A stretch of 64,000 nucleotides of DNA, taken from the NCBI RefSeq assembly GCF_004303025.1, contig NZ_PJQW01000004.1, forward strand, positions 193,183 through 257,182, in the 5' to 3' direction. Shown here piece after piece: positions 1 to 64,000 of the stretch; the stretch's first letter is position 1; every line of letters starts with the position of its first letter. The notes under the pieces are model-generated. The model worked only from the letters and a program-made list of their open reading frames with translations. It did not search any database and was not told where the DNA came from. A program made the translations under genes and the position numbers. Origin of the DNA: Flavobacterium sp. J27 (GTDB taxonomy: Bacteria > Bacteroidota > Bacteroidia > Flavobacteriales > Flavobacteriaceae).

Positions 1-242
1 GCGTCTATTACAGTAGCATTTTTGGGTACATTAACGGCTGTACCTACGTCTATAATTTTTCCATCTTTAAAAAGGAGTGTTGCTTTGTCTAGTTTTTGAG
101 TAGCAGACACATAGATGGTTGCATTAGTAATGGCAACATGATTTTTAAAGGATTGTTTTACCCCGTCGTTTTTGGGAAAATACTCTTGTGCATTTCCAAT
201 AAAAGACCAAAGTAAAACAACTAAGAACGTACAAATTCTCAT
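1..242 (-). CDS. Amidohydrolase-family protein, N-terminal fragment
   Basis: Only the first 80 codons lie in the window; the gene runs off the left edge. The ATG is at 240-242. The product opens with a signal peptide ending in GNAQ, so it is exported. The following segment (residues about 37-80) alternates short strands in the pattern ITNATIYVS, then LLFKDGKIIDVG, then a Pro/Asn turn, which is the N-terminal beta-sandwich of metal-dependent amidohydrolases of the imidazolonepropionase/dihydroorotase type. The metal-binding HxH and catalytic part are outside the window, so substrate and activity cannot be judged. Exported Flavobacterium amidohydrolases of this kind are common and mostly uncharacterised. 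Confidence 0.72.
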   Translation of the reverse strand, partial: MRICTFLVVLLWSFIGNAQEYFPKNDGVKQSFKNHVAITNATIYVSATQKLDKATLLFKDGKIIDVGTAVNVPKNATVID

Positions 243-716
243 ATGTTATTTTTGATTAGGGTTGGTTTTATGCCCTAAATATAACAAGAATTAGGTTGAA
301 GCCTAATATCGCGATTTTATTTTTTGTTTTTTTTAACGTTTGAGGGAGCATACAACTTTGTGTAATTTAGAACTTTGATTTTTAGTTAATCTGTTTATCG
401 GTAGAAATAGACCATTGGTCGACAGAATCTTTTGAGTTCGTCTAAAAAATGCTAATAAGGATAAATAGCTGTTTATCTTTACACTATAATTAAAAAAGAA
501 AATAAATAGTTGGTTTTTTTATGACATTGTATTTTAAGTTTTTATAGTTTTTTATAGTTGTTTTATAGTTTATTATTTGGATTTAACCCTCGTTTACTTG
601 TAGATGAGGGTTTTTTGTTAGGTTTTTGGTTGAAAGTGATTAGGAGTTAGTTAGTGTGAGTTGTATTTTTTTAGATTTCGTTATGTATTGTTTTTTCTAG
701 TTTAAATTATTATTTT
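243..716. other. Gene-poor AT-rich gap
   Basis: I see no credible gene in these 474 bases. The only ORFs are under 20 codons. The region holds the upstream sequence of the amidohydrolase gene, three copies of TTTATAGTT at 541-549, 551-559 and 562-570, and a rightward terminator-like hairpin at 585-616 that no annotated gene needs. Confidence 0.6.
585..616 (+). terminator. Orphan rightward terminator-like hairpin
   Basis: Arms AACCCTC (585-591) and GAGGGTT (606-612) enclose a 14-base loop and are followed by a run of T to 616. The T-run exists only on the plus strand, yet no plus-strand gene lies upstream within the window. It may end an unrecognised small transcript, or it may form only in the leftward read-through RNA. 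Confidence 0.45.
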
Positions 717-1217
717 TTATTCCACTTTTGCATTGGTATCAATTAATTTTCCATTTTTATCGACGACCCAATAGAAGCTCCAATCTCTTATTACAGCTTT
801 TTTGTAATACCCATATTGTGTTGCATTCTTTTTTCTTTCTTCTAGATTTGGAATGGGAACTTGTATTGTTTTATCCATTGTAATTTCTTTTAAAACTTGT
901 GGGAAATTATTTTCTGTTTGGGTATAAAACCAATTATCTGTACTAAAGATAATAGGATATAAACGATCGTTTATGAATAGTTTCCTGTCTGAATTTATAT
1001 CATTAGTTGTTTTTTGGGAAAGGTGTATTTTAATATTTTGTGCATCTAGATTTTCAAATTCAAAAGTAATAGTCTCTTTATTTATTTTTCGAAATTCTAT
1101 ATACTGATATATAGCATTTTCAGTTTCCCAATCGAGAAGATATGCAATTGTATTTTCTTGTGCGTTTACCAAATTAGAAGTGATGGTTGCTAGTAAAAAT
1201 AAAAATAGTTTACCCAT
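717..1217 (-). CDS. Small secreted protein of unknown function
   Basis: A 166-residue protein starting at an ATG at 1215-1217. Residues 1-19 form a signal peptide (hydrophobic core, cleavage after VNA before QE), so it is exported to the periplasm or beyond; there is no lipobox cysteine. The mature part is rich in Asn, Lys and aromatic residues and ends in a segment with DWSFYWVVDKNGKLID, which looks like a beta-hairpin. I do not recognise the family. It is 15 bases downstream of the RDD membrane protein gene and on the same strand, so the two are probably co-transcribed from the promoter at 1694-1724. A function linked to that membrane protein is possible but nothing in the sequence proves it. 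Confidence 0.7.
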   Translation of the reverse strand: MGKLFLFLLATITSNLVNAQENTIAYLLDWETENAIYQYIEFRKINKETITFEFENLDAQNIKIHLSQKTTNDINSDRKLFINDRLYPIIFSTDNWFYTQTENNFPQVLKEITMDKTIQVPIPNLEERKKNATQYGYYKKAVIRDWSFYWVVDKNGKLIDTNAKVE

Positions 1218-1232
1218 TTGATTATTTTTAGA

Positions 1233-1655
1233 TTATGATTCTTCCACAGTTATTACCACACTACTACTAACAATGTCGTAGAGCGCTCTTCCTTTTTTGT
1301 TTAGAAGAATGAAAATAAGTGAAATCCAACCTAAAGAAAATTTTAAAACAAAACGAAGTAACGATTGGAAAAAATTAAGTTTTTTAGTGGTGTCTTTATT
1401 TTTTCGAACTCTAATGTTGCTTCTGTGATTTCCGAAAGTAGCATTTAAGGTAATAAAAATAGGTTCGTACATTAGGATGCTTATGAAAAGTATAATGCGT
1501 AAGTTTTCAGAAGTGTTATTCATATCGGTAAGAATATCACTTAATAAATAAATGAAACCTATAATTATAATGGAATCTATGGTTGTTGATTTAATTCTAT
1601 CGATTACTGAAGCGTAATTTATTTCTGTATTGTAATTATTATTTTCTGTTGTCAT
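1233..1655 (-). CDS. RDD-family membrane protein
   Basis: Encodes about 140 residues with the RDD pattern: an early Arg in the first helix region (INYASVIDRIKSTTIDS), two hydrophobic segments around IIIIGFIYLLSDIL and ILFISILMYEPIFITL, then a basic loop (RVRKNKDTTKKLN) and a last helix pair with SLLRFVLKFSLGWISLIFILL. RDD proteins are small inner-membrane proteins of mostly unknown role, some linked to ion or proton exchange. The frame is open back to 1724, but I place the start at the ATG at 1653-1655. A good promoter lies at 1694-1724, inside the longer reading, and the RDD homology begins only after this ATG. It is the first gene of a two-gene operon with the secreted protein at 717-1217. 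A second, larger RDD gene lies at 8494. Confidence 0.82.
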   Translation of the reverse strand: MTTENNNYNTEINYASVIDRIKSTTIDSIIIIGFIYLLSDILTDMNNTSENLRIILFISILMYEPIFITLNATFGNHRSNIRVRKNKDTTKKLNFFQSLLRFVLKFSLGWISLIFILLNKKGRALYDIVSSSVVITVEES

Positions 1656-1693
1656 TTTTAAATTAGCAAAGCCGTTTTTATTTTTATTCTTCC

Positions 1694-1724
1694 CAAATCT
1701 AATGCTTTGTTTTAATTCGTGCAA
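1694..1724 (-). promoter_or_regulatory. Bacteroidota-type promoter for the RDD gene
   Basis: On the minus strand TTG (1724-1722) is followed after 20 bases by TAGATTTG (1701-1694), matching the TTG-N(17-23)-TAnnTTTG consensus. The predicted transcript would start near 1689, leaving a leader of about 33 bases before the ATG at 1655. Confidence 0.6.
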
Positions 1725-1765
1725 TATCGAAAAGTATTTCTTATTTGATGGTTTTGTCTTGTTTA

Positions 1766-1821
1766 GGTTCTCGATACATTTTTTATTTCATTACATTTCA
1801 TAAAAAACACTCGAACTGACG
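1766..1821. repeat. Interspersed hairpin repeat, copy 1
   Basis: Starts with GGTTCTCGATACATT and ends with CACTCGAACTGACGG. The two ends can pair: the CTCGATAC/ATTTTTTAT half against ATAAAAAAC/ACTCGAA. The same unit recurs at 1827-1868, 1869-1915 (degenerate) and 2889-2945. It lies between genes only and contains no ORF. Similar CTCGAACTGAC-type palindromes are scattered between genes in many Flavobacteriaceae. Confidence 0.65.
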
Positions 1822-1826
1822 GAGCG

Positions 1827-1868
1827 TTGTATTTTCATTTCATTACATAAAAAACACTCGAACTGACG
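1827..1868. repeat. Interspersed hairpin repeat, copy 2 (5' end missing)
   Basis: Repeats the right half of copy 1: TTTCATTACATAAAAAAC followed by ACTCGAACTGACG. The TTCTCGATAC left end is lost. It lies directly behind copy 1 in the same orientation, which suggests a tandem duplication. Confidence 0.55.
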
Positions 1869-1915
1869 TAATATTACATTTTTTTTTCATTATATAAAAA
1901 ACATTTGGGCTGACA
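1869..1915. repeat. Interspersed hairpin repeat, copy 3 (decayed)
   Basis: Keeps the poly-T/TTTCATTATATAAAAAAC core, but the end has changed to ATTTGGGCTGACAG in place of ACTCGAACTGACG. This is a third, more diverged unit in the same orientation. The rest of the gap (1916-2144) holds nothing that I recognise. Confidence 0.45.
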
Positions 1916-2142
1916 GAGCATTATCTTTTTCCATTATGGTATTCATGGTTTGAAGTTTTTCAAAAAGTAGTGTAAATGTATGCTGCTAATAAATAAGGAA
2001 ATAAGGGTGTCTTATAGTTTTGAGTAGCATTAAGATGTTTTTGTTAGTTTGTAATGTTTGAGGCAAAAAGGGAGAATAATTATTAGTTTTTGCAATCTTT
2101 TATTAATCTTTTTTTGAATAACCTAAGAACTGGAAAATATTT

Positions 2143-2182
2143 ATTAAAAAAGAACTCCTCGTGTTGAATAACGCAAGGAGTT
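2143..2182 (-). terminator. Leftward-facing terminator hairpin
   Basis: Arms AACTCCT (2153-2159) and AGGAGTT (2176-2182) continue inwards, past one C/A mismatch, as GTGTT/AACGC with one G-U pair. Read on the minus strand, the hairpin is followed by CTTTTTTAA. It lies 26 bases past the stop of the gene at 2208-2720 and fits as its terminator. Confidence 0.7.
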
Positions 2183-2207
2183 AAAAATGAGTAATATGGT
2201 AAGTTGT

Positions 2208-2720
2208 CTAATTGAATCGGTAATGGAAAATTAGATTTGATGAAAAGTTATTATTAACACTATTTATACTGTAATTTGTGTTAATCCCCATTCCAAAATG
2301 GTTATTAAAATAAAATTTAGTATTCAGTTTTAAGGGGTAAGAAATTGTAGTGCCATCTTGTACATCTCTAGCATCACTAGTTTGATCATAATAACCCAGT
2401 CCTGCAAATAATTCAAATTTAATCCATTCTTTTAATTTAATTTCTCTTCCATATTGTAAACTAACTTCGTTGAAAGTATAATTTGTACTTCCTACTATAC
2501 CTATTTCAGCACCAGTTAATAATGAAGTAGAGAACAGGTTCTTACGATAAGAGGTTGTTAAATTAGCAGTAAATGTTGCTCCTCCACCTTCCGAAAGATT
2601 TTTCTTAAAATAAAATCCACCAAATCCAACTTCAGCAGAATGGATTTTAAATTTGTTTTCCTGAGCTGTTATATTTGATAACATCCCTAAACAAAACAAT
2701 GTAAAAAGAATTTTTTTCAT
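2208..2720 (-). CDS. Outer-membrane beta-barrel-like protein
   Basis: A 170-residue product with a clear signal peptide (residues 1-19, ending in ITAQ). The mature part alternates polar and aromatic residues in eight or so short strands, with Gly/Asn turns such as EVGFGGFYFKKNLSEGGGA and ELFAGLGYYDQT, and closes with FHYRF before a final Asn. That is the layout of a small eight-stranded outer-membrane barrel of the OmpX/OmpA-barrel size class. I do not recognise a named family. It stands alone between the repeat-bearing gaps, with its own terminator at 2143-2182. Function unknown; surface location is inferred from the signal peptide and strand pattern. Confidence 0.7.
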   Translation of the reverse strand: MKKILFTLFCLGMLSNITAQENKFKIHSAEVGFGGFYFKKNLSEGGGATFTANLTTSYRKNLFSTSLLTGAEIGIVGSTNYTFNEVSLQYGREIKLKEWIKFELFAGLGYYDQTSDARDVQDGTTISYPLKLNTKFYFNNHFGMGINTNYSINSVNNNFSSNLIFHYRFN

Positions 2721-2888
2721 ATTTTATTATTTTAATGTTTCTTATGATTCTAAATGTTACAAATTGTATTCCCTTTTTTAATTTTTAGGGTTGTATTTAA
2801 TAAATTATTATGCTTTTAACTTTTTTTACATTGTTAGTCGATATTTGGTTACAGATAGTCGATTGTAAGTGGGGCGTTTTTTTGAGTA

Positions 2889-2945
2889 GGTTCTCGATAC
2901 ATTTTTTATTTCATTTCATTGCATAAAAAACACTCGAACTGACGG
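2889..2945. repeat. Interspersed hairpin repeat, copy 4
   Basis: GGTTCTCGATAC at 2889-2900, the TTTTTTATTTCATTTCATTG core, then ATAAAAAACACTCGAACTGA. It is nearly identical to copy 1 about 1.1 kb away and in the same orientation. It is followed at 2951-2983 by GATTCTCAAACAAG and TTCAGAATGACAGG, a tail that also looks like a recurrent flavobacterial intergenic sequence. Confidence 0.62.
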
Positions 2946-2995
2946 ATGATGGATTCTCAAACAAGTTCAGAATGACAGGTTTGTGGGATTTAGGC

Positions 2996-4330
2996 TTATA
3001 AAATACCTCGAGATTTAATCTCTAAGTATTTATTAATCGTTTCTAAAGTAAGGTCTTCGGGTTGAGTGAGTACCGAATAAATACCGTATTTTTTCAATTC
3101 GTTAACGATAAGTCTTTTTTCGAAAGCAAATTTTTCGGCAATTACTTTATCGTAAATTTCCTGAACGGTTTCTGCTTTTTTCTCAATTAATTCGTTGAGC
3201 TCGGTATTATTAAAAAAGACAATTACAAGTAAGTGGTTTTTAGCAATTCCTTTTAAATAAGGTAGTTGACGATGTAACGCGTCTAAGGTTTCAAAATTAG
3301 TATATAACATAATCAAACTACGGTGGTTGATATGTTTTTTAATGTCTACATATAATCGGCTGTAATCGCTTTCAAAGAAGTCGGTTTTAATGTTATAAAG
3401 ACTTTCCATAATGTTTTGCATTTGGCTTTGTCTTTTTTCTGCAACGACACGGTTTTCTACTTTTTTAGAAAAGGTAAACATACCTGCTTTGTCTTGTTTT
3501 TTGATAATTACGTTAGATAAAACTAAGGTAGCGTTGATGGCATAATCTAATAAGCTTAAGCCATTAAAAGGCATTTTCATAACCCGACCTTTGTCGATGA
3601 CCATATATACATTTTGCGATTTTTCATCTTGAAATTGATTGACCATTATTTGGTTGCGCTTAGCAGTCGCTTTCCAGTTAATGGTGCGAATATCGTCTCC
3701 TTGCACATATTCTTTAATTTGTTCAAATTCCATAGTATGCCCAATGCGTCTGATTTTTTTTAAACCGTATTGGAACAATTGATTGGAAAATGCCATTAAA
3801 TCGTATTTTCGTAATTGGATATAAGAAGGGTAAGTAGGTACCATTTCATCTTTATCAAAAGTATATCTCTTAGCAATGAGTTGAAGTGGAGAACTAACAT
3901 AACAATTTACGTTTCCAAAAACATATTCACCACGCTCTGTAGGTCGTAAAAAATATTGGTATTCATCATTTGTATTCGCCTTTATATTACGAATAACTTC
4001 AAAATTGCGTTGTTGAAACTGAATAGGGATTTCGTCAATAATTTTTACAATTACAGGGAAAGTATATTTGTTTTTTATTTTGATATGAATAGGGTTTTCA
4101 TCTCCGTTTGATAACTTTTCAGGAGTATTTCTTGTAGCTTCAAGTTTGTTGCCTAATCCAAAAAGCAATAGCATATCGATTGCTAAGAAGACCAATAGCA
4201 CATATAAAAGATACCAACAAGCATTATAAATAACTGGAAAAAAATAAGAAACAACAAATAAGGTAATAATACCCATTAGGCAATAAAAGAGAAAATTATT
4301 GAGGTAAAGTTGTTTAAAAAAATGTTTCAT
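2996..4330 (-). CDS. DUF58-domain membrane-anchored protein
   Basis: A 444-residue protein with two N-terminal membrane helices (about residues 13-33 and 36-58) and a cytoplasmic or periplasmic remainder. The DUF58 signature GDDIRTINWKATAKR sits at residues 211-225, followed by a VWA-like fold starting at VYMVIDKGR (241-249), which keeps only part of the metal-binding motif. DUF58 proteins pair with MoxR AAA+ ATPases, which are thought to act as chaperones or metal-insertion machines. The MoxR gene is 39 bases upstream on the same strand, so this is the last gene of the operon that starts with the SpoIIM-like protein. Its exact substrate is unknown in Bacteroidota. Confidence 0.88.
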   Translation of the reverse strand: MKHFFKQLYLNNFLFYCLMGIITLFVVSYFFPVIYNACWYLLYVLLVFLAIDMLLLFGLGNKLEATRNTPEKLSNGDENPIHIKIKNKYTFPVIVKIIDEIPIQFQQRNFEVIRNIKANTNDEYQYFLRPTERGEYVFGNVNCYVSSPLQLIAKRYTFDKDEMVPTYPSYIQLRKYDLMAFSNQLFQYGLKKIRRIGHTMEFEQIKEYVQGDDIRTINWKATAKRNQIMVNQFQDEKSQNVYMVIDKGRVMKMPFNGLSLLDYAINATLVLSNVIIKKQDKAGMFTFSKKVENRVVAEKRQSQMQNIMESLYNIKTDFFESDYSRLYVDIKKHINHRSLIMLYTNFETLDALHRQLPYLKGIAKNHLLVIVFFNNTELNELIEKKAETVQEIYDKVIAEKFAFEKRLIVNELKKYGIYSVLTQPEDLTLETINKYLEIKSRGIL

Positions 4331-4369
4331 TCTATGTTGGGAATACTGTTGGTTTTTAATTGGAATCGT

Positions 4370-5467
4370 TTATCTAGGAATTTCTACTGAATCGATAATT
4401 TGTTTGATAATAACAGTACTGGTCACTCCTTCCATTTCGCGTTCTGGAGTTACCACAACACGGTGTTGTAAAACTGGAATGGCTGCTTCTTTAATATCTT
4501 CAGGAGTAACAAAATCACGGTTTTTAAGAGCAGCAAAACCTTTGGCAGCATTTAAAATAGCAATAGAAGCTCTTGGCGAAGCACCTAGATAAAGGAATTG
4601 ATTTTGACGGGTATTTAATACAATTTTAGCAATGTATTCTAACAAGTTTGGTTCGATTAAAATTTGTTTTACCAAGCTTTGGAATTGAAGAATATTACTT
4701 TTTTGAACAACTTTAGCAATAGCCGCAAGTTTGTCGTTGTTTTGTAAATTATTTTCTTTTTGAAGAATAGCAACTTCTTCGGATAAGTTTGGATAATCGA
4801 TATTAATTTTAAATAAAAAACGGTCTAATTGTGCCTCTGGTAGGCGATAGGTACCTTCTTGTTCAATAGGATTTTGTGTAGCAATAACAAGGAATGGCAA
4901 GTCTAGAGGATATGTTGTACCATCTGCTGTAATTTGACGTTCTTCCATTACTTCAAAAAGCGCTGCTTGTGTTTTAGCTGGAGCACGGTTAATTTCGTCT
5001 ATTAATACAAAGTTTGAAAAAACGGGACCTTTTTTAAATTCGAAAGTAGATTTTGATAGATCGAAAACTGAAGTACCAATGATGTCTGAAGGCATTAAAT
5101 CTGGAGTAAATTGAATACGGCTAAAATCTAAACTTAAAGTTCTAGATAATAATTTAGCTGTGATTGTTTTGGCAACACCAGGAACACCTTCAAGTAAAAC
5201 ATGCCCATTGGAAAGTATAGCGACTAATAATTGATCAATCATTTTCGATTGTCCTACAATAACTTTTGCTATTTCTGCTTTTACTTTTTCTACACTTTCT
5301 TGTAAAGGTGATAAATCTAAACGAGTTTGAAAGTTAACATTTTCGTTTTCAATTGGAGCATCAGGAGTTGTAGGATTGTTGTTAAAAGTGTGTTCCAATG
5401 GCTGATTTGCAAGATTTTCAGCTTGCTTTTCATTTTGGTTTTCGTTGTTTTCGAAATTATTTTCCAT
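4370..5467 (-). CDS. MoxR-family AAA+ ATPase
   Basis: A 365-residue ATPase. Walker A is GVPGVAKT at residues 94-101 and Walker B is FVLIDEIN at 153-160. Sensor/arginine-finger motifs follow (ATQNPIEQEGTY, then PEAQLDRF), and the C-terminal lid carries the MoxR-typical LGASPRASIAIL. MoxR ATPases form hexamers and help a partner VWA/DUF58 protein mature or remodel its target; the partner here is the DUF58 protein encoded next. Odd feature: the first 48 residues are an Asn/Glu-rich low-complexity tail (ENNENQNEK and similar) that precedes the usual MoxR start and has no visible fold. The start is the ATG at 5465-5467. Confidence 0.92.
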   Translation of the reverse strand: MENNFENNENQNEKQAENLANQPLEHTFNNNPTTPDAPIENENVNFQTRLDLSPLQESVEKVKAEIAKVIVGQSKMIDQLLVAILSNGHVLLEGVPGVAKTITAKLLSRTLSLDFSRIQFTPDLMPSDIIGTSVFDLSKSTFEFKKGPVFSNFVLIDEINRAPAKTQAALFEVMEERQITADGTTYPLDLPFLVIATQNPIEQEGTYRLPEAQLDRFLFKINIDYPNLSEEVAILQKENNLQNNDKLAAIAKVVQKSNILQFQSLVKQILIEPNLLEYIAKIVLNTRQNQFLYLGASPRASIAILNAAKGFAALKNRDFVTPEDIKEAAIPVLQHRVVVTPEREMEGVTSTVIIKQIIDSVEIPR

Positions 5468-5535
5468 ATGTTTTTCTTATTTCTTATTCTTTGTTTTGTA
5501 GAATAGATTCATTTCAATTGAAGCTATTCTTAATG

Positions 5536-6711
5536 TTATAAATTTAATTTTTCTAGAGCTTTATTAAAATTAATTAAGTCAATTTCAGAACTTTCTATTT
5601 GATTTCTATATTTTTTTATAAGGTTTACAATTGTCTCAATATCTGATTTGTTTTTTCCTGTTTTTTGATGTAACCGATTGATAAATGTTTCGTTTAGATC
5701 GAAAGTATCTATAAGATATTCATTTCTTATTTTTTCTAAGAAAAATTTTATTTTTTTGTTAATAATGTCTTGATGATTACCTTCTTGATAATATAAATTA
5801 CCAATGGTTTTTGTAAAATCGACGGTTGTATTATTTAAAGGCTCGAGTATTGGGATAATACGCTGTTTTCGTTTGGCATTAAATAAAATAAAAATGATAA
5901 GACTAATGATGGCAATTTTCCATGCCCAATTTAGACCAGGTTGGCTATGGATATAATCCATTTCGTTTTCAATCTGATCTCGAGTTCCTTCTCTATGCCA
6001 AAAAATATTAGAATCGTCTATATACGATACTATTTGTTCTGCATATTGATAATTTTTGTTTAATAGATAATAATTGGTAAATGCAATAGGCTGTGTATGA
6101 AGATAGAAGTAACCGTTTACATGAGGGATTCTTATAAAATTGGCTAAAGTGTCTTTTATATTATTTCTTTGATAACCCAAAATAGTTGTTTGAGTGGAAT
6201 CAAAATCGGTAAAATAAACATTATCAGAACCTTTTAAGTAGCTGAATTCTTTTCCTCTATCTACAGATAAATATAGAGAATCGGTATATATATTAGTATA
6301 AGAAGATTCAAAATGTAAAGAATCTTTAAGTTTTACAGGAAAATTGTCTGCACTTATAAAGGCTGTATTTCCATGTGATACAAAATATAGTAATTCTTGA
6401 GCTGATTCATCATCTAAATGAGATACCCCATCGATGTGTAATACAGTACCTTTTATAATATATGAGCTATCTTCGTAAGAATATTTGTCATCTAAAAATT
6501 CATAAGGAGTTACTCCAAAACGGTGTAAGCTTTTGGATTTAAACAGAGAATCTAATTCATTATCTAATACAAATAATCCAAAAGGGATTTTCTCTTTCAC
6601 GCTATAACTTGGAGACCAGTTCACTGGCTTAGGTTTATTAGCTTCTAAAACGATTATTCCTATTAGAATAAGCACCAAGATAATGATTGGTATTTTAATA
6701 CTTTTTAGCAT
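5536..6711 (-). CDS. DUF4350-domain membrane protein
   Basis: A 391-residue protein with an N-terminal membrane anchor (residues about 8-24), a large extracytoplasmic domain containing PFGLFVLDNELDSLF (DUF4350, residues about 43-190), and a second helix at 263-279 followed by a basic cytoplasmic tail. DUF4350 proteins are found in MoxR/DUF58 gene clusters, and this gene sits between DUF4129 and MoxR. It overlaps the upstream gene by one base and is 68 bases from MoxR, which supports a single transcript. The fold of DUF4350 resembles glutamine-amidotransferase-like domains without catalytic residues, but no activity is known. The catalytic state cannot be judged here. Confidence 0.82.
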   Translation of the reverse strand: MLKSIKIPIIILVLILIGIIVLEANKPKPVNWSPSYSVKEKIPFGLFVLDNELDSLFKSKSLHRFGVTPYEFLDDKYSYEDSSYIIKGTVLHIDGVSHLDDESAQELLYFVSHGNTAFISADNFPVKLKDSLHFESSYTNIYTDSLYLSVDRGKEFSYLKGSDNVYFTDFDSTQTTILGYQRNNIKDTLANFIRIPHVNGYFYLHTQPIAFTNYYLLNKNYQYAEQIVSYIDDSNIFWHREGTRDQIENEMDYIHSQPGLNWAWKIAIISLIIFILFNAKRKQRIIPILEPLNNTTVDFTKTIGNLYYQEGNHQDIINKKIKFFLEKIRNEYLIDTFDLNETFINRLHQKTGKNKSDIETIVNLIKKYRNQIESSEIDLINFNKALEKLNL

Positions 6712-7493
6712 TATTTTTTATTTGCAATTGCTTTTTGAAAAACGGTTTCCGCTTTTAAAAAGTCGTTTTCATTGATTTCAAACTCGCCATACCAAATGTA
6801 ATCATAGATATAAGAAAGGTATTTGAAATTATCTCTTACTATTTGAGATTGTATTTCATATAAATAATCTGAATTTGTTTTTTCTATATCCCATTCTATA
6901 ATTTCATTATCGGATAATGATTTTAATAACCATAAATAATAGTAACGAATGGTTACTCGGTATTCTTTATTTGCTTTTGATTTAGAAATAATATCATTAA
7001 AATTGATAGTATGTATATTTTCTTCTACCATTTCTGATACTATTATTTTCTTTTTATTTTTAGAGAATAACCATTGTCCTTCTTGACCGACAAGTAGTTT
7101 TACAAGCAGATAGATTACAAATGCTATGATGAAAAAAGCCGCTATTTTCATGAAAATTTCAAAACCAGTTAAAGCCTTCTCCCCATTTTTAAAATTGAAT
7201 ATACGACCAAAGAAATCACCAACAGCTTTCCAGAATCGTTGCCAAGCTGTTGCATTTTTAGAATCGACAACAGTATCGTATTTAAAATCGCTTGAGTTGT
7301 ATTTTTCTCTAAAATTAGACTCGAAATGCTTAGGTGTAACAACAATGGGTTCGTTAAAGTATACAGAATCCATTAGATTTCTTATAGAATCAATTTTAGC
7401 TTCATTAGTAAGAGCAACAATACTATCGGATTGAGAAAACCCAAAGGATGAAAAGAATATCAAAATCAAAGCTATTATTTTATTCACTTTCAA
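6711..7493 (-). CDS. DUF4129-domain membrane protein
   Basis: A 260-residue protein: signal peptide or anchor at 1-20 (ending FGFSQ), a periplasmic stretch, one membrane helix at about 112-134, and a cytoplasmic DUF4129 domain with YRVTIRYYYLWLLKSL near residues 178-193. Elsewhere DUF4129 is found at the end of transglutaminase-like membrane proteins in MoxR/DUF58 loci; here it stands without the transglutaminase. The start is non-ATG: TTG at 7491-7493, or GTG two codons later (7485-7487), and both keep the signal peptide. It is 17 bases after the SpoIIM-like gene and overlaps the DUF4350 gene by one base, so these genes are clearly co-transcribed. Confidence 0.82.
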   Translation of the reverse strand: MKVNKIIALILIFFSSFGFSQSDSIVALTNEAKIDSIRNLMDSVYFNEPIVVTPKHFESNFREKYNSSDFKYDTVVDSKNATAWQRFWKAVGDFFGRIFNFKNGEKALTGFEIFMKIAAFFIIAFVIYLLVKLLVGQEGQWLFSKNKKKIIVSEMVEENIHTINFNDIISKSKANKEYRVTIRYYYLWLLKSLSDNEIIEWDIEKTNSDYLYEIQSQIVRDNFKYLSYIYDYIWYGEFEINENDFLKAETVFQKAIANKK

Positions 7494-7510
7494 AAACTAT
7501 TAAATCGAGA

Positions 7511-8473
7511 TTATTTTTTTACTTTTTTATAAACTATAAAAGGATAAATTAAGTAGTAAAAACTAATCATCCCTAAAGTAGTTAAAATTATTCCTACACT
7601 TAAAAAATGAGGCATGTCTACAGAATATCTTGTAATAAAGCCTTCCAAAAAACCTGCCATAATAGTAAAAGGCATAGTACTTAAAAAGATTTTGAAGGTA
7701 TTCTTGAAGCCAATTTTAAACGAGTTGAAACGAGAGAATGTTTTGGGGAATAAAATACTTGCACCTAATGCAAACCCAGCAGCAGCTTCAATAATCATGG
7801 CAAAAATTTCCATAGAACCATGAATCCAGATACCTCTCACACTTTCCCAAAAGACATTTTCTTTATAGAAGAAAGTTTGAAAAGCACCAAGCATGATGCA
7901 GTTTTTCATAAATACATAAAAAGTACCAAAGCCTATAAAAATTCCCATGAAATATGATAATGCGCCTACTCGCAAATTATTCCAAGTAATACTAATATAG
8001 CTCCCCCAATTACTTCCCGATTTATAAACAGCAACAGGGTTTCCTTCTTTAATGTTTTCTAATGACATATTTACATAGGAGTCACCTAATATTAATCTTA
8101 CAAATGTGTCGTCGTTAACTGCAGAGACAATCCCTATTGAAGTTAAAATGATAAAAATTAAAAAACCATATAAAATATATCTTCTGTATTCATAAACTAA
8201 AAGAGGTACTTCAGTTTTAAAAAAATATAGAAAACGATTCGTATCTTCTCTTTTTGTTTTATAAATTTTTTGGTAGGTTTGCGAAGCTAAATAATTTAAA
8301 TAAGTTACCGTTTTACTTTTAGGATAATAGGTTTGAGCATAAGCTAAATCATTAACCAAATGAATATATAAATTGGCTAACTCGTCAGGTTTTTTTTTAG
8401 ATTTACCAAAAATAGCTTGTTCAAATTCAAGCCATTTTTCTTTATTTTGTTTAATAAAAGCAACTTCTCTCAT
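7511..8473 (-). CDS. SpoIIM-like membrane protein (stage II sporulation protein M family)
   Basis: A 320-residue multi-pass inner-membrane protein. The soluble N-terminus (MREVAFIKQNKEKWLEFEQA) is typical of the family. It is followed by about five or six helices, including RRYILYGFLIFIILTSIGIV and the conserved glycine-rich SYFMGIFIGFGTFYVF, and a loop with GIWIHGSMEIFAMIIEAAAG that carries the HGxxE signature of SpoIIM/YgaP-type proteins. The organism cannot be presumed to sporulate; the family is widespread in non-spore formers next to RDD and MoxR genes. It is the first gene of the leftward operon and lies only 20 bases from the divergent RDD gene. Confidence 0.87.
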   Translation of the reverse strand: MREVAFIKQNKEKWLEFEQAIFGKSKKKPDELANLYIHLVNDLAYAQTYYPKSKTVTYLNYLASQTYQKIYKTKREDTNRFLYFFKTEVPLLVYEYRRYILYGFLIFIILTSIGIVSAVNDDTFVRLILGDSYVNMSLENIKEGNPVAVYKSGSNWGSYISITWNNLRVGALSYFMGIFIGFGTFYVFMKNCIMLGAFQTFFYKENVFWESVRGIWIHGSMEIFAMIIEAAAGFALGASILFPKTFSRFNSFKIGFKNTFKIFLSTMPFTIMAGFLEGFITRYSVDMPHFLSVGIILTTLGMISFYYLIYPFIVYKKVKK

Positions 8474-8493
8474 GAAGTGCTAAAATATAAAAT

Positions 8494-9234
8494 ATGTCAC
8501 AATTAACGATAAATACGACACAAAATGTTACAATTAATTTCACAGCAGCTTCTGTTGGAGAAAGACTGTTAGGTCAAATTCTTGATTTACTTGTAATGAT
8601 GGCTTATAGTATTGTTGTAGGATACATTGTAGATTTGAGTGGTTTAGAATCATTTTTAACCACGATTGATGATTGGTCTGCAATGGCTGTTTATATATTA
8701 CTTTATTTACCTGTTTTTTTCTATACACTTATTTTAGAGAGTATTTGGGAAGGTAGAACTGTGGGTAAAAAGATTATGAAGATGAAAGTGATAAAAATAG
8801 ATGGTTATCAAGCTGGTTTTGGAGATTATTTAATTCGATGGTTGTTTCGTATCATAGAAGTATTACCTCCTTTTACTATTGTGGGCGTTCTTACAATCAT
8901 TTTTAATAATAGAAATCAGCGTTTAGGCGATATGGGTGCTGGTACAGCAGTAATTTCATTAAAAAATAATATAAATATTAATCATACTATTTTGCAAGAA
9001 GTAAATGATGATTATGTGCCTACTTATCCATTGGTAATCAAACTTTCAGATAATGATGTTCGAATTATAAAAGAAACATTTGAAGCGGCATTGATTAATA
9101 GAGATTATAATACTTTAATTAAATTAAGAGACAAGATTATAGCTGTAACTGAAATTAAAAATCAATCAGGTAATGATGAAGATTTTATAAGGACATTATT
9201 AAAAGATTATAATTTTTATACTCAAAACATGTAA
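8494..9234 (+). CDS. RDD-family membrane protein
   Basis: A 246-residue protein. The N-terminal RDD domain (about residues 18-155) carries ASVGERLLGQILDLLVMM, then a second helix, the EGRTVGKKIMKMKVIK loop between helices, and ERNQRLGDMGAGT-like NRNQRLGDMGAGTAVI at its end, all classic RDD features. A cytoplasmic C-terminal tail of about 85 residues is rich in charged residues (NDNDVRIIKETFEAAL-type helix) and is not part of RDD. It is divergent from the SpoIIM-like gene with 20 bases between the start codons. RDD-SpoIIM pairing is common, so the two proteins probably act with the MoxR system. The stop codon abuts the stop of the convergent gene. Confidence 0.88.
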   Translation: MSQLTINTTQNVTINFTAASVGERLLGQILDLLVMMAYSIVVGYIVDLSGLESFLTTIDDWSAMAVYILLYLPVFFYTLILESIWEGRTVGKKIMKMKVIKIDGYQAGFGDYLIRWLFRIIEVLPPFTIVGVLTIIFNNRNQRLGDMGAGTAVISLKNNININHTILQEVNDDYVPTYPLVIKLSDNDVRIIKETFEAALINRDYNTLIKLRDKIIAVTEIKNQSGNDEDFIRTLLKDYNFYTQNM

Positions 9235-11031
9235 TTATTTGCTAAGATATAAATACCCATTTATAGGTTCTGGATAGCTAGGGTCATTTAAATATAAAAT
9301 ATAATAATAAGTTCCGTCTGGGGCAGTTTTTGTTCCAATTCCATCTGCTACATAGCCATCCCAATCTGGTTTGTCATTATTTCCTAACCAGAGTAATTTA
9401 CCCCATCTATTATATATTTCTAATTGGAAATGGATAAAAATATCTCGTAAACCATCAATAAAAAAGGTGTCATTTAAGTTGTCATTATTAGGTGAAATAG
9501 CATTATAAATTATTGGTGGACAATTTTCAACTTGCAATAAAAATGAAGTGATACTAACACAATTATTTTCATTTTCTATCCGTATAAAAATTTCTTTAGG
9601 AGTTGTTATTGCTTCATAAGAACTAGTATTCAAAATAGGATTTATATTATTTAATGCGTCATCATAAGTTTCATGAAAAGTAACCAAGTGAAAAGGGTTT
9701 GTTTTTACTTCTTCTTCATAATTTGAAAAATCAAAAATGCCTCTGGTAAACCCTAAATTACAACTTATTGATGGTGGTAATATATTATAAGTAGGGGAAA
9801 TAAATAATTCAATCTGTGTAGAGTAGCTGTTGTTTGTTTCTACTAATTCCGTAACAACACCTGTTCCATTTCCTAAATCATCAACAACAGCTGTCAATAT
9901 AAAATTGGAAGGAATTGTATTTGGAATTGTTATTATGGTGTTTCCAGATTCATTTCCACCAATAGGAATTGGATTTTGCGTTTGTGTGGAACCCACTACA
10001 ATTCCGTCCGCATAAAAGGCAATAGGAGTGTTGGCAGCTAAAATCTCAGTACTATTAACATTGTATACGGTAAAACTCACTGGAATGTTACGATTGTTGC
10101 AGGCTAATTGGTAATCATCTATGGTTATGGTAGCATCTGGCAATTGACTATTTAATTTAGTTACAACGGTATTAATCATAATAAAATCCTGATAAGATGA
10201 AAGTGTAATGTTTGCACTGGTATTTCCTATTTGAATATAATTTTCTATATCATAAATATCTAAATCCATATTATATAAATCGGTTGCGCCAGTTATAGAG
10301 TTTGTTCCGTTAAAAACATTATTTATAGGATTAGAAGCATTGCTTATGACAGTTCCATTTATAGCAAATGTTTCCGTAGCTAAAGAGATATCACCTTCCC
10401 ATGCTATAAAACCAGCCGTTGCATTGTTATTATCAATTACATATAGATTAGTTAAATCAATACTTAAATTACTTGGAACCCCTTGTAAACCATCATATAC
10501 ATTTATTTGATTTAAGGGTAAATTACTGTTTTCATAAATGATTAGTATGGCCCAACCCGCAAAATTGGTAGAAATTTGTTTATGGTACACTTCATAGGCA
10601 GATATGTCTAAATCAGATAAAGTATAATCTCCATTGCCATTGGTTTGGATAAAAGAAGTAATGTCTTTAAAAGCACTAAAATAGGTAAAGGTTTGATTCA
10701 CTCCAGAAATTCTACTATGACTAAATGTTCTTTCAGGTGTCATAATTGTACCGTTTAAATCTACTTCAAAATCACCATCACCACTTCCAGACCAATATAA
10801 AAAAGCTTTAATTACTGTGTCATCTGGAGATAGATTTAATTGTGCGGAAGAAGAAGTACCAGTGACTAGCCCAGCAGTTAAGTTGTTTTCGGCAGTATTC
10901 ATGGTGTTACCAATAAAGGTAAAATCATACCGACCATTAATTTGAGTGTAGAGCGTAATATCTTGTCCATTCAAAAAGATTGGGAAAAGTAGGAAAATGA
11001 AGTAAACCAGGAAGTATTTTTTTTGCCTCAC
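9235..11031 (-). CDS. T9SS type B sorting-domain protein
   Basis: A 598-residue secreted protein. A signal peptide (residues 1-22, ending LNGQ) is followed by a large beta-rich region and a CARDB-like Ig domain around residues 300-415 (LVETNNSYSTQIELF at its end). The gliding-motility-associated C-terminal domain occupies about residues 505-598: NAISPNNDNLNDTFF, then IYNRWGKLLW and APDGTYYYILYL. That domain is the type B signal for the type IX secretion system and leads to surface delivery or release. The start is GTG at 11029-11031, since no other start precedes the signal peptide. It is convergent with the RDD gene, and the stop codons touch. Function is likely adhesin-like, but no enzymatic domain is visible. 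Confidence 0.88.
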   Translation of the reverse strand: MRQKKYFLVYFIFLLFPIFLNGQDITLYTQINGRYDFTFIGNTMNTAENNLTAGLVTGTSSSAQLNLSPDDTVIKAFLYWSGSGDGDFEVDLNGTIMTPERTFSHSRISGVNQTFTYFSAFKDITSFIQTNGNGDYTLSDLDISAYEVYHKQISTNFAGWAILIIYENSNLPLNQINVYDGLQGVPSNLSIDLTNLYVIDNNNATAGFIAWEGDISLATETFAINGTVISNASNPINNVFNGTNSITGATDLYNMDLDIYDIENYIQIGNTSANITLSSYQDFIMINTVVTKLNSQLPDATITIDDYQLACNNRNIPVSFTVYNVNSTEILAANTPIAFYADGIVVGSTQTQNPIPIGGNESGNTIITIPNTIPSNFILTAVVDDLGNGTGVVTELVETNNSYSTQIELFISPTYNILPPSISCNLGFTRGIFDFSNYEEEVKTNPFHLVTFHETYDDALNNINPILNTSSYEAITTPKEIFIRIENENNCVSITSFLLQVENCPPIIYNAISPNNDNLNDTFFIDGLRDIFIHFQLEIYNRWGKLLWLGNNDKPDWDGYVADGIGTKTAPDGTYYYILYLNDPSYPEPINGYLYLSK

Positions 11032-11144
11032 ACTTTAAATTATACTTAAAATATGTTCTAAGATACTAATTAATTTAATAAAATCTTTCTATTTCAACTG
11101 GCATGAATTAAAAAATTAGTAATTTTCGGCTTTAATATAAACAT

Positions 11145-12092
11145 TTGAAAACATATCAAGTAAAAAAATATACTACTGACTATTATTCTAAATGGAATGA
11201 ATTTGTTGACCAAGCCAAGAATGCAACATTTTTGTTTCATAGAGATTTTATAGAATATCATAGTGACCGTTTTGAAGATTACTCTCTTCTTGTTTTTGAT
11301 GAAAGAAATAATCTTAAAGCCATATTGCCTGCAAATAAAGTAGGAGATACTATTTATTCTCATCAAGGGTTAACTTATGGCGGATTAGTATTGCCAAAAT
11401 ATGTAAAGTTTACAGAAGTAAGAGCCTTATTTTTCTCCATTACCGATTACTTAAGTCAAAAAAAAATAAAAAAAATTAATTATAAACCCATCAATCCTTA
11501 TTATCAAACATTGCCATCGGAAGAGTATCTATTTCTTTTAAATGAAATGGATGCAATTTTAGTGAAACGAGAATTAAATTTATGTCTTCCTTTTCATAAA
11601 GAGTTTAGGATTTCAAAAAGTAAACTTAAGCATTATAGGAAAAATGAAAAATTAGATTTTAAGATACATTCTGGAAAGGATTTTTCTAGTTTTTGGAATA
11701 AGGTTTTAATTCCAAGATTAAGAGATAAATATAACACGGAACCAGTGCATAGTTTAGCAGAAATAACATATTTGTCAAAAAAATTTCCAGAAAAAATAAT
11801 TCAGTATGATATTTATTTTAATAATGAAATTGTTGCTGGAATTACGCTGTTTAAAACGAAACATGGAATAAAATCTCAGTATGGAGCTACAACAGATTTA
11901 GGAGAAAAGTTAAGAGCTTTAGATTTTTTGTATTTTAAAATTATTGAAATGTACCAAGATCAATGTCAGTTTTTTGATATGGGAACTTGTACTGAGAATA
12001 ACGAATTAGGTTTTAATTCTGGGTTATTAAATCAAAAAGAAGAGTTAGGATGTTTTTTATATACTCAAGATACTTATAGTATTACAATATGA
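11145..12092 (+). CDS. FemAB/GNAT-like acyltransferase of a sugar cluster
   Basis: A 315-residue protein with the FemAB-type double GNAT pattern: the N-terminus [20 protein letters not shown], a central basic segment ([14 protein letters not shown]) and the C-terminal acyl-CoA-like fold with [20 protein letters not shown] and [12 protein letters not shown]. Members are found beside DegT/FdtB aminotransferases and probably acylate the amino sugar or the nascent glycan, but the acyl donor is unknown. The start codon is TTG at 11145-11147: a stop lies four codons upstream in frame, and the homology begins at this position. It overlaps the aminotransferase gene by four bases (ATGA), so translation is likely coupled. 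Confidence 0.75.
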
Positions 12093-13192
12093 TAAAGTTT
12101 TTAGATTTACGTTTAATAAATAAACCTTATGAGATCGCTTTTCAAGAAAAAATGAATAAGTTCCTTGATAAAGGATGGTATATTTTAGGAGATGAGGTTG
12201 TAGTATTTGAAAAAGAATTTTCATCCTATTGTGGAACGAAATATTGTATAGGTGTAGGCAATGGATTAGATGCTTTAACCCTAATTTTTAAAGGGTATAT
12301 TCAATTAGATAAATTACAAAAAGGTGATGAAATAATTGTTCCTGCAAATACTTATATTGCTAGTATTTTGGCTATACTTCAAGCTGATTTAATCCCTGTT
12401 TTAGTAGAGCCTGATTACAAAACATATAATTTAGATACTCGTTTAATTCATGAAAAAATTACCGCTAAAACTAAAGCTATTCTTGCGGTTCATTTATACG
12501 GACAGTTAGCAGATATGGAAGCGATTAATACCATAGCAAAGCAATATAAATTATTAGTTATTGAAGATGCGGCTCAAGCACATGGTGCTGTTTCTAATTG
12601 GAATAAGAGAAAGGCTGGAAACTTAGGAAATGCTGCAGGATTTAGTTTTTATCCAGGTAAAAATTTAGGAGCTTTAGGAGATGCGGGTGCTATAACTACT
12701 AATGATGAGAATTTAGCCCAAGTACTTTTTTCTATGCGAAATTATGGTTCGAAAACTAAATACGAAAATGAAATTTTAGGAACCAATTCAAGATTAGATG
12801 AATTACAGGCCGCTTTTTTAAATGTAAAGTTACCCCATTTGGAAAACGAAAATGAAAAGAGAAGAAATATAGCCAAACGTTATCTGAAAGAAATACATAA
12901 TGGAAAAATACAGCTTCCTTTTTGGAATGAGAGTAACAATCATGTTTTTCATTTATTTGTGATTCGAGCCAAAAACAGAGATGAATTAATACATTATTTA
13001 AAAGTTAATGGAATTCAAACGATGATTCATTATCCTATTGCACCACATAAACAAGAAGCTTTACAGAAATGGCATGCGCTTTCATTTCCAATTACAGAGA
13101 AAATACATGAAGAAGTATTGAGTATTCCCTTAAACGGAATTTTAAGTGAAGAAGAGATAGAAAGAATTATTAATGTTCTAAATGCGTATTAA
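12089..13192 (+). CDS. DegT/DnrJ/EryC1-type sugar aminotransferase, FdtB-like
   Basis: A 367-residue PLP enzyme. The Schiff-base lysine is K191 in [17 protein letters not shown], and the PLP-pyridine aspartate is D160 in [11 protein letters not shown]. The substrate-side segment [18 protein letters not shown] is also present. The family transfers an amino group to a keto sugar nucleotide. The presence of an FdtA-like ketoisomerase at 15483 in the same block suggests C-3 amination, giving dTDP-3-amino-3,6-dideoxyhexose (Fuc3N or Qui3N type). The enzymes making the dTDP-6-deoxy-4-keto precursor (RmlA, RmlB) are not in the window. The start ATG is at 12089-12091, overlapping the upstream stop. 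Confidence 0.88.
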
Positions 13193-13194
13193 TA

Positions 13195-14643
13195 GTGAGT
13201 GAGGAAAAGAGCACATATAAGAGGATTCTATTTGCTACTTCTGTTTTTGGAAGTATGCAATTTGTAAATCTTTTCTTTTCATTTGTTAAACACAAACTGT
13301 TATCCATTTTTATTGGAGCAGAAGGGTATGGTATTTTTGGAATGTTAAATTCTATAGTCGATTTAATTAAATCTATTTCAGGTTTGTCGATAGATAATAG
13401 CGCAGTAAAAGCAATAGCAAGCCAAGAAAATAGTAATTTTAAAGCACAAATAGTTTTAAAACTATCTCTTTTAACAGGTATATTAGGATGTCTTGTTACG
13501 ATTTTATTTTCTCCAATTATTAGCAAATACTTGTATTTTACTTATGACTATTGGTACCTTATTGTTTTTTTAGGGTTAGCCGTGTTTTTCAAACAAATTA
13601 CAAGTGCTTTTAATGCTATTTTACAAGGTAAAAGTCTCTTTAATAAATTAGCAAAATCAAATTTATTATCAAATGGTTTTGGTTTGCTTTTTACCATCCC
13701 TTTTTTTTATTTTTTCAAAAAAGATTTTATCATTCCGGCTATCATAATTACAGCTTTAGTCAACATGATGGTATGTTGGTTTTTTGTAAGAAAAATCAAG
13801 GTCTTGAATGCTCTTTTAACATTTAAAGAAGCCGTATCGCAAGGAAAAGAAATTATTTATTTTGGTAGCTTATTAATGATTATGTCTTTTTTACCTTTAT
13901 TAGTCAATTATACGCTTCAAATCTTAATAAATAAGCAAGATGGTATTGAAAATGTAGGTCTTTTTAATGTGGCCAATATTATTTTAAATACCTATGTTGG
14001 TTTTCTTTTTAATGCCATGTCTTTGGAATACTATCCTCGATTAGTAAGTTTAGAAAAGGATAGTAGTAAAGTAGCCATTACGGTAAAGCAACAAGCCATT
14101 GTAAGCACTTTATTATTAGTTCCAGTAGTGATTTTTTTTATTGGCTTTGGAGAATTTATAATCCAAGTTCTATTTTCTAAAGAGTTTTTAGAAGTTAATC
14201 AATTGTTGCAATGGGCAGTTATAGGTATGTTTTTTAAAGCCATTTCTTTTTCGATAGGTTATTTGTTTATTGCAAAAGCTGATTCCAAAGTTTTTATGAA
14301 AACTTCATTAGGCTTTAATATTTTGTATTTTTTAATGCTATACTTTGGGTATCAAATAGGAGCATTTAAAGGTATGGGAATAGCCATTGCAATTTATTTT
14401 TTTCTTCATTTAACAGGAGTTTATCTTATAGCCCAAAAAAGATATCAGATGCATTTTTTTGAAAAGAAAGACATTTATTTATTTATCGGCCAATTCCTTA
14501 CTTTATTAGTTGCGCTTTTTATTATGCGATTGTCCTCTCAAATTCATTTATATTTGATTGCCATTTTATTTGTTTTAAGTGCTGGCTATACATTTTATAA
14601 AATTAATAAATTAGTAGTTTTAAAAGAGTTGTTTAAGAAATGA
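13195..14643 (+). CDS. O-antigen translocase (Wzx-type flippase)
   Basis: A 482-residue, roughly 12-14 helix protein of the polysaccharide transporter/MATE-like family. The N-terminus has the Wzx-typical ATSVFGSMQFVNLFFSFVKH, then IGAEGYGIFGMLNSIVDL. It flips undecaprenyl-pyrophosphate-linked repeat units across the inner membrane. The start is GTG at 13195-13197, two bases after the stop of the aminotransferase gene, and the next gene overlaps its stop by four bases. No Wzy polymerase is visible nearby, so the unit may be used singly, as in O-linked protein glycosylation, or the polymerase may lie elsewhere. Confidence 0.9.
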   Translation: MSEEKSTYKRILFATSVFGSMQFVNLFFSFVKHKLLSIFIGAEGYGIFGMLNSIVDLIKSISGLSIDNSAVKAIASQENSNFKAQIVLKLSLLTGILGCLVTILFSPIISKYLYFTYDYWYLIVFLGLAVFFKQITSAFNAILQGKSLFNKLAKSNLLSNGFGLLFTIPFFYFFKKDFIIPAIIITALVNMMVCWFFVRKIKVLNALLTFKEAVSQGKEIIYFGSLLMIMSFLPLLVNYTLQILINKQDGIENVGLFNVANIILNTYVGFLFNAMSLEYYPRLVSLEKDSSKVAITVKQQAIVSTLLLVPVVIFFIGFGEFIIQVLFSKEFLEVNQLLQWAVIGMFFKAISFSIGYLFIAKADSKVFMKTSLGFNILYFLMLYFGYQIGAFKGMGIAIAIYFFLHLTGVYLIAQKRYQMHFFEKKDIYLFIGQFLTLLVALFIMRLSSQIHLYLIAILFVLSAGYTFYKINKLVVLKELFKK

Positions 14644-15362
14644 AAGTAATATCAAAAATAAAGAGAATCTTAAAGGTAAATTGGGTTAAATCCATTTATT
14701 TTAACTTTAAAAAATTTCCTTTTGCTATTGCTAAAAAGATGCCAGTTTTATTTTATGGTAGCGTAAAATTTCAAAATATATCGGGAAAAATAAGTATTAA
14801 TGCTCCCATACAAACCGGAATGATTGGTTTTGGAAAGCCTTATGAAATGAATACACTTTCCAGTGGCATTGCAGAAATAATGCTGGCAGGGACTATTATT
14901 TTTGAAGGACATGTTCAATTTGGGAAAGATTATTTTGTATTTGTAACAAAAGAAGGTGTTTTACAAATGGGAGATATGTCTTCCATTGCTTCCAAAGGAA
15001 AAATTATTTGTACCAAAGAAATTGTTTTTGGAAGGTATGCTAGACTAGGTTCTGAATGCCAAGTTATTGATACCAATTTTCATGAAATGATGGATACTAT
15101 AACCCACCAAAAGTTCCCTATGCATGCACCTATTAGAATTGGAAACTATAATTTTATAAGTAATAGAGTTACGTTTTTATCCAAATCGATTACACCAGAT
15201 TATTGTACAGTTGCCTCAAATAGTTTGTGTAATAAAGACTATACTTCTTTAGGAAATACTATTTTAATTGGAGGTGTTCCAGCTCAATTAGTAAAAGAAA
15301 ATATTACGAGAGATTGGGAAGGTGAAAAAGATTTGTTAGATAACTATTTAAAAAAGATTTAA
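14640..15362 (+). CDS. Left-handed beta-helix (hexapeptide) acyltransferase
   Basis: A 240-residue protein with hexapeptide-type repeats between about residues 50 and 215 (for example GEIMLAGTIIFEG-like AEIMLAGTIIFEG, VTKEGVLQMGDMSS, KEIVFGRYARLGSECQ, APIRIGNYNFISNR). It also has a conserved DTNFHEM loop, where His is the likely catalytic base. It closes with GGVPAQLVKENI, typical of the C-terminal turn of these enzymes. The family acetylates sugar hydroxyl or amino groups with acetyl-CoA. It overlaps the flippase stop by four bases. It may serve the amino sugar made by the FdtB-like enzyme, but it is longer than the usual FdtC-type enzyme, so other sugar positions are equally possible. Confidence 0.82.
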   Translation: MKVISKIKRILKVNWVKSIYFNFKKFPFAIAKKMPVLFYGSVKFQNISGKISINAPIQTGMIGFGKPYEMNTLSSGIAEIMLAGTIIFEGHVQFGKDYFVFVTKEGVLQMGDMSSIASKGKIICTKEIVFGRYARLGSECQVIDTNFHEMMDTITHQKFPMHAPIRIGNYNFISNRVTFLSKSITPDYCTVASNSLCNKDYTSLGNTILIGGVPAQLVKENITRDWEGEKDLLDNYLKKI

Positions 15363-15457
15363 ATTTTGATATAACCTAAATATATGTTATCAGAAATATT
15401 CCTAGTATATTTTATCTAGACATGGTTTTTTGTATCAGAAAATGATTTAAGAATAAG

Positions 15458-15465
15458 TACTTTTG
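15458..15465 (+). promoter_or_regulatory. -7 element upstream of the FdtA-like gene
   Basis: TACTTTTG fits TAnnTTTG and would start a transcript about 13 bases before the ATG at 15483. The best TTTG at 15429-15432 is 25 bases upstream, a little farther than the usual 17-23, so support is moderate. Confidence 0.4.
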
Positions 15466-15482
15466 AAAAATAATAAAGATTC

Positions 15483-15887
15483 ATGAAAATAGAAATAATT
15501 TCAATTCCTAAGATAGAAGATAGAAGAGGAAACTTGTCAGTTATTGAAAAAGATGTGGTTCCTTTTCAAATTAAGAGAGTGTATTATCTCTACGATGTGC
15601 CAAGTGGAGCAGAGAGAGGAGGACATTCTCATATTCAACAACAAGAGTTTTTAGTAGCGCTATCAGGAAGTTTTGATGTAATTTTAAATGATGGAAAAGC
15701 AGAACAAAAGGTCTCTTTAAATAAACCTTATGAAGGTCTTTTGATAAAAAATGGCATTTGGAGAGAATTAAAAAATTTTTCTTCTGGTTCGGTTTGTTTG
15801 GTTGTTGCTTCAGATGTCTTTGAAGAAGAAGATTATATAAGAGATTTTGAAGTGTTTTTAAGTTTAAATAATGAATTAATTAAATAA
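15483..15887 (+). CDS. FdtA/QdtA-like dTDP-sugar 3,4-ketoisomerase
   Basis: A 134-residue cupin of the WxcM/FdtA family. The catalytic segment GAERGGHSH (residues 42-50) carries the two histidines H48 and H50. It is followed by EFLVALSGSFDVILNDG, and the end has VLVVASDVFEEEDYIRDF-like VCLVVASDVFEEEDYIRD. These enzymes convert dTDP-4-keto-6-deoxyglucose to a 3-keto isomer, which the FdtB-type aminotransferase then aminates. Whether the galacto (FdtA) or gluco (QdtA) epimer is made cannot be told from the sequence by eye. It is separated from the main operon by 120 bases and has its own -7 element. The stop codon lies in a palindrome shared with the next gene. Confidence 0.88.
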   Translation: MKIEIISIPKIEDRRGNLSVIEKDVVPFQIKRVYYLYDVPSGAERGGHSHIQQQEFLVALSGSFDVILNDGKAEQKVSLNKPYEGLLIKNGIWRELKNFSSGSVCLVVASDVFEEEDYIRDFEVFLSLNNELIK

Positions 15888-15897
15888 TTAATTCATT
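15870..15897. terminator. Bidirectional terminator-like palindrome over two stop codons
   Basis: Perfect 12-base arms AATGAATTAATT (15870-15881) and AATTAATTCATT (15886-15897) flank a loop of AAAT. The TAA of the FdtA-like gene (15885-15887) and the stop of the convergent glycosyltransferase (15888-15890) both lie within it. It is AT-rich, so the stem is weak, but the position between convergent genes fits a shared terminator. Confidence 0.5.
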
Positions 15898-16781
15898 ACT
15901 CTAATTTTATACTCCGTCTTTACCTTTAAAATTATTAGCTTAAACACTAAAGAAATATTTCTCAATTTAAAATTATGAATGAGTTCATGATGTATTCTTT
16001 TTAACAAAGCGTTGTATTCACTAGTTTTAGTATTCATACCAAAAGCTTTTTTTAGTATCATAAACGTACTATAATTGATTCTTTTTTCATATACACTTTT
16101 TTTATAAAAATGGCTTAACTGAGAATTTGTTAAGAATCTTTTCTCTACTAAAGGCAAATCGATATAAATAAGGTTGTGTTTTCTAGCAACACGTAACCAA
16201 TAATCTAAATCTTCGTAAGCTAAATTTTCATCATAACCATTTAGTTCTTCAAAAACCATTCTTTTATACATGCCACTTACCGAACACATACAATTACCCC
16301 CTTTTAAAATACTCTCATAATTAGTATTAAAAATAGATGTATCCTTTACTTTTAAATTTGTATTAACTGGGAAATGATAATGTAATAAAAGATCGTCTTC
16401 ATCAATTATTTTAGCATTACCAAAAACTAATCCTGCATTCGGATTATTTAAAAAAGTATGAATTTGATTAGTTATTCCTTCTTTTGTAAGTACATCATCA
16501 GCTGCTAAATCAATTAAATAGTTTCCTTTTGAAAGTGCAACAGCTTGATTGAAAGATTTATTATTACCTATATTTATTGTGTTTTTTAGGAATAGAGTAG
16601 ACGGGTATTTTTGCAACCAATTTTCAATGACTGCAACAGAATTGTCCTGACTTGCATTGTCAACAATTATTAATTCAATATTTTTGTAATCTTGGTTAAT
16701 TACAGAATTTAAACTTCTTTCAACATAAAGAGCATGGTTGTAAGAAGTGCAAATTACAGTAACCAAAGGATCATTTAACAT
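15888..16781 (-). CDS. Family 2 glycosyltransferase
   Basis: A 297-residue GT-A enzyme. It opens with VTVICTSYNHALYVERSLNS and has ELIIVDNASQDNS, the standard GT2 nucleotide-binding part, and the metal-binding DxD-like region AADDVL near residue 98. The acceptor side contains YDENLAYEDLDYWLR, the ED...W pattern of inverting GT2 enzymes. It would add one sugar from a nucleotide donor to a lipid-linked glycan on the cytoplasmic side. It lies alone on the minus strand with a strong promoter that sits inside the start of the divergent gene. The donor and acceptor cannot be assigned. Confidence 0.9.
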   Translation of the reverse strand: MLNDPLVTVICTSYNHALYVERSLNSVINQDYKNIELIIVDNASQDNSVAVIENWLQKYPSTLFLKNTINIGNNKSFNQAVALSKGNYLIDLAADDVLTKEGITNQIHTFLNNPNAGLVFGNAKIIDEDDLLLHYHFPVNTNLKVKDTSIFNTNYESILKGGNCMCSVSGMYKRMVFEELNGYDENLAYEDLDYWLRVARKHNLIYIDLPLVEKRFLTNSQLSHFYKKSVYEKRINYSTFMILKKAFGMNTKTSEYNALLKRIHHELIHNFKLRNISLVFKLIILKVKTEYKIRVMN

Positions 16782-16792
16782 GATTTTTTTCT

Positions 16793-16823
16793 CAAATGTA
16801 AATATTAGGAATGAAATTTCAAA
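16793..16823 (-). promoter_or_regulatory. Promoter of the family 2 glycosyltransferase gene
   Basis: On the minus strand TTTG (16823-16820) is followed after 19 bases by TACATTTG (16800-16793), an exact TTTG-N19-TAnnTTTG match. The -33 element lies inside the first codons of the divergent gene at 16811. The predicted leader is only about seven bases. Confidence 0.65.
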
Positions 16824-17905
16824 AAAAGTATAAAATTGCTTTAGTAGGGTATCGGTTGGGTGTAGGAGGAGCCGAGCGCGTAATGGCTAATTTATCTATT
16901 TTTTTGGATAACCTAGGTATTGAAACTCATATTATAACAGTTATTGATCAATATGGATATGAGTATAAAGGAAAAGTAATTGCAACCCAAAAATTAAAAG
17001 TAGGAACAGGTATTTTTAATAGGATTTCTAGGTTAATTGCTTTGAAAAAAATATTCACTAAAGAAAAATATGATTTTATTATCGATTTTAGATTTAGAAA
17101 TAAACCGTTTCAAGAATTTTTAATTGCAAAATTATTATACAGTAGTAGAACTATATTTACCATACATAGTGCTGCATTGGATCATTATATCCCATTGAAT
17201 AGGTTTTGGGCACAGAAAATTTATGAAAAAAGTTTTGCTATTATTACTGTTTCCAATTTTATAAAAGATGCGATAGAAAAACAATATGCATTTGATAATG
17301 TTCAAACTATTTATAATACCGTTAATACCGAAATAATAGATACATTAGCTAATAAAAAAATTACGGAAGCGTTTCAGGATAATTTTATTCTTGCTGTTGG
17401 GCAAATGGATTCTAATGTAAAACAATTTGATCATCTTCTTGAAGCCTATCATCAAAGTAATGTTAGTTTACCATTAGTGATTTGTGGAGAAGGCAAATTG
17501 AAACAAAAATTAATTGCATTAGCCCAAAATTTGCAAATTCATGATAAGGTATTCTTTGTTGGTTTTCAAGAGAATCCTTATAAATATATGGCTAAGGCAA
17601 AACTTTTAGTTATGAGTAGCGCATTTGAAGGTTTTCCAAATGTTTTAGTAGAATCTTTGTATTGTGAAATACCAGTGATATCGTACGATTGTTATTCAGG
17701 CCCTAATGAAATAATTAGTCAAGAGTATAATGGATTATTAGTGGAGAATCAAAATAAAACCGCTTTAGCTAATGCAATAAAAAGATTATTATCTGACGTA
17801 AGTTTATATGATTATTGTAAAGCAAATGCAAGAAAGTCGGTGCTAAAATTTGATTTAAATTCCATAGGAAAACAATGGTTAGAAGTAATGAAAATAGGAA
17901 TATGA
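16811..17905 (+). CDS. Family 4 glycosyltransferase
   Basis: A 364-residue GT-B enzyme. The N-terminal loop VGYRLGVGGAERVMANLS is the glycine-rich GT4 opening. The C-terminal half has NFILAVGQMDSNVKQFDHLL, the EGFPNVLVESLYCEIPVISY donor-binding segment with the two-glutamate motif, and GPNEIISQEYNGLLV. Such retaining enzymes transfer a sugar from a nucleotide donor during polysaccharide assembly. It is followed by a second GT4 gene whose ATG overlaps its stop (ATGA at 17902-17905), so the two probably act in sequence on the same repeat unit. Confidence 0.9.
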   Translation: MKFQKKYKIALVGYRLGVGGAERVMANLSIFLDNLGIETHIITVIDQYGYEYKGKVIATQKLKVGTGIFNRISRLIALKKIFTKEKYDFIIDFRFRNKPFQEFLIAKLLYSSRTIFTIHSAALDHYIPLNRFWAQKIYEKSFAIITVSNFIKDAIEKQYAFDNVQTIYNTVNTEIIDTLANKKITEAFQDNFILAVGQMDSNVKQFDHLLEAYHQSNVSLPLVICGEGKLKQKLIALAQNLQIHDKVFFVGFQENPYKYMAKAKLLVMSSAFEGFPNVLVESLYCEIPVISYDCYSGPNEIISQEYNGLLVENQNKTALANAIKRLLSDVSLYDYCKANARKSVLKFDLNSIGKQWLEVMKIGI

Positions 17906-18972
17906 AAATTTTGTACATAAGCACAGGCATTACAAATTCAGGAGGTGTGGCCAAAGTTGTTTCATTAAAAGCAAATTATTTTGCTGAACAATTAAATCAT
18001 AAAGTGCATATCGTTTCATCAAATGATGCTTCACAAAAAACATTTTTTCATTTCTCCAATTTAATCGTATTTAAATTTGTTCCAAAAAAAAATAAGATTA
18101 TCAGATTCATATTTTTTTTTATAGAAATAATTTCCTACATCAAAAAGTATCAGCCCGATGTTGTTATTGTTACAGATAATGGTTTTAAAGGATTGTTTGT
18201 TCCTCTCTTCATTTCTCGTACTATAAAAAGCATTTACGAAATGCATGCCACGAATCATAATTTTGTATACATGGGAAATAAGAATAAAGATCTATTTTCA
18301 AGTAAAAGCATTGGCTATTTTTTAAACAAATATGATAAGGTTGTTGTACTGAATTCTAATCTGAAATTCAAATCTATTTCAAACGATAAGCAAGTGGTTA
18401 TTCCTAATCCAGTGGTATTAAATAAAGAAATAATAGCTCCTAATTTAAATTTGAAACCATTTAAAAAAGTGATTGCAGTAGGACGTATAGTTCCTGAAAA
18501 AGGTTGGGATAGACTATTAAGAATTTGGAAAAAAGTGATTGCTCTTCATCCAGATTATTATCTTGAAATATATGGTGAAATCGATTCTAAATATAATTTG
18601 AATCCTTTAATTGAAGATTTGAATTTAAAAAAAAATGTAAAAGTTTTAATGCCAGTGAATGATTTAGAAAGACAATATAGTACTTCCGATTTTTTAGTGC
18701 ATCCTTCCTTTTATGAAAGTTTTTCAATGGTTATTTTGGAAGCCATGTCTTTTGGTTTACCTATAGTTAGTTTTGAATTAAAAACAGATTTAGTAAATTC
18801 AAATTATTGTTTGATTGCTAGAAATGAAGAAGAATTTGCTGAAAATTGTATACAACTAATTGAAAATAGAGAGTTAAGAGATCGATTAGGAATACATGCC
18901 AAAAGAACTTCAATGCAATATGATTGTTCAGTAATTATGAAAAAGTGGAAGGATTTGTTACAAACTATTTAA
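17902..18972 (+). CDS. Family 4 glycosyltransferase
   Basis: A 356-residue GT-B enzyme. I start it at the ATG at 17902, where it overlaps the preceding stop and where the family opening MKILYISTGITNSGGVAKV begins; an ATG nine codons upstream is possible but adds only non-conserved residues. The C-terminal half has VIAVGRIVPEKGWDRLLRIW and HPSFYESFSMVILEAMSFGL, the GT4 donor site with the E...E pattern. The paired GT4 at 16811 lies directly upstream. The gene overlaps the convergent methyltransferase by eight bases at its 3' end. Confidence 0.9.
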   Translation: MKILYISTGITNSGGVAKVVSLKANYFAEQLNHKVHIVSSNDASQKTFFHFSNLIVFKFVPKKNKIIRFIFFFIEIISYIKKYQPDVVIVTDNGFKGLFVPLFISRTIKSIYEMHATNHNFVYMGNKNKDLFSSKSIGYFLNKYDKVVVLNSNLKFKSISNDKQVVIPNPVVLNKEIIAPNLNLKPFKKVIAVGRIVPEKGWDRLLRIWKKVIALHPDYYLEIYGEIDSKYNLNPLIEDLNLKKNVKVLMPVNDLERQYSTSDFLVHPSFYESFSMVILEAMSFGLPIVSFELKTDLVNSNYCLIARNEEEFAENCIQLIENRELRDRLGIHAKRTSMQYDCSVIMKKWKDLLQTI

Positions 18973-19696
18973 CGGCTATTAATACTGTTTCATGATCTGA
19001 AAAACCCAAAAAAGCATCTTTTTTAAATTGCAAAATTTCAATCTTAAACCCTACGTTTTCTAGTCTTTCTTTTAAACCATTTACTGAATAGATTCTTACA
19101 TGATCAGCCTGCCCGAAATGTTTTAATCGCTCTTTTTCGGAAGTTATCGTGTAGTCTTCATAAATTTCTCCTTCTTTAAAAGGTGTTTGTATAAGTATTG
19201 TGCCTTTTGGATTTAAAACACGATATAACTCATTCATAGCCTTTTTATCGTCTATAATATGTTCCAAAATATGATAGCATAAAATTAAATCAAAAGAATT
19301 CGTTTTTTGAGCAATATTAGTGATATCGTATTTTGTATCTGCTATAAAATCACCAGATAAATCGGTAGCAGAGTAAAAGATATTTTTCTGTTTTTTCCAA
19401 GCACGGTAAAGCGGCCTAGATGGTGAAAAATCTAATACTTTGATATTATCTTTTAAATAGTGGGTTGAAATTATATTCCATAACCTCCTGTCTCTTGATA
19501 AACTTCCGCATCTTGCGCATAAGCAATCTTTATTTTCAATTATAATCCATTCATTAGATTCAAAATTACAAATTGTACAGCAATGATTTTTACCTCTTTT
19601 AGTAATAGAAAAAACCGCTCTTAAATAAGGTTCAATCTTGAAAGTCATTCTTTTTGGAACCATCAAATGAACCAATCTTTTGAAATTGTTGTACAT
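18965..19696 (-). CDS. SAM-dependent methyltransferase with Cys4 zinc-binding segment
   Basis: A 243-residue class I methyltransferase. Motif I is KVLDFSPSRPLYRAW, motif II is YDITNIAQKTNSFDLILCYH with ILEHIIDD, and motif III includes GTILIQTPF. Before the methyltransferase fold, at about residues 40-63, two Cys-x2-Cys pairs (CTIC and CARC) form a likely zinc ribbon. In polysaccharide clusters such enzymes add a methyl group to a sugar or to an end residue. It shares an operon with the GT2 gene upstream (5-base gap) and overlaps the convergent GT4 gene by eight bases. The zinc ribbon is unusual for a sugar methyltransferase. Confidence 0.82.
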   Translation of the reverse strand: MYNNFKRLVHLMVPKRMTFKIEPYLRAVFSITKRGKNHCCTICNFESNEWIIIENKDCLCARCGSLSRDRRLWNIISTHYLKDNIKVLDFSPSRPLYRAWKKQKNIFYSATDLSGDFIADTKYDITNIAQKTNSFDLILCYHILEHIIDDKKAMNELYRVLNPKGTILIQTPFKEGEIYEDYTITSEKERLKHFGQADHVRIYSVNGLKERLENVGFKIEILQFKKDAFLGFSDHETVLIAVK

Positions 19697-19701
19697 ATTT
19701 T

Positions 19702-20580
19702 TTATTTTATAAAACAGATATAGCCCAATCTATAAATGTCAAGATAAAATAGATTAGGATTGTCATTCACTATTTTCTTTTTAAGATTTTTATTAAAAAC
19801 CTTAAAAAGAAAAGAAACTATAGAGGTTAGTTTTAATTTTTTTATAAGTATATAATATTTTAAAAGGGAGTTTACTTTATCTATACCTTCTTTATTTGCC
19901 AAATGTTTTTTTCTATTTTGAATACTATTCAAACATTTTTCAAAAAAAATAGCATTTGTCTCTAAACCTTTGTGAATGATAGTATTGTCGATGTGTATAA
20001 TGGGTTTCTTTTGACTAAATAATTGGTATCCAAAATAATTATCCATGCCATATAAGTTTTCTTCTAAATTAAAATTACATTCAAAAAAAACGCTTTTATG
20101 AATAAGCATATTTCCAGAAAACACATAAGAATATGGGTTTTTATTACGAATAGAGGCAGCTTTTTCTTCTCTTTCAATACCATATTTATAACGCAAAACA
20201 GTAGATACATCATACTTATTTTTTACATATTCATAACCTCCAAATATAGTTTCATTATGTGTAGCACTTAGGTTAATGTAAGTTTCTAAAAAAGTAGCAT
20301 TGCTCGGGAAAACATCAGCATCTAAAAATAACAGTAACTCATTTTTTGATTTTTTAGCAAGTATGTTTCTATTGAATGTCCTTCCAAGATTTTTTTTGTT
20401 TACTTCAAATAGGCAGTTTCCTAATGTGTTAATTAAGGTGTTTTCTTCTAAAAAGGTAGTGCTATTGTCATCTTGAACAATTATTTCGTAACTAATGGCT
20501 AATCTTTCAGCTTGATTTTTTAATTCTAATACCAAGGGATAAACATTGTAATTATATGTAGGAATTAAAATGGAAAGCAT
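19702..20580 (-). CDS. Family 2 glycosyltransferase
   Basis: A 292-residue GT-A enzyme: LSILIPTYNYNVYPLVLEL at the start, then YEIIVQDDNSTTFLEEN, and the DxD motif in NELLLFLDADVFPSN (residues about 85-99). The acceptor side has ENLYGMDNYFGYQLF, the GxDN motif equivalent to the usual ED. It is a retaining or inverting transferase of unknown donor. Transcription runs into the methyltransferase with a gap of five bases. Its start faces the 2OG oxygenase gene across 49 bases. Confidence 0.88.
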   Translation of the reverse strand: MLSILIPTYNYNVYPLVLELKNQAERLAISYEIIVQDDNSTTFLEENTLINTLGNCLFEVNKKNLGRTFNRNILAKKSKNELLLFLDADVFPSNATFLETYINLSATHNETIFGGYEYVKNKYDVSTVLRYKYGIEREEKAASIRNKNPYSYVFSGNMLIHKSVFFECNFNLEENLYGMDNYFGYQLFSQKKPIIHIDNTIIHKGLETNAIFFEKCLNSIQNRKKHLANKEGIDKVNSLLKYYILIKKLKLTSIVSFLFKVFNKNLKKKIVNDNPNLFYLDIYRLGYICFIK

Positions 20581-20604
20581 AGTTTTTTATTTACTGAAAA
20601 TTGC

Positions 20605-20612
20605 TAAATTTG
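20605..20612 (+). promoter_or_regulatory. -7 element upstream of the 2OG oxygenase gene
   Basis: TAAATTTG matches TAnnTTTG. It lies 18 bases before the ATG at 20630. No clear TTG occurs 17-23 bases upstream, so only the -7 element is supported. Confidence 0.4.
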
Positions 20613-20629
20613 TTTAATAACAAAGGTTT

Positions 20630-21445
20630 ATGAAAAGAAAAGATTTTGCTGAAATAATATTTGCAAATATATTTAAAAATAAAGATTTTTTACAGAAACA
20701 ATATATTAATTCCAAAAGCGAAATTGGGTATTTTTTTCTTGATGCATTATTACCGGATGAAATAGTAACGCAATTATATAACGATTTTCCTAAGGTAGAG
20801 GAGATGGTTTTAAAGAAGAGCATAAGAGAAAACAAATATATTGGTGTTCAGATGGATAAGTATGCATCAGTCCTTGAAGAAGTATTATATGCATTTCAGG
20901 ACGAAAAAGTTGTAGATATAATTAGCGAAATTGTTGGTTTAAAAGAGATATATCCAGACGATAAACTATACGCTGGAGGAATTTCATTAATGCGAAAAAA
21001 TCAATTTTTAAATCCACATTTAGACAACTCTCATAATAAAGAAAGAGAAAGATGGCGGGTATTTAATTTATTGTATTATGTTTCTCCTAATTGGGAATTT
21101 GAAAACGGTGGTAACTTAGAACTTTGGCCAAACGGATTAGAAAAAAAACCTATCACAATTGAAAGTAAATGCAATCGTTTAGTCGTTATGGCTACTCATA
21201 ATAACTCACTCCATTCGGTATCACCAATTGTAAAAGAGGTAGAAAGAAAATGTATTTCTAATTATTACTTCTCTGATACTCCATTAAAAGAAGATGATTT
21301 TTTTCATGTCACTTCGTTTAGAGGTAGACCAGAAAATAAGATAATTGATATTTTACTACAAGCAGATAGTTTTTTAAGAATGAATATTAGAAAAATTTTC
21401 AAAAAAGGAATTAAAGAAAACCCTCACTATTATAAAAAAGAATAA
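20630..21445 (+). CDS. 2OG-Fe(II) oxygenase
   Basis: A 271-residue protein with the Fe(II)/2-oxoglutarate oxygenase core: a metal-binding HxD in LNPHLDNSHNK (residues about 122-132), a central GGNLELWP turn, and the distal HS of SLHSVSPI (about residue 199), followed by RKCISNYYF, whose Arg is the likely 2OG-binding residue. These enzymes hydroxylate proteins, lipids or small molecules; the prolyl-4-hydroxylase type is the nearest shape. It closes the glycan block, so hydroxylation of a sugar, lipid carrier or acceptor protein is possible but unproven. It ends two bases before the convergent ftsE stop. Confidence 0.78.
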   Translation: MKRKDFAEIIFANIFKNKDFLQKQYINSKSEIGYFFLDALLPDEIVTQLYNDFPKVEEMVLKKSIRENKYIGVQMDKYASVLEEVLYAFQDEKVVDIISEIVGLKEIYPDDKLYAGGISLMRKNQFLNPHLDNSHNKERERWRVFNLLYYVSPNWEFENGGNLELWPNGLEKKPITIESKCNRLVVMATHNNSLHSVSPIVKEVERKCISNYYFSDTPLKEDDFFHVTSFRGRPENKIIDILLQADSFLRMNIRKIFKKGIKENPHYYKKE

Positions 21446-21447
21446 TT

Positions 21448-22131
21448 TTACACTGTTCTTTGCACCACTTCAAAAACCTGACCTCCTTCAAATTTTAATG
21501 TTTTTGCTGGAAATTTTAACAATAAAGCATAGTCATGTGTAGCCATAATAATGGTTTTTCCAGTACTATTAATTTTTCGGAGTACATCCATTACTTCTAC
21601 ACTAGTTTGTGGATCTAAGTTCCCCGTTGGTTCATCGGCTAAAATTAATTCAGGATTATTTAATAAAGCTCTCGCAATAGCAATTCTTTGTTGTTCTCCA
21701 CCTGAAAGTTGATGTGGCATTTTTGATTGGTAATTTTTCATACCAACCTTATCTAAAACTTCATTTATTTTTACATTCATTTCTTCAGCAATCGTCCATC
21801 CTGTTGCTTTTAAAACAAATAATAGATTTTCTTTTACATTACGATCTGGAAGTAATTTAAAATCTTGAAAAACCACTCCTAGTTTTCTTCTTAAGTATGG
21901 AATGTCTTTTTCTTTTAAATCACCTAAATTATAATCTACGATGCTTCCTTCTCCCATTGTTAAAGGTAAATCGGCATAAAGTGTTTTTAAAAAACTACTT
22001 TTTCCCGAACCTGTTTTCCCTATTAAATAGATAAATTCACCATTTTTGACTTCTAAATTAACATTGGTTAAAACCGGATTTTTTTCTTGAAAAATAGAGA
22101 TATCTTTTAATGAAAGAATACTTTGTGACAT
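21448..22131 (-). CDS. ftsE: Cell-division ATP-binding protein FtsE
   Basis: A 227-residue ABC ATPase of the FtsE/LolD group. Walker A is GKTGSGKSS, Q-loop LGVVFQDFKLL, signature LSGGEQQRIAIA, and Walker B LILADEPTGNLD followed by the H-loop MATHDYALL. FtsE with membrane partner FtsX activates cell-wall hydrolases at the septum. The FtsX gene is not adjacent here, which is usual in this phylum. LolD-type lipoprotein exporters share the same core, but the VFQDFKLLPDRNVKENL segment is FtsE-like. It stands alone on the minus strand and is convergent with the oxygenase gene. Confidence 0.88.
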   Translation of the reverse strand: MSQSILSLKDISIFQEKNPVLTNVNLEVKNGEFIYLIGKTGSGKSSFLKTLYADLPLTMGEGSIVDYNLGDLKEKDIPYLRRKLGVVFQDFKLLPDRNVKENLLFVLKATGWTIAEEMNVKINEVLDKVGMKNYQSKMPHQLSGGEQQRIAIARALLNNPELILADEPTGNLDPQTSVEVMDVLRKINSTGKTIIMATHDYALLLKFPAKTLKFEGGQVFEVVQRTV

Positions 22132-22263
22132 AGTTAAGAGTATTTAAAAATGTAAATGTAATAACTTAGTTACCGCTATCAAAATTTATCGTCAATTAAG
22201 TGAAAAAATAGGGTTTCCAACAAAAATTTGTTTATAAATTATTTACAATAATATGTTAATGTC

Positions 22264-22296
22264 TTTCGTTAATACTTTTAGATAATAGTATCTTTG
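22264..22296 (+). promoter_or_regulatory. Promoter of the TPR-protein gene
   Basis: TATCTTTG (22289-22296) is a perfect -7 element, and TTTCG (22264-22268), 20 bases upstream, resembles the -33 TTTG. Transcription would begin near 22301, which favours the ATG at 22321 over starts at 22294 or 22303. Confidence 0.5.
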
Positions 22297-22320
22297 AAGT
22301 CTATGAAAAAAACCATCGAA

Positions 22321-25300
22321 ATGATAAAAATCTTAAAAATTTCTTTATTTCTATTTTTTGTGATACCAAATGTTTGGGCACAACAATCTGCTATTTACAC
22401 TCATGATTTAAAAGAGTATAATCGAGCCGTAGCTTTATACAAAGACAAACAATACCAGTCGGCTCAAATTTTATTTGATAAAATAAAAAATACAATTCCT
22501 AACGAGGAAATTAAAGCCGATTGTGCTTATTATATTGCTAATTGTGCGATACGTTTAAATCAAATGGGTGCTGATGACTTAATTGAAAAATTTGTTGAAG
22601 ATTATCCTACAAGTACAAAGCAAAATCAAGCTTATATAGAAGTTGCACATTACTATTTTGACCAAGGAAGCTACTCAAAATCTTTAGAATGGTTTGATAA
22701 AGTAGACGAAAGTTCAATGTCTTATGAAGATCAGGAAAAATATAATTTTCAAAAAGGATATGTGTATTTTACAGTAAAAAACACTTCGGAGGCTTCTAAG
22801 TATTTCAATAAAGTAATTAATTCCAAAACTTATGGCAGTCAGGCAAAGTACTATTTAGGGTATATGTCTTATGAAACCGACGATTATGAAAATGCCAATC
22901 AATATTTTGATCAAGTACAAGACAAAGACAAGTACAAGGAAAAAATGGGCTATTTTCAAGCCGATATGAATTTTAAATTAGGTAAGTTTCAAAAAGCAAT
23001 AGAATTAGGTTTAGAACAATTGCCAAAATCAAATGCCATTGAGAAAAGTGAATTATCTAAAATAATTGGAGAAAGTTACTTTAATTTAAAACAATATGAT
23101 AAAGCGCTTCCATATTTACTTGAATATAGAGGAAAACGAGGTAAATGGAACAACACCGATTACTATCAATTAGGTTATGCTTATTATCAGCAAAAAGATT
23201 ATGAAAATGCAATTGCTCAATTTAATAAAATCATTAATGGGAACGATTTTGTTGCTCAAAATGCGTATTACCATTTGGCTGAAAGTTATTTAAAAACAAA
23301 TAAAAAACAACAAGCTTTAAATGCCTTTAAAACAGCTTCAGAAATGGATTTTGATCTTAAAATTCAAGAAGATGCTTTTTTAAATTATGCCAAATTAAGT
23401 TATGAAATTGGTAATCCGTATCAGTCTGTTCCTGAAGTACTCAATGCTTATTTAAGTAAATATCCAGATACGCCTAATAAACAAGAGATTAATAATCTAC
23501 TAATTAGTTCTTATATCACTTCTAAAAATTATAAAGAAGCATTAAGTTTATTAGAAAAGAACAAAACCCCTGAAAACAGATTAGCCTATCAAAAAGTGTT
23601 ATTCTACAGAGGTCTAGAATTGTATACAGATAGTAATTACCAACAAGCGTTTGATTTATTCAAAAAATCAATTTCAGAAAATAAAGATGCCAAATTTACT
23701 GCTCGCGCTACTTTTTGGAAAGCTGAAACCGAATACAATTTGGAACAATACAATGAAGCGATGTTAAGCTTCAAACAATTTATAAATAATAATCAAGCAA
23801 TATCTACTCCAGAAATTACGAATGTAAATTATAATTTGGCGTATGCTTATTTCAAACTAAAAGAATATGAAAATGCCATAAATCATTTTACCAATTTCAT
23901 TGAAGAGGTTAAAAATGATAACGTTAGAAAATCGGACGCTTATTTGAGATTAGGAGATTGTAACTTTATTTCTGGAAAATATTGGCCTGCAATGGAAGCT
24001 TATAATAAAGCTATTGAAATGAAAAGTGTGAATGCCGATTATGCTGCTTTTCAAAAAGGAATTAGTTATGGATTTGTTGGTAAAAATGATAAAAAAATAG
24101 ACGATTTAGAGAAATTTGTAAAATCGTATCCTAATTCGCAATATGCTGACGATGCGTTATATGAACTAGGAAATACGTATGTAAATATTGAAAATGAATC
24201 TAAAGCTATCGCAACTTACGATAAATTAATTGCGAATTATAAATCAAGCTCATATGTAGCTAAATCTATTTTAAAACAAGGATTAATTTATTATAATAAC
24301 AACAAAAGTGAGCCTGCTTTAGTAAAATTCAAAAAAGTGGCAGCCGAGTTTCCAAATTCTCCAGAATCGTTGCAAGCAGTTTCAACTGCTCGTTTAATTT
24401 ATATTGATAACGGTAGGGTAGATGAGTATTCACAATGGGTAAAAACATTAAGTTTTGTTGAGGTTTCAGATGCTGATTTAGATAATGCAACGTATGAATC
24501 TGCTGAAAAACAATATTTAACCAATAATGTGAAGCAGGCAATTTCTGGTTTTAGTAATTATGTAGCTAAATTTCCAAATGGGTTACATGCACTAAAAGCA
24601 AACTTTTACTTAGCTCAGTTGTATTATGCCGATGGTTTAGAAAGTAATACCGTAAAACATTATGAATATGTAATTAATCAACCAAGGAACGAATTTACGG
24701 AACAAGCTTTAGCACGTTTATGTCAGGTACATTTAAAAGCAACTAATTATGACAAAGCAATTCCTGTTTTAAAACGATTAGAATCTGAAGCCGATTTTCC
24801 TCAAAATATTACGTATGCACAATCTAATTTGATGAAATCTTATTATGAAAAAGAAAATTATAGTCAGGCTGTTATCTATGCAGAACGTGTTTTAGCAAAT
24901 GATAAAATTGATAACCGAATTAAAAGTGATGCACAAATTATTGTAGCTCGATCAGCAATCAAAACTAAAGATGAAACAAAAGCGAAGCAAGCTTATGCCG
25001 ATTTGTTAAAAATTGCTAAAGGAGAACTTGCTGCTGAAGCTTTATACTATGATGCTTATTTTAAAAATAAGGAAGGTAATTTTGAAGCGTCTAATACGGT
25101 AGTACAAAAAATAGCTAAAGATTATTCTGGTTATAAATACTACGGTGCCAAAGGATTAGTAATTATGGCTAAGAATTTTTACGGTTTAAAAGATAGCTTT
25201 CAAGCGACTTATATTCTAGATAGTGTTATCAAAAACTTTACCGATTATCCAGATGTTATTGAAGAAGCTAAAACTGAATTAGCTAAAATCAAGGCAGAAG

Positions 25301-25332
25301 AGTCTAAAACAAATTCATCAATATCAAATTAA
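22321..25332 (+). CDS. Large periplasmic TPR-repeat protein
   Basis: About 1000 residues. A signal peptide (MIKILKISLFLFFVIPNVWA, then QQ) is followed by tandem TPR/Sel1-like helical pairs along the whole chain, for example YYLGYMSYETDDYENANQYF, YADDALYELGNTYVNI and KANFYLAQLYYADG. That is the pattern of YbgF/BamD-type periplasmic scaffold proteins. No enzyme domain is visible. The frame is open back to 22294 (TTG start) with another ATG at 22303. I prefer 22321 because the promoter's predicted transcript begins near 22301 and the signal peptide then begins properly. It is followed after 61 bases by the barrel gene at 25394, and the pair looks co-transcribed. Its role is probably assembly or bridging at the outer membrane, an inference only. 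Confidence 0.85.
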   Translation: MIKILKISLFLFFVIPNVWAQQSAIYTHDLKEYNRAVALYKDKQYQSAQILFDKIKNTIPNEEIKADCAYYIANCAIRLNQMGADDLIEKFVEDYPTSTKQNQAYIEVAHYYFDQGSYSKSLEWFDKVDESSMSYEDQEKYNFQKGYVYFTVKNTSEASKYFNKVINSKTYGSQAKYYLGYMSYETDDYENANQYFDQVQDKDKYKEKMGYFQADMNFKLGKFQKAIELGLEQLPKSNAIEKSELSKIIGESYFNLKQYDKALPYLLEYRGKRGKWNNTDYYQLGYAYYQQKDYENAIAQFNKIINGNDFVAQNAYYHLAESYLKTNKKQQALNAFKTASEMDFDLKIQEDAFLNYAKLSYEIGNPYQSVPEVLNAYLSKYPDTPNKQEINNLLISSYITSKNYKEALSLLEKNKTPENRLAYQKVLFYRGLELYTDSNYQQAFDLFKKSISENKDAKFTARATFWKAETEYNLEQYNEAMLSFKQFINNNQAISTPEITNVNYNLAYAYFKLKEYENAINHFTNFIEEVKNDNVRKSDAYLRLGDCNFISGKYWPAMEAYNKAIEMKSVNADYAAFQKGISYGFVGKNDKKIDDLEKFVKSYPNSQYADDALYELGNTYVNIENESKAIATYDKLIANYKSSSYVAKSILKQGLIYYNNNKSEPALVKFKKVAAEFPNSPESLQAVSTARLIYIDNGRVDEYSQWVKTLSFVEVSDADLDNATYESAEKQYLTNNVKQAISGFSNYVAKFPNGLHALKANFYLAQLYYADGLESNTVKHYEYVINQPRNEFTEQALARLCQVHLKATNYDKAIPVLKRLESEADFPQNITYAQSNLMKSYYEKENYSQAVIYAERVLANDKIDNRIKSDAQIIVARSAIKTKDETKAKQAYADLLKIAKGELAAEALYYDAYFKNKEGNFEASNTVVQKIAKDYSGYKYYGAKGLVIMAKNFYGLKDSFQATYILDSVIKNFTDYPDVIEEAKTELAKIKAEESKTNSSISN

Positions 25333-25393
25333 TTCGTTTCTATTATTGTGTTCTTTTGGGTAACCAAATAAAGACAATTAAAAAATATAAAAT

Positions 25394-27151
25394 ATGAGCA
25401 AAATCAAAATATATTTTTCAACAACCCTAGCTTTATTCCTTTCCTATGCTTCCTTTTCTCAAGTAAAAGACGAAAACATAGGTTCGGAAGTGGTGAATAT
25501 TGTAAAAGCCTATACACCAACTATCTCTGATGCCTTTAAGGTAAAAGAAACCCCTGTTTTGGAAGATGAAGATAACATGCAAAAAGAAGAAATTAAATAT
25601 AATATCTTTTCTTTTCCAGTAGCTTCAACTTTTACACCTGCCAAAGGAAAAGCAGCCGCTGTTGATAAAACTGAAAGAGAAAAAATCTACAGAAATTATG
25701 CAACTCTAGGTTTTGGTACTTATGCTACTGCGAATGGCGAATTGTTTATTACTGAAAATTTTGGTAGAAATAGTTATGTGGGTGGAATGTTACGCCATCT
25801 ATCTTCTCAAGGAGGAATAAAAGATGCCGTATTAGATGATAAATATTATAATACTAGTTTAGATGTTACTTATGGTTCTAGAGAAAGAGACATGAGTTGG
25901 AATGTAGATTTAGGTTTGAAAAATCAAATTTACAATTGGTATGGTTTGCCAATAGAGAATATTACATTTACTGATGATGCGATTAGAGCTATTGATCCAC
26001 AACAATCGTATAATACAATTTCCTTGAGTGGGAAACTAAGTATGGATAAAAGCTTTTTAAACGAAGCTAGTTTACAATTTAAGCGTTTTTCTGATGCTTT
26101 TGGTTCAGGCGAAAATCGTTTTTTGGTAAAACCAAATTTTGATATTGATGTCATGGAACAAAAAATCAAAGCTAATTTTATTGTAGACTATGTAGGCGGT
26201 ACTTTTGAAAAGGATTTCCAAGGCACAAACGAAATCAAATATAGTCATGTTATTTTTGGAACAAAACCAAGTATTTTATACCAACAAGATGATTTATCCG
26301 TTAATCTGGGTGTGGGTGTATTTTATACCACTGGGAAAATTAATGGGGAAAGTGACGGAAAAATTTTCGTATACCCAAATGTAAAAGCATCTTATAGAAT
26401 TGTAGGTGATATTTTAGTAGGTTATGCAGGAGCAGAAGGAGGATTAAACCAAAATTCCTATGCAGAATTTGTAGATCAAAATCCGTTTGTTTCTCCTACT
26501 TTATTAGTAGGACCAACAGATAACAAATATGATATTTATGTTGGTTTGAAAGGAAAATTAGCAAATGCAGTAGCGTTTAATGTGAGAGGTACTTTTAAAA
26601 ATGAAGATTACAAGCCTTTATTTGTAAGTAATGAATATGTTTTTGATAACCCAAATACAGAAGGGTATACCAATGGAAATTCTTTTGAAGTGGTTTATGA
26701 TAATGTAAAAACAGCTAGTATTTTTGGAGAAATAAAAGCCGATTTTTCAAAACATGTAAGTTTTGGAATTAATGGAACCTATAATAATTATACCACAGAT
26801 AACCAAGCGGAAGCATGGAATTTACCACAGTTAAATATTGGAACAACCTTAGATTTTGATATTACTGACAAATGGTACGCTGGTGCTAATATTTTCTTTG
26901 TTGGAGAAAGAAAAGATAGAGTTTCTATTCAAAGTGTGGCTGCTGTTTTTCCACCAGAATATCAACTACAAGAAGTAACTTTAGATAGTTATTTCGATTT
27001 AAATGCACATGTTGGTTATAAATACAACGATAGATTAACAGCCTTTTTAAAAGGGAATAATTTAGCGAACCAACAATACAACCGTTGGGCTAACTATCCT
27101 GTACAAGGAGTTCAAGTATTGTTAGGCGCAAATTATAAATTTGATTTTTAA
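25394..27151 (+). CDS. TonB-receptor-like outer-membrane barrel lacking a plug
   Basis: A 585-residue outer-membrane protein. A signal peptide (residues about 1-22, ending ASFSQ) precedes an unusual 65-residue N-terminal stretch with VVKAYTPTISDAFK-like VNIVKAYTPTISDAFKVKET. After that come many amphipathic strands and a TonB-receptor-type C-terminus: LTAFLKGNNLANQQYNRW and GANYKFDF with a terminal Phe. It has no plug domain and no TonB box, and is shorter than a normal receptor. It is likely to be called a TonB-dependent receptor by homology to the barrel end only. Its partner is the TPR protein encoded directly upstream. Confidence 0.82.
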   Translation: MSKIKIYFSTTLALFLSYASFSQVKDENIGSEVVNIVKAYTPTISDAFKVKETPVLEDEDNMQKEEIKYNIFSFPVASTFTPAKGKAAAVDKTEREKIYRNYATLGFGTYATANGELFITENFGRNSYVGGMLRHLSSQGGIKDAVLDDKYYNTSLDVTYGSRERDMSWNVDLGLKNQIYNWYGLPIENITFTDDAIRAIDPQQSYNTISLSGKLSMDKSFLNEASLQFKRFSDAFGSGENRFLVKPNFDIDVMEQKIKANFIVDYVGGTFEKDFQGTNEIKYSHVIFGTKPSILYQQDDLSVNLGVGVFYTTGKINGESDGKIFVYPNVKASYRIVGDILVGYAGAEGGLNQNSYAEFVDQNPFVSPTLLVGPTDNKYDIYVGLKGKLANAVAFNVRGTFKNEDYKPLFVSNEYVFDNPNTEGYTNGNSFEVVYDNVKTASIFGEIKADFSKHVSFGINGTYNNYTTDNQAEAWNLPQLNIGTTLDFDITDKWYAGANIFFVGERKDRVSIQSVAAVFPPEYQLQEVTLDSYFDLNAHVGYKYNDRLTAFLKGNNLANQQYNRWANYPVQGVQVLLGANYKFDF

Positions 27152-27172
27152 TTTGTAATTAAAAAATAACAT

Positions 27173-27204
27173 AAGCACACAATTTATTTTGTGTGCTTTT
27201 TTAT
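27173..27204 (+). terminator. Rightward terminator after the barrel gene
   Basis: Arms AAGCACACAA (27173-27182) and TTGTGTGCTT (27189-27198) flank a short loop and are followed by T-rich sequence to 27204. This is a strong hairpin that ends the TPR/barrel transcript. Confidence 0.85.
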
Positions 27205-27440
27205 TGTATTAGAAGTGTGAATCTAAAAAAGCATCTGCTATAATAAGCTAAAAGTTTTATAAACAATATTTTATAAAGAATAATTTTAAACAAAGGTCAA
27301 AAATTAAGGAAATTTTGCAAAATCTTATAAAATAGAGAAGTATAATTGTGAATAATTCTTGTTAAATTTTGAAGTTAGTTTGCATTTACAAAATTTATAA
27401 ATAAATTGCTGAACTAATTTAACATATAAAAAGGTTATTT

Positions 27441-28262
27441 ATGAAACAATTTTACTTACTGCTTTTAATAGCATTATTGACTAATTTAAATTGCTTAAAT
27501 GCGCAAAATTATAGTGAATCCTTTGAATCTGGGGTTATGCCTTCAAATCTTACAATATATAACTCTGATGCAGATACGCAATGGCAATACACTTCAACAG
27601 CAAGTGGCTTTGGTATAGGAAATGGTTCTATTTATTTTGATAATTATACTAGTAATGAAAATGGAAACTATGATTGGGTTGTTACACCTCTTATGAATTT
27701 TAATGAAGGGGCTATACTTAGTTTTGATGTTGCTTATGCAAGATACGATGTTGATTACTGTGATCAGCTCGTTGTTGCAGTGTCAATTGATAATAATACC
27801 AGTTACACCCAAGTGTATGATAAATCATGTTCTGACTTAGCAACTGCTCCAGATGAAACAACCACAGAATTTATTCCAACACCAACTCAGTGGAGAACTG
27901 AAACAGTTGATTTGTCTGCATACGATAATGCAAGTGATGTTAAAATTGCTTTTATTAATATTAGTGGTTATGGTCAATTACTTTACATTGATAATATTAA
28001 TATTAATATAGGAACTTTGAGTAATGAAGAATTTAATAAAGAAATAAGGAGTTTGAAATTGTATCCAAATCCTTCAAGTGATAATATTACTATTTCTGGT
28101 TTAGAAGAAACTGAAAATTATATAATTTATAATGTTGTTGGTTCAAAAATAAGTAGTGGAAATATATCTAATAATCAGTTAATTAATATACAATACCTGA
28201 AAGCGGGAATATATTTTATTGAATTTGAAAATGGTGATACAGTAAAGTTTATTAAAGAGTAA
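27441..28262 (+). CDS. T9SS type A sorting-domain protein with choice-of-anchor J domain
   Basis: A 273-residue secreted protein. A signal peptide (ending NAQ, residue about 22) is followed by a jelly-roll-like domain: ESFESGVMPSNLTIY, NYDWVVTPLMNF and LLYIDNININ are the conserved strands of choice-of-anchor J domains. The last 70 residues form the type A T9SS domain, LKLYPNPSSDNITI through LKAGIYFIEFENG to a C-terminal Lys/Glu end. The protein is exported by the type IX system and its sorting domain removed at the surface. No catalytic domain is visible. It follows the terminator at 27173 with 236 bases of AT-rich DNA in which I see no other gene. Confidence 0.86.
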   Translation: MKQFYLLLLIALLTNLNCLNAQNYSESFESGVMPSNLTIYNSDADTQWQYTSTASGFGIGNGSIYFDNYTSNENGNYDWVVTPLMNFNEGAILSFDVAYARYDVDYCDQLVVAVSIDNNTSYTQVYDKSCSDLATAPDETTTEFIPTPTQWRTETVDLSAYDNASDVKIAFINISGYGQLLYIDNININIGTLSNEEFNKEIRSLKLYPNPSSDNITISGLEETENYIIYNVVGSKISSGNISNNQLINIQYLKAGIYFIEFENGDTVKFIKE

Positions 28263-28406
28263 GTTTCTAAAAACTAATGAAGTACTAAAATGAAAATCTG
28301 TATTTAATATATAATCTCTTTTTTAGGCTTGTATTATTTTTAATTTTAATGCTATAATTGACAATTCTTTAAAATATTCACTTTTGAAAATTATATTATT
28401 TTTATC

Positions 28407-28856
28407 TTGACTCTAAAACTAAAAATTTATTCTCATTACAATCAATTAATTGAAGAGAAAATAAATGTACTTCGTTCTCAAATTACCGATTTAGCAATTG
28501 ATGCTCAAAATGATGCCAAAGGTTCTGCAGGAGATAAACATGAAACGGCTTTGTCGATGATGCATTTGGAACAAGAAAAATTAAACCAGAAAGTGAAAGA
28601 AGCTTTAGAGCAAAAAGCCATTTTAGATAGTATTGATATTGCCAAAAAGAATGTAGTCGTTAGTTTAGGAAGTTTGGTGTATACGCATTCACTAACATTT
28701 TTTATCAGTCAAGCACTACCAAAAATAAAAATTCAAGAGAAAGAAATAATTGCACTATCTCCACAATCTCCTTTAGGAAGACAATTAATAGGTAAGAAAG
28801 TAAATGATGAAGTTCAATTTAATACTGCTACTTATAGAATCTTAGAAATAGAATAA
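28407..28856 (+). CDS. Small GreA/GreB-like coiled-coil protein
   Basis: A 149-residue protein. The N-terminal half is a long coiled coil with an acidic/polar tip (AKGSAGDKHETALSM, comparable to the GDLSENAEY tip of GreA). The C-terminal half carries VVVSLGSLVYT and LSPQSPLGRQLIGKKVND followed by YRILEI, which matches the C-terminal domain of the GreA/GreB/Rnk family. In flavobacteria it is often labelled as a 3-oxoacyl-ACP synthase, for which there is no sequence support. The start is TTG at 28407-28409; no ATG occurs until the coiled coil is already half gone. It probably binds RNA polymerase, but cleavage-stimulation activity is not certain, since the tip residues differ from GreA. Confidence 0.72.
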   Translation: MTLKLKIYSHYNQLIEEKINVLRSQITDLAIDAQNDAKGSAGDKHETALSMMHLEQEKLNQKVKEALEQKAILDSIDIAKKNVVVSLGSLVYTHSLTFFISQALPKIKIQEKEIIALSPQSPLGRQLIGKKVNDEVQFNTATYRILEIE

Positions 28857-28861
28857 ATTTG

Positions 28862-28887
28862 AAACCACTCCTAGGAGTGGTTTTTTT
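28862..28887 (+). terminator. Rightward terminator after the GreA-like gene
   Basis: AAACCACTCC (28862-28871) pairs with GGAGTGGTTT (28874-28883), followed by T to 28887. The stem is perfect but the loop is only TA, so the inner pairs must open. Confidence 0.82.
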
Positions 28888-29042
28888 ATAAATTGTAACT
28901 TACTGCAATAAAAAACACCTTTTTGACTTCTTTTTTGTAATTATATTACTATTTTAAGTTTTAAATTATAACTAATAATTTATTTATAGTTTATATTTTA
29001 TAGTTAATATATCAAATTTGCTTCATCAATGAAATAATAATC

Positions 29043-29068
29043 ACGTTTAAGATTACACTTTTAAACGT
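29043..29068. promoter_or_regulatory. Perfect dyad upstream of asnB
   Basis: ACGTTTAA (29043-29050) and its exact reverse complement TTAAACGT (29061-29068) are separated by 10 bases and end 25 bases before the asnB ATG. It could be an operator or a leader hairpin. I found no clear TAnnTTTG element between it and the gene. Confidence 0.35.
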
Positions 29069-29093
29069 ATCAACTTTATAAAATAGAAATAAA

Positions 29094-30776
29094 ATGTGCG
29101 GAATTGTATGTGCTTTCGATTTAAAACAAAAAGCTGAGGTATTAAGACCTCAAGTTTTAGAAATGTCAAAAATTATTCGTCATAGAGGTCCAGATTGGAG
29201 TGGAATATATAGTAATGATAAAGCTATTTTAGCGCATGAGCGTTTGGCTATTGTTGATCCAGCTTCTGGAAAGCAACCTTTATTTACAAAAGATAAAAGT
29301 TTAGTTTTAGCGGCTAACGGTGAAATCTACAATCACAGAGAATTACGCAAGCAATTTGAAGGTAAATATGAATTCTTAACAGAAAGCGATTGTGAAGTAA
29401 TTTTAGCTTTATACAAAGAAAAAGGAGTGCATTTTGTAGATGAAATGAATGGGATTTTTGGGTTTGCTATCTATGACGTGGAAAAAGATGAGTATTTCAT
29501 TGCTCGTGATCACATGGGAATTATTCCTTTATATATTGGTTGGGACCAAAACGGAACATTTTATGTAGCTTCTGAATTAAAAGCTTTAGAAGGATATTGT
29601 ACTAAAATTGAATTATTTCCTCCAGGACATTATATGTCAAGTAAAGACGGAGAATTTGTAAAATGGTACCATAGAGAATGGACAGAATATGAAGCTGTAA
29701 AAGAGAATGCAACGAGTATTGAGGCTATAAAAACAGCCTTAGAAGCTGCAGTAAAAAGACAATTAATGAGTGATGTACCTTATGGAGTTCTGCTTTCAGG
29801 AGGTTTAGATTCTTCCATTACTTCTGCTATTGCTAAAAAGTATGCTCAAAAAAGGATTGAATCAGAAGATAAAGCAGATGCATGGTATCCACAATTGCAT
29901 TCTTTTGCGGTGGGTTTAGAGGGTTCACCTGATTTAAAAGCGGCTCAAAAAGTAGCGGATCATTTAGGTACCATTCATCATGAAATTAAATTTACGATTC
30001 AAGAAGGTTTAGATGCCATTCGCGATGTAATCTATAATATTGAAACCTATGATGTAACTACCATTAGAGCTTCAACTCCAATGTATTTAATGGCACGTGT
30101 GATTAAATCAATGGGAATTAAAATGGTTTTATCGGGTGAAGGTTCTGACGAATTGTTTGGTGGTTATTTGTATTTTCATAAAGCACCTAATGCAAGAGAA
30201 TTTCATGAAGAAACCGTTCGTAAATTGAGTAAATTACATATGTATGACTGTTTACGAGCTAACAAAAGTTTAGCAGCATGGGGAATTGAAGGACGTGTTC
30301 CATTTTTAGATAAAGAATTTATGGATGTAGCCATGCGAATTAATCCACAAGATAAAATGATTAATGGAGAACGTATGGAAAAATGGGTGTTGAGAAAAGC
30401 ATTTGAAGACATGCTACCAGAAAGTGTAGCTTGGAGACAAAAAGAACAGTTTAGTGATGGAGTTGGATATAGTTGGATTGATACTTTAAAAGAGTTGGTT
30501 GCCAAAGAAATTACAGATGAACAATTGGCAAATGCGAAATATAAGTTCCCTATTCAAACACCAACTTCAAAAGAGGAGTATTATTATCGTTCCATATTTG
30601 CAGAGCATTTTCCTAGTGATGCAGCGGCTTTAAGTGTGCCACAAGAGGCTAGTGTAGCTTGTAGTACCAAAATTGCTTTAGAATGGGATGAAGCTTTTAA
30701 AAACTTAAATGATCCTTCAGGCAGAGCAGTTGCTAATGTACATGACGATGCCTATGTGAAATTGGTTAAAGTTTAA
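29094..30776 (+). CDS. asnB: Asparagine synthase B (glutamine-hydrolysing)
   Basis: A 560-residue two-domain enzyme. The N-terminal glutamine amidotransferase starts MCGIVCAFD with nucleophile Cys2. The ATP-pyrophosphatase domain has the PP-loop LLSGGLDSSITSAIA (residues about 230-244) and the substrate segment VLSGEGSDELFGGY. It makes asparagine from aspartate, glutamine and ATP in the cytoplasm. Length is normal for AsnB. The ATG at 29094 must be right, because Cys2 is the catalytic residue after Met removal. The gene stands alone, with a dyad upstream and a terminator about 115 bases after the stop. Confidence 0.96.
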   Translation: MCGIVCAFDLKQKAEVLRPQVLEMSKIIRHRGPDWSGIYSNDKAILAHERLAIVDPASGKQPLFTKDKSLVLAANGEIYNHRELRKQFEGKYEFLTESDCEVILALYKEKGVHFVDEMNGIFGFAIYDVEKDEYFIARDHMGIIPLYIGWDQNGTFYVASELKALEGYCTKIELFPPGHYMSSKDGEFVKWYHREWTEYEAVKENATSIEAIKTALEAAVKRQLMSDVPYGVLLSGGLDSSITSAIAKKYAQKRIESEDKADAWYPQLHSFAVGLEGSPDLKAAQKVADHLGTIHHEIKFTIQEGLDAIRDVIYNIETYDVTTIRASTPMYLMARVIKSMGIKMVLSGEGSDELFGGYLYFHKAPNAREFHEETVRKLSKLHMYDCLRANKSLAAWGIEGRVPFLDKEFMDVAMRINPQDKMINGERMEKWVLRKAFEDMLPESVAWRQKEQFSDGVGYSWIDTLKELVAKEITDEQLANAKYKFPIQTPTSKEEYYYRSIFAEHFPSDAAALSVPQEASVACSTKIALEWDEAFKNLNDPSGRAVANVHDDAYVKLVKV

Positions 30777-30890
30777 AAATCAGAGTATTAAATATAGAGT
30801 TCATTTTTAAGTGTTCCCAAAAGCATCGAAAAATGATGGAGTTAAGAATTAAGATGTGATTTAAATATCTTGGTTATGGTTTGTTTTTAA

Positions 30891-30920
30891 AACGTCAACG
30901 GTACTCGTTGACGTTTTTTT
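30891..30920 (+). terminator. Rightward terminator after asnB
   Basis: AACGTCAACG (30891-30900) and CGTTGACGTT (30906-30915) are perfect complements around a five-base loop and are followed by a T-run. It lies 115 bases after the asnB stop and before the gyrB promoter. Confidence 0.85.
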
Positions 30921-31024
30921 GTTTTTTTTAGCTTAAAACCATCTTAAAATTGAAATTTTCAACATTTGTTAATAACTTCTAGGGAAAAACAAATGATTGT
31001 GACTTAAATTTTTTTGAATATGGT

Positions 31025-31032
31025 TATATTTG
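31025..31032 (+). promoter_or_regulatory. -7 element upstream of gyrB
   Basis: TATATTTG matches TAnnTTTG and lies 35 bases before the gyrB ATG. The nearest good TTG (30997-30999) is 25 bases upstream, slightly too far, so the -33 element is unsure. Confidence 0.45.
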
Positions 31033-31063
31033 TCTGTTAAACATAATGAGTTTTAAGAATTAA

Positions 31064-33007
<1,944 letters not shown>

Positions 33008-34006
33008 ATGAAGCACCCTTTTGTTTTTTTAATTACAATACTATTTTGTTCGAAAATAAAAGCACAAAACTCTAATGATATAGAGAAAATAGGGTATCTG
33101 TTAACAGATGCCCTTTTCTATTCAGAAAAGTATATTATTCCTATGACTGATGCTGCAGTTTATCAGGCTTCTTCTGGTTGGGTATTATCTCCTAAAAAGA
33201 AAGAAAAATGGGAGGTTACTTTAGGTATTCATACCAATGTTTTTTTTGTTCCTAATAAAGATCGTGATTTCCAAATCAAAAATTCTGATTTTCAATTTTT
33301 CGAAATTGAAGGAGCATCAACAGCAACAGTCCCCACTGCATTAGGAAATAATGATCCCCATTTTCTAATCGGTGAAATAGGAGGAGAGACCGTACGATTT
33401 AAAACACCAGAAGGAGTCAATCAGGAGACTATTATATACCCTTATTTTCAAGCAAGTGTAGAGCTCCCTTATGGTTTTGAATTTATAGGTAGGTATTCTC
33501 CAAAAACTAAATTAAAAAAAGGAAATTATCAAGTATATGGAGCTGGTTTGAAATATAACCTTAGTCAACATTTTAAAAATTGGGAAATCAAGAAAATTCA
33601 TTTGGCAGTTGCAGGTATCTATTCTAATGCAGATGTTAGTTTTGATTTTCTTGATGTAAATACAGCTTACGGAAATTTAGGAATTAATAGGATTAATGGT
33701 ATTGTAGATACTTGGCATTTGGATCTTCTTTTTTCTAAAGAATTTAAGAATTTAGATTTAAACGGGAACTTTATCCTTAATTATAGTACTTTTAATTATT
33801 TAGTAAACGGACCTAAAGGAAGTATTGAAGAAATCATTCCTGTACAACAAATAATTAATGAATTGCTCACACGAATAGAAAAAGATAAAATAAATACTAT
33901 TTTTGAAATTACAGGGATATACCATATCAACAAATTTGCATTGCAAAGTTCATTTGCTTTTGGTAAATTTGCGAATCTTAACTTTGGAGTACAATATCAA
34001 TTTTAA
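33008..34006 (+). CDS. DUF6588-like outer-membrane barrel protein
   Basis: A 332-residue exported protein. The signal peptide ends at SKIKAQ (about residue 20). The mature part starts with a helix (DIEKIGYLLTDALFYSEKYI) followed by SSGWVLSPKKKEKWEVTLGI and then barrel strands ending in GVQYQF with terminal Phe. This is the layout of the DUF6588 family, which I recall from Bacteroidota as a putative outer-membrane protein of unknown function. It starts directly after the gyrB stop (0-base gap) and is 25 bases before mdh. That placement has no obvious functional logic and suggests co-transcription only. Confidence 0.78.
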   Translation: MKHPFVFLITILFCSKIKAQNSNDIEKIGYLLTDALFYSEKYIIPMTDAAVYQASSGWVLSPKKKEKWEVTLGIHTNVFFVPNKDRDFQIKNSDFQFFEIEGASTATVPTALGNNDPHFLIGEIGGETVRFKTPEGVNQETIIYPYFQASVELPYGFEFIGRYSPKTKLKKGNYQVYGAGLKYNLSQHFKNWEIKKIHLAVAGIYSNADVSFDFLDVNTAYGNLGINRINGIVDTWHLDLLFSKEFKNLDLNGNFILNYSTFNYLVNGPKGSIEEIIPVQQIINELLTRIEKDKINTIFEITGIYHINKFALQSSFAFGKFANLNFGVQYQF

Positions 34007-34031
34007 CTTATAAATAATCAAAAACAAAAAA

Positions 34032-34964
34032 ATGAAAGTAACAATAGTTGGAGCGGGTAACGTAGGTGCGACTTGTGCAGACGTTATTTCGTACAGAGGA
34101 ATTGCTAGTGAAGTAGTATTATTAGATATTAAAGAAGGTTTTGCTGAAGGTAAAGCTATGGATATTATGCAATGTGCTACTACTACCGTTTTTAATACAA
34201 AAGTTTCAGGAAGTACTAATGACTATTCTAAGACTGCGGGTAGTGATGTAGTAGTAATTACTTCTGGTATTCCAAGAAAACCAGGAATGACGCGTGAAGA
34301 ATTAATCGGAATCAATGCAGGGATTGTAAAATCTGTTGCAGATAATGTTTTAACACATTCTCCAAACGCTATCATTGTAGTTGTATCAAATCCTATGGAT
34401 ACAATGACTTATTTAACTTTAAAAGCGACTGGATTACCTAAAAATAGAGTAATCGGTATGGGTGGAGCTTTAGATAGTTCTCGTTTTAAATATTACTTAT
34501 CTCAAGCTTTACAAAAACCAGGTAACGATGTACAAGGGATGGTAATAGGTGGTCATGGAGACACAACCATGATTCCTTTAACTAGATTAGCTTCTTATAA
34601 TGGTTCTCCAGTATCTAATTTCTTATCACAAGAAGAATTAGATAAAGTAGCTGCTTCTACAATGGTTGGTGGTGCCACATTAACTGGTTTATTAGGAACT
34701 TCAGCTTGGTATGCACCTGGTGCATCAGTTGCTTATTTAGTAGATAGCATTTTAAATGACCAAAAAAGAATGATTCCTTGTTCAGTTATGTTAGAAGGCG
34801 AATATGGACAAAATGATATTTGCATAGGTGTACCATGTATTATCGGAAAGAATGGTGTGGAAGAAATTGTAGATATTCAATTAAATGACGCTGAAAAAGT
34901 ATTATTTGCGAAGAGTGCAGATGCAGTTAGAAATATGAATGCAGATTTAAAATCTGTATTATAA
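34032..34964 (+). CDS. mdh: Malate dehydrogenase
   Basis: A 310-residue NAD-dependent dehydrogenase of the LDH-like MDH group. The Rossmann loop VGAGNVGATCADVI is followed by LLDIKEGFAEGKAMD, the substrate loop GIPRKPGMTREEL (both arginines) and the catalytic histidine in GGHGDTTMIPL. It interconverts malate and oxaloacetate in the TCA cycle. Length and motifs are complete. It lies 25 bases after the barrel gene and has a terminator just downstream. Asp in VLLDIK fits NAD rather than NADP use. Confidence 0.96.
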   Translation: MKVTIVGAGNVGATCADVISYRGIASEVVLLDIKEGFAEGKAMDIMQCATTTVFNTKVSGSTNDYSKTAGSDVVVITSGIPRKPGMTREELIGINAGIVKSVADNVLTHSPNAIIVVVSNPMDTMTYLTLKATGLPKNRVIGMGGALDSSRFKYYLSQALQKPGNDVQGMVIGGHGDTTMIPLTRLASYNGSPVSNFLSQEELDKVAASTMVGGATLTGLLGTSAWYAPGASVAYLVDSILNDQKRMIPCSVMLEGEYGQNDICIGVPCIIGKNGVEEIVDIQLNDAEKVLFAKSADAVRNMNADLKSVL

Positions 34965-34984
34965 GATATTCAGAATCAAGTGTT

Positions 34985-35016
34985 AAAACTGTCATTTTAA
35001 TTTGGCAGTTTTTTTA
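34985..35016 (+). terminator. Rightward terminator after mdh
   Basis: AAAACTG (34985-34991) pairs with CAGTTTT (35006-35012) around a 14-base loop, extended by one G-U pair, and is followed by T-rich sequence. It lies 20 bases past the mdh stop. Confidence 0.7.
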
Positions 35017-35048
35017 TATGTAGTTTTCAACAGGAAATTATTAATAAA

Positions 35049-35078
35049 AACCAATTTTATTAAGAAATAAAATTGGTT
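35049..35078. promoter_or_regulatory. Perfect 13-bp hairpin over the secDF -33 region
   Basis: AACCAATTTTATT (35049-35061) and AATAAAATTGGTT (35066-35078) are exact complements around the loop AAGA. On the minus strand the hairpin is followed by TTTTTATT, like a leftward terminator, but there is no leftward gene here. It overlaps the TTG of the secDF promoter (35073-35075), so an operator role is possible. Confidence 0.45.
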
Positions 35079-35103
35079 AATCCTATTGTAAATTATATAT
35101 TTG
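35073..35103 (+). promoter_or_regulatory. Promoter of secDF
   Basis: TTG (35073-35075), then 20 bases, then TATATTTG (35096-35103), an exact match to the Bacteroidota consensus. The expected transcript has a leader of about 37 bases before the ATG at 35145. Confidence 0.65.
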
Positions 35104-35144
35104 TCCGTTTTTATAAAAATATAGAATAATTAATTTTAGTAGTA

Positions 35145-38120
35145 ATGCAGAATAAAGGACTAATTAAATTTTTCGCAATTATCTTTGCTTTGGTATGTAT
35201 TTACCAATTATCTTTTACATTCGTAGCAAATGGAATTGAGAAAGATGCAAAGAGTTATGCAAGTCAGTTTCCACAAGAAATTCAAACTCAAAAAGAAGTA
35301 TCTTATCTAGATTCTTTAGCAAAAAGTAAAGAAAAAGTTTTTCTTTGGAATACTTATGAAGAGGTAAGAAATAATCAAATTAACAAAGGTCTTGACCTTG
35401 AAGGAGGTCTTAACGTTATCCTTCAAATATCGGTTAAAGATATTTTATTTGGTTTAGCTAATGAAACTTCGAATAGAGACTTTTTAAAAGTTTTAGAAGA
35501 AGCTAAGAAAAACCAACAAGGGAATCAGGATTATATAGATGCATTTTTTGCAGAAGCTAATAGAGCAAAACTTCAATTATCTAACGTTGATATTTTTAGA
35601 AATAGAAATTTAGATAAAGAGATAGAGTTAAACATGACAAATGCTCAAGTAGAGCCTATCATTAAGAAAAAAGTTGCTGAATCTGTAGAAAGTGCTTTTG
35701 AAGTATTAAGAAAACGTATCGATCAATTTGGTGTAACACAACCAAACATTCAAATGTTAGGTAATTCTGGAAGAATTTTAGTAGAATTACCAGGAGCTAA
35801 AGATGTAGATCGTATTAAAAAATTATTACAAGGAACTGCTAAGTTAGAATTTTGGGAAACCTATAAAATTGATGAAGTAGCAAATTATTTAATTTCCGCT
35901 AATGAAGTTTTGAAAAAAACGGAAATAGTAAAAGAAGAAGTTAAAGAAGTTGCTAAAGATTCAACTGTTAAAGATTCAACAGCAACAGATTTAGATGCTT
36001 TATTAACTGATAATGCAGATTCTACTGCTGTTCAGGTAAATCCTTTATTTGATAAAATACAAATTACACAACAACCTGGATATTCTGTTTTAGGTTATGC
36101 TAAAGTAGCAGATACTGAAACAATTGGTAACTATTTAAGAAGAAAAGATGTTGTCCGAACTTTACCAAATGCTATTGCAAATGTAAAATTTGTTTGGGGT
36201 AAAGAAAATGAAAAAACACCTGGGATTGTAGAATTATATGCTTTAAAAAGAACAGGGAAAGACGGTAAAGCTCCTATTAGTGGAGGTGTTATTGTAGATG
36301 CTACAGATACTTTTGATCAATTAGGAAAACCTGCCGTTTCAATGCAAATGAATGGTGCTGGATCTAAAGAGTGGGAAAAATTAACAGGCAAAGTTTCTCA
36401 ACAAGGAAATGCTATTGCTATTGTATTAGATAATATTGTTTATTCTGCTCCTGGGGTAAGTAAAGGAGCTATTTCAGGTGGACGTTCTGAAATTTCAGGA
36501 AGTTTTTCAGTAACTGAAACAAAAGATTTAGCTAACGTATTGAGAGCAGGTAAATTACCAGCTGCTGCTGATATTGTTCAATCTGAAGTTGTGGGACCAT
36601 CTTTAGGACAAGAGGCTGTTGATAGCGGTTTCATGTCTTTCATTATTGGTTTCTCTTTAGTATTATTATGGATGGTTGTTTACTATGGTAAAGCTGGTTT
36701 CTATGCAAATCTTGCGTTATTAGTTAACATTTTATTCATTTTTGGAGCTTTAGCTAGTTTTGGTGCTGTATTAACATTACCAGGTATTGCGGGTATCGTA
36801 TTAACTATTGGTATGGCTGTTGATGCGAATGTAATCATTTATGAAAGAGCTAAAGAAGAACTTGATGCTGGTAAAACTGTAGAAGAAGCGGTTAGTTATT
36901 CATACACATGGAAAGGAGCTATGTCATCTATTGTAGATGCAAACGTTACTACTTTCATAACGGCATTAATTTTATTCGTTTTAGGTACAGGACCAATTAA
37001 AGGTTTTGCAACAACTTTATTAATTGGTATTCTTACTTCTTTAATTACTGCTGTATTCATTACTAGAATATTCTTAGATTGGAGTTTATCAAGAAATGAA
37101 AATATTGCATTTTCAACATCAGTAACTAAAAATTGGTTCAAAAACTTAAACTTTGATTTCTTAGGAAAACGTAAAATTGCTTATGCAGTTTCAGGAATTC
37201 TAATTGCTTTAAGTATCTTTTCATTAGTTTCTAAAGGACTTAATTATGGTGTTGATTTTGTTGGAGGTAGAACATATCAAGTTCGTTTTGATAAATCAGT
37301 TTCTGCACCAGAAGTTACTAAAGATTTAGTAGCCGTTTTTGAAAGTGCTGAAGCTAAAATCTATGGTAATGACAAGCAATTAAAGATTACTACAAAATAT
37401 AAAGTAGATGAAGAAGGTGAAGGAGTAGATGCAGAAGTAAATCAAAAATTATTTGAAGCTTTACAAAAATATTTACCATCAAATTTAACAAAAGAAAATT
37501 TTGTGAACCTTTACGAAGGAAAACAAGTGGGTATCATGTCTTCTTCTAAAGTATCGGGTACTATATCAAAAGATATTAAAACCAATTCATTATGGGCGGT
37601 TTTAGGATCTTTATTAGTAGTGTTCCTTTATTTAATGATTTCATTTAGAAAATGGCAGTTTGGACTTGGTGCTGTAATAGCAGTTGCACACGACGTAATT
37701 ATTGTATTAGGGATTTTCTCTTTCTTTTATACGATATTGCCTTTCAATATGGAGATTGACCAAGCTTTCATTGCTGCAATCTTAACGGTTATTGGTTATT
37801 CATTAAATGATACTGTAATTGTATTTGACCGTGTGAGAGAGTATTTGGATTACAATTCTTCTTCTGATTTTAAAGCATTGGTAAATAAAGCCTTAAATTC
37901 AACTTTAAGTAGAACAATCAATACTTCTGCTACCACTTTGGTTGTATTAATTGCTATCTTTATTTTTGGTGGTGAAACGATTAGAGGTTTCGTATTTGCT
38001 ATTTTAGTGGGTATTTTAGTGGGTACTTATTCTTCTTTATTCGTTGCTACACCAGTAATGAATGATACCATGAGTAAGAAAGAAGCTAAAAAAATGGCTG
38101 AATTTAAAAAAGAGGAATAA
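35145..38120 (+). CDS. secDF: Protein translocase subunit SecDF (fused)
   Basis: A 991-residue fusion of SecD and SecF, which is normal in Bacteroidota. The SecD part has the periplasmic P1 region (GLDLEGGLNVILQIS near residue 80) and its six helices (LVLLWMVVYYGKAGFYANL, AVDANVIIYERAKEEL). The SecF part begins near residue 680 with SLVSKGLNYGVDFVGGR and ends with helices containing TVIGYSLNDTVIVFDRVRE and TSATTLVVLIAIFIFGG. It uses the proton gradient to help pull proteins through SecYEG on the periplasmic side. A long Lys/Glu/Thr/Asp-rich insert lies at about residues 255-295 of P1. It is preceded by its own promoter and hairpin. Confidence 0.95.
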   Translation: MQNKGLIKFFAIIFALVCIYQLSFTFVANGIEKDAKSYASQFPQEIQTQKEVSYLDSLAKSKEKVFLWNTYEEVRNNQINKGLDLEGGLNVILQISVKDILFGLANETSNRDFLKVLEEAKKNQQGNQDYIDAFFAEANRAKLQLSNVDIFRNRNLDKEIELNMTNAQVEPIIKKKVAESVESAFEVLRKRIDQFGVTQPNIQMLGNSGRILVELPGAKDVDRIKKLLQGTAKLEFWETYKIDEVANYLISANEVLKKTEIVKEEVKEVAKDSTVKDSTATDLDALLTDNADSTAVQVNPLFDKIQITQQPGYSVLGYAKVADTETIGNYLRRKDVVRTLPNAIANVKFVWGKENEKTPGIVELYALKRTGKDGKAPISGGVIVDATDTFDQLGKPAVSMQMNGAGSKEWEKLTGKVSQQGNAIAIVLDNIVYSAPGVSKGAISGGRSEISGSFSVTETKDLANVLRAGKLPAAADIVQSEVVGPSLGQEAVDSGFMSFIIGFSLVLLWMVVYYGKAGFYANLALLVNILFIFGALASFGAVLTLPGIAGIVLTIGMAVDANVIIYERAKEELDAGKTVEEAVSYSYTWKGAMSSIVDANVTTFITALILFVLGTGPIKGFATTLLIGILTSLITAVFITRIFLDWSLSRNENIAFSTSVTKNWFKNLNFDFLGKRKIAYAVSGILIALSIFSLVSKGLNYGVDFVGGRTYQVRFDKSVSAPEVTKDLVAVFESAEAKIYGNDKQLKITTKYKVDEEGEGVDAEVNQKLFEALQKYLPSNLTKENFVNLYEGKQVGIMSSSKVSGTISKDIKTNSLWAVLGSLLVVFLYLMISFRKWQFGLGAVIAVAHDVIIVLGIFSFFYTILPFNMEIDQAFIAAILTVIGYSLNDTVIVFDRVREYLDYNSSSDFKALVNKALNSTLSRTINTSATTLVVLIAIFIFGGETIRGFVFAILVGILVGTYSSLFVATPVMNDTMSKKEAKKMAEFKKEE

Positions 38121-38146
38121 TAATATTAGAATTATTCATTATATAA

Positions 38147-38172
38147 AAGGCCTGAATATTCAGGTCTTTTTT
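38147..38172 (+). terminator. Rightward terminator after secDF
   Basis: The palindrome CCTGAATATTCAGG (38151-38164), extended outwards by AAGG/TCTT with one G-U pair, is followed by a run of T. It lies 27 bases after the secDF stop, before gldH. Confidence 0.75.
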
Positions 38173-38194
38173 TTATATTTAAAAAAAATTAAAG

Positions 38195-38653
38195 ATGATG
38201 AAATTGCATTACTTAATTGCTGTATTATTCATGATTATTTTTCAATCATGTGACAAAAACCGTATTTATAGAGATTTTGATTCTAATTTTGAAAAAAATC
38301 ATTGGGAATCAAATGATAGTAGATCGTTTACGTTTACTTTGGAAAAAGATGAAAATGCTAATTTAGCGTTACATTTTGGTCATATTTTTGATTTTCAATT
38401 TGATGCTATACCATTACAAGTAGGTATTACTTACCCTGATGGTCATACTGAAATACTGCCTATCAATTTAAAAATAAAAAATGAAAAAGGAGAAGACATA
38501 GCAGATTGTTCTGGAGATGTTTGTGACTTATATTATAACATTAAAAATAATACTCTTTTTCAAAAAGGAACTTATCTAGTAATTATAACCAATAAATTCA
38601 ATGCAGCATATTTGCCAAATGTACTGGGTGTAGGTATACAAGTTACAAAGTAA
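38195..38653 (+). CDS. gldH: Gliding-motility lipoprotein GldH
   Basis: A 152-residue lipoprotein. The signal peptide ends in the lipobox FQSC (Cys about residue 19), followed by DKNRIYRDFDSNFEKNHW. The middle has LHFGHIFDFQFDAIPLQVGI and the end GTYLVIITNKF, matching GldH of Flavobacterium. GldH is needed for gliding and is associated with the T9SS/Gld apparatus at the outer membrane; its biochemical role is unknown. It may begin at either of two adjacent ATGs (38195 or 38198). It is followed five bases later by the stop of the convergent response-regulator gene. Confidence 0.88.
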   Translation: MMKLHYLIAVLFMIIFQSCDKNRIYRDFDSNFEKNHWESNDSRSFTFTLEKDENANLALHFGHIFDFQFDAIPLQVGITYPDGHTEILPINLKIKNEKGEDIADCSGDVCDLYYNIKNNTLFQKGTYLVIITNKFNAAYLPNVLGVGIQVTK

Positions 38654-38658
38654 AAGTT

Positions 38659-39312
38659 CTATTCAATACAAACAATTTTGTTTTTTATGGCATAAAGAAC
38701 TAACCCAATTCTGGTTTTTATTTCTAATTTACAAAATAAGTTTTCTCTGTAACCATCAATGGTTTTTGGGCTTAAGCACATTTCATCTGCAATTTCTTTG
38801 TATGTTTTTTCTGTGCATGCATGTTTAATAAACACAATTTCCTTGTCTTTTAATTCGTGTTTTTGATTATTATTATCCAAACGATTTACTAAAAGTCCAG
38901 AAACTAATTCTGTAAAGAAAAAACCTTTGTCAGAAACCGTTTTTAAGGCTTCTTCAAATATTTGAGGAGAAGTATCTTTTAAAAGATACCCTTTAGCACC
39001 ATGTTTAATCATTTTAATAATAGTTTCTTCATCATCATTTACAGACAATGCAATCACTTTTAAATCTTCTCTATTGCTCTTAATCCACTCCATGGTTTTA
39101 AGGCCATCTAAAACAGGCATGTTAACATCCAAAAGGACTAATTCAATCTCATCTGTGTCAATTTTGTTAGCCTGTACACTATCAATAAAATCTTTGCCAT
39201 TTTCATAATTATCAACTACTATAAAATCATTAAAACTATTAATTAGATATTTTAATGATTGAGAGAATAATAAATGATCATCAATTATTATTACTTTTTT
39301 CTTTGTCTTCAT
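38659..39312 (-). CDS. LuxR/NarL-type response regulator
   Basis: A 217-residue regulator. The receiver domain has the acidic pair D11-D12, phospho-acceptor D62 in LVLLDVNMPVLDG, the conserved Ser/Thr in VIALSVNDDEE, and Lys in KGYLLKDTSPQ. The C-terminal LuxR-type helix-turn-helix is at about residues 150-205 (YKEIADEMCLSPKTIDGYRE). It is transcribed as the last gene of the lipoprotein/7TM/kinase operon, overlapping the kinase gene by 32 bases, so the two are translationally coupled. A GC-rich palindrome upstream of the operon (41369-41391) is a candidate binding site. Confidence 0.9.
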   Translation of the reverse strand: MKTKKKVIIIDDHLLFSQSLKYLINSFNDFIVVDNYENGKDFIDSVQANKIDTDEIELVLLDVNMPVLDGLKTMEWIKSNREDLKVIALSVNDDEETIIKMIKHGAKGYLLKDTSPQIFEEALKTVSDKGFFFTELVSGLLVNRLDNNNQKHELKDKEIVFIKHACTEKTYKEIADEMCLSPKTIDGYRENLFCKLEIKTRIGLVLYAIKNKIVCIE

Positions 39313-40087
39313 TTTGTTTGTTTAAGTTGTATTGTAAGAAAATTTCAGTTCCGTTTTCATTTGAATTTAGAGTCAAATTGGCGCCAATCAATTTTGCTCT
39401 AAACTTGATATTATTTAAACCTAAGCCTTTGTGATTTTGATTAGAATCAAAACCAATACCAAAGTCTTTTAAATTAATTGTGAGTAGGTCTTCATTACAA
39501 TTAATGTTCATTTCTATTTTTTTACTCGAAGAATGTTTGAGACTATTATGTATAGATTCCTGAAAAATACGATATAAAATTAATTCATGTTCTATATTTA
39601 TTTTAGGGAATTCGCAATTAATGTTCAATTTACAGTCTATATTTTTTAATTTTTCTATTCTTTTGAAATCATTTTCAATAGATTCAATAAAGTTAGTATT
39701 TATTAGATTATCTTTATTAATAATTCTTGATAAAATTCGTATTTCGTCTAACGATTTTGCCATAACCGTTTTAACTTCCAGAAGTTCAGCTTTGCTAACA
39801 GTTTCTTCTTTTTGAGCATACATATTTAATTGCATAATAGCAACAGAAATAATTTGACCAATATTGTCATGTAGTTCTTTGCTTATTTCCGTTAATGTTT
39901 GGTCTTTTATTTCTACTCGTGTTTTGATAAGTTCAGATTGAAAATGAATTTCAGATTCCATTTTATCAATCAAAAATTGTGTTTTTTTCTTCTGAAAAAA
40001 GAAAAATAAAACAAATAAAATGACAAGTAAAGTAAAAAATACAATACTTAACGAAATGACTAATAATTGTATTTCTTCTCTGTCCAT
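39281..40087 (-). CDS. Sensor histidine kinase (HisKA_3 type)
   Basis: A 268-residue kinase starting at the ATG at 40085-40087; a longer reading to 40108 adds seven residues that overlap the neighbour. One membrane helix lies at residues about 8-31. The dimerisation helix carries the phospho-histidine H73 in KELHDNIGQIISV. The ATPase domain has QESIHNSLKHS (N box) and DFGIGFD plus GLGLNNI (G boxes). It phosphorylates the response regulator encoded next. There is no extracellular sensor domain of any size, so sensing must come from a partner, most likely the 7TM protein whose gene overlaps the start. Confidence 0.9.
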   Translation of the reverse strand: MDREEIQLLVISLSIVFFTLLVILFVLFFFFQKKKTQFLIDKMESEIHFQSELIKTRVEIKDQTLTEISKELHDNIGQIISVAIMQLNMYAQKEETVSKAELLEVKTVMAKSLDEIRILSRIINKDNLINTNFIESIENDFKRIEKLKNIDCKLNINCEFPKINIEHELILYRIFQESIHNSLKHSSSKKIEMNINCNEDLLTINLKDFGIGFDSNQNHKGLGLNNIKFRAKLIGANLTLNSNENGTEIFLQYNLNKQNEDKEKSNNN

Positions 40088-40710
40088 ATAAAGCCTATTA
40101 TAAAACAACTATTCATTATTAAATTAAGAATGAATATGATTACCCAATATATTGATATTTTATATTCAATCAAAAACCATTCTAAAGATAGCATAAAAGG
40201 CAAAAAAGGCACGTGAAACAATAAGTTTCCTAAGATAAACCAAAAAAAGATTGACTTTTTATAATTTAAAATATTGCTAGAATTAAATAATTCGATTAAA
40301 TATAATAATGAAAGTATAATGAAAAACAAAACAGCAAAAGCATATATTTCTGAAAGTATTGTTGTCCCAAACTTCTCATGATGGCATACATAACTAATTA
40401 TAACACCAATGAAATAAATGCAAATCAATAAAAATGAAATTATTTTATTTTTGTATTTTTTTAAGATTTTTCCAATAATAAAAAAATATATGAAAAAAAG
40501 AATAATAATATAAATATTAAAAACATAGTAATTTAATAGACCTGTCCAATCCGTAAAATAAACACCTAAAATTTCAGTTATTGCCCCTAAAATTATTGTA
40601 AAAAGAAATAATTTTGATTTATAATTGGGTAGTTTTGACCAATTGAGTAGACCAATAACAGCCGAAATTAAGGCGAAAACAAATGGGAAATATCTTAAAT
40701 TTTCTAACAT
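40060..40710 (-). CDS. Seven-helix membrane protein of the two-component operon
   Basis: A 216-residue protein with seven clear hydrophobic segments, for example YFPFVFALISAVIGLLNW, LFLFTIILGAITEILGVYF, YIIILFFIYFFIIG and YWVIIFILNLIMNSCFIIG. The loops are short and basic. I do not recognise the family. The ATG of the kinase overlaps its 3' end by 28 bases and both are on the same strand, so it is translationally coupled to the kinase. Its size and topology fit a membrane sensor that replaces the missing sensor domain of the kinase; this is inferred from layout only. Confidence 0.75.
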   Translation of the reverse strand: MLENLRYFPFVFALISAVIGLLNWSKLPNYKSKLFLFTIILGAITEILGVYFTDWTGLLNYYVFNIYIIILFFIYFFIIGKILKKYKNKIISFLLICIYFIGVIISYVCHHEKFGTTILSEIYAFAVLFFIILSLLYLIELFNSSNILNYKKSIFFWFILGNLLFHVPFLPFMLSLEWFLIEYKISIYWVIIFILNLIMNSCFIIGFIWTEKKYNY

Positions 40711-40795
40711 TAATTCTTTTGATGATATTTTAAAAAAAAAGCAATAGAATTAAAAGCAAACACCTTTAATTCTATTGATAAAGTAATTTGATATT

Positions 40796-41311
40796 TTAAT
40801 TTGATGGATAAATGGCTTTTGGAGGATGTCCCATTGTACCAAAATTCATCGGACTTAATTCATCTACATCTGGATTTTCTTCTTCCGTTTGCATCATAGT
40901 TGGAAGGTTTAATACGCTTCCTTTTTGAACATCTACTTTTTTACCTGTTGGTGTTAAAAAAATGGTAGTCATATTAGCCTTATGACTATACTGAGAGGTA
41001 TTTGGATAGGCGCCTAAATAAAAACGAATACCATCAACATCATAACCTTTGTTCTTGCCTTCTCTCTTAATATAATAGATGTAATTTTCTAATTCTTTTA
41101 TAGAATACCAAGTTGAATTTGCGTCTTCTTTATTAATGCTTTGTGATATTAATGCATGTCTAGTTCTATTGTAATTTTGATTCAATTCTTTAGCTACATC
41201 ATTAGATATTAACTGTGTTGGCTCATCGTGTTTAACTTCCACTTCTGTGCAAGATTGAAACAAAAAAATCAAAAATAAACTAGTTAATAGACCATAGTTA
41301 AATTTTTTCAT
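40796..41311 (-). CDS. Lipoprotein, first gene of the two-component operon
   Basis: A 171-residue lipoprotein: signal peptide with lipobox LFQSC (Cys about residue 21). The mature part has NQNYNRTRHALISQSI, STWYSIKELENYIYYIKRE and VDGIRFYLGAYPN, and a Pro-rich end with MNFGTMGHPPKAIYPSN. I know no family with a known function. It starts 85 bases before the 7TM protein, with a good promoter at 41341-41371 directly upstream. Being exported and first in the operon, it may be the extracytoplasmic ligand-binding or accessory partner of the sensor. Confidence 0.72.
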   Translation of the reverse strand: MKKFNYGLLTSLFLIFLFQSCTEVEVKHDEPTQLISNDVAKELNQNYNRTRHALISQSINKEDANSTWYSIKELENYIYYIKREGKNKGYDVDGIRFYLGAYPNTSQYSHKANMTTIFLTPTGKKVDVQKGSVLNLPTMMQTEEENPDVDELSPMNFGTMGHPPKAIYPSN

Positions 41312-41340
41312 AATTGTTTTATTTATTTAAGTTTATGAGG

Positions 41341-41371
41341 CAAATGTATTTGTAATGCCAAAATCGTACAA
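41341..41371 (-). promoter_or_regulatory. Promoter of the lipoprotein-7TM-kinase-regulator operon
   Basis: On the minus strand TTG (41371-41369), then 20 bases, then TACATTTG (41348-41341), an exact consensus match. The predicted leader is about 25 bases before the ATG at 41311. Confidence 0.65.
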
Positions 41372-41391
41372 GGGGAAAATCCCCCTTTTTT
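41369..41391. promoter_or_regulatory. GC-rich palindrome at the two-component operon promoter
   Basis: On the minus strand the sequence reads AAGGGGGATTTTCCCCTT (41387-41370), a dyad with one extra G on one side, directly overlapping the -33 element. On the plus strand it is followed by a T-run, so it also looks like a rightward terminator or attenuator in front of 41461. Its placement suggests autoregulation by the response regulator. Confidence 0.5.
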
Positions 41392-41460
41392 ATACTATAT
41401 ATTTTTAGGATATCATTTCTTGTTCTCATAAAAACAATTATTTTTACAAAAAAATGTAAT

Positions 41461-42258
41461 ATGAATACTACTATTAGAGAAAAAATAAGGAATGGTTTTA
41501 ACTTAGATTTGGGTAAATTAATAGAAGACTGTTTTGAAATTTATAAGAAAATATTCCTTATTGGTGGGTTGGGTTTTTTGTTGGTATCTATTTTTGGAAT
41601 TTTATTTTACGGATTTTTAGTAGCCATGTTATATGGAGTTAGTGATATTGCAGAATGGGCGATGAAGATGGAAGCTATGCAACATGAAATCCGTTTTATT
41701 ATAGGAAATATAATTATGACTGTGTTTTTTGCTGCCCTAATAGCGCCTTTAAATGCTGGTTTTTTAAAATTATGTTTTTTATCTAAAAGAAATCAAGAAT
41801 TAAAATTAGGGGTTGTTTTTGATTATTACAAGAGTAAATATTTAAAAGATATAATTATTGGATCAGTTATTATAGCCTTAACATCTACTACCTTTATTTC
41901 GGCAATTAAAGTTTTTCCTTTTTCTAGCTTTACTATTTTTTTAAATTTAATAGGTGTTCTTATTCAAATACTCGTATCCTTATTTACCATTTTATTTATT
42001 CCTTTAGTTATTTTTGGTAATCAAAATTACACAGATGCGATACAAAACAGTATAAAATTAACAGCTAAAAAACCTTTTCATATTATCTTAGCATTAGTTA
42101 TTGCAGTAATTGGAGCTTTTTTAGGGTTAATTGGTTTTTGTATAGGTGTCTTTTTTACGATGCCTCTTTATGTAGCAATGATTTTTTCAATTTATGATAA
42201 TATAGTAGGAGTTGAAGAGTATAATGTATTAGATGAGATAGGTAGAAACGAAGAATAA
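41461..42258 (+). CDS. Multi-pass membrane protein of unknown function
   Basis: A 265-residue protein with about six hydrophobic segments, for example FLIGGLGFLLVSIFGIL-like IFLIGGLGFLLVSIFGILF, FIIGNIIMTVFFAAL, SLFTILFIPLVIFG and IILALVIAVIGAFLGLIG. The soluble N-terminus is amphipathic (RNGFNLDLGKLIEDCFEIYK). The middle has DYYKSKYLKDIIIGSVIIAL, a pattern seen in DUF975-like and glycerophosphodiester-phosphodiesterase-type membrane domains, but without catalytic residues. I cannot give it a family with certainty. It lies 37 bases upstream of the YpfJ-type peptidase gene and is probably co-transcribed with it. Confidence 0.65.
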   Translation: MNTTIREKIRNGFNLDLGKLIEDCFEIYKKIFLIGGLGFLLVSIFGILFYGFLVAMLYGVSDIAEWAMKMEAMQHEIRFIIGNIIMTVFFAALIAPLNAGFLKLCFLSKRNQELKLGVVFDYYKSKYLKDIIIGSVIIALTSTTFISAIKVFPFSSFTIFLNLIGVLIQILVSLFTILFIPLVIFGNQNYTDAIQNSIKLTAKKPFHIILALVIAVIGAFLGLIGFCIGVFFTMPLYVAMIFSIYDNIVGVEEYNVLDEIGRNEE

Positions 42259-42295
42259 TTTTTATTAACTTTGAATAAATAAAACGTATAGCAAC

Positions 42296-43153
42296 ATGAA
42301 ATGGCAAGGTAGAAGACAAAGTGATAATGTGGAAGACAGAAGGGGGATGTCTTCTGGAGGTAAAGTTATTGCAGGAGGAGGAATAATAGGTATTATTGTT
42401 CTTTTATTGCAATTATTTGGTGGTGAAACTGGGCAAAGCTTAGCTCCAGTTTTGGAACAAATGAACCAAACAAATTCACAACAAGAAACAGTTCAAAGAG
42501 AATTAACTCCTGAAGAAGATGCTTTAGGACAATTTGCAGCTACTGTGCTGGCTGATACAGAAGATATTTGGACAAAAATTTTTAATGATAATCAATTAGG
42601 TATTTATGAAAAACCTAAAATGGTTTTATTTACAGATGCCGTTCAAACGGCTTGTGGTGGTGCTACAGCTGCGTCAGGACCTTTTTATTGTCCGGCAGAT
42701 AAAAAAGTGTATATGGATCTTCGTTTTTTTGAAGAATTGCGTACCCGTTTTGGAGCAAAAGGTGGTGATTTTGCAATTGCCTATGTTATAGCACATGAAG
42801 TAGGACATCATGTTCAAACTTTGTTAGGGACTTCTCAAAAAGTGCGTCAAGCACAACAAGGAAAAAGTAAAGCAGATGCCAATAAATTATCTGTTTGTTT
42901 AGAATTACAAGCCGATTTTTATGCAGGTCTTTGGGCACATTATAATAAAAAGTATTTAGAAGAAGGGGATATTGAAGAAGCATTAAGTGCTGCACATGCT
43001 GTGGGAGACGATGCTATTCAAAGTAAGATGCAAGGTCATGTTGTACCCGATTCCTTTACGCACGGAACTTCTGAACAACGAATGAAATGGTTTATGAAAG
43101 GGTATAACTCTGGTAATATTAGCCAACACAATACTTTCGAAGAAGAGTTGTAA
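42296..43153 (+). CDS. ypfJ: YpfJ-family neutral zinc metallopeptidase
   Basis: A 285-residue protein. The N-terminus MKWQGRRQSDNVEDRRG is the hallmark of this family, followed by one membrane helix (IAGGGIIGIIVLLLQLFGG). The zinc site is HEVGHH in YVIAHEVGHHVQTLLG with the downstream Glu of ELQADFYAGLWA (residues about 168-215). Cysteines in TACGGATAASGPFYC are typical. It is a membrane-anchored neutral metalloprotease, function largely unknown. It follows the membrane protein gene by 37 bases and ends at a bidirectional terminator. Confidence 0.92.
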   Translation: MKWQGRRQSDNVEDRRGMSSGGKVIAGGGIIGIIVLLLQLFGGETGQSLAPVLEQMNQTNSQQETVQRELTPEEDALGQFAATVLADTEDIWTKIFNDNQLGIYEKPKMVLFTDAVQTACGGATAASGPFYCPADKKVYMDLRFFEELRTRFGAKGGDFAIAYVIAHEVGHHVQTLLGTSQKVRQAQQGKSKADANKLSVCLELQADFYAGLWAHYNKKYLEEGDIEEALSAAHAVGDDAIQSKMQGHVVPDSFTHGTSEQRMKWFMKGYNSGNISQHNTFEEEL

Positions 43154-43174
43154 AATAAAATCGATATTAAATAA

Positions 43175-43208
43175 AAACCCGAACTAGTTTATTCTAATTC
43201 GGGTTTTT
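43175..43208. terminator. Bidirectional terminator between ypfJ and 43213
   Basis: AAACCCGAA (43175-43183) pairs with TTCGGGTTT (43198-43206). T-rich sequence follows on both strands, so it can end transcripts from the peptidase gene and from the convergent membrane-protein gene. Confidence 0.75.
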
Positions 43209-43212
43209 GTTT

Positions 43213-43527
43213 TTAATTCCACAAGGTGCCGTCTAAGCCTAATATTGTACCTATCCAAAGAAAGAAAAGTAGGATAAAAACGCTAAAAAGAAATAGCATT
43301 AGATTTATAAATTTGAAAGCTGTCTTTTTTGTATTGATTAAATAAAATAGAGCACCTCCAATAGAAGTTATAAAAGGAGTAACAACTAAAGGTCTGACAA
43401 ACCAAACTTTTCCCCACGTTGGGTTTGGATTAGGTACACTAAAGATTAATAGTAAAATAATTATCAAGGCTACTATTGCACCTGCAATAGCAAATTTAAA
43501 CACATTAGAAATGGAGATTGTATGCAT
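43213..43527 (-). CDS. Small three-helix membrane protein
   Basis: A 104-residue protein with three hydrophobic segments (FAIAGAIVALIIILLLIF, PLVVTPFITSIGGALFYLI, INLMLFLFSVFILLFFLW). Similar small proteins in flavobacteria are sometimes labelled KefB-like potassium transporter, but nothing here supports a transport activity. It is the last gene of the leftward envelope cluster, 12 bases after creD. Its frame and codon use match the neighbours. Function unknown. Confidence 0.65.
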   Translation of the reverse strand: MHTISISNVFKFAIAGAIVALIIILLLIFSVPNPNPTWGKVWFVRPLVVTPFITSIGGALFYLINTKKTAFKFINLMLFLFSVFILLFFLWIGTILGLDGTLWN

Positions 43528-43539
43528 AGAATTTTCTTT

Positions 43540-44901
43540 TTAGTTATTATGCCAATCAATCTTTCTAGAAAAATACATTACGGCTCCTAAAATTAAGAAT
43601 AATCCAATACTTCCTACCAATAAGGCATAGTTTTCTAATTGTATTATCACAAAAATAAAACTATATAAAACACTTAAAGATGCTGCAATGAACAATGGGA
43701 ATTTCTTTTCTTTTAAAACAGAAATAGAGTAGAGTAGTAACATGATGATAACGGCACTCGCAGCAATACTATAGGCAATTGTAAAACTAGAGTGTTCAGT
43801 TATCGATATTAATAAAGTATAAAACATAATTAAAGCTAATCCAATCATCGTATATTGAAAAATATGAATACTTTTTTTACTAATGGTTTGTATTAGGAAA
43901 AATATTAAAAATGTTAATCCAATAACTAAGAAACCATATTTTGAAGCACGTTCGTTTTGTTGGTATTGATCAACGGTTTCAATCAATTTAACACCATAAG
44001 AATAATTGTTTAACTCTGGGATTTTAGTATCATATTGTTGTGAAAAAGGACGATTAATATGTAATATTTTCCAATCAGCATGAAAGTTTTTAGAAGTAAT
44101 TTGCTTTGTAGTATCATTCGCAGCAAAACTACCTATAAAACTTGGTGAATCCCAATTAGCATTAATGCTTGTAGTAGTAGTTTTTCCAACAGGCACAAAT
44201 TGAATGTTATCACTACCATTATATTTCATGTCAAAATTAAAAGTAATCATTTGATTGGGAACATATGTAAAAGTTTCCGTTTCCAATGTGCCAAAGTAGT
44301 GGTCTTCATCGGGTTTAGATTCCAAACTGAACTTCTTTTTGTTTAGGGTAATTTTTAAATCACTTTTTATGCTTTTCAAATTGGTAGTTTTGATTAGTAT
44401 AGATGCTTTATCCCAAAGTACATCTTCCGCTTTAATACTTAATTTATCTAGAGCAGCATTTTCAAAATTTCCGTTGAACTGCATATTGGCTTTAAAAACA
44501 ATTGGATTGTAAATTCCTCTTTTAATGTCATCTACTTTAGTAACTTCCGTTTTATTTTCTAAAGTGTTCGGAAAGAAATAAGCATATTGTATGGATGCTC
44601 TTTTTTGGATGATAGTTTCCCTACTTTTTTCGTCAACAATAGCTGTTTCAGAATAGGTTTTGTAAGGAATTTTAAGTATAGGCCCATAAAAATGAATATT
44701 TTCTCCCCATGTTTCAGTCACTTCTTGAGTCACATCATTTTTACGTTCAGAACGTTCTGTAATTAGATTTTGTACCAAATTAAGAGGAATTAATAGAAAT
44801 AATGTAAGCATGCCTACCATTATCATTTTTGCGGTATTGCTTTGTAAAAATGAAGGTTTAGGAGTAACGCTAGATTTGTGTAATTCGATTGGATTTTCCA
44901 T
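43540..44901 (-). CDS. creD: CreD-family cell-envelope integrity protein
   Basis: A 453-residue inner-membrane protein. One N-terminal helix (AKMIMVGMLTLFLLIPLNLV) is followed by a large periplasmic domain with TETWGENIHFYGPILKIPY, NWDSPSFIGSF and HADWKILHINRPF, then five helices at the C-terminus (about residues 320-445). This is the CreD layout. In Escherichia coli CreD is a CreBC target linked to envelope integrity, beta-lactam tolerance and colicin E2 tolerance. Here there is no CreB/CreC nearby; instead a winged-helix regulator is encoded 1.5 kb upstream on the same strand. Confidence 0.92.
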   Translation of the reverse strand: MENPIELHKSSVTPKPSFLQSNTAKMIMVGMLTLFLLIPLNLVQNLITERSERKNDVTQEVTETWGENIHFYGPILKIPYKTYSETAIVDEKSRETIIQKRASIQYAYFFPNTLENKTEVTKVDDIKRGIYNPIVFKANMQFNGNFENAALDKLSIKAEDVLWDKASILIKTTNLKSIKSDLKITLNKKKFSLESKPDEDHYFGTLETETFTYVPNQMITFNFDMKYNGSDNIQFVPVGKTTTTSINANWDSPSFIGSFAANDTTKQITSKNFHADWKILHINRPFSQQYDTKIPELNNYSYGVKLIETVDQYQQNERASKYGFLVIGLTFLIFFLIQTISKKSIHIFQYTMIGLALIMFYTLLISITEHSSFTIAYSIAASAVIIMLLLYSISVLKEKKFPLFIAASLSVLYSFIFVIIQLENYALLVGSIGLFLILGAVMYFSRKIDWHNN

Positions 44902-44934
44902 AAGATGAAATTTTAATTATTTTAAACAGTTTTT

Positions 44935-45234
44935 TTAATTATGAAGGGCTATGTAAGCGTATAAAATAGCTATAGGGATATTTGACAAAAGAAGTAAGAT
45001 TCTAATAACAAGATCTTCCGTGTTTTTTTCTTTTGAGAAGAGATAAATAACATGTAATAGCGTAATAAAATTGATTAGTGTTGCCATTAATAAATAGCCA
45101 AAGCCAATAACCATAATTACAAACGCTTCTGGGAAAACGCAATGTAATATTAGTATAAAGGTTCCTAGTGAAAATGATAGAATTGCCAATTGTGTTGAAA
45201 AAGGTAATTCTCTAAATTGAAAATTAGTTTCCAT
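44935..45234 (-). CDS. Small three-helix membrane protein
   Basis: A 99-residue protein with three hydrophobic segments: TQLAILSFSLGTFILILHCV, GFGYLLMATLINFITLLHVIY and IRILLLLSNIPIAILYAY. The tail after the last helix is short. It overlaps the DUF1361 gene by 11 bases and precedes creD by 33 bases, so it is inside the same transcript. I recognise no family. A role as a small accessory subunit of the DUF1361 or CreD protein is only a guess from position. Confidence 0.65.
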   Translation of the reverse strand: METNFQFRELPFSTQLAILSFSLGTFILILHCVFPEAFVIMVIGFGYLLMATLINFITLLHVIYLFSKEKNTEDLVIRILLLLSNIPIAILYAYIALHN

Positions 45235-45874
45235 AAAAATTGTTTTTAAGGATGTAAATCAAATAAATGAAACTACCATAAAGCATAGAGAATAAGACTG
45301 CTTGTGTGGAAATTAAACAAGTACATGAATCAATAAATAGTTGCATTGGATTGGTAAGTATGTGCCAACTATTAAATCGTAAAAACCGTCCGAGGTAGAT
45401 GCCAAAACCACTCAACAAACAAATAACTGGAATACTATATTGTATTTTTTTTTGTGAAAAAAATAGTGAAAAGCATGTTTTAAATTCTTCTATAGCAGCT
45501 AAACCAAAGAGAATACCTAAACCAGCAAATGATGATAGCAAAATTAGGTCAAACCAAAATAGATTAGGGTTTCCTTTGGATAAATGGATAAAATCGGTAA
45601 CGATATAAAAGGAATTGGGTAAAAATAAGAGCCAAATTATAAAAAGTAAAGTTCTTGTTTTTGTATTTTCTAAAAGTTCAATCCTTTGTTTTACAAATAA
45701 GAATAGTAAATATGGAATAGCCGCTAAAAAAGCATTCCAAATTAGAAAAAAATAGAAAACGGATTGAGTTACTTTCACTCTACAGAGTAATAAAAAAGCA
45801 CAATAACAACATAAGGCAAGTAGAAAACTATTGGCTTTTTTATTCGTTTGATAAATTTTAATTAGGAGTTGCAT
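45224..45874 (-). CDS. DUF1361 membrane protein
   Basis: A 216-residue protein with about six helices and the DUF1361 signature LLFIIWLLFLPNSFYIVTDF (residues about 92-111), where the PNxFYxxTD motif is exact. DUF1361 proteins are uncharacterised inner-membrane proteins. The gene is one base after the Coq4-like gene and overlaps the next gene by 11 bases, so the three are translated together. The C-terminal helix pair (LFSMLYGSFIYLIYIL) is short. Confidence 0.85.
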   Translation of the reverse strand: MQLLIKIYQTNKKANSFLLALCCYCAFLLLCRVKVTQSVFYFFLIWNAFLAAIPYLLFLFVKQRIELLENTKTRTLLFIIWLLFLPNSFYIVTDFIHLSKGNPNLFWFDLILLSSFAGLGILFGLAAIEEFKTCFSLFFSQKKIQYSIPVICLLSGFGIYLGRFLRFNSWHILTNPMQLFIDSCTCLISTQAVLFSMLYGSFIYLIYILKNNFYGN

Positions 45875-45875
45875 A

Positions 45876-46331
45876 TTAATTAATGTTAAAAGTGGTTCGA
45901 AGGGTGTGAACGGGTATAGAAAGCATTTTATAAAAATCTAAATCATAAAAACGATGGGCTTTCTTTCCTTTTTCGTATTGATTCAAATAGTAATTTATTT
46001 GTTTCGGGTAGAAGAGAAGTCCGGTAGTGATTACCAGAAATAGATACAAGCTTTTTTTTCCATTACCTAGCAGAAAATATTGCATACCTATTTCTTCTAC
46101 CACAGAAACACCTGTGTTTGTTAAAACATGAATTACATCATGATCCTCTAGTTTTTCTTGAATTTCAAAATTATAGCGCAACAGGAAGTTGCCTAATTCA
46201 TAGCCTAATGAGGCTTTTGGATGAGCAATTAATTCGTCACTTGTGGTATTCCATGGACGATTCTTTTTAAACCATTTTTGATATGGTTTTTTGCTAAGTT
46301 CATACATTTTTTCAATAAATTTATCTTTCAT
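45876..46331 (-). CDS. Coq4-like protein
   Basis: A 151-residue protein with the Coq4 metal-binding motif HDxxH followed by Glu: HDVIHVLTNTGVSVVEE (residues about 63-79). The preceding helix, SLGYELGNFLLRYNFEIQE, and the later FYDLDFYKM also fit. In eukaryotes Coq4 takes part in ubiquinone synthesis, but flavobacteria use menaquinone, so the role here must differ or concern another quinone or lipid. It starts just after a dyad (46346-46362) that matches one in front of the gene at 47944. It is the first of a coupled set with DUF1361 and the small membrane protein. Confidence 0.72.
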   Translation of the reverse strand: MKDKFIEKMYELSKKPYQKWFKKNRPWNTTSDELIAHPKASLGYELGNFLLRYNFEIQEKLEDHDVIHVLTNTGVSVVEEIGMQYFLLGNGKKSLYLFLVITTGLLFYPKQINYYLNQYEKGKKAHRFYDLDFYKMLSIPVHTLRTTFNIN

Positions 46332-46345
46332 ATATTTTTTAAAGT

Positions 46346-46362
46346 ACTTTGAATTTCAAAGT
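46346..46362. promoter_or_regulatory. Candidate operator in front of the Coq4-like gene
   Basis: ACTTTGAA (46346-46353) and TTCAAAGT (46355-46362) are perfect complements around a single T. It lies 14 bases upstream of the Coq4-like start codon and matches the ACTTTG...CAAAGT half-sites of the dyad at 47952-47970. The winged-helix gene at 46383 lies right beside it. Confidence 0.6.
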
Positions 46363-46382
46363 TGTTAAATAAAAAAATAGGT

Positions 46383-46679
46383 TTAACTATTTGAGATTAA
46401 TTTTTCTAATGCTTCAATGTGCTCCTGAAAGGCTTTTTTACCTTCTTTAGTAGCGATATATTTTGTATTGGGTTTTCTGCCAATAAAGTGTTTTTCAACA
46501 GTGATATAGTTTTCGTTTTCCAAAGCTTTCGCATGACTAGCTAAATTACCATCGGTAACACCTAATAATTCTTTTAAAGTTGAAAAATCAGCATTTTCAT
46601 TTACCATTAACACCGACATGATTCCCAAACGAATTCGGTGATCAAAGGCTTTGTTAATATTTTGAATGATATTTTTCAC
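46383..46679 (-). CDS. Winged-helix transcriptional regulator
   Basis: A 98-residue protein of the HTH_34/winged-helix type. The core has HRIRLGIMSVLMVNENADF, then the recognition region STLKELLGVTDGNLASHAKA, and the wing ENENYITVEKHFIGRKPNTK. There is no ligand or cofactor domain. It is 18 bases after the SanA-like gene and 51 bases before the Coq4-like gene, on the same strand. Two perfect dyads with the same ACTTTG/CAAAGT half-sites lie in front of its own operon's first gene (47944) and of the Coq4-like gene. It is therefore the likely autoregulator of the cluster. Confidence 0.88.
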   Translation of the reverse strand: MKNIIQNINKAFDHRIRLGIMSVLMVNENADFSTLKELLGVTDGNLASHAKALENENYITVEKHFIGRKPNTKYIATKEGKKAFQEHIEALEKLISNS

Positions 46680-46697
46680 TATAATTGATTTTTATTA

Positions 46698-47321
46698 CTA
46701 TTCGATTGCAATTTTTGGACCTAAAAATTTTGGTTTTACTTTAAAAAGGATATCGATAAATACTTTTGTACGCGCTAAGTATTCTCTAGCTTTTACTCTA
46801 AAACCATACTTTTTAGAGACATCTTTTGCATTGTATGCAATCACATTCATGTTGTTTTTTGAGGCTATATATAAAGCTCGTTCATTATGAAATTCTTGCG
46901 AAATTAGAGTAAAATTGGTTAATCCAAAAACTTCTTTTGCTCTAATAACGGAATCTAATGTTCTAAAACCGGCATAGTCCAAAACAATTCTATCTTCTGG
47001 TATACCTTGCGCAATCAATTCATTTTTAAAATCGGTAGGTTCATCATAATCAAAACGGCTATTATCACCGCTAACTAAAATATATTCAATTTTGCATTCT
47101 TTATATAAAGTTACAGTGGCTTCTATACGGTACTTAAAATAATGATTCAAAGTCCCATTTTTTAAATATTTCCCTGTGCCTAAGACTACACCAACTTTAT
47201 TATTCGGAAGTAAATTTACGTCAGAAAATGTTTTGTTTTTTGCCTCATTTTTAACTTTTGTATGAGCAACACAAATAAAAAATAGAATGAAGACGCTTAT
47301 GGGAAATAAAAACTTTCGCAT
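46698..47321 (-). CDS. sanA: SanA-like DUF218 envelope protein
   Basis: A 207-residue protein with one N-terminal membrane helix (FLFPISVFILFFICVAH) and a DUF218 domain: VGVVLGTGKYLKNGTLNHYF, YRIEATVTLYKECKIEYILV-type strands, SGDNSRFDYDEP, and FTLISQEFHNERALYIA. That is the SanA (vancomycin high-temperature exclusion) form rather than YdcF. In Escherichia coli SanA maintains the envelope barrier against large antibiotics. Together with CreD in the same cluster it points to an envelope-integrity role. The gene lies 18 bases before the winged-helix regulator and 12 bases after the six-helix protein. Confidence 0.85.
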   Translation of the reverse strand: MRKFLFPISVFILFFICVAHTKVKNEAKNKTFSDVNLLPNNKVGVVLGTGKYLKNGTLNHYFKYRIEATVTLYKECKIEYILVSGDNSRFDYDEPTDFKNELIAQGIPEDRIVLDYAGFRTLDSVIRAKEVFGLTNFTLISQEFHNERALYIASKNNMNVIAYNAKDVSKKYGFRVKAREYLARTKVFIDILFKVKPKFLGPKIAIE

Positions 47322-47332
47322 TTTATTTTGTA

Positions 47333-47944
47333 TTAGATGTTTCTATCATATTTATAATACATCATACTTCCATATAAAATATGACAAAAACCAAATCCAA
47401 TTACCCAAAAATACAAACCATACCCTGAAAATTCAACGGCAATTAATCCTAAAATAATCTGGGTGATACCTAAGTAACGTACATCTCTTAAAGTATATTT
47501 ACTGGCATTTAAACATGCTAAACCATAAAATAATAAGGTAACAGGAGCAATTAAACCATAATGTTTGTTTTTTAGTAAAAGCAAAGCAAAAATTCCACCT
47601 GTGATTAAAGGAATTAAAAAATTAATTAAAACTCTTCTCGAAGTAGGATTCCAAATTTTTTCTCCAGCTTTTTTTGCTTTTTTAGCGGTTAATAAATAAG
47701 CAGTACCAACTGAAAGAACGAGTACAATAAAAGCGGTTAAAAGAATTAGTTTAAAAGTTTTACTTTCCAAAGTGATATAACGCCCATAATGAGAATTGAT
47801 TAAATAATTAACATATGCTGCACCAACTAGAGCATAGATTCCTGCGAGTATTCCAGATAAACCACTTAATGATATAAATTGAGTAGATTTACTCATTATT
47901 TCTTTAATATCTTGAATGTCTTTTAAATATTTACTTGCTTCCAT
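47333..47944 (-). CDS. Six-helix membrane protein of the envelope cluster
   Basis: A 203-residue protein with an amphipathic start (KDIQDIKEIMSKSTQFISLS) and about six hydrophobic segments, for example LSGILAGIYALVGAAYVNYL, FKLILLTAFIVLVLSVGTAYL and TQIILGLIAVEFSGYGLYF. A conserved-looking basic loop (KKAKKAGEKIWNPTSRRVL) joins the helix groups. I recognise no characterised family. It is the first gene of the leftward cluster and has a promoter-overlapping dyad directly upstream. Similar proteins occur next to winged-helix regulators in other flavobacteria, as far as I recall. Confidence 0.7.
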   Translation of the reverse strand: MEASKYLKDIQDIKEIMSKSTQFISLSGLSGILAGIYALVGAAYVNYLINSHYGRYITLESKTFKLILLTAFIVLVLSVGTAYLLTAKKAKKAGEKIWNPTSRRVLINFLIPLITGGIFALLLLKNKHYGLIAPVTLLFYGLACLNASKYTLRDVRYLGITQIILGLIAVEFSGYGLYFWVIGFGFCHILYGSMMYYKYDRNI

Positions 47945-47951
47945 TATAAAG

Positions 47952-47970
47952 TACTTTGAAATACAAAGTA
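47952..47970. promoter_or_regulatory. Candidate operator in front of the six-helix protein gene
   Basis: TACTTTG (47952-47958) and CAAAGTA (47964-47970) are perfect complements around five bases. It lies 8-26 bases upstream of the start codon at 47944 and overlaps the probable -7 element. Its half-sites match those of the dyad at 46346-46362. Confidence 0.6.
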
Positions 47971-47996
47971 AAATAATAATTTTGTATTTACCAAAA
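47964..47996 (-). promoter_or_regulatory. Promoter overlapping the operator at 47952
   Basis: On the minus strand TTTTG (47996-47992), then 20 bases, then TTACTTTG (47971-47964), which differs from TAnnTTTG by one base. The operator half-site CAAAGTA is inside the -7 element, so binding would block initiation. Confidence 0.5.
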
Positions 47997-48094
47997 GTTT
48001 TTTTGTTAAAAAAATCTCATTTTGCAAAGTAGTAACCGTTAAGTAAAATAATTGTAATATTTTTATACATTATAAATTTTAATTCATTTCTATA

Positions 48095-49471
48095 ATGAGA
48101 TTTTCTTTAGTTTTTATCATTAGTCTTTTTATGGTTTGTTCTTCAAATGCGCAATCTAATGATGAAAAAATGTTACGAACTATTTACGATGAAGCTTTAA
48201 CAAAATCAAAATGTTATGATTGGTTGGAATATTTATCCAATACTATTGGGGCACGACTGTCTGGTTCTACTTCAGCAGAAAAAGCCGTTTTGTATACCAA
48301 AGCAGAATTAGAACAATTAGGTTTGGATCGTGTTTTTTTACAAGAAGTGATGGTGCCGCATTGGATAAGAGGTGAAAAGGAAAAAGCCTATTTTGAAAGT
48401 AAAGGAAGAAAAGTAGAAGTTCCTATTTGTGCTTTAGGAAGTTCGATTGCTACTCCGAAAAATGGATTAAAAGCACCTATAATTGAAGTTATGGGAATTG
48501 ATGAAATGGTTGCTTTAGGTTCAGAAAAGGTTAAAGGCAAAATTGTTTTTTTTAATCGACCAATGACACCCATTCATATTCAAACTTTTCAAGCTTATGG
48601 AGGTTGTATAGATCAGCGTTCTGCGGGTGCTCGTGAAGCGGCTAAATTAGGTGCTGTAGGTGTTATTGTGCGATCAATGAATTTAAGACTGGATGATTTT
48701 CCTCATACAGGTAATACAAATTATGGAGATTTACCTAAAGATAAGTATATTCCAGCAGCAGCAATTAGTACAAATGGTGCTAATTTATTAAGTGAATCGC
48801 TAAAAAAGAATCCAGACATTCAATTTTATTTTAAACAATCTTGTGAAATGTTACCAGATGTCTTGTCATATAATGTAGTTGGAGAAATTAAAGGAACAGA
48901 AAATCCAGATGAAATTATGGTAATAGGTGGTCATTTAGATTCTTGGGATCTTGGTGATGGCTCTCATGATGATGGTGCTGGAGTGGTACAAAGTATGGAA
49001 ATTTTATCTATTTTTAAAAGATTAGAATACAAACCTAAACATACGATTAGAGTGGTTTTATTTATGAATGAAGAAAATGGGAATAGAGGAGGAAAGCAAT
49101 ATGCAGAATTAGCCAAAAAAAATAATGAAAATCACATTTTTGCTTTAGAAAGCGATGCAGGTGGTTTTTCTCCAAGAGGATTTTCTCTTGAAGCTGATGC
49201 TACTAATTTCGCTAAAATAAGAAGTTGGAAAACACTATTTGAACCGTATTTAATTCATTTATTTGTTGAAGGACATACCGGAGTTGATATTGGACCTTTA
49301 CAATCGAAACATATCGTTAAAGCAGGATTACAACCCGATTCCCAACGTTATTTTGATTATCATCATGCTGCTAATGATACTTTTAATGCGGTTAATAAAA
49401 GAGAATTGGAACTTGGAGCTGCGGCAATGACATCTTTAGTTTATTTAATGGATCAATACGGAATTGAATAA
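48095..49471 (+). CDS. Secreted M28-family metallopeptidase
   Basis: A 458-residue exported peptidase. A signal peptide (ending SSNAQ, residue about 20) is followed by a PA-type insert region (GKIVFFNRPMTPIHIQTFQ, residues about 150-168) and the M28 catalytic core. The zinc ligands are in VIGGHLDSWDLGDGSHDDGAG-like MVIGGHLDSWDLGDGSHD (two-metal site), then FMNEENGNRGGKQY (catalytic Glu pair), ALESDAGGF, and the final His in DYHHAANDTF. It resembles the carboxypeptidase Q/aminopeptidase S group. It probably digests peptides outside the cell. The next gene overlaps its stop by one base. Confidence 0.92.
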   Translation: MRFSLVFIISLFMVCSSNAQSNDEKMLRTIYDEALTKSKCYDWLEYLSNTIGARLSGSTSAEKAVLYTKAELEQLGLDRVFLQEVMVPHWIRGEKEKAYFESKGRKVEVPICALGSSIATPKNGLKAPIIEVMGIDEMVALGSEKVKGKIVFFNRPMTPIHIQTFQAYGGCIDQRSAGAREAAKLGAVGVIVRSMNLRLDDFPHTGNTNYGDLPKDKYIPAAAISTNGANLLSESLKKNPDIQFYFKQSCEMLPDVLSYNVVGEIKGTENPDEIMVIGGHLDSWDLGDGSHDDGAGVVQSMEILSIFKRLEYKPKHTIRVVLFMNEENGNRGGKQYAELAKKNNENHIFALESDAGGFSPRGFSLEADATNFAKIRSWKTLFEPYLIHLFVEGHTGVDIGPLQSKHIVKAGLQPDSQRYFDYHHAANDTFNAVNKRELELGAAAMTSLVYLMDQYGIE

Positions 49472-49821
49472 TGAAACCTGCTGAAGAATATATTTTTAGA
49501 CAACCAGAAACTTATCGGAAGATGTTGTTGCATATCATAGCAGTAGTGGAACAAGAATTGTCAGATTATGAATTACTATTCAAATGGGGAATTCCTTACT
49601 TTTATTATAAAAAGAAGCCTTTTTGTTATTTGGCACCCAATCATAAAAGAAAATTTGTTGATGTAGGGTTTGCCAAAGGTTTTCAGTTGCAATTAAATCA
49701 GGAATTTTTAGTTGATGAAAAAAGAAATACGGTAAAATCATTGCGGTATTTTTCTTTAGAAACCATTGATAATTCCGTTTTAAAAGCTGTAATAGAGGAA
49801 GCAAAAACATTATACCTATAA
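49471..49821 (+). CDS. DUF1801-like small cytoplasmic protein
   Basis: A 116-residue protein with the YdhG/DUF1801 pattern: DYELLFKWGIPYFYYKKKPF near residue 32, then FVDVGFAKGFQLQ, and the closing SLETIDNSVLKAVIEEA. DUF1801 proteins are small and of unknown function, some related to iron-chaperone-like folds. Its ATG overlaps the last base of the peptidase stop (TAATG), so the two are translationally coupled, though no functional link is known. A terminator follows directly after its stop. Confidence 0.82.
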   Translation: MKPAEEYIFRQPETYRKMLLHIIAVVEQELSDYELLFKWGIPYFYYKKKPFCYLAPNHKRKFVDVGFAKGFQLQLNQEFLVDEKRNTVKSLRYFSLETIDNSVLKAVIEEAKTLYL

Positions 49822-49822
49822 A

Positions 49823-49849
49823 AAAAGCACTTGAAAAGTGCTTTTTTTA
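49823..49849. terminator. Bidirectional terminator after the DUF1801-like gene
   Basis: AAAAGCACTT (49823-49832) pairs with AAGTGCTTTT around a two-base loop (GA), with T-runs following on both strands. It ends the plus-strand pair and probably also the leftward barrel gene at 49867. Confidence 0.8.
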
Positions 49850-49866
49850 TATTTTTTATTTGTATT

Positions 49867-50712
49867 CTATATTCTAAAGATACCTCCAAGAGCAATAATA
49901 CGTTGAAAGAACCAGAATTTTTGAGATGCTTTATCTACTGGATCTTTTGAGGTTCTAATATCGTTCATATTTATAAAACCTCCTTTTAATTCAGTTTGAA
50001 TAAAAAAGTGTTTGAAAAAGGTGAAATTCAATCCAGCTTTTGCTGAAATACCGTATCCAGCAACGTGAAATGCATCATTATTATCTTTCATTAAAAGTGT
50101 AGAATTTGTTTTTGGAAATAAAAAACCAGCACCTAAACCTTCTGTAACATTAATTTGAAATTTATCTGTATTAGTAATACCAATATACTTTGAAAGATCA
50201 TCCACTCTAGAAAATTCAGTATGTATGTAATTTAAACCATCGGTATGTTCAAATTCTAAAAATTTACTGTCTAAGGTTAATTCATTGTTATTTGGGTTTT
50301 CATTATAGCTTCCAGGATTTGGATAATAACCACTATAACGAACTCTCTTGTCTTGATCCATCACATATTTCATATGATCAACACCAATTGAAATATTGTA
50401 ATGGTCGTTAATAAAATAACCAATTCGTAAATTAGTTTGAGGAATAGTCATTCTTCCAGGATTTACATAATCAACATGCCATCCTTTTGGCTTGTCGTGT
50501 GCTTCTACATCATAGAGTGTAAAGTCGTAATTACTTCCAGTAAAATGAATATCCGATTTCGAAAAGCTTTCTCTATTTCCACCCCAAAAGATGAAGAATT
50601 TTCCTTTGTTGTGACTGGTGTATTTTTCAGGCATTTCAACTGTTTCTTGCGAAAAGGTGTACTGTGAAAAAACACAAAAAGATAGTACAACCATTAGAAA
50701 TGATTGTTTCAT
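49867..50712 (-). CDS. Outer-membrane beta-barrel-like protein
   Basis: A 281-residue exported protein. The signal peptide ends at FSQ (about residue 21), then KYTSHNKGKFFIFWGGNRES introduces alternating amphipathic strands such as TNLRIGYFINDHYNISIGVD and YGISAKAGLNFTFFKHFFIQ, with the last strand ending in GGIFRI. This looks like an outer-membrane barrel of 8-12 strands. I recognise no named family. It is 15 bases after kdsA on the same strand, so it is co-transcribed with a lipopolysaccharide-biosynthesis gene. Whether it is linked to surface polysaccharide is unknown. Confidence 0.72.
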   Translation of the reverse strand: MKQSFLMVVLSFCVFSQYTFSQETVEMPEKYTSHNKGKFFIFWGGNRESFSKSDIHFTGSNYDFTLYDVEAHDKPKGWHVDYVNPGRMTIPQTNLRIGYFINDHYNISIGVDHMKYVMDQDKRVRYSGYYPNPGSYNENPNNNELTLDSKFLEFEHTDGLNYIHTEFSRVDDLSKYIGITNTDKFQINVTEGLGAGFLFPKTNSTLLMKDNNDAFHVAGYGISAKAGLNFTFFKHFFIQTELKGGFINMNDIRTSKDPVDKASQKFWFFQRIIALGGIFRI

Positions 50713-50727
50713 TTGGATTTATAAGTA

Positions 50728-51546
50728 TTAAAATTGATTTATAGTTTTTCTGATAGCCACTAATTTTTTCATTAAATCTTCAAAATAATCCAAATGAAGC
50801 ATATTTGCGCCATCACTTTTGGCATTTGCTGGATCAAAATGAGTTTCTATAAAAATTCCATCTACTCCTACAGCAATTCCTGCTTTAGCAATGGTTTCAA
50901 TCATATCTGGGCGGCCTCCTGTTACCCCAACAGTTTGATTAGGTTGTTGTAGAGAGTGAGTAACATCTAGTACAGTTGTAGCATATTGTTGCATTGTTGG
51001 AATACTTCTAAAATCTACAATCATATCTTGATAACCAAACATAGTACCTCTGTCGGTTACCATTACTTTTTCATTTTGGCAATCCAACACCTTTTGTACC
51101 GCATGTTTCATACTTTCAGGACTCATAAATTGCCCTTTTTTTAAGTTAACAGTCTTTCCTGTTTCTGCAGCAGCAACTACTAAATCGGTTTGACGGACTA
51201 AAAAAGCAGGAATTTGTAGAATATCAACATATTCAGCAGCCATTGTGGCATCTTCATTAGTATGAATATCGGTGATAGTAGGTATACCAAATTCTTTTGA
51301 AACTTTAGCTAGTATTTTTAATGCTTTTTCGTCACCAATACCTGTAAAACTATCAATTCTGGAACGATTTGCTTTTTTAAAAGAACCTTTAAAAACGTAT
51401 GGAATTTTTAAAGCATCTGTTACTGTTACAATTTTTTCGGCAATTTTCATAGCCATTTCTTCACCTTCAATGGCACAAGGTCCTGATAATAAGAAGAAAT
51501 TACCGCTATTTGTGTTTTTTATTTGTGGAATAGTATCTAAATTCAT
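50728..51546 (-). CDS. kdsA: 3-deoxy-8-phosphooctulonate synthase
   Basis: A 272-residue KDO-8-phosphate synthase. It has the family motifs FFLLSGPCAIEGEEMA (residues 18-33), FKGSFKKANRSRIDSFTG, DIHTNEDATMAAEYVDILQI, and GVDGIFIETHFDPANAKSDG near the end. It condenses phosphoenolpyruvate with arabinose-5-phosphate to make the KDO precursor of lipopolysaccharide. Cys in SGPCAIEG is conserved across the family. A -7 element lies at 51569-51576, giving a leader of about 18 bases. It is followed by the barrel gene at 49867. Confidence 0.95.
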   Translation of the reverse strand: MNLDTIPQIKNTNSGNFFLLSGPCAIEGEEMAMKIAEKIVTVTDALKIPYVFKGSFKKANRSRIDSFTGIGDEKALKILAKVSKEFGIPTITDIHTNEDATMAAEYVDILQIPAFLVRQTDLVVAAAETGKTVNLKKGQFMSPESMKHAVQKVLDCQNEKVMVTDRGTMFGYQDMIVDFRSIPTMQQYATTVLDVTHSLQQPNQTVGVTGGRPDMIETIAKAGIAVGVDGIFIETHFDPANAKSDGANMLHLDYFEDLMKKLVAIRKTINQF

Positions 51547-51568
51547 TATGTAGTTGTTTTTAAGAGTG

Positions 51569-51576
51569 CAAAGATA
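51569..51576 (-). promoter_or_regulatory. -7 element upstream of kdsA
   Basis: On the minus strand TATCTTTG (51576-51569) matches TAnnTTTG, with an expected leader of about 18 bases. The -33 TTG is not clear; the upstream sequence is the terminator of the gene at 51639. Confidence 0.45.
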
Positions 51577-51577
51577 A

Positions 51578-51612
51578 AAATAAAAACCTTTTAAATCACA
51601 GTTTAAAAGGTT
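51578..51612 (-). terminator. Leftward terminator between 51639 and kdsA
   Basis: AACCTTTTAAA (51585-51595) and TTTAAAAGGTT (51602-51612) are perfect complements around six bases. On the minus strand a T-run follows, so it ends the transcript of the lipoprotein gene just before the kdsA promoter. Confidence 0.75.
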
Positions 51613-51638
51613 AGTTAAGTTAGTCTTAAGTTTTTTTA

Positions 51639-52091
51639 TTATTCTTTTGTCTTTTTTATTTTTAACCCTTTAGGACATACAATTTGTCCTTTTTCATAAA
51701 TATTAAAGTGCAATGATATTTTGTTTGAACTTCCTTCAAATGTTACTTCATAAATTGAGAGCGTTCCTGCACCCATAGTTGTATTTTCAGTTGGAAAAGG
51801 ACAACAGGTATCTGTTTTTAAATAGGATATCTTCTCTTGATTTGGACCTTCCAATGCATTAAAAAATAGTTTAACAGTGGCTTCTTCCAAATTTTCTGAT
51901 ATTGGTCCTAAATTAATAGGATAATCAGGATCATAACCATACTGAGTATCTTTGGCATATTCTGTAATTACGAAAGCACTATTAAAAATTTTAGGTCTTG
52001 TTGCAGTAGGGTCTATATTTTTAATTGTTGATTTTGTACTAGTACAAGAAAATAAAAGGAATACAAGAATTATAGATACTATTAATTTCAT
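51639..52091 (-). CDS. Lipoprotein of unknown function
   Basis: A 150-residue lipoprotein: the signal peptide ends in the lipobox LLFSC (Cys about residue 16). The mature part has KIFNSAFVITEYAKDTQYGYD-like FNSAFVITEYAKDTQYGY, a cysteine pair in DTCCPFP, and a beta-rich middle (GAGTLSIYEVTFEG). In some flavobacterial genomes a similar product is labelled as a KDO-8-phosphate aldolase, probably by transfer from the neighbouring kdsA; the sequence gives no support for that. It is downstream of the DUF4199 gene by three bases. Function unknown. Confidence 0.75.
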   Translation of the reverse strand: MKLIVSIILVFLLFSCTSTKSTIKNIDPTATRPKIFNSAFVITEYAKDTQYGYDPDYPINLGPISENLEEATVKLFFNALEGPNQEKISYLKTDTCCPFPTENTTMGAGTLSIYEVTFEGSSNKISLHFNIYEKGQIVCPKGLKIKKTKE

Positions 52092-52094
52092 GTT

Positions 52095-52577
52095 TTAATT
52101 GTTTTTAGTTCTTATAAAATAACTAATAGTAGCTGAAATTACTACTCCAAATGATAATCGATCAAAAACGCTATTAGAAATAGCTGTATTTAAATTGTAT
52201 CTCGCTGTTGCTTTCTCTAATGGTAGCCCTTCATCAACGGAAGCATTAATAGCATTGGTGAAAAAATCAGGTGAAATATAATTATGGGTAATAAACAAAA
52301 CAACAGGATTTAAAACGGTAATCAAAACTGATAAAATTATTCCTGAAATAAACCCTTTTTTCCAATCTATTTCGTTTTTATAATGATTTCTTTTTTTATC
52401 AAAAAGCGCTAATCCAATAAGGAAAATACTAATTGGTAAGAATAATAAATTGTATAAAGGCTCTAGTAATACTTTACTGTCGTGCCACCCCATTTTCTTT
52501 TCAAAGTACATCCATAAAGTGTAGGCAATGGTGTAAATTACGGCCCATTTTATTTCAATTCTGAAATTTTGTAACAT
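52095..52577 (-). CDS. DUF4199 membrane protein
   Basis: A 160-residue protein with four hydrophobic segments and the DUF4199 pattern: IEIKWAVIYTIAYTLWMYFE at the start, PLYNLLFLPISIFLIGLALF, then the basic loop DKKRNHYKNEIDWKKGFISG and LPLEKATARYN-like GLPLEKATARYNLN near residue 120. DUF4199 proteins are common in Bacteroidota and of unknown function. It is followed after three bases by the lipoprotein gene. Its promoter region is shared with the divergent YeeE-type gene. Confidence 0.85.
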   Translation of the reverse strand: MLQNFRIEIKWAVIYTIAYTLWMYFEKKMGWHDSKVLLEPLYNLLFLPISIFLIGLALFDKKRNHYKNEIDWKKGFISGIILSVLITVLNPVVLFITHNYISPDFFTNAINASVDEGLPLEKATARYNLNTAISNSVFDRLSFGVVISATISYFIRTKNN

Positions 52578-52596
52578 ATTGTGTTTAATTTGTATT

Positions 52597-52604
52597 CAAA
52601 ATTA
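52597..52604 (-). promoter_or_regulatory. -7 element upstream of the DUF4199 gene
   Basis: On the minus strand TAATTTTG (52604-52597) matches TAnnTTTG, 20 bases before the ATG at 52577. No clear -33 TTG is seen. Confidence 0.4.
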
Positions 52605-52644
52605 ATATAAAATATTATAATTAGAATTAAATGACGCTATTTTT

Positions 52645-52652
52645 TATCTTTG
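52645..52652 (+). promoter_or_regulatory. -7 element upstream of the YeeE/YedE gene
   Basis: TATCTTTG matches TAnnTTTG and lies 16 bases before the ATG at 52668. This supports 52668 rather than a TTG at 52650, which would be inside the promoter. Confidence 0.45.
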
Positions 52653-52667
52653 CAAAAAATTAGTCAT

Positions 52668-53225
52668 ATGGAGTTACTTTATGGTACTTGGCATTGGTCT
52701 ATTTCTGGTTTTTTAATTGGAATTACCATGTTGTTATTGATATACTTTGGGAAAACTTTTGGAATGTCTTCCAATCTTAGAACAATCTGTACTATTTTAG
52801 GCGCAAAAGATAAATCCAATTATTTTAACTTCGATTGGAGAGACCAAAAGTGGAATTTAGCGGTTGTTCTTGGGGCAATTTTAGGAGGTTATTTTGCTAC
52901 CCATTTTTTAAATGGAGCTACTATTTTACAATTAAATCCAAAAACAATAGCACAATTACAACAATTACATATCGATTTGCCTAATGGTAAGATAGTTCCT
53001 GATGCTCTTTTTAGTTTAGAAACAATGTGTTCATTTAAAGGATTTATAGTTTTGTTAGCAGGTGGTTTTTTAATTGGTTTTGGAACACCTTATGCAGGAG
53101 GTTGTACATCAGGTCATGCCATTACAGGATTAAGTAATTTACAGTTACCATCTTTAATTGCTGTTATTGGTTTTTTCATTGGAGGCTTAATAGCATCTTA
53201 TTTTATAATACCATTAATTTTTTAA
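52668..53225 (+). CDS. YeeE/YedE thiosulfate-type transporter, first half
   Basis: A 185-residue multi-pass protein starting MELLYGTWHWSISGFLIGI (a longer reading to 52650 would start inside the -7 element). The conserved cysteine motif is GCTSGH in TPYAGGCTSGHAITGLSN, the substrate-path cysteine of YeeE/TsuA transporters. Other helices include AVVLGAILGGYFATHF and SLIAVIGFFIGGLIASYF. YeeE imports thiosulfate or a similar sulfur anion. It is followed after one base by a second half-size gene of the same superfamily, so the pair is a split transporter. Confidence 0.88.
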   Translation: MELLYGTWHWSISGFLIGITMLLLIYFGKTFGMSSNLRTICTILGAKDKSNYFNFDWRDQKWNLAVVLGAILGGYFATHFLNGATILQLNPKTIAQLQQLHIDLPNGKIVPDALFSLETMCSFKGFIVLLAGGFLIGFGTPYAGGCTSGHAITGLSNLQLPSLIAVIGFFIGGLIASYFIIPLIF

Positions 53226-53226
53226 A

Positions 53227-53640
53227 ATGAAATTATTACGATTTGTATTAGTTGGATTCATCTTCGGAATTGTTTTAACAAAATCTGAAGCCATTTCCTG
53301 GTATCGAATTTATGAAATGTTTCAATTTCAATCTTTTCACATGTATGGTATCATTTTTACAGCGATTGTTACAGGCGTGGTAGGAATACGATTTTTTAAA
53401 AAGAAAGAAATTAAAGATTACAAAGGATTACCTATTGAAATTTTAGATAAGGAGAAAGCTAGGTTTAGATATATTATTGGAGGAATTATGTTTGGAGTAG
53501 GATGGGGAATTGTAGGTTGTTGTCCGGGTCCTATTTTTGTGCTTATTGGAGCAGGTGTTGCTTCCATAGGTATCGTTTTACTAGGCGCGTTGATTGGTAA
53601 CTTTATCTATGGTATTTTTAAAGATAAAATACCTCATTAG
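53227..53640 (+). CDS. YeeE/YedE-type transporter, second half (DUF6691-like)
   Basis: A 137-residue membrane protein. The conserved cysteine segment is GWGIVGCCPGPIFVLIGA, with two adjacent Cys. The N-terminal helix KLLRFVLVGFIFGIVLTKSE is followed by HMYGIIFTAIVTGVVGI and a basic cytoplasmic loop. Pairs of such half-size proteins are widespread in Bacteroidota and together correspond to one full YeeE/YedE transporter. The gene begins one base after the stop of its partner. No sulfur-metabolism enzyme, such as a rhodanese, is encoded next to the pair. Confidence 0.86.
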   Translation: MKLLRFVLVGFIFGIVLTKSEAISWYRIYEMFQFQSFHMYGIIFTAIVTGVVGIRFFKKKEIKDYKGLPIEILDKEKARFRYIIGGIMFGVGWGIVGCCPGPIFVLIGAGVASIGIVLLGALIGNFIYGIFKDKIPH

Positions 53641-53816
53641 TAAACTATCTTAGATTATAGAATTTTTATTTTTTTTATTAAAAAAAACGAAATATTTAAT
53701 TTTTTAGACAGTCATTTAACAAAATGATTATTCGTAATTGTTTTGATGATAAAATTTTTATAATTGGTTTTTTTGTTGTTTCTTTAGTATAAACTTAACA
53801 AATAAAACTATTAATT

Positions 53817-54230
53817 ATGAAAAAATTAACTATTGCATCAGTATTGCTATTAAGTTTATGTTTAGCATCTTTCAGTGAGGTTACATCAAAAGAGGTAACC
53901 GTTATTGGAAAATGGAAGTATTATCAAGAAGGAAAGAAAGTAAGTAAGGCGGAATTACTTTTCTCTTATGAACATTTAGAAAAGTGTGGTAATGATTATG
54001 TTGAATTTTTCGAAGATGGTAAAGTAAATGATGTGTTTTATTACGGGGCTGATAATTGTGAAATGTCTGTAGATAGTGGGACTTGGAAGAAAGTAGATAA
54101 TAATCTAATTATTAATTTTCCATATGCAGGTGAAGAAAAAGGAGAAATTCTACTTTTAGATGCCACAACACTTAAAATCAAAGCAACTGTGGAAGGAAAG
54201 GAAATAATTTATATTTATAAAAAAATATAA
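53817..54230 (+). CDS. Lipocalin-like secreted protein
   Basis: A 137-residue exported protein. The signal peptide is about residues 1-19. The mature chain starts with VTVIGKWKYYQEGKKVSKAE, the lipocalin-like GxW motif, then has NDYVEFFEDGKVNDVFYYG, the Cys pair of EKCGNDYV and ADNCEMSVDSGTWKKVD, and beta strands to the end. Proteins of this class (lipocalin-like families of Bacteroidota) may bind small ligands, but no ligand can be named. It stands alone between the YeeE pair and the clpS terminator. The 176 bases upstream hold no recognisable promoter. Confidence 0.78.
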   Translation: MKKLTIASVLLLSLCLASFSEVTSKEVTVIGKWKYYQEGKKVSKAELLFSYEHLEKCGNDYVEFFEDGKVNDVFYYGADNCEMSVDSGTWKKVDNNLIINFPYAGEEKGEILLLDATTLKIKATVEGKEIIYIYKKI

Positions 54231-54252
54231 GTTTAGCTTAATTATTTTAAAT

Positions 54253-54284
54253 AAAAAATCCCGATGTAAATCGGGATTTTTTTT
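54253..54284. terminator. Bidirectional terminator between lipocalin gene and clpS
   Basis: ATCCCGAT (54258-54265) and ATCGGGAT (54270-54277) flank GTAA, with A-run upstream and T-run downstream, so it can act in both directions. It overlaps the clpS stop codon by two bases. Confidence 0.82.
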
Positions 54285-54558
54285 ATTGTATTTCAGCACT
54301 GAGTCCAGCATCTAAAAGAGCAGAACATTGTGGTTTTAATTCATCAAAACTTCCAGTTTTAACAGCACATTGTCCTTTGTAATGTACTAATAATGCACAT
54401 TGTTCAGCTTGTAAAGCTTCATGATTACAAACTCGTATTAATGTTTCAATAACATGATCAAACGTGTTTACATCATCATTATATAATATTATTTCGTTAT
54501 TTAAACTAACTAATTCTTCAACTAAAACTTCTTCTTTAATTTTTTCTATCGTACTCAT
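54283..54558 (-). CDS. clpS: ATP-dependent Clp protease adaptor ClpS
   Basis: A 91-residue ClpS. The core ILYNDDVNTFDHVIETLIRV and the later CNHEALQAEQCALLVHYKGQ are typical, and the NDD/H segment forms the N-degron pocket. ClpS delivers proteins with destabilising N-terminal residues to the ClpAP protease in the cytoplasm. The short N-terminal tail (MSTIEKIKEEVLVEEL) is the flexible part that enters the ClpA pore. It is 31 bases after prmA on the same strand and probably co-transcribed. No clpA is adjacent. Confidence 0.92.
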   Translation of the reverse strand: MSTIEKIKEEVLVEELVSLNNEIILYNDDVNTFDHVIETLIRVCNHEALQAEQCALLVHYKGQCAVKTGSFDELKPQCSALLDAGLSAEIQ

Positions 54559-54589
54559 TTTTAGTGTTTTAAATTTAATGTAAAAGTAA

Positions 54590-55426
54590 TTATTGTTTTA
54601 CATATTTCAAAGCAACCCAATTGTTTCTTTCAAATTTTTTAACATATGTTAATCCTTTTTCTGTACAAGATGTATCAATTACAGTAATATCTTCTGTGTA
54701 GAAACCACTTAAGAATAGAATCCCATTTTCGTTTAAACAAGCCACATATTGTTCCATATCATTTAATAAGATGTTTCTATTAATATTGGCAATAATAACA
54801 TCATATTTTTTCCCTACTAAAAGCGTGGCATCTCCTTCATAAACAGTAATATTTTTGCAATGATTCCTTTCAGCATTTTCAATCGAATTTAAATAGCACC
54901 AATTGTCAATATCAATAGCATCAATAGGAGTAGCACCTTTAATTTCTGCTAAAATGGCTAAAATGGCTGTTCCGCATCCCATATCCAATGTTTTTTTATC
55001 TGTAAGATCAGTTTCTAATAGATGCTGAATCATCATGTGTGTGGTTTCATGGTGACCCGTTCCAAAGCTCATTTTGGGCTCAATTACGATATCGTATTTT
55101 GCGTTGGTTTTCTCATGAAAAGGTGCTCTTACATGGCAAATACCGTCCACATCTATAGCTTCAAAATTTTTTTCCCATTCTTCATTCCAGTTCACCTGTT
55201 CAATTTCTTCAAAAGAATAGGTTATTTTAAATTCATCATTTCCTAGAATATAAATATCATTAAGGATATTTTCTGTCCAAAGGTCTTTTTGAACATAAGC
55301 TGAAAGTCCAGTTTCGGTTTCAACAAAACTTTCAAATGCAGTTTCTCCTAATTCTGCTAGTAAAATTTCTGAACCTAATTCTCTTGGTTCAATAGTAAAA
55401 TGATATCCTATATAAACGTTTGACAT
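54590..55426 (-). CDS. prmA: Ribosomal protein L11 methyltransferase
   Basis: A 278-residue SAM methyltransferase. The L11-binding N-terminal domain (VYIGYHFTIEPRELGSEILL) is followed by the catalytic domain with FGTGHHETTHMMI and the SAM motif TLDMGCGTAILAILAEIKGA, then NIENAERNHC-like NSIENAERNHCKNITVYEGD and DVIIANINRNILL. It trimethylates ribosomal protein L11. I start at the ATG at 55424-55426. An ATG six codons upstream is possible but lies close to the promoter's expected transcript start. It is followed by clpS on the same strand. Confidence 0.93.
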   Translation of the reverse strand: MSNVYIGYHFTIEPRELGSEILLAELGETAFESFVETETGLSAYVQKDLWTENILNDIYILGNDEFKITYSFEEIEQVNWNEEWEKNFEAIDVDGICHVRAPFHEKTNAKYDIVIEPKMSFGTGHHETTHMMIQHLLETDLTDKKTLDMGCGTAILAILAEIKGATPIDAIDIDNWCYLNSIENAERNHCKNITVYEGDATLLVGKKYDVIIANINRNILLNDMEQYVACLNENGILFLSGFYTEDITVIDTSCTEKGLTYVKKFERNNWVALKYVKQ

Positions 55427-55441
55427 GGTGTTTTTTTTTTG

Positions 55442-55449
55442 CAAAGGTA
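55442..55449 (-). promoter_or_regulatory. -7 element upstream of prmA
   Basis: On the minus strand TACCTTTG (55449-55442) matches TAnnTTTG and would give a leader of about 11 bases before the ATG at 55426. This favours that start over the ATG at 55444, which is inside the element. Confidence 0.5.
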
Positions 55450-55481
55450 AATATTAGGTGTGTAATTTCTTTAAAATATTT

Positions 55482-55489
55482 TATTTTTG
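55482..55489 (+). promoter_or_regulatory. -7 element upstream of the porin gene
   Basis: TATTTTTG matches TAnnTTTG and lies 29 bases before the ATG at 55518. It points to 55518 as the true start, since a longer reading to 55458 would contain the element. Confidence 0.45.
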
Positions 55490-55517
55490 CGGGCAATTAC
55501 AACACAACTTCAATTTA

Positions 55518-56735
55518 ATGAGAAAAATAATTATTCTACTTGTACTTGCCATTTGCCAGTATTCATTTGGTCAATTTAAAAAAGATTCACTTCACAATAA
55601 TGATATTAAATTAGCAGCCTTACCTTATTATAGTTACGGAAAAGGCTTAGGTGTGACTTCTCCCGATAGTATTTTTCAGCTGAATATTCGTTTTAGAATG
55701 CAAAATAGAGTTACTTATATTAATGAAGAAAATGAAGATAACAGATATGAAGCGCACATTAGAAGATTGCGTTTGCGTTTTGATGGATATGTAGGTGATC
55801 CAAAGTTTTTATATGTTATTCAGCTTTCTTTTGCCCCTGGTGATGTAGGTGTTATTGAAGATGGAGAAAATATTAATATTATTAGAGATGCTGCTGTTTT
55901 TTACAGACCTAATAAAAATTGGAATTTCATATTTGGGCAGACAAAATTACCAGGAAATAGACAACGAGTTAACTCTTCTGGAGCGTTACAACTAACTGAC
56001 AGAACAATTAATAATGCTAAGTTTACTATTGATAGAGATTTTGGTGTACAAGCGTATTATTTGAATGAAAATAAGGACGTTTTTTCATATAATATAAAGA
56101 CAGCAATATCGACAGGAGAGGGAAGAAATTGGACAAAAACTTCTGATGACGGTGTTGCACTAACTGGTAAAGTAGAGCTCTTTCCTTTTGGAACGTTTAA
56201 AAAGAATGGAATGTACTTTGAAGGAGATATTTTACGGGAAGAAAAACCAAAAGTGATGCTTTCTGGTGCTTTTCAACAAAATAATAGAGCGGTAAGAACA
56301 CAAGGACAATTAGGAAAAGAACTTTTTCAACCAAGAACCACAAAATCTACTTTTTTTGATGCTTTAATAAAATACAATGGCTGGAGTTTTATGAGTGCTT
56401 ATATGAATCGAAAAGCAAAAGATTTGATTACCTATGACCCAGATGATGTCACCAATTTTAATTATGTATTTGCAGGAGAAGGTTTTGATTACCAAATGAG
56501 TTATGTTTTTCCATCCAATTATGAAATAATAGGAAGATTTTCAACGCAACATGTTGCCGATGAAATACAAGCTTTGGCTCCAAATTCTAAACAATATAGC
56601 ATTGGTTTAACGCGCTATTTATGGGAGCATACGTTTAAATTACAAGGTGAACTTACCTATAGTGAATTAGACTATTATCTAGCACCGTCTACATCAAATT
56701 GGTATGCTCGTTTTCAGATTGAAATAGGAATTTAA
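55518..56735 (+). CDS. Phosphate-selective porin O/P-type outer-membrane channel
   Basis: A 405-residue exported barrel. The signal peptide ends at YSFGQ (about residue 19). The first strand region has SPDSIFQLNIRFRMQNRVTY, then RRLRLRFDGYVGDPKFLYVI and NWNFIFGQTKLPGNRQRVNS, which are the OprP/OprO-type strands and constriction loop. The C-terminus is WYARFQIEIGI. The start ATG at 55518 is supported by the -7 element at 55482. A longer reading to 55458 would put non-signal residues in front. The family forms anion-selective pores, but substrate preference cannot be judged here. Confidence 0.88.
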   Translation: MRKIIILLVLAICQYSFGQFKKDSLHNNDIKLAALPYYSYGKGLGVTSPDSIFQLNIRFRMQNRVTYINEENEDNRYEAHIRRLRLRFDGYVGDPKFLYVIQLSFAPGDVGVIEDGENINIIRDAAVFYRPNKNWNFIFGQTKLPGNRQRVNSSGALQLTDRTINNAKFTIDRDFGVQAYYLNENKDVFSYNIKTAISTGEGRNWTKTSDDGVALTGKVELFPFGTFKKNGMYFEGDILREEKPKVMLSGAFQQNNRAVRTQGQLGKELFQPRTTKSTFFDALIKYNGWSFMSAYMNRKAKDLITYDPDDVTNFNYVFAGEGFDYQMSYVFPSNYEIIGRFSTQHVADEIQALAPNSKQYSIGLTRYLWEHTFKLQGELTYSELDYYLAPSTSNWYARFQIEIGI

Positions 56736-56756
56736 TTTTTTTACGTTCCATTTAAC

Positions 56757-56764
56757 TACCTTTG
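56757..56764 (+). promoter_or_regulatory. -7 element upstream of cvfB
   Basis: TACCTTTG matches TAnnTTTG and lies 20 bases before the ATG at 56784. No clear TTG is found 17-23 bases upstream. Confidence 0.45.
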
Positions 56765-56783
56765 CACGATAATTAGATAGCGT

Positions 56784-57620
56784 ATGTTACAGATAGGACA
56801 ATTCAATACCTTAAAAATATTAAGAAGTACCAAAGTTGGTCTTTTTTTAGGAGATGGTGTAAATGAACAAAACGATGTTTTATTACCTAATAAATATGTC
56901 CCGAGAGAATTTAATATAGGTGATGAATTAACTGTTTTTGTGTATTTGGATCATGAAGAACGTCCGGTAGCAACTACTTTGAAACCTTACATTAAATTGA
57001 AAGAATTTGCCCATTTAAAAGTCAATTACATCAATAAATTTGGTGCTTTTATGAATTGGGGATTAGAAAAAGATTTGTTTGTACCTTTTAAAGAGCAAGC
57101 CAGACCCATGGAAGAGGGGAAACGTTATTTAGTGTATTGTTTTATGGATGATAAAACCAATAGGTTAGTGGGGTCTAGTAAAACACAACAATTTCTAAAT
57201 AACGATGATGTAAACTTAGAAAATGGGGAAGAAGTAGATGTTATTGTATCCCATATTACGGAAGCAGGTATTAATGTAATTATAAATGAAAGGCATAGGG
57301 GGTTGGCCTACAAAAATGAAGTTTTTGAAGAAGTAAAACCAGGTATGAGAATGAAGGCATACATTAAAAATGTAAGACCAGATGGAAAAATTGATGTATC
57401 CTTAAGAAAGTTAGGAGTAGAAGCTATTGAGCCTTCTGCGCAAATTATTTTGGATGAATTAAAATCAAATAAAGGTTTTTTAGGCTTACATGATAATTCA
57501 AACCCTGAAGATATTCGTACTGTATTAAAAATGAGTAAAAAAGTTTTTAAGAAAGCAGTAGGTAATTTATACCGTCAAAAAAGAATAGAAATAAAAGAGG
57601 ATGGTATTTATTTAATTTAA
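56784..57620 (+). CDS. cvfB: CvfB-type S1 RNA-binding protein
   Basis: A 278-residue protein with S1/OB-fold domains: QIGQFNTLKILRSTKVGLFL at the start, HLKVNYINKFGAFMNWGLEK in the second and VDVIVSHITEAGINVIINE in the third, then RMKAYIKNVRPDGKIDVSLR. The C-terminal winged-helix part has SNPEDIRTVLKMSKKVFKKA and IEIKEDGIYLI. CvfB/YitL proteins bind RNA; the Staphylococcus aureus member affects virulence-gene expression. The stop overlaps the ATG of the next gene by one base, so this is the first gene of a three-gene operon. Confidence 0.9.
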   Translation: MLQIGQFNTLKILRSTKVGLFLGDGVNEQNDVLLPNKYVPREFNIGDELTVFVYLDHEERPVATTLKPYIKLKEFAHLKVNYINKFGAFMNWGLEKDLFVPFKEQARPMEEGKRYLVYCFMDDKTNRLVGSSKTQQFLNNDDVNLENGEEVDVIVSHITEAGINVIINERHRGLAYKNEVFEEVKPGMRMKAYIKNVRPDGKIDVSLRKLGVEAIEPSAQIILDELKSNKGFLGLHDNSNPEDIRTVLKMSKKVFKKAVGNLYRQKRIEIKEDGIYLI

Positions 57621-57901
57621 TGACAACGAAAAATAAAATACTGTTGTTGCTTAGTGTACTTACTTTTTTTGGAGTACTTTTAGCCATGTTACAATCTTTC
57701 GGTTCAGTTATTGTTTACAATACGGTAATAGAGCCTTTTTGGGTTTTTTTATGGTTTTTGGTTTTACTGTTGCCCATATTTAATCTCATAGAAGTTATCA
57801 AGAACAAAGATGATTGGAATAAATATTATTGGGTATCCTTATATTTTAACATCATGTCAATTGCCTTTGTCATGAAATATTATAAAATAGATTTCTTTTA
57901 A
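57620..57901 (+). CDS. Small three-helix membrane protein
   Basis: A 93-residue protein with three hydrophobic segments: KNKILLLLSVLTFFGVLLAML, IEPFWVFLWFLVLLLPIFNLI and YYWVSLYFNIMSIAFVMKYY. The loop between the last two is charged (EVIKNKDDWNK). The overlap by one base with cvfB and the two-base gap to the YheT gene place it inside one transcript. I recognise no family. Function unknown. Confidence 0.7.
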   Translation: MTTKNKILLLLSVLTFFGVLLAMLQSFGSVIVYNTVIEPFWVFLWFLVLLLPIFNLIEVIKNKDDWNKYYWVSLYFNIMSIAFVMKYYKIDFF

Positions 57902-57903
57902 TT

Positions 57904-58872
57904 ATGCCAGTAATAGCTACTTCGTCATATAATAATCATGTTTCATTTTTGTATAAAAACAGTCATATAGCTACTATATATGCAGGAAAATTTAAAAAAT
58001 TTCCAGCGCCTCAATACACAAGAGAAGTTTTAGAGTTAGAAGATGGCGATTTTTTGGCAGTAGATTATCATTTAAAAACCAATACAAAGGCAATTATTTT
58101 ATGTCATGGATTAGAGGGAAATTCGCAACGAACTTACATGAATAGTTGTGCTACTTATTTTTTAAACAAAGGATTTTCAGTTTTTGCATGGAATAATAGA
58201 AGTTGTAGTGGTAGTATGAATCGATTGCCAAGATTGTATCATCATGCTACAATAGAAGATCTAGATGCCGTTATACAATTTGCTTTAACAAAAGTTGAAA
58301 AAGTATATTTAATAGGTTATTCTATGGGTGGAGCGCAAACGCTAAATTATTTTGGAAGAGTAAAAAATATTAGTGATAGAGTTATGGCAGGTGTTGCTGT
58401 ATCTGTACCAATTGAGATTAAATCAAGTGCCGAATCTTTAAAAAAAGGATTCAATCAAGTTTATATGAAAAACTTTATGTTTGATTTAACCAAAAAACTA
58501 AAGTATAAAGCCAAACAATTTCCCGATTTAATGGATTGGTCCAAAATTAAAAATATCGATGGATTTGATTATCTAGACGATCATTTTACCGCTCCATTAC
58601 ATGGCTTTATCGATAAAGAAGATTATTATTTTAAAGTTTCACCAGCACGTAGTTTAACTAATATTCAAAAACCAGTATTAATTATTAATGCTTTAGATGA
58701 CCCTTTTTTAGGAGAAGATTGTTACCCAAATAGCTTTGCTGAAAAGAGCAATTATGTGTATTTAGAAACACCAAAATATGGAGGACATTGTGCTTTTCCC
58801 TTTAAAAATGAAGTTTATTCGTATGCAGAATTAAGAGCTTTCGTATTCATTGAAGAATTATCACAAAAATAA
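57904..58872 (+). CDS. YheT-family alpha/beta hydrolase
   Basis: A 322-residue hydrolase. The oxyanion-type segment AIILCHGLEGNSQRTY is followed by FAWNNRSCSGSMNRLPRLYH, the nucleophile Ser140 in LIGYSMGGAQ, the acid Asp in NALDDPFLGEDCYP, and the catalytic His in YGGHCAFPF. This is the YheT/EMB8 group, which includes esterases of unknown natural substrate. It is the last gene of the cvfB operon. Expected length is normal. Confidence 0.92.
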   Translation: MPVIATSSYNNHVSFLYKNSHIATIYAGKFKKFPAPQYTREVLELEDGDFLAVDYHLKTNTKAIILCHGLEGNSQRTYMNSCATYFLNKGFSVFAWNNRSCSGSMNRLPRLYHHATIEDLDAVIQFALTKVEKVYLIGYSMGGAQTLNYFGRVKNISDRVMAGVAVSVPIEIKSSAESLKKGFNQVYMKNFMFDLTKKLKYKAKQFPDLMDWSKIKNIDGFDYLDDHFTAPLHGFIDKEDYYFKVSPARSLTNIQKPVLIINALDDPFLGEDCYPNSFAEKSNYVYLETPKYGGHCAFPFKNEVYSYAELRAFVFIEELSQK

Positions 58873-58904
58873 TTTTTTTTAACAGATTATTAAACATACT
58901 ATTA

Positions 58905-58935
58905 TTTGTTAAAACCAAAAAATGCTTTACATTTG
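58905..58935 (+). promoter_or_regulatory. Exact consensus promoter upstream of the efflux locus
   Basis: TTTG (58905-58908), then 19 bases, then TACATTTG (58928-58935), the best promoter match in the window. Transcription would start near 58940, leaving only about four bases before the ATG at 58944, so the mRNA may be almost leaderless. Confidence 0.7.
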
Positions 58936-58943
58936 TCCCCTAT

Positions 58944-59366
58944 ATGATAAGAAAGACGGTGAAATATTTTTTGCTTAGTTTAATAACCTTACTTGTTGGT
59001 TATGTTCAATTATTTGCTAGCGCGAATGATTGCCAATCCTTATCTTCATTAATATCTAATACTAACTCTCAAGAAGTATTAGCAGGAAATGAGTTAACTA
59101 AAAGTCTATTTTTTTACGATTATATTCATACTACAGTAGATGTTGAAGCTCATAAAATTCATGGAGTTGATGTTGAAATTGAAGAAGATGAAATATCATC
59201 TTCAAAGAAAACATTAGATTCAACTGCTTTTTTAAGTAAATATCTTTACAGATCAAAACAAAAAATCCTTTTAATAGAACAAAAGGAAAAACTTTTTTCA
59301 AGAGAAGTAACTTCTCATATTTCAATAAAAAAATTATTTATCATATTCAGAGTCTTTAGAATATGA
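58944..59366 (+). CDS. Small secreted protein upstream of the RND operon
   Basis: A 140-residue protein with a signal peptide or anchor (residues about 7-26, ending QLFASA). The mature part is charged with an acidic stretch (DVEIEEDEISSSKKTL) and a basic tail with KQKILLIEQKEKLFSRE. No family is recognised. It stands directly behind the consensus promoter and 151 bases before the efflux adaptor gene, with a weak hairpin in between. It could be a leader protein of the efflux operon, or an independent envelope protein. Confidence 0.6.
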   Translation: MIRKTVKYFLLSLITLLVGYVQLFASANDCQSLSSLISNTNSQEVLAGNELTKSLFFYDYIHTTVDVEAHKIHGVDVEIEEDEISSSKKTLDSTAFLSKYLYRSKQKILLIEQKEKLFSREVTSHISIKKLFIIFRVFRI

Positions 59367-59376
59367 TTTAACTAAC

Positions 59377-59403
59377 AGCGGGAAATTCTTATCCTGCTTT
59401 TCT
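59377..59403 (+). terminator. Weak terminator or attenuator before the efflux genes
   Basis: AGCGGG (59377-59382) and CCTGCT (59393-59398) pair with one G-U and a 10-base loop, followed by TTTTCT. It lies between the small secreted protein gene and the efflux adaptor, so it may reduce read-through into the pump genes. Confidence 0.4.
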
Positions 59404-59517
59404 CATTTTAAGTTATTACACTTAATAATTTTAAAGGAACTTTAAAAAAATAATAAACTATTTTATTATTCATACTGCTCCATTAATCACACTCATTTTA
59501 TTTAAATATATATTATT

Positions 59518-60600
59518 ATGAAAAAAGTTCTCATTTTTATGAGTATCTGCACTTTGTTTTTAAACACGAGTTGCAAAAAAGAAGTTGAAAAAAAAGAGGA
59601 AAACACCCATTTTTTGGTTACAAACCCAATAAAAAAGGATACATTAATTACTAAAGATTATGTGTCTCAAATTCAATCTAGTAGACACATTGAATTAAGA
59701 GCCCAAGAACGTGGATACCTACAGAAAATTTTTATTGACGAAGGTCAATTTGTAAAACAAGGTCAGTTATTGTTTCAGATTATGCCAAAATTGTATGAAG
59801 CAGAAATGGAAAAAGCAAGAGCTGAGGCAAGTTTTGCTGAAATTGAATACAAAAACACAAAACGTTTGGCAGATAGTAATGTTGTAGCTCCAAACGAATT
59901 AGCCATGGCTAAAGCCAAATTAGATAAAGCAAATGCTGAATTAGCTTTAGCTCAAGTACATTTACAATTTACACAAATTAGAGCTCCATTTGATGGTATC
60001 GTAGATAAATTTCATGTGCGTTTAGGGAGTTTAGTAGAAGAAGGAGATTTATTAACTAATCTATCTGACAACAGTAAAATGTGGGTTTATTATAATGTGC
60101 CTGAAGCGGAATATTTAGATTTTAAATCAGAACAAAAAGGAGATGTAAAGCCAACGGTTAATTTATTAATGGCTAATAACAAATATTTTGATTATCCTGG
60201 TGTTGTTGAAACTATTGAAGCAGATTTTAACAATGAAACGGGTAATATTTCTTTCAGAGCTACTTTTCCAAATCCAAAAAGTCTTTTAAGACATGGTGAA
60301 ACAGGAAATATTCATGTTACCTTACCCTACAAAGATGCTATGTTGATTCCACAAAAAGCAACTTTTGAAGTATTGGATAAAAAATACGTGTATGTGATTG
60401 ATAAGAATAATGAGGTTAAATCTAGAGAAATAAAATTAGCTGCAGAAATCCCACATCTATTTATTGTAAAAGAAGGCTTAACGGAAGATGATAAAATCCT
60501 TTTAGAAGGATTACGTCTTGTAAAAGAAAATGAAAAAATAGAATACAAATTGGAAAAACCTGAAACTGTTTTATCTCATTTAGAACTTTATGCAGAATAA
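59518..60600 (+). CDS. RND efflux periplasmic adaptor (membrane-fusion protein)
   Basis: A 360-residue lipoprotein. The signal peptide ends in the lipobox LNTSC (Cys about residue 19). The barrel-sandwich/lipoyl part has IELRAQERGYLQKIFIDEGQ and FVKQGQLLFQI. A coiled-coil hairpin is at about residues 98-160 (AKAKLDKANAELALAQ), followed by FTQIRAPFDGIVDKFHVRLG and the membrane-proximal strands KATFEVLDKKYVYVID. It links the inner-membrane pump encoded next with a TolC-type channel. It begins the RND operon (25 bases before the permease). Confidence 0.92.
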   Translation: MKKVLIFMSICTLFLNTSCKKEVEKKEENTHFLVTNPIKKDTLITKDYVSQIQSSRHIELRAQERGYLQKIFIDEGQFVKQGQLLFQIMPKLYEAEMEKARAEASFAEIEYKNTKRLADSNVVAPNELAMAKAKLDKANAELALAQVHLQFTQIRAPFDGIVDKFHVRLGSLVEEGDLLTNLSDNSKMWVYYNVPEAEYLDFKSEQKGDVKPTVNLLMANNKYFDYPGVVETIEADFNNETGNISFRATFPNPKSLLRHGETGNIHVTLPYKDAMLIPQKATFEVLDKKYVYVIDKNNEVKSREIKLAAEIPHLFIVKEGLTEDDKILLEGLRLVKENEKIEYKLEKPETVLSHLELYAE

Positions 60601-60625
60601 TTGAATCAATTAAAAAGAGAAAAAC

Positions 60626-63600
60626 ATGTTTAGTAAATTTATACATAGACCCGTTTTTGCAATTGTAATTTCGATTATTATTGTTTTTATGGGGTCACTG
60701 TCCATTTTAAAATTGCCTACTTCGCAATTTCCCGATATTGCTCCTACAACTGTAAATATTTTTATTGCTTATCCAGGAGCAAGTGCAGATGTATTAGTAA
60801 AATCTACATTAATTACACTGGAAAACTCCATCAATGGAGTTCAAGGAATGCGATACATGGCTACCGATGCAACGAGTGCTGGTGAAGCTACCTTAAGAAT
60901 TATTTTCGAACCAGGAACCGATCCCAACCAAGCCGTAATTAGGGTAAAAACAAGGGTCGATCAAGTAATGCCATTATTGCCAGAACTAGTTCAAAGAGAA
61001 GGAGTAGTAATTACACCTATTCAGCCTAGTATGTTGATGTATGTTAACTTATATGCAACGGGTAAAAACATGGATGAAAAATTCCTGTACAATTATGCCA
61101 ATGTAAAAATGCTTCCTGAAATCAATAGAATTAAAGGAGTTGCTAGATCACAAATTTTAGGAAGTAGAACTTATGCTATGCGTATTTGGTTAAATCCAGA
61201 TCGTATGAGAGCGTATAATGTTTCTACCGATGAAGTAATGGATGCGTTAGCTGAGCAAAGTATCGTAGGTCGTCCAGGTCGTATTGGTCAAAGTTCTGGT
61301 ATTCAGGCACAATCATTAGAATATGTGTTAACATATAAAGGAAGGTTTAGTGAACCAGAACAGTATGAAAACGTTATTATTAGAGCGAATGCTGATGGAG
61401 AAAGTATTCGTCTTAAAGATATTGGTCGTGCAGAATTAGGAAGTGAATTCTTCGATATTTATTCTAATTTAGATGGTCATCCATCGGCTTCTATCGTATT
61501 AAAACAAAATTATGGTAGTAATGCGAATGATGTAATAGAACAAGTAAAAGAAAAATTAGAGGAAATGAAAGAAACTTTTCCTCCTGGTCTTGATTATAAA
61601 ATTAGTTATGACGTATCTAAATTCTTAGATGCTTCTATCGAACAAGTAATTGATACGTTACGTGATGCTTTTATATTGGTAGCACTAGTAGTATTTATTT
61701 TCTTAGGCGATTGGCGTTCTACTTTAATTCCTATTTTAGCTGTACCAGTTTCCTTGATTGGTGCTTTTTTTGTAATTCAGTTTTTTGGTATTACCATAAA
61801 TTTAGTGACACTCTTTGCATTGGTATTAGCCATTGGTATTGTGGTGGATGATGCTATTGTCGTCGTCGAGGCAGTACATGCTAAGTTTGAAGAATTTCCC
61901 CATATAACACCTTATTTAGCAGTTAAAAAAGTATTAGGTGAAATTAGTGGTGCTATTATTGCAATTACAGCTGTCATGGTATCTGTATTTGTACCTATTT
62001 CATTTATGTCTGGTCCAGTTGGAACGTTCTATCGTCAGTTTTCAATCACAATGGCCAGTTCTATTGTTATTTCTGCAATTATTGCATTAACATTAACACC
62101 TGTTTTGTGTGCGATGTTGCTTAAAAATAATCATGGTAAAGAAAAGAAAAAGAATATTCTAACAAAATCATTAGACAAATTTAATAGTGTTTTTGATAAA
62201 CTTACTGGTAAGTATGTTGGATTATTAAAATCGATTGTTAGTAGAAGATGGTTAACATTCTTTGTTTTAATTGCATTTTGTGCAGGTACTTTCTTTGTTA
62301 ATAAAATTCTTCCATCTGGATTTATTCCAAGTGAAGATCAAGGAACTATTTATGCCATTATTCAAACACCTCCTGGTTCTACGTTAGAAACTACTAACCA
62401 AGTATCTCAAAGACTTCAAAAAATATGTGAAGATGTAGAAGGAGTAGAGTCAGTATCCTCATTAGCTGGTTATGAAATTATGACTGAAGGTCGTGGTTCT
62501 AATGCAGGAACTTGTTTGATCAACTTGAAACCATGGTCGGAAAGAGAGCATAAGGTGACTGAGATTATGGAAGAGTTGGAAGAAAAATCAAAAAACTTAG
62601 GAGCAAAAATTGAATTCTTTGAACCACCAGCAATTCCAGGATTTGGTTCATCAGGAGGTTTTTCAATGCGTTTACTAGATAAGAGTACAACAGTTGATTA
62701 TAAAGATTTTGATGAAATTAATAAAAAATTCATGGAGAATTTAGAGAAGCGTAAAGAGTTAGCAGGTCTTTTTTCATTCTTTGCGGCGAACTATCCTCAA
62801 TATGAATTAGAAATTGATAACCAATTAGCCATGCAAAAAGGAGTTTCAATTGGTAAAGCAATGGAAAATTTAGATATTTTGATTGGTAGTACTTACGAAC
62901 AAGGGTTTATCCGATTTGAACGTTTCTTTAAGGTATATGTTCAATCCGATCCTAAATTTAGAAGATTACCATCGGATATCTTGAATTTATATATTAAAAA
63001 TGATCATGGTGAAATGGTGCCTTATTCTGCTTTTATGAAATTGAAAAAGACACAAGGACCAAATGAGATTACACGTTTTAATATGTATAACTCAGCCGCA
63101 ATTCAAGGGTTACCTGCTAAAGGATATACAACAGCAGAAGCCATTGATGCCGTTAGAGAAGTGGCTAAAGAAACATTACCAAAAGGTTATGATATTGCTT
63201 GGGAAGGACTTTCTTATGATGAAGCCAGTAGAGGAAATGAATCAATATATATCTTTATGATTGTTTTGGTATTTGTATACTTTGTATTATCTGCTCAATA
63301 TGAAAGTTTTATCATTCCATTATCGGTTGTATTCTCATTACCTGTGGGAGTTTTTGGTACTTTCTTTTTATTAGAGCTAATGGGACTTCAAAACGATATT
63401 TATGCTCAAATTGGTTTAATCATGCTTGTTGGATTACTGGGTAAAAATGCCGTGTTAATCGTTGAGTTCGCAGTACAAAAACATCATGAAGGACTAACTA
63501 TATTAGAAGCAGCTATTGAAGGGGCGAAAGTACGTTTTAGACCAATCTTGATGACCTCATTTGCTTTTATTGCAGGATTAATTCCATTAATGTTAGCTTC

Positions 63601-63826
63601 TGGAGCTGGAGCAATTGGAAATAGAACATTAGGTTCTGCAGCCTTAGGAGGAATGCTTTTTGGGACTATTTTCGGAGTTATTATTGTACCAGGATTATAC
63701 TTTATTTTTGGCTCATTAGCAAGTGGAAGAAAATTAATTGATGATGAAGAAGATAGCTCATTAAGTGAAGATTTTGTGCATCAGTTAGATCGTTTTCCAG
63801 AGGAAGAAGAAGAGGAAGAAGAATAA
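60626..63826 (+). CDS. RND (HAE1-type) efflux permease
   Basis: A 1066-residue AcrB-like pump. The first helix FAIVISIIIVFMGSLSILKL is followed by the porter domain (QFPDIAPTTVNIFIAYPGAS). The proton-relay aspartates are in AIGIVVDDAIVVVEAVHA, with GDWRSTLIPILAVPVSLIG before. The second half repeats the fold, with QIGLIMLVGLLGKNAVLIVE and RFRPILMTSFAFIAGLIPLM. It expels hydrophobic toxic compounds or drugs using the proton gradient. The tail ends in an uninterrupted run of eight Glu, which is not part of the fold. Confidence 0.95.
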   Translation: MFSKFIHRPVFAIVISIIIVFMGSLSILKLPTSQFPDIAPTTVNIFIAYPGASADVLVKSTLITLENSINGVQGMRYMATDATSAGEATLRIIFEPGTDPNQAVIRVKTRVDQVMPLLPELVQREGVVITPIQPSMLMYVNLYATGKNMDEKFLYNYANVKMLPEINRIKGVARSQILGSRTYAMRIWLNPDRMRAYNVSTDEVMDALAEQSIVGRPGRIGQSSGIQAQSLEYVLTYKGRFSEPEQYENVIIRANADGESIRLKDIGRAELGSEFFDIYSNLDGHPSASIVLKQNYGSNANDVIEQVKEKLEEMKETFPPGLDYKISYDVSKFLDASIEQVIDTLRDAFILVALVVFIFLGDWRSTLIPILAVPVSLIGAFFVIQFFGITINLVTLFALVLAIGIVVDDAIVVVEAVHAKFEEFPHITPYLAVKKVLGEISGAIIAITAVMVSVFVPISFMSGPVGTFYRQFSITMASSIVISAIIALTLTPVLCAMLLKNNHGKEKKKNILTKSLDKFNSVFDKLTGKYVGLLKSIVSRRWLTFFVLIAFCAGTFFVNKILPSGFIPSEDQGTIYAIIQTPPGSTLETTNQVSQRLQKICEDVEGVESVSSLAGYEIMTEGRGSNAGTCLINLKPWSEREHKVTEIMEELEEKSKNLGAKIEFFEPPAIPGFGSSGGFSMRLLDKSTTVDYKDFDEINKKFMENLEKRKELAGLFSFFAANYPQYELEIDNQLAMQKGVSIGKAMENLDILIGSTYEQGFIRFERFFKVYVQSDPKFRRLPSDILNLYIKNDHGEMVPYSAFMKLKKTQGPNEITRFNMYNSAAIQGLPAKGYTTAEAIDAVREVAKETLPKGYDIAWEGLSYDEASRGNESIYIFMIVLVFVYFVLSAQYESFIIPLSVVFSLPVGVFGTFFLLELMGLQNDIYAQIGLIMLVGLLGKNAVLIVEFAVQKHHEGLTILEAAIEGAKVRFRPILMTSFAFIAGLIPLMLASGAGAIGNRTLGSAALGGMLFGTIFGVIIVPGLYFIFGSLASGRKLIDDEEDSSLSEDFVHQLDRFPEEEEEEEE

Positions 63827-63845
63827 AAATAAAAAAAATAGAAAT

Positions 63846-64000
63846 ATGCTTCGTAATAAGTTTTATATATACACAACAATTGTAGTTCTAATTGTTCTAA
63901 GTTTAGCAGGTTGTAATACTACTAATTTAGCAATGAAAGAGGCTAATACTAATCTCCCTGAAGGTTATACTAGTTCTCATGATACTATAAATTCAGCTAC
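63846..64000 (+). CDS. TolC-type outer-membrane efflux lipoprotein, N-terminal fragment
   Basis: Only the first 51 codons are in the window. The ATG is at 63846-63848, 19 bases after the permease stop. A lipoprotein signal ends at LSLAGC (Cys about residue 23), followed by NTTNLAMKEANTNLPEGY, as in OprM/NodT-type outer-membrane components of RND pumps. The gene order adaptor-permease-outer channel is the usual one. The channel's helical domain is outside the window. Confidence 0.82.
   Translation, partial: MLRNKFYIYTTIVVLIVLSLAGCNTTNLAMKEANTNLPEGYTSSHDTINSA

Follow-up and report, generated by a model that had tools for sequence, protein, structure and literature searches.

A conserved inverted repeat and a lone winged-helix protein point to shared control of CreD and other envelope genes in Flavobacterium

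Introduction

Do neighbouring envelope genes in Flavobacterium answer to a common regulator, and if so, through which DNA site? This question is raised by a locus in Flavobacterium sp. J27, which lies in a stretch of 64,000 nucleotides from contig NZ_PJQW01000004.1 (hereafter the window). A sequence-only reading of this DNA had described eight leftward genes with small gaps or overlaps and proposed that they form one regulon controlled by a winged-helix protein. The layout is as described: in the ORF list of the window, eight minus-strand ORFs span 43213-47944, and the intergenic gaps calculated from their coordinates are, from the first gene to the last, 11, 18, 51, 1, -11, 33 and 12 nt. That reading did not include a 21-letter pattern, CTTTG-N5-CAAAG-TACTTT, which occurs twice in the cluster and which we treat here as a candidate operator. 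Its inverted-repeat core is exact at both places (47954-47968 and 46347-46361).

Results

The features of the locus are as follows, in the direction of transcription.

47991-47996, minus strand: TTTTGG, a promoter-like element upstream of operator 1
47948-47968, minus strand: operator 1, CTTTGTATTTCAAAGTACTTT; its first base lies 24 nt before the head203 ATG
47333-47944, minus strand: head203, 203 aa, predicted N-terminal helix and six membrane helices; putative membrane partner or sensor
46698-47321, minus strand: SanA-like protein (DUF218 profile match), 207 aa; accessory cargo of unit 1
46383-46679, minus strand: winged-helix regulator, PF13601 (HTH_34) by Pfam match, 98 aa, GTG start
46369-46381, minus strand: T-tract, CCTATTTTTTTAT, preceded by the regulator stop codon and followed by operator 2, conserved in 80 loci
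46341-46361, minus strand: operator 2, CTTTGAAATTCAAAGTACTTT, with an exact core, upstream of the second unit
45876-46331, minus strand: Coq4-like protein, 151 aa, Pfam match; holds HDxxHx11E
45224-45874, minus strand: DUF1361 membrane protein, 216 aa, Pfam match
44935-45234, minus strand: m99, 99-aa membrane protein (ORF and hydropathy)
43540-44901, minus strand: CreD, 453 aa, Pfam and NCBIfam matches
43213-43527, minus strand: tail104, 104-aa membrane protein (ORF)
43173-43208, minus strand: predicted intrinsic-terminator-like hairpin 3' of the second unit, after tail104

Because the same inverted repeat precedes the first gene and sits in the 51-nt gap, the eight genes look like two operator-led units: head203, the SanA-like gene and the regulator in unit 1, and the Coq4-like, DUF1361, m99, CreD and tail104 genes in unit 2. 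A single eight-gene operon was set aside, as operator 2 and the T-tract separate the regulator from the Coq4-like gene. The T-tract is strongly conserved in the 80 Flavobacterium loci described below, with an A-tract in its place in L061, L062 and L066. It was also considered as an intrinsic terminator and rejected, since most loci are predicted to have little or no hairpin stability and three carry the A-tract. Elsewhere in the window, an ORF at 39281-40108 appears kinase-like when judged by eye.

The core on its own is not enriched in this genome, with nine exact places against seven for the reversed pattern; apart from the cluster pair, the other seven fall within ORFs. The extended pattern is confined to the two cluster places. 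TACTTT lies outside the repeat and is conserved as strongly as the arms. Of the 72 head sites, 41 have a TTTG that starts at -27 and a further 8 have one at -26, and the TTTG or TTTTGG upstream of operator 1 is presumably a Bacteroidota promoter element. This upstream TTTG is missing from the sites that follow the regulator.

The regulator matches PF13601 with 105.1 bits (cut-off 27) over residues 16-95 of 98, which leaves no room for a ligand domain and bears out the earlier description of a winged-helix regulator without one. Nothing else in this genome matches PF13601 at E ≤ 0.001. Against the ArsR-type family HTH_5 the regulator scores 15.4 bits, under the cut-off of 22. Among solved chains, only PH1061 (1UB9) matched at E ≤ 0.01 (E 3.7e-7). 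A phage-defence cluster was considered and rejected: the one PADLOC hit at E ≤ 0.01 was to Csa3, from the regulator itself (E 8.8e-6).

The naming of two cargo genes as sanA and creD fared unevenly. CreD is secure, with 460 bits in Pfam and 447.5 bits against an NCBIfam equivalog cut-off of 275. The 207-aa protein matches DUF218 (68 bits) and reaches only 183.7 of the 363 bits set for the NCBIfam SanA equivalog, and for this reason we call it SanA-like. The DUF1361 match scores 134 bits. The Coq4 match (26 bits, Pfam cut-off 22.9) covers only profile positions 122-217 of 221, the C-terminal part; the protein has HDxxHx11E, which we take to be the Coq4 metal motif and which recurs in 41 of the 47 full-length relatives among the loci that were fetched. 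The 203-, 104- and 99-aa proteins have no family match above cut-off in Pfam or NCBIfam.

How stable is this arrangement? We compared the best 80 of 301 relatives, a set that leans to Flavobacterium because it was chosen in this way, with 57 loci from across the phylum. An exact core lies 3' of the regulator in all 80 Flavobacterium loci, and a core lies 18-26 nt upstream of head203 in 72 of 78. In five of the six exceptions the core is about 350 nt upstream, ahead of an inserted gene for a 94-aa membrane protein; in L015 no core was found upstream of head203. In the phylum, a core with at most one mismatch lies upstream of head203 in 48 of the 49 loci where head203 was detected (hand count), and the remaining locus, L092, has an exact core farther upstream. 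Such a core falls inside the first 200 nt after the regulator at 40 of the 57 phylum loci (hand count); at least 8 of the other 17 have one at 200-260 nt.

A head203 relative accompanies the regulator in 79 of 80 Flavobacterium loci, in 49 of 57 phylum loci and in all 6 further loci; none turned up in L096 or in L141-L147. By gene content, the steady core of the cluster is head203 and the regulator. The cargo is far more variable. Among the 80 Flavobacterium loci there are relatives of the SanA-like gene in 4, tail104 in 4, DUF1361 in 38, Coq4-like in 40, m99 in 47 and CreD in 75. CreD is the commonest putative target in Flavobacterium, and it adjoins the regulator in only 15 of the 29 phylum genomes that have both. 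The SanA-like gene, present in 3 of 6 hand-picked linked loci of other genera by a count of same-strand presence in the fetched stretch (co-transcription is not proven by this), is accessory cargo on these counts. Compared across relatives, as the earlier reading had proposed, the head203/regulator pair and the site recur through the phylum while the cargo changes.

The site also tracks the regulator between genomes. In the family, the site pattern matches all 140 genomes with the regulator and 33 of 109 without a detected one; the latter share exceeds that of a reversed control pattern, which matches 53 of 249 family genomes (hand count), as is to be borne in mind for a loose pattern. In the phylum, 54 of 60 genomes with the regulator have the pattern against 8 of 88 without, and the 6 that lack it have strong regulator matches. 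Over these 148 genomes there are 122 pattern matches and 32 reversed-pattern matches (hand count from tables). Regulators with Gly at wing residue 67 go with C at operator base 11 without exception (103 head sites and 104 post-regulator sites); for those with Asp, Glu or Asn there, the base is A, C or T. This link is not significant, with 4 independent contrasts and the residue taken as the best of 98 columns.

Away from the cluster, sites are also found ahead of likely cargo. We scored one site per locus and separated a strict class, CAAAG[TC]NCTTT, which was defined after the sites had been inspected, just as the family models were made after the loci had been seen. A listed family follows in 17 of 25 loci with strict unlinked sites and in 0 of 20 with looser ones, where several family models include sequences from the very loci in which they are counted. 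Only 2 of the 25 strict sites lie within ORFs, against 18 of the 20 looser sites. All 31 off-cluster phylum places were taken (hand count), the 20 stronger-looking first and then 11; the family-level unlinked loci are a chosen part among the matches listed. In L156 and L157 the unlinked sites are followed by a Coq4-like gene and then by an m99 relative, in L158 they are followed by a tail104 relative, and DoxX-like proteins were seen at unlinked sites only. The same-strand count gave L153 and L172 an IAMQF label, and in the site-by-site scoring no IAMQF was found downstream of their sites. Scattered unlinked homologues, which had been named as evidence against a common regulon, do exist in part, but several of these genes keep their own copy of the site. 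The site is nearly unchanging and short, and it offers a way to find further candidate targets from sequence.

The head203 protein has no Pfam family at E ≤ 0.1. Hydropathy predicts an N-terminal helix and six membrane helices, and the AlphaFold2 model (mean pLDDT 87) predicts a membrane bundle. The most conserved part is the linker before helix 1, which probably lies on the inner side, judging sidedness from the positive loops. Foldseek with the model gave no match at E ≤ 0.001, and VIA gave a designed bundle (8qad, Z 9.1) and, as best natural chain, 7oqz (Z 8.5), a level that is common for helical bundles.

Discussion

We propose, as the more probable account but by no means a certain one, that the regulator is an autorepressor which acts on CTTTG-N5-CAAAG-TACTTT, blocks both units and is relieved by head203 upon a membrane signal. 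The 98-aa winged-helix protein would bind the site, which overlaps the promoter start region of both units, and for that reason binding would block each of them. This overlap suggests repression over activation without proving it. The regulator would then hold down its own unit (head203, SanA-like and regulator) together with the second. The likely membrane partner is head203, the product of the regulator's own unit: upon a signal at the membrane, which might be damage or some membrane-active agent, head203 may hold or inactivate the regulator. Both units would then rise, including CreD and other envelope proteins. The idea of one winged-helix-controlled regulon gains support in altered form, with the site leading both units, tracking the regulator and extending beyond this genome, but with two units in place of one and with the envelope stress of the earlier reading as a possible signal.

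Could the same data arise in other ways? The regulator might activate, or another protein might read the repeat with the regulator as a mere neighbour; this is unlikely but deserves some weight, as binding and the direction of control are predictions and the head and post-regulator promoters look different. Against it, the site follows the regulator (140/140 compared with 33/109), the regulator is the sole PF13601 match in the genome, and residue 67 covaries with operator base 11, albeit not significantly. We regard it as very improbable that the repeat works post-transcriptionally, as a hairpin in a short RNA leader. The arms are able to pair and the site is just ahead of start codons, but position 11 is A instead of C in 20 phylum head sites (hand count), which breaks the inner G-C pair while the left arm is unchanged. 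TACTTT, equally conserved, lies beyond the repeat, and Rfam gave nothing at gathering score across 42000-49500. An RNA element was rejected on the missing Rfam match and these uncompensated arm changes. It is just as improbable that these envelope genes are merely loose neighbours that share no control: content does vary, from 4 of 80 loci for SanA-like to 75 of 80 for CreD, but the sites and the head203/regulator pair persist as the cargo changes and several unlinked relatives retain the site.

Beyond the favoured autorepressor model, it is possible, at somewhat less than even odds, that a six-helix receptor and a lone winged-helix repressor form a phylum-wide circuit in which one near-invariant operator governs roughly a dozen interchangeable membrane and envelope families and which serves as a main envelope-defence system of the phylum. 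The set would comprise CreD, DUF1361, DUF4153, DUF2809, YiiX/C92, MPAB, SanA-like, Coq4-like, exosortase/MSEP-CTERM and several unnamed small proteins. This would give CreD and a dozen mostly unnamed membrane families a common control site in a large phylum, and several genes of unknown function would become members of one testable response.

How does this compare with known systems? In the text search, no paper on PF13601/HTH_34 was found, the PH1061 papers were unrelated, and no operator or regulon for PF13601 is known from it. The titles and abstract starts of the open-licence literature searched held no description of a head203/regulator/operator circuit, and in the passages of PMC12542696 CreD occurs in the reference list only. 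PH1061 (1UB9), itself a PF13601 member, is the solved chain that resembles the regulator. With CreBC-CreD of the Gammaproteobacteria our locus shares CreD as a regulated gene, but control here appears to lie with a stand-alone winged-helix protein and the CTTTG repeat. Loss of CreD harms envelope integrity in Stenotrophomonas maltophilia (PMC4689548).

The closest analogy in working is SdpR-SdpI of Bacillus subtilis. There, an autorepressor is produced along with a multi-pass membrane protein, and this partner sequesters it at the membrane (PMC1626106). As background, SdpR is a small ArsR-type winged-helix protein. The parts are different: head203 has no SdpI domain, as it matches no Pfam family, the regulator belongs to PF13601 and falls short of the HTH_5 cut-off, and the putative cargo takes in CreD along with further membrane proteins. 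The recurring site and gene pair point to an apparently uncharacterised form of membrane-to-gene control that may work much as SdpR-SdpI does.

The cluster and its site in this genome

Eight ORFs fill 43213-47944 on the reverse strand, with a terminator-like hairpin 3′ of the last gene. Family scans identify CreD, DUF1361 and PF13601 among their products; the DUF218 protein scores under the SanA equivalog cut-off, the Coq4 match covers its profile only in part, and three of the eight proteins have no family above cut-off. The PF13601 protein is the winged-helix regulator (46383-46679), which PADLOC also matches to Csa3 (E 8.8e-6), probably because of the common winged-helix fold. About 3 kb from the cluster, at 39281-40108, lies an ORF that by eye is histidine-kinase-like.

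The exact core CTTTG-N5-CAAAG occurs twice in the window. The first (head site) begins 24 nt 5′ of the first gene, which encodes the 203-aa predicted membrane protein head203; the second (post site) falls between the regulator and the Coq4-like gene, which are 51 nt apart. With one mismatch permitted the window has seven matches; shuffled versions average 3.6, and 4 of 100 reach seven. The core alone is not enriched genome-wide, since there are nine exact cores against seven matches to the reversed pattern, and all seven exact cores away from the cluster are inside ORFs. In this genome the extended pattern CTTTGN5[CA]AAAGNNCTTT is confined to the two cluster sites, and its reversed control matches once.

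Conservation in Flavobacterium, and the regulator and head203

The Flavobacterium loci are the best 80 of 301 regulator relatives, and some of their contigs stop early. In these, tblastn finds head203 in 79, CreD in 75, the 99-aa membrane protein m99 in 47, the Coq4-like gene in 40, DUF1361 in 38 and the 104-aa membrane protein tail104 in four. SanA-like genes are found in 4/80 of them, in 1/57 phylum loci and in 3/6 further linked loci. Other linked cargo includes C92/YiiX-like amidases, DUF2809, MPAB-like and DUF4153 proteins, the small membrane family IAMQF, c414 and x96; in L015 an exosortase-like and an MSEP-CTERM-like gene stand behind a site.

Exact cores number 168 across the 902,088 bases of the same best 80 of 301, and all 80 loci have one 3′ of the regulator. 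Of 78 usable loci, 72 have the core 18-26 nt 5′ of head203, most commonly at 24; in five of the remaining six a gene for a 94-aa membrane protein intervenes, and in L015 no site was detected in the region before head203. TTTG starts at -27 in 41 of the 72 head sites, and post sites carry a T-tract in its place, mostly without a stable predicted hairpin. An A-tract substitutes for this T-tract upstream of operator 2, the post site, in L061, L062 and L066.

The motifs TDGNL and RKPNT, which family knowledge would place in the recognition helix and the wing respectively, are strongly conserved in the regulator. Gly at residue 67 of the regulator goes with C at operator base 11 (103/103 head and 104/104 post sites), and Asp, Glu or Asn there with A, C or T. 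A tree built without that column gives four independent contrasts and none opposite, too few for significance. The predicted fold of head203 has, with good confidence, an N-terminal helix and six more helices; conservation is highest in the linker before helix 1 and lowest in the first outer loop.

Distribution in the family and phylum

Site and regulator occur together well beyond the genus. Of 249 genomes from the family, 140 encode the regulator (E<=1e-18), and every one of these matches the site; of the 109 without the regulator, 33 do. The latter count is only somewhat above chance, because the reversed control matches in 53 of the 249 (hand count); these 33 genomes could include diverged systems. 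Among 148 phylum genomes, 90 have a regulator relative at E<=0.001 and 60 a strong match (E<=3.8e-19); the site is matched in 54 of these 60 and in 8 of the other 88. CreD is present in 37 of the 148 and adjoins the regulator in 15 of the 29 having both.

Across 57 phylum loci (L091-L147) head203 was found in 49, weakly in L139 and L140, and was not detected in L096 or L141-L147. By hand count, a core with at most one mismatch precedes it in 48 of the 49 and lies within 200 nt 3′ of the regulator in 40 of the 57. Four genomes of one genus (L126, L127, L129, L131) have a more distant regulator (55-57% identity), which clusters in the tree with genomes of another family; there a DUF4153-type gene, not CreD, comes after the regulator.

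Sites away from the regulator

We scored 45 off-cluster loci for a listed family within 1.6 kb after the site: 25 strict (CAAAG[TC]NCTTT, a class defined after the sites had been seen) and 20 looser. Strict sites lie outside long ORFs in 23/25 and have a listed family downstream in 17/25; looser sites are within ORFs in 18/20 and have such a family in 0/20. Strict loci with no listed family in that span are L153, L160, L162, L167, L169 and L172, outside ORFs, and L170 and L184, inside them.

Several families linked elsewhere recur here unlinked: the Coq4-like gene with m99 (L156, L157), C92 (L157), tail104 with c414 (L158), MPAB and DUF2809 (L159, L161), IAMQF (L152, L155, L163, L166), exosortase(-like) with MSEP-CTERM(-like) genes (L173, L174; linked in L015), and, as a weak match, CreD (L168). 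DoxX-like proteins occur at unlinked sites only (L151, L154, L164, L165, L171). Near the Coq4-like/m99 unit, L156 and L157 have M28-peptidase-like genes and L157 also a KdsA-like gene; by eye these neighbours resemble the genes beside the window cluster (48095-51546), as if the unit had kept its place while the regulator moved.

Comparison with known systems

We found no description of this system in the literature searched on PF13601/HTH_34, the operator string, PH1061, or CreD in Flavobacterium, Bacteroidetes or Bacteroidota. The regulator is probably an autorepressor that is freed at the membrane, with one site per unit, its own included, over the presumed promoter start region, and with head203 as its steady membrane partner; such a release would fit both the placing of the sites and the constancy of this partner. 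CreD has been described as important for envelope integrity in S. maltophilia (PMC4689548), and may matter likewise in the present organism. The nearest described logic is SdpR-SdpI (PMC1626106), although head203 has no SdpI domain.
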